Virus record (IMG/VR): IMGVR_UViG_3300044630_000903
Span: 1 to 24,854 of that record
Strand: one strand, 5' to 3'
Source: a virus
Length of the DNA stretch: 24,854 nucleotides
The notes under the pieces were generated by a model. It saw nothing but the letters and a program-made list of their open reading frames with translations. It did no database searches and was not told where the DNA came from. The position numbers and the translations under genes were made by a program. Of this stretch, positions 1 through 24,854 are shown piece after piece. Within the stretch, counting starts at the first letter, position 1; each line of letters starts with the position of its first letter.

Positions 1-5
1 CCTCT

Positions 6-38
6 GTCCAAATCCTAAAGAGGAAATAGGATTTGGAC
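6..38. repeat. Perfect 12-bp inverted repeat upstream of helicase gene
   Basis: GTCCAAATCCTA at 6-17 is the exact reverse complement of TAGGATTTGGAC at 27-38, with a 9-nt A/G-rich loop. No T-run follows, so it is not a canonical intrinsic terminator, though actinobacterial terminators can lack a U-tail. The right arm recurs as a direct copy at 1953-1964, so the helicase gene is flanked by the motif. It could be a terminator of a gene to the left, an operator, or a recombination scar; the sequence does not decide. The rest of 1-68 holds no gene that I can see. Confidence 0.75.
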
Positions 39-68
39 ATGGGGTAGTTAGTGAACTAAGGTAGGGAC

Positions 69-1955
69 ATGAGTGGTATTACACCTAGACAACAACGAGA
101 CATACGACAAGCACTAGAAGAACGCACCACACCATTAGAGATGGTGGATTGTGTTGATGAGTGGATTGTAGCCAATGAGTTAGAGCGACTGACATTCAAG
201 TCAGCGTCTGAACTACTGGACTACCTTGCCCTGTTGCCCGTAGAGCGTACACCTGCTCTTGCACACATTCCAATGGATGCTACTCGCATCATTGTCAATA
301 CTGCTAAAGGCAGTTGTGAGTTGTGCGGTGAGGCTGTACCTGCTGGTCAAGGTCACAAGGCTCTCATCAACAGCGCATGGCGTATCTACCATGCAGTAGA
401 CCAGTGTTCGGCTGTCACGGTTATACCTGAGATTTCGTATAATTCCAAGTTGCGTACCAACCTTGACTCCTATGTCGCTGGTTTGGCTCGCCTTGAACCG
501 CCCATCATGCCTGATGAGGCGTTGTTTGACTTGTCGTCATGTAAGGATTTTATTCTTGACTTTGACTTACAGTTGCCCATGTTGGGGTATCAGAAGTCGG
601 CAGTTGAGTATGTCCGTAGGACTCGCAAAGCATTGGTCTGTCAGGACATGGGTCTTGGCAAGACGCCAATCGGTATTGCTGTGGCACACATGGCAGTATC
701 CGAGGGTCACAAGGTCATGGTGGTTGTGCCACCAAACCTCCGCTACCAATGGTTATCAGAAATCAAGCGATTTGCCCCGTGGCTAAAGGTCGGCACGATT
801 ACTGGTCGTAAAGTCGGCAAGTTGCCCAAGTGTGACGTCCTTGTCGTACCTGACTCAATCGTTGAGGCATGGCAGAATGTGCTTGCTGGCAAGTTCACAA
901 GCCTTGTTGTAGATGAGGCACACAGGTTCAAGACTGAGAATAGCGGGCGCACTAAGGCTCTCACTCGTATTGCAGGACAAGTACCGCAGAATGGATACTG
1001 TGCTTTGCTATCGGGAACTATTATTCCTAACCGCCCATCAGAGTTTATCTCTCCGCTTCGTATTATCGGAAGACTTGACCCTGTGTTTGGCACCAAGAAA
1101 CAGTTTCAAATCAAGTATTGCGACTACCAAATTGTCAATGGGTTTCCCAATGTCAATGGGGCAAGCAATGTGGCAGAACTAAATCAAATCTTGAGAAGTA
1201 CCTGCTACACACGCACTCGCAAGATTGACGTACTAGAAGACTTACCGCCAAAGCGTAGAGCACAGTTGGCTGTGGAGTTACCTAATTCTTCTATGTCCAA
1301 GTATCGCAAGGCTGAAGAAGACTTCTTGGCATGGGTATTTGAGAACTATGGCAATGACGCATTTCTTGCGGCGTCCAAAGCACCTGTCATCACAGAGATA
1401 AATAAACTCAGGCAGTTGCTAGGTGAAGCAAAAGTAGACTTTGCCGTAGAGCACATACAGTCATTGCTAGATGGTGGCGAACAGGTCATTGCCTTTGCAT
1501 ACCACAGCAGTGTCATCAAGGCTCTCAAAGAGAAGTTTGCCGATACAGGCGTAGTGTCTGTAGTCGGTGGTATGTCGGCTGAAGCAAAAGACAAGGCCGT
1601 ACAGAAGTTCACATCAGGTGAGGCTCGTCTGTTCATAGGACAGTTTGACGCCGCAGGCGTGGGTCTCAACCTGCAATGTGCTTCTCATGTGGTCATGGTA
1701 GAAATGCCGTGGTCACCTGCCACTGGTTCTCAGGCAGAAGACAGGGCATGGCGCTATGGGGTTCAGAACCCTGTCGTGGCGTGGTGGCTGACTGCCGTAG
1801 ACCCTGAGACACCTACGATTGACTTTCGTATGTGGCAAATCCTCAACTCCAAACAAGAGACCATCTCTGCCTGCCTAGACGGGTGGGCTGAGGACATGGG
1901 TGCAGAAGCAGGTAGCGTTACAGCCCTGCTCCTATCAGACATGATGGGCATCTAG
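69..1955 (+). CDS. SNF2-family DEAD/DEAH-box helicase/ATPase
   Basis: Superfamily 2 ATPase of the SNF2/RapA type, expected to translocate on duplex DNA using ATP. In the 628 residues: motif I CQDMGLGKT (191-199, K198), motif Ia VVVPPNLRYQW (218-228), DEAH box at 282-285, motif III SGT at 315-317, motif V AGVGLNL (529-535), and motif VI around Q555/R559/R562 followed by G564 and Q566. Both RecA-like lobes look intact. A preceding N-terminal region carries C83-x2-C86, H96, H108 and C113, a possible zinc-binding insert typical of phage accessory domains rather than the helicase core. The start ATG follows an AAGG-type purine stretch. It stands alone on the + strand and ends in the repeated 12-bp motif. 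Likely role is in phage DNA replication, recombination or anti-defence; the precise job is unknown. Confidence 0.93.
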   Translation: MSGITPRQQRDIRQALEERTTPLEMVDCVDEWIVANELERLTFKSASELLDYLALLPVERTPALAHIPMDATRIIVNTAKGSCELCGEAVPAGQGHKALINSAWRIYHAVDQCSAVTVIPEISYNSKLRTNLDSYVAGLARLEPPIMPDEALFDLSSCKDFILDFDLQLPMLGYQKSAVEYVRRTRKALVCQDMGLGKTPIGIAVAHMAVSEGHKVMVVVPPNLRYQWLSEIKRFAPWLKVGTITGRKVGKLPKCDVLVVPDSIVEAWQNVLAGKFTSLVVDEAHRFKTENSGRTKALTRIAGQVPQNGYCALLSGTIIPNRPSEFISPLRIIGRLDPVFGTKKQFQIKYCDYQIVNGFPNVNGASNVAELNQILRSTCYTRTRKIDVLEDLPPKRRAQLAVELPNSSMSKYRKAEEDFLAWVFENYGNDAFLAASKAPVITEINKLRQLLGEAKVDFAVEHIQSLLDGGEQVIAFAYHSSVIKALKEKFADTGVVSVVGGMSAEAKDKAVQKFTSGEARLFIGQFDAAGVGLNLQCASHVVMVEMPWSPATGSQAEDRAWRYGVQNPVVAWWLTAVDPETPTIDFRMWQILNSKQETISACLDGWAEDMGAEAGSVTALLLSDMMGI

Positions 1956-1964
1956 GATTTGGAC
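1953..1964 (+). repeat. Third copy of 12-bp motif TAGGATTTGGAC
   Basis: Exact direct copy of 27-38. The first three bases are the stop codon of the helicase gene, and the motif ends two bases before the TTGACA of the next promoter. Its place directly beside a -35 box suits a regulator-binding site. The flanking of one gene by direct copies also suits insertion of that gene as a cassette. Confidence 0.7.
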
Positions 1965-1965
1965 G

Positions 1966-1994
1966 TTGACACATCCATAGGATAATGTAATAAT
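1966..1994 (+). promoter_or_regulatory. Sigma70-like promoter for DUF932-whiB pair
   Basis: TTGACA (1966-1971) is a perfect -35 hexamer. An A/T-rich -10 region TAATAAT (1988-1994) follows after a 16-17 nt spacer. The expected start of transcription is near 2000, about 30 nt before the DUF932 start codon, which has a good Shine-Dalgarno AAGGAA at 2018-2023. The promoter lies in the only sizeable gap of the + strand block. Confidence 0.65.
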
Positions 1995-1999
1995 CAACG

Positions 2000-2010
2000 G
2001 GGGTCACCCC
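2000..2010 (+). promoter_or_regulatory. GGGG-TCA-CCCC palindrome at predicted transcription start
   Basis: Four G, TCA, four C form a short perfect palindrome exactly where transcription from the TTGACA/TAATAAT promoter should begin. It could be an operator or a 5'-end hairpin stabilising the mRNA. It is short enough to be chance. Confidence 0.35.
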
Positions 2011-2029
2011 GACTAACAAGGAAATAATA

Positions 2030-3061
2030 ATGAGTAGAGAAACAGCAGAAACACTAAATACAAAAACACTTATTGGAAACGTAGCCAATCGTGGCTACAA
2101 CGCATGGCACTACCGTGCAGAACTGCAAGGTGAAGAGTCCAACCACTATGACGGAGCAATTCCCATTGCAGATGTGGAACGCCGACTCTTTGACTTTGAC
2201 GCTGTAGAACAGCCAGTGTTCGTAGGTATCCGTGATGCGTATGGCAATGTCATTCGCTATGTAGAGCAGACTGACCGCAAGGCAATCGTTCGCAACGACA
2301 ACCACCATGTCATGGGATTGTTCAAGGACACATACGCCATCCACCAGTACAAGCAGTGGCTGATTGACAATGTGTCCACACTGATTGACAACAAGGTACT
2401 TGGCGTAGACTCAGCAGGAGTATTGCGTGACGGTGCAATCGCATGGGTAGCAATCGCAAGCCCCGACAACTTGCAAACCAGCGCAGGTTTCCCTGTCCGT
2501 CCATACATCTTGGCAACGACATCTCACAACGGTACTATCGCTACCACATACAAGCAGGTGTACAACGCTCCTGTGTGTGACAACACATTGTTTGCCAGCC
2601 TGCGTGAAGATGGTGCACAAAGCCGTACACGCCACAGCAAGCACAGCGTTGCTCGTATTCAAGGTATCCGTGACGCTATGGACATTGTGTTCACAATGGG
2701 TGAGGACATTGTTGCTGAGATTGAGCGTCTTGGTTCCATCACTGTGACTGACCGTGAGTGGGATGCAATCGTCAATCGTCTTGTACCAATCGGTGCTGTA
2801 GGTGATGTACCACAGTCAGCCATCTCCAAAATGGAGAACAAGCAAGAGACCATCCGACAGATGTACCGCACAGACCCTATGGTTGCTCCTTGGGCTGGCA
2901 GTGCGCTGGGTGTCTTGCAGGCTTTCAATACTTTTAACCACCACGTTGCTGGTAGTAACAAGTCACGCATTGAGCGCAACGCTATGAGCGCACTCAACGG
3001 CAAGGTTCAGCAGGCAGACGCCAAGGTCATTGAAGTTATCAATGAGTTGGTGCTCCTGTGA
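2030..3061 (+). CDS. DUF932 phage/plasmid-like protein
   Basis: The 343-residue product matches the pattern I know for the DUF932 / TIGR03299 phage-plasmid family. It has an N-terminal segment with the NRGYNAWHYRAEL pattern, a central hydrophobic and aromatic region, and a C-terminal helical part around residues 210-300. Members occur widely in phages and plasmids but have no established biochemical function, so none is assigned. The length is normal for the family. The start has Shine-Dalgarno AAGGAA six bases upstream and a dedicated promoter. The stop overlaps the following whiB-like start by four bases (GTGA), implying translational coupling, so the two proteins may be made in a fixed ratio and act in one process. 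The DNA has no obvious frame disruption. Confidence 0.85.
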   Translation: MSRETAETLNTKTLIGNVANRGYNAWHYRAELQGEESNHYDGAIPIADVERRLFDFDAVEQPVFVGIRDAYGNVIRYVEQTDRKAIVRNDNHHVMGLFKDTYAIHQYKQWLIDNVSTLIDNKVLGVDSAGVLRDGAIAWVAIASPDNLQTSAGFPVRPYILATTSHNGTIATTYKQVYNAPVCDNTLFASLREDGAQSRTRHSKHSVARIQGIRDAMDIVFTMGEDIVAEIERLGSITVTDREWDAIVNRLVPIGAVGDVPQSAISKMENKQETIRQMYRTDPMVAPWAGSALGVLQAFNTFNHHVAGSNKSRIERNAMSALNGKVQQADAKVIEVINELVLL

Positions 3062-3420
3062 GCGACCACACTTGGATTCAAAAGGTTGGAGAGGACGGGG
3101 AAGTAATCACCCTGTCCTTTCCAATCCTCAAACATGTAATGGACACAGACTGGCGTGACCATGCGTTATGCTCTGATTTGCCAAAGGCTGTGTTCTTTGA
3201 TTACACCATGCCTAACGTTCCCAACAAACAGCGCAAAGAATACAAATCACTTGCGCTGTCAACTTGTCAGCAATGCCCTGTTATTCAACAGTGTTATGAG
3301 TTCGCTGTTTGTAACAATGAACCATACGGTATTTGGGCAGGTCTTACGCCTGATGAACGCAAGCCTTTGTACTTGAAGTTCAAGACAACAGGGATTTTAG
3401 AAACTCTGCCAACTTGTTAG
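3058..3420 (+). CDS. WhiB-like iron-sulfur protein (first copy)
   Basis: A 120-residue Wbl family member. Four cysteines in family order, C38, C70, C73 and C79 (C...CxxCx5C), would bind a [4Fe-4S] cluster, and GIWAGLT at 91-97 is the Wbl turn that contacts the housekeeping sigma factor region 4. Wbl proteins are transcriptional regulators or redox sensors limited to Actinobacteria and their phages; a phage copy in mycobacteriophage TM4 is known to repress host whiB2. The start is GTG, chosen because it overlaps the DUF932 stop (GTGA) and restores the family N-terminus. An extra cysteine, C85, is present. The C-terminal basic segment is short. The 3' end overlaps the convergent glycosyltransferase gene by 41 bp. 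Confidence 0.92.
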   Translation: MSDHTWIQKVGEDGEVITLSFPILKHVMDTDWRDHALCSDLPKAVFFDYTMPNVPNKQRKEYKSLALSTCQQCPVIQQCYEFAVCNNEPYGIWAGLTPDERKPLYLKFKTTGILETLPTC

Positions 3421-4468
3421 CACCAACATGAATGTCTCGTTGCCACACGGCATCTCGTAAGAGTTTGCCCTCTGTGGCACGGGCTTCAGGGTCACGAAGA
3501 GCGTTCAGATGTTTGACCCAATGGTCTCCTCTGTTCTTTTTTGCAACACGACCTACGCCCCATTCCTTTGCCAAAGTTGAGTAGGCAGGAAGGTCGGAAG
3601 CAACCCACGGTATTCCTGCTGATGAATACTCCAGTAGTTTGATGTCAGACTTAGCATGGTTGAATGGTGTGTTTGACAATGGAGCAATACCAACATCCAT
3701 GTTCAAGATGGATGGGTAGTTTTCAGGGTCAACTGCGGGAAGAACGGCAACGTCATTGTCTTCTAGTTTCCACTTACTTGCAACCGTTGGAGCGTTCTGA
3801 TGGTATCCACTGTGTTGTAGTTTTATGTTTCCCTGTTTGTATAGAGGGTCAATAATCCCTGACAACACTTCTAAGTCGCTTGACCTGTGGTTTGTAGAGC
3901 CTACCCATCCCACCACAGGTGTTGTAGAGTCACTGTGTTCCATAGGTGTGAACCGTCCTACATCTACAGTGTTCAGGTACAACTCAATGGGACAGCGTAC
4001 AAATGCTCTTAACCTGTCAGCAAGATACGGGGTGGACACCGTGATGATGTCGCTTGCAGACAGCACGCTCTTGTAATGATTTACATTTTCAATTGGGTTT
4101 GTCTTAGGATGAGAAGCATCAAAGGCTTTGTTCTCAGGGGACAGTCCCCAATACCAGTCGTCTAAGTCATTGACGATTACTTGACCCATTGCACGGGCTT
4201 GTCGGATGCGGTCTGCCAACCCAGCGTGCATCATTCTTTGAAGATAAATAACATCTACATCTACAAAGTCGTTACCACCGTCAGCAATGTCAATGACAAA
4301 GTGGTCTCTGTTCCACACAAGAGTACCTACAACTGATGTAATGTCGTGCTCTTGTAACAGAGGAATGTATTGACCTAAGCGCACCCATCCAGCACCACCC
4401 CAATGGGGCAGTCCGTCAGCAGACCTACTCGCTGGTACTCTGTCTCCGCTTGCTATCCCTAGTTTCAA
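3380..4468 (-). CDS. GT-B fold glycosyltransferase
   Basis: The 362 residues have the layout of GT4-like glycosyltransferases: an N-terminal acceptor domain with a Gly-rich loop near residues 20-32, then VVGWVGSTNHRS (185-196) opening the nucleotide-sugar domain. IAPLSNTPFNHAKSD (261-275) follows, and KLLEYSSAGIP (277-287) contains the conserved Glu (E280) that usually contacts the donor. It probably transfers a sugar from a nucleotide donor to a protein, glycan or DNA acceptor; the acceptor cannot be read from sequence. The start is TTG at 4468, since an in-frame TAA lies just upstream and AAAGGA/AAGAAG purine runs precede it. The rmlB-like gene 2.4 kb upstream on the same strand makes a deoxysugar donor plausible. 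The gene overlaps the zinc miniprotein upstream and the convergent WhiB downstream. Confidence 0.85.
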   Translation of the reverse strand: MKLGIASGDRVPASRSADGLPHWGGAGWVRLGQYIPLLQEHDITSVVGTLVWNRDHFVIDIADGGNDFVDVDVIYLQRMMHAGLADRIRQARAMGQVIVNDLDDWYWGLSPENKAFDASHPKTNPIENVNHYKSVLSASDIITVSTPYLADRLRAFVRCPIELYLNTVDVGRFTPMEHSDSTTPVVGWVGSTNHRSSDLEVLSGIIDPLYKQGNIKLQHSGYHQNAPTVASKWKLEDNDVAVLPAVDPENYPSILNMDVGIAPLSNTPFNHAKSDIKLLEYSSAGIPWVASDLPAYSTLAKEWGVGRVAKKNRGDHWVKHLNALRDPEARATEGKLLRDAVWQRDIHVGANKLAEFLKSLLS

Positions 4469-4601
4469 CTTCTTGTAGTTCCTTTATTTTGTTCACATGC
4501 CGTGGGCACGGATGTACGGGTGGTGTCTTTACAGGAACACCTATTGTGACCTTCACGCCACAGTCTTTGCATTGGTATGTCCTGCCAGTCATACTGACCA
4601 T
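4425..4601 (-). CDS. Small zinc-finger-like protein, 58 aa
   Basis: Reading from ATG 4601 gives 58 residues with TYQCKDCG (C11-x2-C14) and, 17 residues later, HPCPRH (C32, H35): a CxxC...CxxH set that could bind one zinc. A basic, helical tail follows with alternating Lys and Glu. It starts 12 bases after the Rpf-like stop and its last 44 bases overlap the glycosyltransferase start, which is how these phage operons are packed. The Shine-Dalgarno is weak, and a second ATG at 4592 is an alternative start. I do not recognise the family. The cysteine spacing and position argue it is real. Confidence 0.6.
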   Translation of the reverse strand: MVSMTGRTYQCKDCGVKVTIGVPVKTPPVHPCPRHVNKIKELQEVETRDSKRRQSTSE

Positions 4602-4613
4602 TCTATTACATTT

Positions 4614-5180
4614 TTACTTCTTCTTGTCAAGGGCTTTGCCTTGCTCTGTGTATCTGTCTCTAACAGGCTTGCGAGTGCGCCAGTTTGCACAACCTCTGCC
4701 CCATTTAGTCATGCTCTTCCAACCTTGTGCTGGTCGGAAAAATGGCCTGTTGTTTTCCCTATCTTCCAATGTGCGGTACACACGCTTGGTTTGAAATCCA
4801 AAGAACGCTATTCGGTTTGCGACAATGATTTGTTCTTCTTTAGTTGCTGTCTTTGCTGTTGGTGCAAACTGTCGCCCGCCGTAACCAACCCATGTGCTCT
4901 TAGCGATACCAAGACCACCTGCATAATAACCACCATCATTCCAGTTGTGGTTTGTCTCACACCATGACACTGCTTCCCAAAACTTAATGGAGCCACCCTT
5001 CTTGGTGCGAAGTTGTGCTTTCAGTTCAGGGTGCATTGTGTTGATGTTTGATTTTAGAACACGTGCTTCAGAGTTTTCAACGGTTGTTGTACTCGCCTTT
5101 GGCGCATCACCTCCTGTTGTTAGGGCACCAAATGCGGTGGTAACTGACAGGGTAACTGCGGTAAAAAGGCGATAAATCAT
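4614..5180 (-). CDS. Secreted Rpf-like transglycosylase
   Basis: Starting at ATG 5180, which has a strong GGAG seven bases upstream, the protein is 188 residues. Residues 1-20 form a signal-peptide-like segment (short basic start, hydrophobic core, AFGA). The core FWEAVSWCETNHNW (68-80), GGYYAGGLGIAKSTW (84-97 region) and APTAKTATKEEQIIVANR (106-123) matches the resuscitation-promoting-factor transglycosylase domain. E75 is the expected catalytic acid, and C74 and C164 are placed like the family disulfide. Rpf enzymes cleave peptidoglycan glycan strands of Actinobacteria. Between the core and the final C164 region there is an insertion of about 30 residues, longer than in cellular Rpf. In a phage this could be a lysis enzyme, an entry enzyme or a factor reviving dormant hosts. 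The longer open frame from 5231 runs through the upstream hairpin and is rejected. Confidence 0.88.
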   Translation of the reverse strand: MIYRLFTAVTLSVTTAFGALTTGGDAPKASTTTVENSEARVLKSNINTMHPELKAQLRTKKGGSIKFWEAVSWCETNHNWNDGGYYAGGLGIAKSTWVGYGGRQFAPTAKTATKEEQIIVANRIAFFGFQTKRVYRTLEDRENNRPFFRPAQGWKSMTKWGRGCANWRTRKPVRDRYTEQGKALDKKK

Positions 5181-5209
5181 CTTGCTCCAATGTCCGTCCA
5201 ATAATGCGT

Positions 5210-5267
5210 GAGACCCATACCAAGAGAACACAGATGTGTTCAGGGGTAAAGCCTTGGTATGGGTCTC
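5210..5267. repeat. Nested inverted repeats in whiB-rpf intergenic region
   Basis: An outer 15-bp perfect inverted repeat, GAGACCCATACCAAG (5210-5224) with CTTGGTATGGGTCTC (5253-5267), encloses a second perfect one, GAACACA (5226-5232) with TGTGTTC (5235-5241). An 11-nt single-stranded linker (5242-5252) lies on one side. The element fills most of the 93-bp gap between the second WhiB stop and the Rpf-like start and ends 30 nt before that start codon. There is no T-run on either strand, so it is not a standard intrinsic terminator. It may be an RNA structure (processing, attenuation, small RNA 3' end) or a protein-binding DNA site. Confidence 0.8.
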
Positions 5268-5273
5268 TGTAAT

Positions 5274-5699
5274 CTAGTGTACAGGCTTGTCGTCTTGCAA
5301 GAGGCTAAATCGTAGAAGTTCTAAATCATCAACTGGTTCATTCCAAGATGGTAAAACGCTTGTATTTATACTGTTTAAAGGTTTATCGTGTGCATCAACG
5401 CAATCAGAACATCTGCAACCTTGACGATAGCGTATCCATGAACCATGTGAACGCAACGCATTTGTTTTAGTTGTATTAGGCAATGTTGCGTGTCGTTCTT
5501 GTGGTGTTAAACCACCCCACATGCCCCAAGTTTCATTAGTTCCAGTTGTTAAACAATCTTTCCATACTGGACAACGGTGGCACAACTCACGACCAATAGC
5601 GTAATACGACTCTTGATTGGGTGCATCTAAAGGTGGATACCAAAAAGAGTTATCAACCCTACGACATAGAGCATCTTCCATCCATAGATGTAGTTTCAT
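5274..5699 (-). CDS. WhiB-like protein with C-terminal CxC-x2-C extension
   Basis: A 141-residue second Wbl protein. C12, C40, C43 and C49 follow the C...CxxCx5C iron-sulfur pattern, and WGMWGGLTPQER (58-69) is the Wbl turn followed by a basic stretch. After the Wbl domain, residues 86-105 read like a separate small module, GSWIRYRQGCRCSDC, with C95, C97 and C100. This GCRCxxC motif is seen at the ends of various actinobacterial and phage proteins and may bind metal or nucleic acid. Expected role is transcription control through the host sigma factor; the extension may direct it to another target. The start ATG overlaps the previous stop by one base (TAATG), with AGAGG just upstream. The protein differs in length and tail from the first WhiB. 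Confidence 0.9.
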   Translation of the reverse strand: MKLHLWMEDALCRRVDNSFWYPPLDAPNQESYYAIGRELCHRCPVWKDCLTTGTNETWGMWGGLTPQERHATLPNTTKTNALRSHGSWIRYRQGCRCSDCVDAHDKPLNSINTSVLPSWNEPVDDLELLRFSLLQDDKPVH

Positions 5700-5896
5700 T
5701 AAACCTCTGTCTTGCCCTCTCGGGCAACACGCAAGATGTGTTCCACACTGTCTTGCAAAGTGATAAGTACACGGTCATAGCGTTGTTGTAATGCATTTAG
5801 TTCAGCCTTTAATCGTTCGTTTTCTTTTTCTATTTCGTGGTGCGTATCATCAAGAGCACGCATTAGTGCGCTCTTCATTTCTTCAAAGTCGCTCAT
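5699..5896 (-). CDS. Small coiled-coil protein, 65 aa
   Basis: The product is almost entirely charged helix, with heptad-like spacing of Leu/Ile/Ala between residues 8 and 58 and a run of Glu/Lys/Arg. No enzyme motif is visible. It is locked into the operon at both ends: its ATG overlaps the DUF6378 stop (ATGA) and its stop overlaps the whiB start (TAATG). That tight coupling with a regulator suggests a partner or dimerisation role, but the family is not recognised. Confidence 0.7.
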   Translation of the reverse strand: MSDFEEMKSALMRALDDTHHEIEKENERLKAELNALQQRYDRVLITLQDSVEHILRVAREGKTEV

Positions 5897-6213
5897 GAAA
5901 GGTATGTTTGTTCAACACATTCCCAGCCACATCCTGCGTAGCCAGCAATGTCCATCCAATGGTCATGTTTTTCAGGGCTTTGTGTGAGTCGTGAAACCTT
6001 GACCATTAGCATCATGACAGCAACGTCATGTGGGTCAAGGAATACTTCCTCAGTGTTTCGGGTAATCATGATACGGCGAAGGTACGCCTCCCACATGGAT
6101 GCCGTTAGACTGAAGTCGTCAATCGGGTCGCCGTATTGAGTATTCCTGTCACCATCAATAATGGATGCGGAGTCAATTAGTAGTTTGGCTCTTGATGACG
6201 TGGTTCTGTCCAT
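5893..6213 (-). CDS. DUF6378 (MazG-like helical) protein
   Basis: A 106-residue protein with the recurring phage pattern GDRNTQYGDPxxDF (21-34), an aromatic helix ASMWEAYL (38-45), DPHDVAVMMLMVKVSRL (60-76) and HDHWMDIAGYAGC (83-95). This is the arrangement of DUF6378, an all-alpha family of phages and prophages that resembles MazG-type nucleotide pyrophosphohydrolases in its acidic helices; activity is not established. Its place after a deoxynucleotidase-like gene fits a role in nucleotide pool control, which is inference. Start ATG 6213 has AAGGA eight bases upstream. It overlaps the end of the HAD gene by 37 bp. Confidence 0.75.
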   Translation of the reverse strand: MDRTTSSRAKLLIDSASIIDGDRNTQYGDPIDDFSLTASMWEAYLRRIMITRNTEEVFLDPHDVAVMMLMVKVSRLTQSPEKHDHWMDIAGYAGCGWECVEQTYLS

Positions 6214-6920
6214 GGGTATTCCTTGAATGGGTTAATAAAAGGTGGCTTGTGTTTTTTGTACGGGTCTTCGGACTTCGTAGGCTCAACGATTTCAGGAAAG
6301 CGCTTGTAATCTTTGAAACTTGTACGCACTACTGGTTTTGATGTTGCACCCCGTGCGTTGTAACCACGCAAGAAAGAAACAAACTCAGGGAGACTGCTTA
6401 CTCGGTTTGCATTTTCCTTTGACTGGTTCCATGGACGAGACATAAGGCATGGAACAATTCCTGACTTCTCCGCTTCTTCGTAGTAGAAGATGTGGTCATC
6501 AAGAAGAATTGATTTACCTTTTGCAAGGTTGGCAAGGAACGCTTTACTTGGACCAAAGTGCAATGTATCAACATGCAGTTTGCACTCTGTCAACCACTCA
6601 GCAGTTTGTGCCCATGCTGATTGAGGACGAGCGGTCATAACATGGATTTTTACTCCCATGTCACGGATGTTTGCCCACGCTTCAACCACACCTGCATAGG
6701 GAAGGTGTGTAGCAAATACTCTGTGGTTCTTAGCGGCATCTAACAACCATGCATTAAAGGTCTCTTCGTCAAGACCCCAGTCCTCATAAAAGTTCCAATG
6801 GGTTGGGTCAGGAAGGTTGACAAGACCCCGCTCAACTTCGCAGTAGTTTCGGAAGGCATTGGAGAACGGATACAGAACTCCGTCCAAATCAATCCCTACA
6901 TCAGTAATCATTTCACCCAT
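6177..6920 (-). CDS. HAD-family 5'(3')-deoxyribonucleotidase-like protein
   Basis: Residues 1-150 have all HAD landmarks: GIDLDGVLYPF with nucleophile D11 and acid D13, VMTARP with T96, a Lys near 126, and ILLDDH with D141/D142 for magnesium. The order and spacing resemble NT5C-type deoxyribonucleotidases, which dephosphorylate dNMPs. Residues 175-247 form an extra basic, Pro/Lys-rich tail not needed for the fold and probably disordered. Start ATG 6920 has GGAG eight bases upstream; an alternative ATG at 6911 would overlap the rmlB stop as ATGA. With the DUF6378 gene downstream it may shift the nucleotide pool during infection. A sugar- or polynucleotide-phosphatase role cannot be excluded. 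Confidence 0.8.
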   Translation of the reverse strand: MGEMITDVGIDLDGVLYPFSNAFRNYCEVERGLVNLPDPTHWNFYEDWGLDEETFNAWLLDAAKNHRVFATHLPYAGVVEAWANIRDMGVKIHVMTARPQSAWAQTAEWLTECKLHVDTLHFGPSKAFLANLAKGKSILLDDHIFYYEEAEKSGIVPCLMSRPWNQSKENANRVSSLPEFVSFLRGYNARGATSKPVVRTSFKDYKRFPEIVEPTKSEDPYKKHKPPFINPFKEYPWTEPRHQEPNY

Positions 6921-7927
6921 TTTTGGTTCTCCATTGTCCAGTTAACTGTCTTCTCTAAAGCGACTTCCAAGGAGTAGGGTGGAACCCAGCCTGCTGAAAG
7001 AATCTTAGAGTTATCTAATGCGTAGCGGTGGTCATGTCCTGGTCGTGTTGAGTGGTAATCAATGTTTTTGTAATCCACTTCGTAGACACCCAATACATTT
7101 GCAATCTCAAGCGTCATTTCCAATACGTTGCGCTCTTCTCCAGCCACATGCCAACGGTTTGGTCGTGGCTCAATCTTTCCTTCTCCACTGCTGTATGCAG
7201 TAGGGGTAGTTTTTGTGAGAATCCATAGGAGTGCATCAGCATGGTTGCGAGCGTGCAACCAATGGCGTGATGAATAAATAAAACCATTGTCGCTTGGCTT
7301 GCCGTGCAAGATGACAGGGGAGTTGGACAACAATGCCTTCATGGTCTTGGGGACAAACTTCTCAGTATCTTGTCTCTCACCATAAAGGTTCATTGTGTTC
7401 GTAATTGTCAGAGGCAATCCGTAGGTGCGCCAGTACGAGATAGCGATAGCCTCTTGTCCAACCTTACTAGCCGCATACGGATTGGAAGGGAGCATGGGGT
7501 CTACCCATTCACGGTGGGCGTAACCTTCGGGAGCCGCACCATAAACCTCATCTGTGGAAATCTGTACAAAGTGTTCCAGCGTATCCAAGTGTCGTGCCCA
7601 CTCAACAAGATTGGTGGTTGCCATCACGTTGTTGTGAATGAACGGAACGGGATTGTCAATTGACCTATCTACATGGGACTCAGCCGCTAGGTGGAGAACA
7701 AAGTTAACTTTAGGAAAGTGTGAGGGGATTGGGGAGCGAAGGTCATGCCATACAATACGACAACGGTTTGGGTCATAACCCTTGATGTCTGTCAGTCGGT
7801 CAACCCGACCTGCGTAGGTAAGGGAATCAAGAATAATGATTTCCCAATCGGTGTTGGTCAGGAGATGTTCTACAAGGTGGTGTCCAGCAAAGCCACACCC
7901 ACCTGTCACTAATACAGATTTAGACAT
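6908..7927 (-). CDS. rmlB: dTDP-glucose 4,6-dehydratase (RmlB-like)
   Basis: An extended short-chain dehydrogenase of 339 residues. The NAD-binding loop TGGCGFAG is at 8-15 and D34 ends strand beta2. HLAAESHVDRS (79-89) and STDEVYG (124-130) contain the Asp-Glu pair (D126, E127) typical of 4,6-dehydratases. Y151-x3-K155 is the catalytic YxxxK pair. RPGHDHRYALD (295-305) is the nucleotide-sugar-binding signature of RmlB. It should convert dTDP-glucose to dTDP-4-keto-6-deoxyglucose in the cytoplasm, the entry to rhamnose and other deoxysugars. RmlA, C and D homologues are not in the window, so the product is probably used by host or other phage enzymes, possibly with the downstream glycosyltransferase. 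The start has a poor Shine-Dalgarno but a fitting leaderless promoter. Confidence 0.9.
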   Translation of the reverse strand: MSKSVLVTGGCGFAGHHLVEHLLTNTDWEIIILDSLTYAGRVDRLTDIKGYDPNRCRIVWHDLRSPIPSHFPKVNFVLHLAAESHVDRSIDNPVPFIHNNVMATTNLVEWARHLDTLEHFVQISTDEVYGAAPEGYAHREWVDPMLPSNPYAASKVGQEAIAISYWRTYGLPLTITNTMNLYGERQDTEKFVPKTMKALLSNSPVILHGKPSDNGFIYSSRHWLHARNHADALLWILTKTTPTAYSSGEGKIEPRPNRWHVAGEERNVLEMTLEIANVLGVYEVDYKNIDYHSTRPGHDHRYALDNSKILSAGWVPPYSLEVALEKTVNWTMENQKWVK

Positions 7928-7933
7928 GGGCAG

Positions 7934-7963
7934 AGTTTATGCTCCAACTGAGGGGTCTGTCAA
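7934..7963 (-). promoter_or_regulatory. Candidate promoter giving leaderless rmlB mRNA
   Basis: On the - strand TTGACA (7963-7958) is followed, after 18 nt, by TAAACT (7939-7934, four of six matches to TATAAT). Transcription would begin about seven bases on, at or next to 7927, the A of the rmlB ATG. The TTGACA overlaps the stop codon of the gene upstream. Leaderless mRNAs are common in Actinobacteria, and rmlB has no convincing Shine-Dalgarno. Confidence 0.45.
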
Positions 7964-9396
7964 CCCTCTTCAGACAAATCAATGATGTCGGCATACAGGG
8001 CATCTGTGGTGTTGGCGTCCATGCCACCACCTGGAAGCATACGATTTACTTCCCCTGCTTTCTGTCCAAACAGTCGGGACAGCACGCCACTAGAACCACT
8101 GGCTTCTACCTTGAGGCTGACCATCTCACGATTGTCAGAGATGTTCTTCATCTTCTCTACAAGGTTGAACATTCTGTCCATCTCGGCTGACAGGGCTGGG
8201 TCAATACCTTGACCTTCCATCTCTTCGGCAAAGCGAGCGAACATGACACGACCCATTTGCATCTCTACAAGAGCACGCATAGCCGCATTGAGTTGGTCTT
8301 TAGTTCTAATTTCAATCGGTAGAGAAAATGCACATTCAGCATTTTCCTTAAAACTAGGACAACGGGATGAGAGATAGCAACTATTGCATTGCCTCAAAGG
8401 GTTAGCGTTGTACTTCAAAACAGGGGTAGTTTGAGGGGCAATTTCAATAGATTCCCCTTGTTCATCAAGGGTTTGCGACCCCATAGAGGTAATCATCTCT
8501 ACCCCCATGACTGGTAGCAATAACCGCTCCCCTTCGTGCCGCTTCTCAGGGGCATTGATAGCAATACTTGTACCCCTAGAATCCACATTTCCCACACTAG
8601 GGGTATCAGTAGCGATAGCAACTATCTCTCCATTTTGAGAGGTACTAAACTCTGTCTCATCATCATCATGTGAGGGGTCATAGCCCCCAAAAGTACGAGT
8701 CTCCCACTGCTTCCATGACTCAATCGCAAGTGAACCAACAGAGGCTACTTCGTCATCCATGACAGCATCAATGTCAATACCTAGTCGGATGATGTCGCTA
8801 CGGTGCTTCTTGCGAGCACTCTCCTTCTGCTGTGCAGGGTATCGGCGCAGGCTGTGACCGTCCCACACCTGAGTCTCGCCGTAGCGAAGTACAGACGACC
8901 ACGACACGACCACAACGGCATCCCAATTGATGGACTCAATCAGGTCAGGCTTTGATGTAATACCAATTAGTTTGGCACCCCAACGCTCTGACAACTGCTT
9001 GATGCGACCTACATTACGACCATTGACAGCCTTGTCACTAATAGCCACCTTGCCATACTTTTGACACAGCCACGCCAGTCGCTCTACGTCATTCTCATCA
9101 TTCCATACGGGGACGTACTTATCCCCTAGCCATGCGCCATCATAACTTGGGTGTCCAATGATGATGCTCAGGCTGTCGGCGTGGTCACGGATAAAACTAT
9201 CGTAGCGTGCCAAGTCTTCGTCATTCTCAGAGATGTACAACAGGATTTCTCCGTGGTTGTACAACTCTTTCAGATTCAGTTCTTTACGCTTTGGAATGGG
9301 AAAGTGGGTCAGGTTGATACCAAACTTGTTAACGTTGTTGTTAATCAAGATGTTGCGGTATGAGCCTTTCTCAGCCCCTCCAAAGTAAATCTTCAT
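7960..9396 (-). CDS. Two-domain phage protein of unknown function with Cys cluster
   Basis: The 478 residues divide into three parts. Residues 1-235 alternate predicted strands and helices (IYFGGAE, FGINLTH, EILLYIS, SIIIGHPS, KVAISDKAV, KLIGITSKP, DAVVVVSWSS), like an alpha/beta barrel or Rossmannoid fold. I cannot assign a catalytic signature. Residues 236-330 are acidic, low complexity and probably a disordered linker. Residues 335-445 hold C337-x2-C340-x5-C346-x8-C355, then a long helical stretch with several Met and a GVLSRLFG segment. The four cysteines could hold zinc or an iron-sulfur cluster. I recall similar pieces in other actinophages without known function. The start overlaps the upstream stop (ATGA). 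It is much larger than its neighbours, so it is probably an enzyme. Confidence 0.8.
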   Translation of the reverse strand: MKIYFGGAEKGSYRNILINNNVNKFGINLTHFPIPKRKELNLKELYNHGEILLYISENDEDLARYDSFIRDHADSLSIIIGHPSYDGAWLGDKYVPVWNDENDVERLAWLCQKYGKVAISDKAVNGRNVGRIKQLSERWGAKLIGITSKPDLIESINWDAVVVVSWSSVLRYGETQVWDGHSLRRYPAQQKESARKKHRSDIIRLGIDIDAVMDDEVASVGSLAIESWKQWETRTFGGYDPSHDDDETEFSTSQNGEIVAIATDTPSVGNVDSRGTSIAINAPEKRHEGERLLLPVMGVEMITSMGSQTLDEQGESIEIAPQTTPVLKYNANPLRQCNSCYLSSRCPSFKENAECAFSLPIEIRTKDQLNAAMRALVEMQMGRVMFARFAEEMEGQGIDPALSAEMDRMFNLVEKMKNISDNREMVSLKVEASGSSGVLSRLFGQKAGEVNRMLPGGGMDANTTDALYADIIDLSEEG

Positions 9397-9623
9397 TCCC
9401 AGCCACTTCTACGCCACAAGGATGGGCTATGGTTCTGCTCAACAAGGAGTCGTTCAAGGTCATCTGCATACAGGCGAACCATTGAGAAGCAAGGCAGTTC
9501 GCCGTTCTCTTCTCCCCACTGGTCTTCTTCTTCGGTTGTTGGAAGACCGTCATGGTCTACACAAATTGGAGGACCACAGAAAGACTTTTCTAATCCGTAC
9601 TTGTACCATTCCTCAAACGTCAT
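9393..9623 (-). CDS. Small conserved actinophage protein (CGPP motif)
   Basis: From ATG 9623 the product is 76 residues. It begins MTFEEWYKYG, followed by FCGPPICVDHDG, an acidic TTEEED stretch, GELPCFSMVRLY and a final NHSPSLWR. Cys and His residues (C16, C21, H24, C45, and a C-terminal His) could coordinate metal. The same general pattern recurs in other actinophages near replication genes, with no assigned function. Start 9623 lies one base after the upstream stop. The longer start at 9635 has its GGGGAG directly against the ATG with no spacing, so it is less likely, though possible. Its 3' end overlaps the next gene by ATGA. Confidence 0.72.
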   Translation of the reverse strand: MTFEEWYKYGLEKSFCGPPICVDHDGLPTTEEEDQWGEENGELPCFSMVRLYADDLERLLVEQNHSPSLWRRSGWE

Positions 9624-9624
9624 T

Positions 9625-10116
9625 TCAATTGACATCTCCCCACACTCTTTCTTTCTTTGCTAATTCTTGGTTATTAATTTCTTCAACAAGAGTATCCCAA
9701 CTCTTTATCTGACGACCATCTGCCCACTCAGGACGAACGATGTCAGGGATTGTAACCAACAAAGTGGGTATCCCGCAATGGGCAACTTTGGCGACTGCTT
9801 CAGGGTCTACGTCAATGTACCAATGGATACGTCCGTACACGGAGTTGAGCGAAACAACTCGGTCATAGCGAGTCTCTGCTCCATAGGTTTCTGCAAAGTC
9901 AACAGCAGATGCTTTGAAGCCCTCACGCTTTAGCCATGCAAGGAGAATCTGCTCACCTTGATGACCGTCCTTTTTGATTCCATCAGCAAGGACAATAATG
10001 CGCCCGTGGTAGTAGGGGAACAAAGCGTTCCATAAACGGCGAGTCTCGTTGCGTGGTTGCCTTGCTCCTAAGTCGTCTGCTGGTAGGGCAAGAGCGTCAA
10101 AGGATATGATAATCAT
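9625..10116 (-). CDS. Hypothetical protein, possibly HAD-like
   Basis: A 163-residue alpha/beta protein. It opens with MIIISFDALALP, then has GRIIVLADGIKKDG (38-51), a YDRVVSLN segment, IHWYIDVDPEA (97-107) and GIPTLLVTIPDIVRPEW (114-130). The repeated hydrophobic strands ending in Asp and the final domain resemble the HAD layout used by phage polynucleotide phosphatases, but the first Asp is followed by Ala-Leu rather than x-Asp, so normal phosphatase chemistry would be lost. A non-catalytic or different Rossmannoid role is equally possible. It is coupled to both neighbours by short overlaps (ATGA at its start). Confidence 0.68.
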   Translation of the reverse strand: MIIISFDALALPADDLGARQPRNETRRLWNALFPYYHGRIIVLADGIKKDGHQGEQILLAWLKREGFKASAVDFAETYGAETRYDRVVSLNSVYGRIHWYIDVDPEAVAKVAHCGIPTLLVTIPDIVRPEWADGRQIKSWDTLVEEINNQELAKKERVWGDVN

Positions 10117-10580
10117 TTGTCGTAAAGACCCATTGCCTTACGCTCAATGTGAGCAACGTGAGCCGCCGCAGGACAGTACATACAAAGGTACTGACGCTTG
10201 TCGGGAGCAACACCAATCTTACGACCAATGGTCTTTGACTCATCACACCAGTCGGGACATCCCTTAGATGGTCGGTTATGGCGATTAAAGCACTTGAGAG
10301 CGTCAACCTTCAACTCATCACGGAAGTCCTTGATGAATACATCCTGCTCTTTGAGTTCATTCTTGAGAGCAGTTTCCATGTCTAGGTTCTGTGCTGTCTC
10401 AGGGTCAATGCGGAAGATAAGAGCACGGCAATTGTCAGGGTCAGGTACTTGATGGTTGTGTCGGTTGCACAACTCAATTAGTTCTTGGTCGTACTCAGCA
10501 GGACCATCATAGGGTCGCATCTTGTACATAATTCCGTGTGTCTTGCAAACAAGGATACGGTCAAAGCCTGTCTCAGCCAT
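10113..10580 (-). CDS. Cysteine-rich hypothetical protein, possible zinc binding
   Basis: A 155-residue protein with Cys/His pairs throughout: C12-x2-H15, C38, C51, C97, C108-x3-C112 and C133-x2-C136 followed by HVAH. This suggests one or two metal sites, the last (YLCMYCPAAAH) zinc-ribbon or iron-sulfur like. The central part (55-95) is helical and acidic. I do not recognise a named family. GGAG lies six bases before ATG 10580, and just upstream sit two overlapping hairpins that could control translation. It is the first gene of the 10.6-8.0 kb subcluster after a 58-bp gap. Confidence 0.72.
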   Translation of the reverse strand: MAETGFDRILVCKTHGIMYKMRPYDGPAEYDQELIELCNRHNHQVPDPDNCRALIFRIDPETAQNLDMETALKNELKEQDVFIKDFRDELKVDALKCFNRHNRPSKGCPDWCDESKTIGRKIGVAPDKRQYLCMYCPAAAHVAHIERKAMGLYDK

Positions 10581-10594
10581 GTGATACTCCAGTC

Positions 10595-10625
10595 GTAGGC
10601 TACCAGCCTACATGATACGTGTAGG
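10595..10625 (-). promoter_or_regulatory. Two mutually exclusive hairpins before the 10580 start
   Basis: GTAGGCT (10595-10601) pairs with AGCCTAC (10605-10611) around a 3-nt loop. CCTACA (10607-10612) can instead pair with TGTAGG (10620-10625) around seven bases. The two stems share CCTAC, so only one can form. On the - strand transcript the proximal hairpin ends five bases before the Shine-Dalgarno of the 10580 gene. The layout would suit a terminator, an RNA switch or ribosome standby control; no T-run is present. Confidence 0.5.
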
Positions 10626-10638
10626 TGATGTCTAGGAC

Positions 10639-11049
10639 TTAAATCCTTTTCTCAGGCTCATCTGGGTGGTCAAACAGGTATGAACCCAAGCCATCGTCAC
10701 CACGGTCATATGAGTCTGTGTCATCATCTCCAAGATACTTGCTGACACCAGTGTCATAGTAGTCGTCAATGTTGGCTTGAATTTGACCACGGTTTTTTAT
10801 GACCTGTGAAATTAAAGGCGTTGCCTCAGAACCACCAAGACCTTTTGCGACTCCCTCACGATGTAAGTTAATCATATTTTGAGCCGTCTCTTCACGGTAC
10901 TCAGGTGGGATAGAACCATATAAAAACTTCTTGTTTCTAGGATTACCCATCTCATGAGCCATTAACAAGGCAAGTCGTGGGGTAGGGCGGTGCCCACCAT
11001 GACCCGTATTGGGATTACCAACTGTTCGTCCTTTATGGTCTGTTGCCAT
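10639..11049 (-). CDS. MATDHKGR-tagged hypothetical protein (136 aa)
   Basis: The first 24 residues (MATDHKGRTVGNPNTGHGGH then RPTP) match the start of the 13852-13610 gene at 21 of 24 positions, while the rest of the two proteins is unrelated. The body has a helical middle (45-95) and a very acidic Asp/Gly/Tyr-rich tail (DDDTDSYDRGDDG). Start ATG 11049 has AGGA seven bases upstream. It is the last gene of the small-gene cluster, followed by the hairpin-bearing gap. No family is recognised. The shared tag implies a shared fate or partner, such as packaging, a binding partner or proteolytic processing. Confidence 0.72.
   Translation of the reverse strand: MATDHKGRTVGNPNTGHGGHRPTPRLALLMAHEMGNPRNKKFLYGSIPPEYREETAQNMINLHREGVAKGLGGSEATPLISQVIKNRGQIQANIDDYYDTGVSKYLGDDDTDSYDRGDDGLGSYLFDHPDEPEKRI
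10990..11049 (-). repeat. 60-bp tag repeat, copy 2 of MATDHKGR module
   Basis: These 60 bases align without gaps to 13793-13852 with 52 identical positions by my count, and 23 consecutive identical bases at the start-codon end. Identity stops abruptly at the end of the tag. That fits duplication of the 5' end of a gene onto a different body rather than whole-gene duplication. Confidence 0.8.
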
Positions 11050-11058
11050 TATATTATC

Positions 11059-11256
11059 CTATCGTAGGTGTGGTTCGGGAAGGGGGAATCCAGGTGCTGT
11101 CTGAATGTTGTACTGCATCTGCAGTTCAGACTGACGCACTGTGGCAGAGGTAGGGTCAACTACTCCACCACGGTCTGGGGTCAAGGACTTGAACTTACCG
11201 TCACCTGCGCCACGGATAAGGTCCATATTCATTGAGCGAGATTCATTAACTGCCAT
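11059..11256 (-). CDS. Small hypothetical protein, 65 aa
   Basis: A short hydrophilic protein (MAVNESRSMNMDLIRGAGDG... PLPEPHLR) with no Cys, no membrane segment and no motif I know. The central part contains Asp-Pro/Gly turns and a Gln-rich segment (RQSELQMQYNIQ). It sits 18 bases after the long disordered protein gene and nine bases before the tagged 136-aa gene. The start is weakly supported (no clear Shine-Dalgarno), but the frame fills the gap exactly as its neighbours do. Confidence 0.6.
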   Translation of the reverse strand: MAVNESRSMNMDLIRGAGDGKFKSLTPDRGGVVDPTSATVRQSELQMQYNIQTAPGFPLPEPHLR

Positions 11257-11274
11257 AGTTCTATTCTACCATTC

Positions 11275-13101
11275 TTATTTCTTTGGACGGGTACTTGGTA
11301 GTCCCGTGTCGGGGTCAATAAAGACTTCCATGTTGGACTTTCTAGGAGTTGAATCCTTTTTAGGTTCGTCTTTCTTTGGCTCTTCCTTAGGCTTGTCTTC
11401 AGCCTTAGGTTTAGGCTCTGCCTTGGGCTTAGCCGCTTGCTTTTTAGTTGCTTCTTTTTTAGTAGCAGGGGCTTTCTTTTCAGTGTCAGCCTTTTTAGCA
11501 GGCTCTTTTTTAGGAGCCGCAGTCTTTCGTGGACCTTGTTTTTTGACAGGCTCTTCTTTTGTCTCTTGTTGAGCAGGCTTTTCAGGCTGTGGAATGTCAG
11601 ATGCTGGTGTTGTGGGATTGTTGTTGACAACCTGTGGGTCAACCATTGGCAACTCTGGTTTAGTTTCTGGTTGTTCAAGACCTCTGCCACGAACACGATT
11701 TGGTGCTGGCTCTGGGGTGGGGGCAGGTGTTTCAAGACCTGTACCACGCAAACGACTCGGAGGGGGTTCAGTAGGAGCAGGTTCCTCAAGACCCCTGCCA
11801 CGCAAACGACCTGGAGGTTCAGTTGGGGCAGGCTCTTCAAGACCTCTACCACGGACACGACCTGGAGGCGGTGTTGTGCCTGTGCTTACTGGAGTTCTAC
11901 CTGTTCCTGGGGGAGGGGTTACACCTGTGCTTACTGGAGTACCGCCTGTACCTGGAGGTGGAGTCACCCCTGTACTCACTGGGGTTCCACCTGTGCCTGG
12001 AGGTGGCGTTACTCCTGTTCCACGAACACGACTTGGTGCTGGCGTACCACCGCTAGTAGGGGTTGGCCTACCAGTGCTACGGGGTGGTGCGCCTACGGGA
12101 GGGGGGCTTGTTGTACCTCCACCAGGTGGGGACGCAGGGGGTGGGTTGTTGTTAATGGTTGTAGACGTGCTGTCAGGGCTGTTGATTCTAGCCGTTTGAC
12201 TTGGATTAGAAGTGTTGTCAGAACCGACAGTAGTTGGGCTATCAGTAATTACACTAGTGTTTTGTGGACCATCGCCAGAGAACATTCGGTCTCGTCTGCC
12301 ACTTGACCAATCAAGGGTGATATCTCCACTTACACTGCCATCAGTTGTACCGCCAGTAGCCGCTCCTGTGCTACCACCAGTGGTGGTTGGGGAGGTTGTT
12401 GAGGTTGCAGTAGCGGCGGCTTCTCTCTTTTCAGCACTCTGTCTGCGTCTATTAGCGTTACGCTCATCCATCTTTTTGCGCTCTTCGGGAGAGATTTGCG
12501 AAGGGTCACGGCGTGGAGCACGTGTTTTCTTAGGAGCGACTGTGGCAGTTGTAGATGTGTCTACATCTCCTGAAGTTGTGTCTCCAGAGTCACCGCTTCT
12601 AGCACTAGCATTTTGAGACAATCTATGTCCAATGTCGCCAGTAAAAGTACGACTAGATGTATCAATGTTAATGCTCTTATCTTGCTGTGAACCAGCACCA
12701 AGAACATCACCTGTGCGAACGCTTTGGTCTACTGATTGGTCACCAAACTGTACGATAATGGGCTGACCACCTCCACCAGAACCGTCTCCTCCGTCACCGC
12801 CACGGCGACCACGGCGCATACCACGAGATGAGGCAGGAGAAGTAACAGAACCCATAGTAGCGTTGTTACCACCAACGCTGTAGCGACTGTTGGAGCCAAT
12901 GCCATAGTTAGGCTGGATGCCACCGCCTCCACCGCCTCCACGAATGTTGGCAAATGGATTGGCACCACGACCACCGCTACCTGACTGACTACTCATATCT
13001 CTTGTCGGTCCTGTTGTTGGACCAGGTGAGCGAACGCCACCAAAGACACGGTTACGGCTTTCTCTTTGGGCTTGTTCTTGCCCGTCTTCCCATGTTGGCA
13101 T
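11275..13101 (-). CDS. Large intrinsically disordered repeat protein, 608 aa
   Basis: The start is ATG 13101 because it overlaps the upstream stop (TAATG); the frame extends three codons further. The whole chain is low complexity. Residues 1-115 are Gly/Ser/Arg-rich with a poly-Gly run. Residues 116-180 form a more ordered-looking segment (PIIVQFGDQSVDQSV). Residues 190-230 are basic and helical, and 230-355 are Thr/Ser/Pro-rich. Residues 358-414 are a 16-residue repeat (GTGVTPPPGTGGTPVS type). Residues 415-477 are about 17-residue repeats of RLRGRGLEEPAPTEPP. Residues 515-588 are Lys/Pro/Ala/Glu-rich like a histone H1 tail. The end is MEVFIDPDTGLPSTRPKK. No enzyme domain is seen. Candidate roles are a virion tether or fibre linker, a DNA-binding internal protein or a condensate scaffold. 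Codon pattern and coupling show it is a real gene. Confidence 0.8.
   Translation of the reverse strand: MPTWEDGQEQAQRESRNRVFGGVRSPGPTTGPTRDMSSQSGSGGRGANPFANIRGGGGGGGIQPNYGIGSNSRYSVGGNNATMGSVTSPASSRGMRRGRRGGDGGDGSGGGGQPIIVQFGDQSVDQSVRTGDVLGAGSQQDKSINIDTSSRTFTGDIGHRLSQNASARSGDSGDTTSGDVDTSTTATVAPKKTRAPRRDPSQISPEERKKMDERNANRRRQSAEKREAAATATSTTSPTTTGGSTGAATGGTTDGSVSGDITLDWSSGRRDRMFSGDGPQNTSVITDSPTTVGSDNTSNPSQTARINSPDSTSTTINNNPPPASPPGGGTTSPPPVGAPPRSTGRPTPTSGGTPAPSRVRGTGVTPPPGTGGTPVSTGVTPPPGTGGTPVSTGVTPPPGTGRTPVSTGTTPPPGRVRGRGLEEPAPTEPPGRLRGRGLEEPAPTEPPPSRLRGTGLETPAPTPEPAPNRVRGRGLEQPETKPELPMVDPQVVNNNPTTPASDIPQPEKPAQQETKEEPVKKQGPRKTAAPKKEPAKKADTEKKAPATKKEATKKQAAKPKAEPKPKAEDKPKEEPKKDEPKKDSTPRKSNMEVFIDPDTGLPSTRPKK
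11671..11859 (-). repeat. Repeat array B (RLRGRGLEEPAPTEPP units)
   Basis: Four imperfect units of about 48-54 bp inside the disordered gene each encode R-x-R-G-x-G-L-E followed by a Pro/Glu/Thr stretch. The Arg-Gly core is kept in every unit, so selection on the RG motif is likely. RG-rich units often bind nucleic acid. Confidence 0.75.
11860..12030 (-). repeat. Repeat array A (48-bp units, TPPPGTGGTPVS)
   Basis: Three near-perfect 48-bp units plus partial ends encode G-V-T-P-P-P-G-T-G-x-T-P-V-S-T. The DNA copies differ mainly at third positions, which indicates expansion by slippage or unequal recombination followed by selection on the protein. Such Pro/Thr repeats give extended, flexible linkers. 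Confidence 0.78.
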
Positions 13102-13409
13102 TATGACCACAATCCTTGCATTGAGTATCGGCTGGAACCTTCAAAGTTTCCATTCATGAAACCATTACGGAACATGACTGGTGCCCCAGAAATCCACGAA
13201 CGGTAGGACGGGGCGTACCTACTTGTGTTTAGAATGTCACGAATTCCCTGCTCTTGTTTGGCAAACCCACGTGATTCAGGGAACAACTCTTGAGGCACCA
13301 CTGGACGAATCTGTCTAATGGTGTCAGGGTCAGAGATAGCGTTCTGCAACGCCATGTCTGTGAGCATCTCCTGTCGGGATTGCCAAGGCTTATAGGGAAC
13401 TTGAGGCAT
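13101..13409 (-). CDS. Hypothetical protein, 102 aa
   Basis: Sequence MPQVPYKPWQSRQEML, a helical segment to about residue 35, a Pro/Glu region, then a Gly/Asn/Phe/Met-rich tail (APVMFRNGFMNGNFEG) ending in QGLWS. GGAAG lies six bases before ATG 13409. The stop overlaps the start of the 608-residue disordered protein (TAATG), so the pair is translated together and may interact. No family is recognised. The aromatic Gly/Asn-rich tail resembles surfaces of structural proteins, but this is only an impression. Confidence 0.68.
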   Translation of the reverse strand: MPQVPYKPWQSRQEMLTDMALQNAISDPDTIRQIRPVVPQELFPESRGFAKQEQGIRDILNTSRYAPSYRSWISGAPVMFRNGFMNGNFEGSSRYSMQGLWS

Positions 13410-13412
13410 TAA

Positions 13413-13610
13413 TTACTTCCATTGGTGTTTCATAGTTGCCATACCCCATTCATTTTCGCAAGGTTCTCCTTGCCAAGGGCTGTCATCTGAATAAAACTCA
13501 TTTTGTTTAATGCCACAAACTTCGCAGGTCTTGTTTGACCTGGCAACCTTACGGTTAGGGTGGTGTGCTTTATCTTCGGCAGATGTGCCATCGTCACGTG
13601 GTCCAGCCAT
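13413..13610 (-). CDS. MAGPRDDG-tagged zinc-finger-like protein, 65 aa
   Basis: The first 24 residues (MAGPRDDGTSAEDKAHHPNR then KVAR) match the start of the 14121-13852 gene at 20 of 24 positions. The remaining 40 residues are different and carry C29-x2-C32, C51 and H62, a plausible single zinc site (TCEVCG... PCENEW... KHQWK). The shared part thus looks like a detachable N-terminal tag fused to a small metal-binding module. The start overlaps the upstream stop (TAATG). Function is unknown. Confidence 0.72.
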   Translation of the reverse strand: MAGPRDDGTSAEDKAHHPNRKVARSNKTCEVCGIKQNEFYSDDSPWQGEPCENEWGMATMKHQWK

Positions 13611-13614
13611 TAGT
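13582..13614 (-). repeat. 33-bp identical repeat, copy 2 of MAGPRDDG module
   Basis: These 33 bases are identical to 14093-14125. They cover the TAATG stop/start junction and the first ten codons of the tag. Similarity continues more weakly through codon 24. Exact identity including wobble positions points to recent duplication, gene conversion, or selection on the DNA or RNA itself. Confidence 0.85.
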
Positions 13615-13852
13615 CTCTCCTATTTACAATAATGTCAGCAGGGTCAACGCCCTGATAACTTAAGTTTAAAACTTCATCATCGTTGTATGGGTTGCTATCG
13701 TACTTATCCCACATGCGCTCAGTGACACTTCCAATAAGATGGTCGTCATCCCACGGCATGTTCATAATGGGTTTCCACATTGGTGTAGGTTCGTGCCCAC
13801 CATGGGAGGTGTTAGGATTACCAACTGAGCGTCCTTTATGGTCTGTTGCCAT
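13610..13852 (-). CDS. MATDHKGR-tagged hypothetical protein, 80 aa
   Basis: The tag MATDHKGRSVGNPNTSHGGH-EPTP is nearly the same as in the 11049-10639 gene. The 56-residue body (MWKPIMNMPWDDDHLIGSVT... NRRD) is acidic, with several Trp and Met, and unrelated to the other. It is sandwiched between the two MAGPRDDG-tagged genes with TAATG overlaps at both ends, so the two tag families alternate. No known domain. The body might be a short binding peptide carried by the tag. Confidence 0.72.
   Translation of the reverse strand: MATDHKGRSVGNPNTSHGGHEPTPMWKPIMNMPWDDDHLIGSVTERMWDKYDSNPYNDDEVLNLSYQGVDPADIIVNRRD
13793..13852 (-). repeat. 60-bp tag repeat, copy 1 of MATDHKGR module
   Basis: Partner of 10990-11049 (52 of 60 identical by eye). 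The two copies lie 2.8 kb apart in the same orientation, with the disordered-protein gene and three short genes between them. Homologous recombination between the copies could delete or swap that segment. Confidence 0.8.
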
Positions 13853-14121
13853 TAGTAATATCCTCTCTTGAGACGCTCTTCTTTGAGCGTTTGTTGCTCG
13901 TCAATGTCTTCTTGGTCCCATGGGTCCAGTTCTTCACGACCTGGATATGATTCTTCATCTAGTTCAGAAACCTTGTCTGCGATAGATGCGGCGTCAATAC
14001 CTTGCCACATTGCTTGTTGTTGAGCAATATGCTTGTCCAAGATTGCTTCACGACTAACCTTGCGACCTTGGTGGTGTGCCTTGTCCTCAGGGGATGTGCC
14101 ATCGTCACGTGGTCCAGCCAT
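13852..14121 (-). CDS. MAGPRDDG-tagged helical protein, 89 aa
   Basis: The start is set at ATG 14121, which overlaps the upstream stop (TAATG) and aligns with the start of its paralogue at 13610; the frame runs five codons further. After the tag (MAGPRDDGTSPEDKAHHQGR) the body is charged and largely helical: an Ala/Gln-rich helix (25-50), an acidic stretch with Tyr-Pro-Gly and DPWDQEDIDEQQ, and a basic end KRGYY. No motif is recognised. It differs completely from the zinc-finger-like body of its tag partner. Confidence 0.72.
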   Translation of the reverse strand: MAGPRDDGTSPEDKAHHQGRKVSREAILDKHIAQQQAMWQGIDAASIADKVSELDEESYPGREELDPWDQEDIDEQQTLKEERLKRGYY

Positions 14122-14125
14122 TAGT
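14093..14125 (-). repeat. 33-bp identical repeat, copy 1 of MAGPRDDG module
   Basis: Identical to 13582-13614, including the TAAT junction before the start codon and the final codon choice of the tag's first ten residues. The copies lie 511 bp apart with the other tagged gene between them. Confidence 0.85.
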
Positions 14126-14375
14126 TTTGTCCCCATCCTCGTGAACCGATGTCTGCAGAACGGCGGTAGTAAGAGTTGCGAATAGAGTTGCTACGTGCAT
14201 CTTGAGTAGACATACCACCCTTACGCAAGTTGCGATAGTCAGCACGAACGTTAGGCATGTCACTGTTATTAATCATTGTGGTAGGACCAGTCGGATGGTC
14301 ATAGCCATAGCGACTGCGAATCATGGAGTCTTTTTCTTTGCTCCAGTCTCGGATTTCTGTTTTACCTTTGTCCAT
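14121..14375 (-). CDS. Hypothetical basic protein, 84 aa
   Basis: Lys/Arg-rich hydrophilic sequence (MDKGKTEIRDWSKEKDS ... SNSIRNSYYRRSADIGSRGWGQN) with many Ser, Asn and Tyr and no Cys or membrane segment. The positive charge would suit nucleic acid or capsid-interior binding, which is inference. It is coupled by TAATG at both ends to neighbours in the small-gene cluster. Family not recognised. Confidence 0.68.
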   Translation of the reverse strand: MDKGKTEIRDWSKEKDSMIRSRYGYDHPTGPTTMINNSDMPNVRADYRNLRKGGMSTQDARSNSIRNSYYRRSADIGSRGWGQN

Positions 14376-14758
14376 TATCGTGCATCCTTAAATAATCCAC
14401 TGACTGCATCTAGCACAGCATCTTTCTGAATACGGTTTTGTTCTTGCTCATACTCAGTTGGTGCCCATTCAATACCACGGTTACGGCGAGTGTGGTCAAG
14501 AGGACCAGTTGCTTCGTCATAAGAAACACCGCTTCCATAGTTGGTGAAGTCCATTGGTGACTCATCTTCAATCATGTCAACAGTTACACGTTCTCCTGTT
14601 GGAATGGAACTTCCAGGGTAGTCCTCACGTGTGTCATTAAGAACAGCGTATGAAGGGTCAAGGGCACGGACAAGTGCTGATGGACCACCTAAACGACCAG
14701 GGTGGTTTGCACGGTCTTCGTGACTCTTACTATGTACGGATGGGATGGGGCGTCTCAT
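14375..14758 (-). CDS. Hypothetical protein with degenerate HPGR tag, 127 aa
   Basis: The start is set at ATG 14758, six bases after GGAG; the longer TTG-started frame overlaps the previous gene and is rejected. The N-terminus MRRPIPSVHSKSHEDRANHP-GRLGG contains S-x-E-D-x-A-x-H-P-G-R, the same pattern as the second half of the MAGPRDDG tag (EDKAHHPNRK). It may therefore be a diverged third member. The body is acidic and mixed, with a helical end (EYEQEQNRIQKDAVLDAVSGLF). No domain is recognised. Confidence 0.7.
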   Translation of the reverse strand: MRRPIPSVHSKSHEDRANHPGRLGGPSALVRALDPSYAVLNDTREDYPGSSIPTGERVTVDMIEDESPMDFTNYGSGVSYDEATGPLDHTRRNRGIEWAPTEYEQEQNRIQKDAVLDAVSGLFKDAR

Positions 14759-14760
14759 TA

Positions 14761-15249
14761 CTATCTCCAAGCAGGCATGAGGCTTTTAAAATAAGCACGG
14801 CGGGCAGGGTTAATTTCTGCTGGTACATCATCATTAGTTGGAATCCCACGGGGTCCAACCTTTCCATCATTTGTTAAACGTACAGGCTCTGCACCTGGTG
14901 GTGAGAACTTCTTACCTTGAGATTGTAAGATAAGACCTGTGTTGTTGTTAAATTCGTTAGGCCACAGGTAATCACCAGGATTGATGCGTTCACCTTTGTG
15001 GACACCACGACTGTACTGACGAGCGTTGTTTCGGCTAAGTGTTCCTAGCAACTTATCTTGTCGGCGGTTTGCCGACATTGTGCCTAGGTAACCATCGGGG
15101 TGGACGGTATCTGGTTGAGAGCGATAGCCAGAAAGTAACTCATCTTTAGATGAGCGCCACACTGGTGCTGGTCCGTATGCTCCTGTAGGGTCAGAGTTAG
15201 GATTATCGGAAGGATTAGTCCAAGATGTGAACGTTGATTGCTGAGCCAT
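14761..15249 (-). CDS. Hypothetical protein, 162 aa
   Basis: A polar, Asn/Pro/Gly/Ser-rich protein (MAQQSTFTSWTNPSDNPNSD...) with regions GYLGTMSANRRQDKLLGTL (54-72), NNTGLILQSQGKKF (100-113) and a basic end RRAYFKSLMPAWR. No membrane segment or cysteine. The start overlaps the upstream stop by one base (TGATG). It has the feel of a structural or accessory virion protein, but no homology can be claimed. Confidence 0.7.
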   Translation of the reverse strand: MAQQSTFTSWTNPSDNPNSDPTGAYGPAPVWRSSKDELLSGYRSQPDTVHPDGYLGTMSANRRQDKLLGTLSRNNARQYSRGVHKGERINPGDYLWPNEFNNNTGLILQSQGKKFSPPGAEPVRLTNDGKVGPRGIPTNDDVPAEINPARRAYFKSLMPAWR

Positions 15250-15452
15250 CAGTAATCTTCCTCATCTTCCTGTGGACGTCTACTGTCCATAAACTTGTTT
15301 ACAGCGTGGTAAGCCGCCGCACCTGCAAGAGCACCCACTGGACCACCCATTACTTGTGCGCCAATAAGAGCGCCTGCTCCTACCCACATGGCATTACGAA
15401 CCTTGTGATGGTCCATTCCATGACCTTCATCAAAAAAACCTCTGCGAGCCAT
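15249..15452 (-). CDS. Small glycine-zipper membrane-like protein, 67 aa
   Basis: Residues 20-50 (NAMWVGAGALIGAQVMGG then PVGALAGAAAYHAV) are hydrophobic with Gly/Ala every three to four positions. This is the glycine-zipper pattern of small membrane-associated proteins, capable of one long or two short helices. The N-terminus is basic with several His, and the C-terminus is acidic (RRPQEDEEDY). GGAGG lies nine bases before ATG 15452. In a phage this could be a holin-like, membrane-anchored or ejected protein. No holin call is made because there is no lysis gene beside it. Confidence 0.72.
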   Translation of the reverse strand: MARRGFFDEGHGMDHHKVRNAMWVGAGALIGAQVMGGPVGALAGAAAYHAVNKFMDSRRPQEDEEDY

Positions 15453-15589
15453 TAGCGCAAACCTCCAGCAGACGGACCGCCTAGCAAACCACCTTGACCG
15501 CCACCGACAAGCCCAACAGGACGTGGCTGTTCCTTGGCTTTACGATACTTACCTGCAGTAGGTCGGCGTGATGGTTTACGGGTTGCCAT
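15452..15589 (-). CDS. Basic Gly-rich miniprotein, 45 aa
   Basis: An open frame from ATG 15589 encodes MATRKPSRRPTAGKYRKAKE, then Pro and a Gly-rich tail (LVGGGQGGLLGGPSAGGLR). The first half is strongly basic and the second flexible. It starts three bases after the preceding stop and ends with TAATG into the membrane-like gene. Its fit at both junctions and its exact filling of a 140-base gap argue it is translated. Possibly binds nucleic acid or the capsid interior. No family is recognised. Confidence 0.62.
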   Translation of the reverse strand: MATRKPSRRPTAGKYRKAKEQPRPVGLVGGGQGGLLGGPSAGGLR

Positions 15590-15592
15590 TAA

Positions 15593-16018
15593 CTACTGAT
15601 AGTTCCTGTCATGGTACTTAGCAGGGGTGTCTTCCATAGGAGCACCAGGAATTCCATAGTGAACTTTGGGGTCATACTTAGAAATAGTTCCGCTATGTCC
15701 TAGTTCACGACTAAATGCATAACGGTCACCTACATTCATAAGACCTGCTCTGAAATCCTCTGTGTCATGAACAACATGAGAATCTGTTTCACCACCTTCA
15801 GTTGATTCAGCAGAAAAGAAGTATGAGCGAGGTTGTCCATCACCTCCTGTTGAACCCAAGAATGTACCTACGGTGTCAACACCTCCACGTCCTTGAAGTG
15901 GGTGTGCTTGTGTGCGAGTCATTCCTTCTTCGCCATGTTTTTCTACATGAGCATTGTCTCCACGACCTGCTCCTGCTCCACCACGCATGGTTTGACGCCT
16001 ACCTCTAAATGTTGTCAT
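15593..16018 (-). CDS. Hypothetical protein, 141 aa
   Basis: The N-terminus is Arg/Gly-rich (MTTFRGRRQTMRGGAGAGRG) and probably disordered. Residues 40-120 look more ordered, with GVDTVGTFLGSTGG, SYFFSAESTEGGETDSHVV and DRYAFSRELGHSGTISKYDP. The end is His/Tyr-rich. It comes seven bases after the SpoVS-like gene and leads the run of small genes. No family is recognised. The Arg/Gly start echoes the RG motifs of the large disordered protein. Confidence 0.68.
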   Translation of the reverse strand: MTTFRGRRQTMRGGAGAGRGDNAHVEKHGEEGMTRTQAHPLQGRGGVDTVGTFLGSTGGDGQPRSYFFSAESTEGGETDSHVVHDTEDFRAGLMNVGDRYAFSRELGHSGTISKYDPKVHYGIPGAPMEDTPAKYHDRNYQ

Positions 16019-16025
16019 GATTTAC

Positions 16026-16316
16026 CTACTTAATCTGGGGTTTAAAAGAAATAGCAGAGATGGGTTCCCCATTCTCTCCCATGATGTCATCAAAGCCAAT
16101 GACAAATGACAGGTCAATTCCACGGGGAGCCACGAAGCCACGTGCAATAGCGGCGGCTTTAGCGGCTTGGTTCACGGCTGATGCGCCGATAGCCCTCATC
16201 TTAGGAGTCTGGCCTGAGTTAATGGCACGAGCCATAATAGAACCCACTGATTGGGGGTTGCTTGAGCCTGACACCTTAAGGACATCTTCAATGTTGGTGG
16301 TCAATTCTTGTGACAT
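16026..16316 (-). CDS. SpoVS-like (Alba-type) protein
   Basis: The 96-residue product aligns over nearly its whole length with stage V sporulation protein S. DVLKVSGSSNPQSVGSIMARAI (11-32) and KMRAIGASAVNQAAKAAAIARGFVAPRGIDL (39-69) keep the family's most conserved blocks: L-K-V-S, A-I-G-A, N-Q-A-K-A, A-I-A-R-G-F-V-A-P-G. SpoVS is about 86 residues with an Alba-like fold thought to bind nucleic acid or other ligands; its role in Bacillus sporulation is genetic rather than biochemical. Here it has ten extra N-terminal residues. AGGAG lies six bases before ATG 16316. In a phage it may coat DNA or RNA or act in regulation; it precedes the tag-bearing gene cluster. Confidence 0.9.
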   Translation of the reverse strand: MSQELTTNIEDVLKVSGSSNPQSVGSIMARAINSGQTPKMRAIGASAVNQAAKAAAIARGFVAPRGIDLSFVIGFDDIMGENGEPISAISFKPQIK

Positions 16317-16350
16317 GGGGTGCTCCTGTTAGAACTTGTACCCCTTTATT

Positions 16351-16716
16351 TTAGGTGTAGTCAGCCTCTGATAACAGTTCGGTGAAGTCTTGCAATCTCA
16401 TCACAACGTAGGACTCACCTAACGCTTTTTCACCCTTACCAGGTCTCTTCACAACTAGTGCAGGAACTGCCCCACCAAGTCGTTCAGCCTGTTCTACAGT
16501 GTCGTTAAGCCACTGGCTAAGTTGGAAGGACTTTTGGTTCTTGCACTGAACTGCTACTTTACGAAGAGTCGTCTTACGAGCAATCCCGTTAATATCCCCA
16601 GTGTCGTTGCCACCAGAAAGTGCAGGACGGTGTGCATGGATAAACCCCTTATTAATTAAATAGTCTCTAACAAGTACCTCAAAGGATGTTCCTTTGGCTT
16701 TGTTCTTGTTACCCAC
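16351..16716 (-). CDS. Hjc-like Holliday junction resolvase (PD-(D/E)XK)
   Basis: The start is GTG 16716, with GGGGAG seven bases upstream. The longer frame from 16743 conflicts with the microprotein and lacks a site. The 121 residues show the archaeal-type resolvase pattern: KGTSFE with E13 in the first helix, GGNDTGDI with D41, and VAVQCKNQ with Q57-x-K59, followed by a helix (SQWLNDTVEQAERL) and a strand ALVVKRPGK. These form one PD-(D/E)XK active site. Such enzymes cleave four-way DNA junctions, useful for resolving replication and recombination intermediates before packaging. A second, different nuclease of this type lies at 18816-19145. Confidence 0.82.
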   Translation of the reverse strand: MGNKNKAKGTSFEVLVRDYLINKGFIHAHRPALSGGNDTGDINGIARKTTLRKVAVQCKNQKSFQLSQWLNDTVEQAERLGGAVPALVVKRPGKGEKALGESYVVMRLQDFTELLSEADYT

Positions 16717-16792
16717 GTAGTTTCTCCCCAATGAGAATACCACATACGAAGATAGAGAATAGATAGATTACTTGGACAATGAACTCACCCAT
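16709..16792 (-). CDS. Putative 27-aa single-pass membrane microprotein
   Basis: ATG 16792 overlaps the previous stop (TAATG) and opens a 27-residue frame, MGEFIVQVIYLFSIFVCGIL then IGEKLRG. It is one hydrophobic helix with a charged end, and it stops inside the start region of the resolvase (8-bp overlap, GTGGGTAA). It accounts for a 75-bp gap that otherwise holds nothing. Being so short it could be chance, but the coupled start, the in-register hydrophobic composition and the overlap at the far end support translation. Confidence 0.5.
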   Translation of the reverse strand: MGEFIVQVIYLFSIFVCGILIGEKLRG

Positions 16793-16935
16793 TAGTAATC
16801 ACACACCATGTCTGTCCATTGAGTGGGGTCTGCATCGTAGCAGTTGTCATAACTAGATTCGCTTGAACCACCCAGCCACAACAATACGAGGATTATTCCA
16901 ATAATCCACCAGATGAGATTGGAATCGTCAGTCAC
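16792..16935 (-). CDS. Small single-pass membrane protein, 47 aa
   Basis: From GTG 16935, which overlaps the upstream stop region and has AGGA ten bases before it, the product has a short polar start. A transmembrane helix LIWWIIGIILVLLWLGG (7-23) follows, then an acidic, Cys-containing tail (SYDNCYDADPTQWTDMVCDY). ATG 16962 is an alternative start giving 56 residues. Two tail cysteines (C32, C45) could form a disulfide if the tail is outside the membrane. Paired with the 27-residue membrane microprotein it might act in lysis or host membrane change; this is inference. Confidence 0.6.
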   Translation of the reverse strand: MTDDSNLIWWIIGIILVLLWLGGSSESSYDNCYDADPTQWTDMVCDY

Positions 16936-17185
16936 CGCAGTACCGTCCTGGTGGGTAAACATCTTTAGGATTTGCTGTTCCCTGATTAACAAGGTTAACC
17001 ATATGGGTAACGCTTTCTTCAACACGTTCAGCAAAGGACTTTTCCTTAGGCTGTAGTTCTTCCAGTTGTTTCTTCAATGCGTCACGCTCTTCGGTGATAC
17101 GCATTATCTCAACTTGAAGTTCACGGATTGTTGCTTCTTGTTCTGACACTTTTTCTTCCAATGCTTCTATTAGTTCTTCGCTCAT
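16928..17185 (-). CDS. Coiled-coil protein, 85 aa
   Basis: The start is ATG 17185, six bases after AGAGG and overlapping the preceding stop (TAATG); the in-frame ATG at 17200 lacks this. Residues 3-50 are a strong heptad coiled coil (ALEEKVSEQEATIRELQVEI, then LKKQLEEL). A second helix with VEESVTHMVNLVNQG follows, and an unusual end VYPPGRYCGD. It directly follows another coiled-coil miniprotein and may pair with it. No family is recognised. Confidence 0.7.
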   Translation of the reverse strand: MSEELIEALEEKVSEQEATIRELQVEIMRITEERDALKKQLEELQPKEKSFAERVEESVTHMVNLVNQGTANPKDVYPPGRYCGD

Positions 17186-17304
17186 TAGTACCCTCTCCAT
17201 TTCGTAAGTTCTGCTTTTAGTCTTTCTATCTCAAGAAGTAATTCCTTGCAATAGGCTTGTAGTTTTTCAACTTGCTCTTTGAGATTACTTTCTGACTTTT
17301 GCAT
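17185..17304 (-). CDS. Coiled-coil miniprotein, 39 aa
   Basis: ATG 17304 with AGGTGA five bases upstream encodes MQKSESNLKEQVEKLQAYCK, then ELLLEIERLKAELTKWRGY. This is one continuous helix with Leu/Val/Ile at heptad spacing. It overlaps the end of the winged-helix gene by 20 bp and ends with TAATG into the 85-residue coiled-coil gene. It is too short for most gene finders, but it has a ribosome site, coupling and clear periodicity. A heterodimer with the next protein is a reasonable guess. Confidence 0.62.
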   Translation of the reverse strand: MQKSESNLKEQVEKLQAYCKELLLEIERLKAELTKWRGY

Positions 17305-17566
17305 ACTCACCTACGTATGGCTTTGCGGTAAGACGCAGGTATTCAGAACCCTTTGGAGTGATAGCCCAACTGTCATCTCCAACTCTTGACACCAATTCCA
17401 AACGCTCTAATGTTTGGAAACAACGGCGAGCCTCATAAGGACTCTTAAAACGTTTAGGAGCAAGAGCAACTACCATGTTTGGGGTAGCAGGTTTCCCTCT
17501 ACGCATTTGTGCGTACTTAAGAGTTGTATCTGAAATGCCGTTTTTGCTGAAGTGTTCTTTTATCAT
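17285..17566 (-). CDS. Small winged-helix-like DNA-binding protein
   Basis: A 93-residue protein. The central part PYEARRCFQTLERLELVSRV then GDDSWAITPKGSEYLR (43-78) has the helix-helix-strand-turn-strand pattern of a winged helix, with a wing of the type S-W-A-I-T-P-K-G as in PadR/MarR-like proteins. The N-terminal helices are basic. It probably binds DNA as a regulator or replication accessory. The start overlaps the upstream stop (ATGA). The exact family is uncertain. Confidence 0.66.
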   Translation of the reverse strand: MIKEHFSKNGISDTTLKYAQMRRGKPATPNMVVALAPKRFKSPYEARRCFQTLERLELVSRVGDDSWAITPKGSEYLRLTAKPYVGEYAKVRK

Positions 17567-18057
17567 GCTGTGTACCTTGCTTGTCTACGTTCCTGTGGTG
17601 CCATTGAAATACGGCGACTAAGTTCCCGACTGAGAACCTGTGCGCTACGCTCACAACGGTCAAATACAGACTCTGTTAATTTTCTAATTGCACGTGCTTG
17701 TGAGTACTCTTCCAAAGCCTCAATGACATCGGGGTCAGTATCTCTACGTGCTTTAGCAAGGGTAACAGTATCTCCCTTGTTTCCCTCTCCCCACTGTTCA
17801 ATCAACTTCGTTGACTCTGTGAACTTATGGGAGTTAGCGGAGCGTTCTTCTACAATCTCTGCAATGACCAGTTCTGCCTTTGCGTAAGAACCCCATGCAA
17901 TGAATTCACGGTACAACTCCATTAACTCAGAGTCAGGCATGTCATCAATGTACGGTGGTAATTCTGGGAGTTCTCCTCTGGGTTTATCAGGGAGGGAGAA
18001 CTTATTGAGGAAGTCCCCCATCATTGGTAACTTCGGCGCTAGTGGATGGTTCATCAT
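17563..18057 (-). CDS. Hypothetical helical protein, 164 aa
   Basis: The start is placed at ATG 18057, with GGAAGG just upstream; ATG 18054 is equally possible and 18075 is the longest frame. Residues 35-60 (DDMPDSELMELYREFIAWGS) begin a mostly helical body. It has a conserved-looking VEERSANSHKFTES segment (75-88), then KARRDTDPDVIEALEEYSQA and an Arg-rich end (RELSRRISMAPQERRQARY). No catalytic motif is seen. Its 5' end overlaps the Cas4-like nuclease gene by 56 bp, and its stop overlaps the winged-helix start, so it probably belongs to the DNA-processing group. Confidence 0.7.
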   Translation of the reverse strand: MMNHPLAPKLPMMGDFLNKFSLPDKPRGELPELPPYIDDMPDSELMELYREFIAWGSYAKAELVIAEIVEERSANSHKFTESTKLIEQWGEGNKGDTVTLAKARRDTDPDVIEALEEYSQARAIRKLTESVFDRCERSAQVLSRELSRRISMAPQERRQARYTA

Positions 18058-18826
18058 CTTCCTTCCAACATACATTTCTGTATGGACAACTCTTACAAAC
18101 TCTACTTGATGAGTCTTCTATCCAAGAAGGTCTCATCGGTGGGATGCCAGACTCTAGCCCACGAATGACTGCCTTGCAACCCGACAGGATGCTTTCAATT
18201 AAGTGTGGTTGGTACTTAACTGAGAACTCTTTTACGTCTTGTGTTGCTTTCCATTCGTAGATAAACACGGCTTCGTGAATGTCTGTTGCAAACATGTACA
18301 AGTTAACTTGACGCAAGTGAGTCATAAAAGGTTGACGAACCTTCTTCCACATCTCATCAGGTGTCGCTGAGTTAGCAAACAGGTCAGGGTCTTCTACACG
18401 AATAGTACCTGCACCTACGCTCTTAATCTCTAGGATGGCACGTCCCTTTTTATCATTGATGACACCATCAGCATGTCCCAACAACATGAACTCATCATTG
18501 GAGATTGGCAACTCTACAGTCTCTAACACACCTGCATTGGTTAGCCACGTTTGCCACTTGTTGTGGATGGCGTGACCTTCTTCAAAGATGTTGAGGGTTT
18601 GAAACGACAGTGGTCTCTCAACCTTTTCGTAACCCTTGATGGTGTACCAAGAAGAACGGGGGCACCAGTCACGCTTACAAATCTCTGATGGATGTAGATG
18701 CTTGGTATCACGTGTACTATCCAGTTGTTGTTGCATTAAATACTTTTCAGCAACAGGTACGATTCGTCCTTTAGACGTCAATGCTTTCTTGTAGTTCTGT
18801 AGGTGCCATGGCGTATCAGTCATCAT
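18002..18826 (-). CDS. Cas4/RecB-like PD-(D/E)XK exonuclease with Fe-S cysteines
   Basis: The 274 residues follow the Cas4-type order: N-terminal cysteines C50 and C55 (SEICKRDWCPRSSWY), GHAIH with H85/H88, LLGHADG with D120, LEIKS with E133-x-K135, and QVNLYMFA with Q173 and Y177. C-terminal RVCKSCPYRNVCW carries C244, C247 and C253, which with an N-terminal Cys would hold a [4Fe-4S] cluster. Such enzymes degrade DNA ends in recombination or replication. No CRISPR genes are nearby, so this is a phage recombination nuclease and not an adaptation Cas4. It overlaps the Hjc-like gene by 11 bp and follows recA, making a RecA-nuclease-resolvase group. Confidence 0.87.
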   Translation of the reverse strand: MMTDTPWHLQNYKKALTSKGRIVPVAEKYLMQQQLDSTRDTKHLHPSEICKRDWCPRSSWYTIKGYEKVERPLSFQTLNIFEEGHAIHNKWQTWLTNAGVLETVELPISNDEFMLLGHADGVINDKKGRAILEIKSVGAGTIRVEDPDLFANSATPDEMWKKVRQPFMTHLRQVNLYMFATDIHEAVFIYEWKATQDVKEFSVKYQPHLIESILSGCKAVIRGLESGIPPMRPSWIEDSSSRVCKSCPYRNVCWKEDDEPSTSAEVTNDGGLPQ

Positions 18827-19145
18827 TAATCATTTCTAGAAAATCATCTTCAACAAGAACCACGTAATTACGCCCAGATAAGTCAAACTGTAGAACAGGA
18901 ATCCTATCTTCCAAAATTGCACGTTCTCTCAATTCTACGAGGTCAATGTTTTTTAGCGTAATGCTTTTCTTACCGACTGTCAACTTGTTTTCAATCAACA
19001 GTTCTGTTGAGCGCACATCATTCTTACGTAACCAAAAACTACCTGAGCCAGCATTGCGACTACCGTTGTAAGTGTTTGCTGAACGCTTCTCTTGCTTACG
19101 AGATTTCTTTATGATGTCTCGTCTGTCGTCCCCGCCTAAAGTCAT
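18816..19145 (-). CDS. Hjc/VRR-NUC-like nuclease (PD-(D/E)XK)
   Basis: A 109-residue protein. RKQEKR (16-21) gives E19 in the first helix. GSGSFWLRKNDVRS (33-46) gives D43. ELLIENKLT (48-56) gives the E52-x-K54 pair, followed by SITLKNIDLVELRERAILED (helix) and IPVLQFDLSGRNYVVLVED. This is the order of small PD-(D/E)XK junction resolvases and phage VRR-type nucleases. The start overlaps the recA stop (ATGA), which supports a role in recombination. It shares no obvious sequence with the resolvase at 16351 beyond the fold, so the phage would carry two nucleases of this type. Confidence 0.72.
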   Translation of the reverse strand: MTLGGDDRRDIIKKSRKQEKRSANTYNGSRNAGSGSFWLRKNDVRSTELLIENKLTVGKKSITLKNIDLVELRERAILEDRIPVLQFDLSGRNYVVLVEDDFLEMINDD

Positions 19146-20173
19146 GGAGCAGGGATGTCAAAGTGAGCAAATACCTCAGCACGTAACTGTGCTTGCATAC
19201 CTAGGTCTTCACGAAAAGCCGCAAGTGTTGCGTCTTTACCTTGCCAGCGTTGGTCTCCATAAGAGTAATAAGCGCCAGCACGGGTGATGATGTCTACGGA
19301 TGCCGCAATGTTAACCATGTCCTTGACGGTATCAAAATCACCGAACTCAAAACCATTGGCGTGAGTAAAGTAAAAGTCCACAATGGCTGACTTGTTAGGA
19401 GCACTGGTCTTGTTCTTGAGGGTACGACCCTTGATGGACTGTCCTACAGTTTCGTCTTTGGACTTCAACCATTCATCACGCTTTACTTCTACACGGCAGA
19501 AGTAGTGGAAGTTTTTTGCCTTACCACCTGGAGTTGTGCGAGGGTCACCCCACATCACACCAATCTTGTCACGCCATTGGTTAATCATGATGCCAGTGCA
19601 ACCACGGTCTTCATGTACAAGTGACCGCTTCTGAGCCTTAGATGCCTTACGGAAGAACTTGCCTGTCAGACGAGCACCAAGACCCATCGTGAACTCTTCC
19701 ATGGTCTTTTCTGCTTCATCACCTGGAACTAGTGCTGGTAAGGAGTCAATAACAACCATGTCAACAGCACGGCTATCCATCACACGGATAACAAGGTCGT
19801 ATACCTGTTCCATCAGGTTGGTCTCTACAACCCACAAACGGTCAAGGTCTACACCAATAGCCTTTGCATACTCAGGTACGTACTCTTCAGCCGCTACCCA
19901 TAAGGCTGTGAACTCAGGGTCAAGTGCTTGGTTAGCCGCAATGGTCTTGTATGCCATAGCAGTCTTACCTGATGATTCTTCACCAATAATTTCACTCCAC
20001 TGGTTGACAGGCCAACCACCGCCAAGCATAAGGTCATAGGCAAGGACGCCTGTTGTAATGCGAGGTAGTTCTTCTTTTACTTCACTGCCTTTGACAATAA
20101 TGTCATCTCCATACTTCTTCTGAATAGAAGAGATAATGGATGCCAGTGATTCACGTGTTGTGTCTGTAGCCAC
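19142..20173 (-). CDS. recA: RecA-family recombinase
   Basis: The start is GTG 20173, with AAGGAA five bases upstream. Of 343 residues, GEESSGKT (64-71) is Walker A, EE at 96-97 is the catalytic glutamate region, and VVIDSLPAL (140-148) is Walker B. GIMINQWRDKIGVMWGDPRT then TPGG (about 215-240) corresponds to the L2 loop region of RecA/UvsX. The length matches bacterial RecA, but divergence is strong, so this is a phage lineage recombinase. It should coat single-stranded DNA and pair homologous strands, working with the SSB, PolA, Cas4-like nuclease and Hjc-like proteins encoded around it. The stop is coupled to the nuclease gene. Confidence 0.92.
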   Translation of the reverse strand: MATDTTRESLASIISSIQKKYGDDIIVKGSEVKEELPRITTGVLAYDLMLGGGWPVNQWSEIIGEESSGKTAMAYKTIAANQALDPEFTALWVAAEEYVPEYAKAIGVDLDRLWVVETNLMEQVYDLVIRVMDSRAVDMVVIDSLPALVPGDEAEKTMEEFTMGLGARLTGKFFRKASKAQKRSLVHEDRGCTGIMINQWRDKIGVMWGDPRTTPGGKAKNFHYFCRVEVKRDEWLKSKDETVGQSIKGRTLKNKTSAPNKSAIVDFYFTHANGFEFGDFDTVKDMVNIAASVDIITRAGAYYSYGDQRWQGKDATLAAFREDLGMQAQLRAEVFAHFDIPAP

Positions 20174-20182
20174 TTTTGTTCC

Positions 20183-20554
20183 TTAACTAGTCCAAGAGCC
20201 TTGTTGCCCTTGGTCATATAAACCATTCCAACCACACTCGTAGCAACGAGGGGCTGGTGATGCACCGTTCTGCATGTTGCCTTTTGCTCGGGTAAATACA
20301 TTACCACTTCCACACTCAGGACAGTTCATAGCATTACGTGCCGCTTCTCCACCTTTTGTCATACCACGTTGCAGTGCTTCAGAGAAAGACTCTGGTGGTG
20401 GTAAGTCCTCTGTACGGGGTGTGCGAGTCTGATGTTGTTGCTGTGGAGTAACTGTCACGTCTCCAAACTTAAGTGGGACATTGACAGGAGGCAAACCAGT
20501 TCTATCAACTGAAGGCTTTTCACCTGCAAGTTTCTTTGTCCACCAATCACTCAT
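20183..20554 (-). CDS. Zinc-ribbon protein, 123 aa
   Basis: Residues 1-70 are Pro/Gln/Thr-rich and likely disordered. Residues 76-110 form a zinc ribbon: NCPECGSGNVFTR (C78, C81) and RCYECGWNG (C104, C107). The order CPxCGS...CxxCGW is typical of nucleic-acid-binding ribbons in replication or transcription proteins. The start overlaps the upstream gene by eight bases and recA begins ten bases after its stop, so it may help load or target the recombinase, which is inference. The tail ends QGQQGSWTS. Confidence 0.75.
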   Translation of the reverse strand: MSDWWTKKLAGEKPSVDRTGLPPVNVPLKFGDVTVTPQQQHQTRTPRTEDLPPPESFSEALQRGMTKGGEAARNAMNCPECGSGNVFTRAKGNMQNGASPAPRCYECGWNGLYDQGQQGSWTS

Positions 20555-20903
20555 TTTCTAAATCCTCTAGAAGTTCAGGGTCTAAGAAAAGACCTAACTT
20601 TCCATTGTCCATCAATCTATTTAACATGGACGCAGAGAACACTGTCAAGGCCGCTTTAAATTCTTCGGGAGGAGAACTTAATTTATCTACCTTGTTTAAA
20701 AGTGTGACGAACCAGTCAGTGGTTTCCATGATGTCTTCTAAGATGTTTGTTTTATACAGAGTTATCCATCTAGACATTACGTCTATTACTTCTAACTCTT
20801 GTACGTCTTCTGATGGTGGGGCATACCCCATGGTGTCAGCGTACTTTTGTCCCTCTGTAGGCGAGAGCATTAGATAAAACATTCTTTGGTCGGTAGCGTT
20901 CAT
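20547..20903 (-). CDS. Hypothetical helical protein, 118 aa
   Basis: An all-helical, acidic protein (MNATDQRMFYLMLSPTEGQK ... MLNRLMDNGKLGLFLDPELL) without Cys or recognisable motif. Its ATG overlaps the PolA stop (TAATG) and its stop overlaps the zinc-ribbon start, placing it between polymerase and recA in the replication operon. It may be a small polymerase or recombinase accessory factor. There is no sequence evidence for a function. Confidence 0.7.
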   Translation of the reverse strand: MNATDQRMFYLMLSPTEGQKYADTMGYAPPSEDVQELEVIDVMSRWITLYKTNILEDIMETTDWFVTLLNKVDKLSSPPEEFKAALTVFSASMLNRLMDNGKLGLFLDPELLEDLENE

Positions 20904-22978
20904 TAGCCCTTTGCCTCTGCCCAGTTAAGGGCGTGATGGTAGGAGACCTTGATTGGTACTCCGTTCAATACATTACCATCACCCATAGCAGTTAAGAACG
21001 GGCTAACAAGGTCATCTATCCTGTCTTCAGGAACTGCCACCACTAGTTCGTCATGGACCTGAACAAGCATGTGAGCGCCTGTTCCCTCAAGGAGTTTATG
21101 AATGTCAATCATGGCTGTCTTACAGATGTCAGCCGCAGAGCCTTGCACAACGGCATTGACAGCCTGTCTCTCTGCCCGTGAACGTATCTCGCTGTCACTA
21201 GCCATTAGACCTGGAAGTCGTCTCCTGCGACCTGACAGTGTAGTTACGTACCCTTGCTTACGACCTGTGGCTACGACCTTTTGCTTCCATTCAGTAAGAC
21301 CTGAGAACTGGCGATAATACTCTTGAATCATGTGCTGGGCTTGCTCAAAGTCAATACCTGTAGTACGGGCCAACTTACCTGCCCCACCACCGTAGGCCGT
21401 CAAGAAGTTAACGCCCTTACCAATCTGTCGTTCTTCATTAGACACTTCCTCAACAGGTTTACCAAACAGCAATGCGGCGGCACCTGTGTGAATGTCAATG
21501 TTGTTATTGAACACGTTAAGTAACTCTTTGTCTTGAGAGAACATAGCCATAACTCGCAACTCAATTTGGTCGTAGTCGGCAACAAGCAGAATGTGGTCGT
21601 CAGGGGCTACAAACAAACTTCTAATGTTGGAGTCACGGGGAATGTTCTGCAAGTTAGGGTCACTAGATGAAAGGCGACCTGTTGCCGTTCTATGTAAGTG
21701 GAAAGATGGATGTAGTCTGCCATCTATAAGTTTAGGCAACATGCCATCAACATAGGTTGACTTTAGTTTCTGTGTTTCAGCCCACTCAATAAGAAGATTG
21801 ATGGCTGGGTGTTTGTTTTCCAAAGTACGTAAGGACTCTTCATCTACTGATGGGACACCCCCCTTAGTGAGTTTATATGGCTTTAGAGCAAGCCCACCCT
21901 CACGCTTCTTGTTAAACAAAAACTGTTGTTTATGCTTTGTAGAGTCGGGGTTGAACCCTGCAGGTGTGTACTCTGACAAAGCCAACAGGATGTCTCTCAT
22001 GCGTCCGTCTAGTTCTTTACCTAGCGTCTTCATGTTTCGCTGGTTAACCGTAATGCCTTCGTTTTCCATGTGCATTAGGATTCGTAGAACTTCAGAGTCC
22101 TGATAGAAACACTCCATGAGGGTGGTATCTAGTTTGACCTTGCCCCAAAGACGTTGGTACAACATCCATGTCCACCTGACGTCAAGGTGTAGGTAATGAG
22201 ATGCTTTGCTAAACGGAACGTGAGTAATAACCTTGCCCAACTTACCATCACGGGCATAGGCATCATGCCTGTCGTAGTTGTGCATAATTAGTTGTTCAAG
22301 AGAGTATGACATCAAGTTCTCATCAACAATGTGTTGAAGCAACATAGTGTCAGCGTAAGGTCCTGGTGGTAATTCTCCGTAGTACTTACTGATACTGCGA
22401 GCATCAAACTTGACGTTGTGTCCAATCTTTACAAGGTCACTGAAAAACAATGGGCGTAAAGCCTCAAACACATCAGACCTGCTCAATTGCTGTGGTGGTT
22501 CAGACATTACCGCAGGGATGCGGTACTTGGCTTTTGCTAATGACTCTTCACCATTCTTTAGAAGTTTGCGGTATCCGACTGGTGGAACGGTGGTACCATC
22601 ACCTACTTCTTCTGGTACAAGAACTTCTCCAACAATGTGTCCCATTGGGATAGCCCAAGAGTGTCCTTGTGTGGCTAGTCCAATCCAAAAGACGTCATTC
22701 AACAATGGATTGACTGCAATCATGCCCCGATACTTCTCTGAGAAGTTGTCGTAAGCACGCTGTTGTATTTCAGGAGATGGGTTCTTAAGAGAAGACACAT
22801 GTTCTTTCCATGCTTTCTCCATAGATTCCAGCACTGCTGGATGACGCTCTAACAGACCTCTAGTTTCAACGTCAAATACAAAAGCGCCAACTCCCTTGAT
22901 GATTTCAACTACTTCAGCCAATTCATCAAGGGAGGTGACAACATCTACGTGAGGAGGGGTTGTACCCTCCAAACTCAT
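20903..22978 (-). CDS. polA: Family A DNA polymerase with 3'-5' exonuclease
   Basis: The replicative-type phage polymerase, 691 residues. Proofreading domain: FVFDVETRG (D36, E38), GHNVKFDARS (D192) and YLHLD (Y262, D266). Polymerase domain: RTATGRLSSSDPNLQNIP (430-447), motif A LVADYDQIELR with D468, motif B R517-x3-K521-x3-F525-x3-Y529-G530, and motif C VQVHDELV with D643. All catalytic residues are present. Motif B has Phe at the position (E. coli F762) where T7 has Tyr. The 5'-3' exonuclease domain of cellular Pol I is absent, as in T7-like and actinophage polymerases. The start overlaps the SSB stop (ATGA). It should copy the phage genome with the neighbouring SSB and helicase. Confidence 0.96.
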   Translation of the reverse strand: MSLEGTTPPHVDVVTSLDELAEVVEIIKGVGAFVFDVETRGLLERHPAVLESMEKAWKEHVSSLKNPSPEIQQRAYDNFSEKYRGMIAVNPLLNDVFWIGLATQGHSWAIPMGHIVGEVLVPEEVGDGTTVPPVGYRKLLKNGEESLAKAKYRIPAVMSEPPQQLSRSDVFEALRPLFFSDLVKIGHNVKFDARSISKYYGELPPGPYADTMLLQHIVDENLMSYSLEQLIMHNYDRHDAYARDGKLGKVITHVPFSKASHYLHLDVRWTWMLYQRLWGKVKLDTTLMECFYQDSEVLRILMHMENEGITVNQRNMKTLGKELDGRMRDILLALSEYTPAGFNPDSTKHKQQFLFNKKREGGLALKPYKLTKGGVPSVDEESLRTLENKHPAINLLIEWAETQKLKSTYVDGMLPKLIDGRLHPSFHLHRTATGRLSSSDPNLQNIPRDSNIRSLFVAPDDHILLVADYDQIELRVMAMFSQDKELLNVFNNNIDIHTGAAALLFGKPVEEVSNEERQIGKGVNFLTAYGGGAGKLARTTGIDFEQAQHMIQEYYRQFSGLTEWKQKVVATGRKQGYVTTLSGRRRRLPGLMASDSEIRSRAERQAVNAVVQGSAADICKTAMIDIHKLLEGTGAHMLVQVHDELVVAVPEDRIDDLVSPFLTAMGDGNVLNGVPIKVSYHHALNWAEAKG

Positions 22979-23622
22979 GCGAGGTCTTCGTCTGCTACAG
23001 CAAGCAAGTCCTTACGATTAGGAATCGTAATGATGTCTGCTGTATACGCCTTGCTACGGAGTGACTTGAACGAATCCTCAGTGATTCCCTCAATGTTCCA
23101 CTCTTCAAGGTCACGCTCTTTAACAATCTGATGTGCGGTTGCTGTAGTAGCGCCCTTACCAGTCTTGCTAACTGCCCAATAGTGCTTAGACAATGGTCCA
23201 GTGCGTGGGTCTGTGTGGAAGTTCTTCAACTGGTCAATAACACGTGGACCAACTTCGTAAGACTTAAGAACAGGTTCTTCTCCTGGTACCAACAATGCTA
23301 CGTTGAACGCAATGCGAACTGATGGGCGACTACCTGCATCACACAGTGGGCATCCCTTGTCGTCAATGTCGCCAATGCAAACAAATGACTTCTGTCCTTG
23401 ACGCTCTACCCAATGCTGACGCCATGATGCGTATGGCTCGTCATTAAGGAACTTAATAATGATTGGGTCTTCTGTGACCTTCAATCGCTGTGCGAACGGT
23501 GAGTCAGAGTTCTTTACGTCCTCTACTGCGTTCCAACCACCACGCACTACTGTGCGAACGGCTGTGTTCGGTTTGAATTCTTCTGCTTCTGCTGTGAATT
23601 CTTCTTCGTCATACTTACCCAT
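22975..23622 (-). CDS. Single-stranded DNA-binding protein, T4 gp32-like
   Basis: A 215-residue protein with an acidic start. An aromatic/charged segment IIIKFLNDEPYASWRQHWVE (54-73) leads into a cluster H70, C82, C91, C94 (H-x11-C-x8-C-x2-C). This closely follows the H-x12-C-x9-C-x2-C zinc site of T4 gp32, in the same place relative to the FNVALLV strand. The end (LAVADEDLA) is acidic, as in SSBs that recruit partners through their tails. AGGA lies seven bases before ATG 23622. Placement directly upstream of and coupled to PolA supports the role. Overall sequence similarity to gp32 is low, so the call rests on the zinc site pattern and context. Confidence 0.78.
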   Translation of the reverse strand: MGKYDEEEFTAEAEEFKPNTAVRTVVRGGWNAVEDVKNSDSPFAQRLKVTEDPIIIKFLNDEPYASWRQHWVERQGQKSFVCIGDIDDKGCPLCDAGSRPSVRIAFNVALLVPGEEPVLKSYEVGPRVIDQLKNFHTDPRTGPLSKHYWAVSKTGKGATTATAHQIVKERDLEEWNIEGITEDSFKSLRSKAYTADIITIPNRKDLLAVADEDLA

Positions 23623-23631
23623 GTGTCTGTC

Positions 23632-24069
23632 CTAACGTGTCCAGTGTTCTTTGATGTATTGTTTGAACAACTCCCAATCGGCGTGATAGGGGCTGTTCAC
23701 TCCATATATTTGCACAGCATCAATGAGGGTGTCAAGTTGCGATTGGCTATAAAGCCTGCGACCTTTTTGCACCTTCCCTGGTACTTGTGTTCCTACAGGA
23801 GTTGGTGTGCGAAAACTAGGCTTGGGAATCCAACCCTTGCTTTCCCACATTCTTAGTGTAACTGGGCGTTTGCCCAATGCCTTACACACTTCACCAATAG
23901 TGTAGAAGGTTTCCTTCTCACCATTGATTATATATTCTTTCCCTTTTGCACCGTTATAACGGTCACCTAAGCCACTGTCAATAAGTCGTGTTGACTTAGG
24001 ACGATTCTTAGGTTCACGCTTTCCAGGAAAGTCGGGGAGGTCCCCAAATAAATCAAGAGGGTCTCTCAT
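23632..24069 (-). CDS. MerR-like helix-turn-helix protein
   Basis: After a basic, Pro-rich N-terminal arm of about 50 residues, FYTIGEVCKALGKRPVTLRM then WESKGWIPKP (55-84) is a MerR-type helix-turn-helix. GRRLYSQSQLDTLIDAVQIY (103-122) supplies the wing and second helices. No long dimerisation coiled coil or effector domain follows, and the protein ends at 145 residues, as in excisionase/MerR-like phage proteins. It likely binds DNA near the replication genes, either as a regulator or as a replication/excision accessory. The start overlaps the previous stop (ATGA). Confidence 0.78.
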   Translation of the reverse strand: MRDPLDLFGDLPDFPGKREPKNRPKSTRLIDSGLGDRYNGAKGKEYIINGEKETFYTIGEVCKALGKRPVTLRMWESKGWIPKPSFRTPTPVGTQVPGKVQKGRRLYSQSQLDTLIDAVQIYGVNSPYHADWELFKQYIKEHWTR

Positions 24070-24452
24070 ACCTTAAAAGCCCATGACTCTTTCTCAACAT
24101 AGAAACCTTGAATTACATCTTCTTGGTCTTTGTGGTTCCATGCATAACCCAACAACTTGTCTTCGTCTAAGACTTCAACAACTTTTCTAAGGTCTTCCCA
24201 CAAACCATTTTCCCGTGCCCATTGCTCTGCCGCTTCTGCATTGAATGTACGGCTAACACGGCGCTCGTACTTAAGTTCCAAAGAACCTGCGGTGTACCAC
24301 ATGTGTCCTTTGTCGTCTTCGTAGCCATTGCTCTTAATGGCTTCAACTAGTTCTGCTTTCATTGCGTTCTGACGCTTAGTCAGATTGTCAATTGCTTCTT
24401 TTGATTTCTTAAATTCTTCTGCAAGTCGTTCGTAATAATCTGGTGTTGTCAT
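24066..24452 (-). CDS. Hypothetical protein, 128 aa
   Basis: The first 45 residues are a charged coiled-coil-like helix (YERLAEEFKKSKEAIDNLTK, continuing RQNAMKAELVEAIKSNG). After it comes a small beta-like region with GHMWYTAGSLELKYERRVSR, then a helix AEAAEQWARENGLWEDLRKV and an aromatic end (FYVEKESWAFKV). The pattern resembles siphovirus Gp157-like or similar phage accessory proteins found beside helicase and SSB genes, but I cannot assign it firmly. It starts one base after the helicase stop. Confidence 0.68.
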   Translation of the reverse strand: MTTPDYYERLAEEFKKSKEAIDNLTKRQNAMKAELVEAIKSNGYEDDKGHMWYTAGSLELKYERRVSRTFNAEAAEQWARENGLWEDLRKVVEVLDEDKLLGYAWNHKDQEDVIQGFYVEKESWAFKV

Positions 24453-24453
24453 T

Positions 24454-24854
24454 TCATACCTCTGAGTGGCTTAGAAACTCGGACAGAGTTCCTAGGTTCA
24501 AGTCAAATTTACCCTGACTGTCGTACCCCTTGTCAAGGAACGCTGAGTTGATTCCTCGTTTCTGTTGGAGCATCTCGTACTGACGTTCTTCAATACTCCC
24601 CTTCATAACGAATGACACCACTGTAACATGGGGGTGTGTTGAAGATAATCTAATTATTCGTGCTTCTCTCTGGTCCAATTTGCCAGCCGACCAAGGGAGG
24701 TCGTAAGAGATAAGGTAATTGGCCTGTGGTAAGTCCACCCCATAACCTCCCGCATCAGAGGATAGAAAGAGCCGAACATTAGAATCGGTGGCGAACCTTT
24801 GCTTGGCAGTGTCTCTTTCGCTCGCATCCATACCGCCCATGAATAGTACGCTTC
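24454..24854 (-). CDS. Second SNF2-type helicase, C-terminal part (runs off the window)
   Basis: The frame is open to the window edge (upstream codons continue S-V-L-F before MGGMD), so only the C-terminal lobe is visible. FLSSDAGGYGVDLPQANYL is motif V, and QREARIIRLSSTHPHVTV is motif VI with the arginine finger region. GSIEERQYEMLQQKRGINSA is the usual end of SNF2-like helicases. The stop is at 24454. Compared with the helicase at 69-1955, which has the QAEDRAWRYG form, this one has the QREARIIRLSS form, so the two belong to different subgroups and are not a recent duplication. It probably works with the replication genes downstream. Confidence 0.88.
   Translation of the reverse strand, partial: SVLFMGGMDASERDTAKQRFATDSNVRLFLSSDAGGYGVDLPQANYLISYDLPWSAGKLDQREARIIRLSSTHPHVTVVSFVMKGSIEERQYEMLQQKRGINSAFLDKGYDSQGKFDLNLGTLSEFLSHSEV

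Follow-up and report, generated by a model that had tools for sequence, protein, structure and literature searches.

Two families of short N-terminal peptides, which we call tags A and B, head otherwise unrelated small proteins in a phage genome fragment. In related phages the same tags are shuffled among many other bodies, and tag A also occurs in the head module. Judging from the sequences, we put at roughly 50% the probability that the tags are N-terminal sorting peptides serving to dock varied small proteins, as cargo, on a part of the virion under assembly.

Tagged genes and their block

The window, meaning the whole stretch of DNA analyzed, is a 24.9 kb IMG/VR fragment with recA and polA and with whiB-type genes recognized by eye. 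Its phage is a member of a widespread group and is kin to actinobacterial phages. The tagged genes sit downstream of the DNA-replication genes recA and polA, in a gene block in which stop/start codon overlaps join several frames. The five genes singled out by a previous sequence-only reading (starting at 14121, 13610, 13852, 11049, and 14758) have the open reading frames and starts given there, all on the minus strand. Features of the block are as follows.

10639..11049, minus strand: 136-aa gene with tag B copy 2; helical body family (TPRLAQ...AQ..D.YR.GRD)
10975..11049, minus strand: tag B copy 2 (MATDHKGRTVGNPNTGHGGHRPTPR); profile match E 5.7e-18
11059..11256, minus strand: conserved 65-aa core protein (MAVNESRSMN.DL) with homologs in Streptomyces phages
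11275..13101, minus strand: 608-aa Pro/Gly-rich low-complexity protein, a conserved slot of the block
13101..13409, minus strand: conserved 102-aa core protein (VPYKPWQSR.EMLVD...SWVSGAPVMFRNGF)
13413..13610, minus strand: 65-aa gene with tag A copy 2; zinc-finger-like body (CEVCGIK...C)
13533..13610, minus strand: tag A copy 2 (MAGPRDDGTSAEDKAHHPNRKVARSN); profile match E 3.2e-20
13610..13852, minus strand: 80-aa gene with tag B copy 1; Trp/Met-rich body ending in LSYQGVDPADIIVNRRD
13775..13852, minus strand: tag B copy 1 (MATDHKGRSVGNPNTSHGGHEPTPMW); profile match E 9.5e-20
13852..14121, minus strand: 89-aa gene with tag A copy 1; two-module body (AILDKHIAQQQAMWQGIDAASIADKVSELDE and LDPWDQEDIDEQQTLKEERLKRGYY)
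14044..14121, minus strand: tag A copy 1 (MAGPRDDGTSPEDKAHHQGRKVSREA), the N-terminus of the 89-aa gene; profile match E 1.3e-19
14121..14375, minus strand: 84-aa untagged gene; body HPTGPTTM...
14375..14758, minus strand: 127-aa gene with a degenerate tag (HEDRANHPGR) and a YDEA.GP.D.TRR...EW module
14761..15249, minus strand: conserved 162-aa core protein, present in cultured Streptomyces phages and, among viral contigs, in at least 591 stretches
15452..15589, minus strand: conserved small basic core protein (RKPSRRP...GGGQGG)
15593..16018, minus strand: 141-aa gene starting with RGGAGAGRGDNAH; among relatives, its body family occurs with tag A (L158, L126, L073) and with tag B (L133)
16026..16316, minus strand: SpoVS-like gene, the upstream end of the block; its homolog in a related genome, G008, matches PF04232 (E 6.9e-20)

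The two copies of tag A (MAGPRDDGTSPEDKAHHQGRKVSR, start 14121, and MAGPRDDGTSAEDKAHHPNRKVAR, start 13610) are identical at 20 of 24 residues and those of tag B (MATDHKGRSVGNPNTSHGGHEPTP, start 13852, and MATDHKGRTVGNPNTGHGGHRPTP, start 11049) at 21 of 24, as the sequence-only reading had it. Shuffling residues 2–24 of 27 window proteins in 2000 trials gave best pairs of 6.7/24 on average and of 11/24 at most, and the best real non-tag pair among window proteins shares 7/24. Chance sharing of the tags is thus ruled out. The description of the tag at 14758 as degenerate is fair, given its weak match to the tag A profile (E 1.6e-3). The claim that the bodies are unrelated after the tag also holds: compared as protein, DNA, and translated DNA, the five bodies gave no significant mutual match, and therefore they are not frame-shifted duplicates.

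Per site, the tag paralogs differ far more at synonymous positions (pS 0.58 for A and 0.36 for B) than at nonsynonymous ones (pN 0.135 and 0.10), a pattern that indicates that the tag peptide is held by purifying selection. Over the first 29 (A) or 23 (B) bases, the two copies of each tag do not differ even at silent sites, unlike in the remainder:

13582-13610 and 14093-14121, minus strand: silent-site-identical starts of tag A
11027-11049 and 13830-13852, minus strand: silent-site-identical starts of tag B

None of the tagged proteins of the window reaches a Pfam cut-off or matches PHROGs, and for the zinc-finger-like body of the 65-aa tagged gene no homolog was found. The body of the 89-aa gene is a mosaic, its two short modules occurring separately in proteins of relatives; this arrangement was missed earlier. 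The terminal LSYQGVDPADIIVNRRD module of the 80-aa gene has weak matches in relatives, both on proteins with tag B and on proteins without a tag. In a structural model of the 136-aa gene, which is of low confidence and too weak for a fold search, the tag is disordered (pLDDT about 49) and the body helical. The 162-aa core protein has no known domain, and structure prediction gave no confident fold for it (pLDDT 48). The 608-aa protein has Pro/Gly/Thr-rich repeats and a Lys/Ala/Pro-rich C-terminal part. Searches of phage records for close DNA matches, and by tblastn with two tagged proteins, returned nothing useful.

Exchange of tags and bodies among related phages

Related contigs were gathered via RecA and the 162-aa core protein. 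Tag patterns drawn narrowly on the window sequences alone had no match in viral contigs; broader patterns matched. Proteins were assigned to tags with profiles and patterns, reduced for redundancy at 80%, and compared all-against-all by blastp; since the profiles and patterns derive from the same data and the gene caller was ad hoc, the counts are approximate. Tag A was found on about 99 non-redundant proteins in about 53 body clusters (median length 81 aa) and tag B on 49 in about 29 clusters (107 aa), so that the tags do occur with other bodies in relatives, which the sequence-only reading had suggested looking for. They are present in 45 of 49 genome groups, with up to eight tagged genes per block. 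The tags are basic and hydrophilic and the cargo mostly acidic.

Tags confined to full-length orthologs were looked for in these relatives and not found, because the same body occurs with tag A, tag B, or no tag. Both A and B are represented in at least seven body clusters, and 13 clusters combine tagged with untagged proteins. The HPTGPTTM body, for one, is untagged in the window and bears tag B in L139:7603-7899 and, in L158:8649-8936, tag A; some proteins with a VGTYLG...FSAES body have tag A, others tag B, and still others neither; a QGKDPAEIV body has tag A in L149 and tag B in L122; and the body family of the 136-aa gene bears tag A in L190:4618-4968. That the bodies of the 84-aa and 141-aa genes are tagged A or B in relatives had escaped the earlier reading. 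On these sequences, it is well supported that tags A and B are detachable from unrelated cargo.

Some N-termini depart from this scheme. An extension (M..KIYNLDEYRARK) precedes tag A in L152:8483-8803, L168:3424-3627, and L167:8495-8815. The start motif RGG..GRGDNAH, at one point a candidate "tag D", was demoted: part of it survives behind tag A in L158, and it may therefore belong to the body. Small basic Borockvirus-type block proteins (L197:9675-9866 and L194:8697-8960) contain TDKRVVGTSQNP or TDRRGHGVGDN, and both stretches faintly recall tag B. Tag A had no match in four bacterial genomes holding distant core homologs, which shows little.

Tags resemble each other more within a genome (identity 0.63) than between genomes (0.50; 0/1000 permutations), as would be expected if each lineage had its own partner. 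It is chiefly close relatives of the window phage that have the long form of tag A. Where residues are identical, codon identity is likewise greater within genomes than between them (0.52 vs 0.44 for A and 0.67 vs 0.45 for B), so part of the tag similarity could be due to gene conversion. Partner co-evolution and gene conversion may both act on the tags.

Head-module occurrences, a third tag, and possible functions

Viral contigs were also scanned with a pattern for tag A alone, without the block as reference. Of the 44 stretches recovered, 32 lie near core-block genes, 10 in a head module, and 2 in neither. The ten head-module stretches, with terminase and/or portal genes, represent about six distinct sequences (L244; L247; L258/L272; L260; L246/L261/L262/L270; L273). 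Their terminase, portal, scaffold, and capsid genes were identified by 35–80% identity to proteins of G008 assigned by PHROGs. Tag A genes are found just upstream of the portal gene in L260 and L258 and after the terminase gene in L262; in L247 the order is a tag A gene, a gene with tag C (described below) and ParB-like motifs, portal, scaffold, and major capsid protein. In G058 and G059, where the core protein is far off, there are weaker matches to tag A at about 2 kb upstream of the portal gene. Evidence linking the head-module cargo of L262 to the body of the 141-aa window gene is suggestive at most.

All head-module cases come from relatives, the head genes of the window phage falling outside the 24.9 kb record, and tag B was seen in the core block only. 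The nearest complete-looking relative, G008, is 94.5 kb long, and its two ends apparently divide a transglycosylase-like gene between them. It has a contractile-tail module with sheath and baseplate as well as terminase, portal, scaffold-like, and major capsid genes; its tags A and B are restricted to the core block, a long way from these head genes.

A third tag family, tag C (M[SA]A.[DEN]HLN..Q), which the sequence-only reading did not report, starts runs of small proteins near tail-fiber genes in the same phages:

L111:2162-4622; L199, L200, L201, L202, L203 (G008 at 78-80 kb and relatives): tag C runs

Pfam searches of 47 tag C proteins recovered eight GNAT, three Arr-type ADP-ribosyltransferase, and one ParB_N match; all three types occur among the proteins that phages have been proposed to inject (PMC5512222). 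Tags and loci cross over: the block of L012 contains tag C, and the run of tag C genes in L201 includes tag A; in L213 and L216, a tag C gene with a GNAT-like motif, a tag A gene, and the core protein follow in adjoining frames. In distant relatives, the same interval of the core block is occupied by ADP-ribosyltransferase and GNAT-like genes, and the block borders on tail-collar or collagen-like fiber genes.

The swapping of tags and bodies, together with the position of tag A beside head-assembly genes, suggests that the tags probably sort cargo into the particle. Tags A and B would then be N-terminal sorting peptides, disordered, positively charged, and about 18–26 residues long, each recruiting varied small, mostly acidic cargo to one phage component. 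The likeliest component would belong to the head or particle under assembly, for example a scaffold, portal, shell, or core-block protein. Cargo would enter or decorate the virion and probably reach the next host cell, while recombination between phages would exchange the cargo and keep the tag as its docking end. The common partner, entry into the virion, and delivery to the host are what we infer from the gene arrangements. A bolder extension is a combinatorial address code, in which the unrelated tags A, B, and C send interchangeable cargo to different parts of one particle, and the set of injected effectors is rebuilt by independent swaps of body and address; we regard this as speculative and rather unlikely.

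Alternatively, the tags could dock one partner outside the virion, for example a core-block protein or host machinery (RNA polymerase, ribosome, nucleoid), and the cargo would act in the producing cell and never in the particle. The position of the window genes downstream of recA and polA agrees with this, and tag sharing and lineage-specific tag forms fit it equally well; moreover, core proteins so highly conserved, with no confident fold, could be an assembly platform. However, tag A beside terminase and portal genes, and the core block beside tail-fiber genes in distant relatives, point to the particle, and we hold docking outside the virion to be possible but doubtful. It is less probable still that the shared starts are mainly a recombination or expression cassette, a 5' repeat providing a translation start and a short homology for body capture, with little function for the peptide. 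The nucleotide identity over the first 29 or 23 bases, the raised within-genome codon identity, and the overlapping frames would all suit such a cassette. Past the first codons, however, the DNA diverges mostly synonymously while the peptide is nearly fixed, and the core residues of tag A persist across divergent genomes despite a codon identity of only 0.44.

We consider very improbable a strict capsid-targeting mechanism of the T4 type, in which cargo enters the prohead core via the scaffold and the tag is then cut by a prohead protease. It would account for a general architecture like that of T4 internal proteins (PMC3012670, PMC9026906) and for the scaffold-like gene in a relative (phrog_1793, E 3e-4). 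Against it, the [LI]xE cleavage motif is not enriched near the tags (12% of A-tagged and 19% of B-tagged vs 22% of untagged proteins), and no prohead protease family was found in those head and tail genes of G008 that were tested.

Comparison with known systems

If the tags load virions, a simple sequence rule would predict the unannotated small proteins in the particles of these abundant phages, a cargo that is otherwise invisible to homology search, and the tags could offer a route for packaging reporters in such phages. If they dock elsewhere, they would still mark a common hub worth identifying.

The closest cultured counterparts of the block are in Borockvirus (Streptomyces phages BRock, LuckySocke, Alone3, and GiJojo), where the SpoVS-like, 162-aa, and 65-aa core genes are syntenic with it; BRock is a myovirus (PMC7453282). 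In the equivalent interval of these phages, no tag A or tag B proteins were found.

Polymorphic toxin systems (PMC3482391) likewise join a constant N-terminal trafficking part to exchangeable C-terminal cargo. Theirs are whole N-terminal domains tied to cellular secretion, whereas here the constant part is a phage peptide of roughly 20 residues, and no immunity genes were identified. The polyvalent proteins of phages and conjugative elements, proposed to be injected, share ADP-ribosyltransferase, GNAT, and ParB effector domains with tag C cargo (PMC5512222). However, polyvalent proteins are long chains with several disparate domains per polypeptide, whereas each activity here is a separate small protein with a common tag.

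The sequence-only reading had likened the tags to the capsid-targeting sequences of T4, the sole conserved part of very diverse internal proteins (PMC3012670). As in T4 IPI, IPII, IPIII, and Alt, a short conserved N-terminus precedes diverse, otherwise unrelated small cargo that varies between related phages; Alt is an ADP-ribosyltransferase, and tag C cargo includes ADP-ribosyltransferase-like enzymes. The analogy gains circumstantial support because in related phages tag A genes adjoin terminase and/or portal genes and neighbor cargo of enzyme types like that of T4 Alt. In T4, a prohead protease cuts after the tag at an L/I-x-E motif (PMC9026906). Here neither an enrichment of this gp21-type motif near the tags nor such a protease was found, as far as tested, so we do not class the tags as T4-type members. 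The phage group also differs from T4 in its three or more tag families and its many more cargo types. The likeness is one of architecture, and we claim no sequence relation. If the tags do load virions, the T4 internal-protein strategy would have an independent counterpart in kin of actinobacterial phages, with several tag types per genome.
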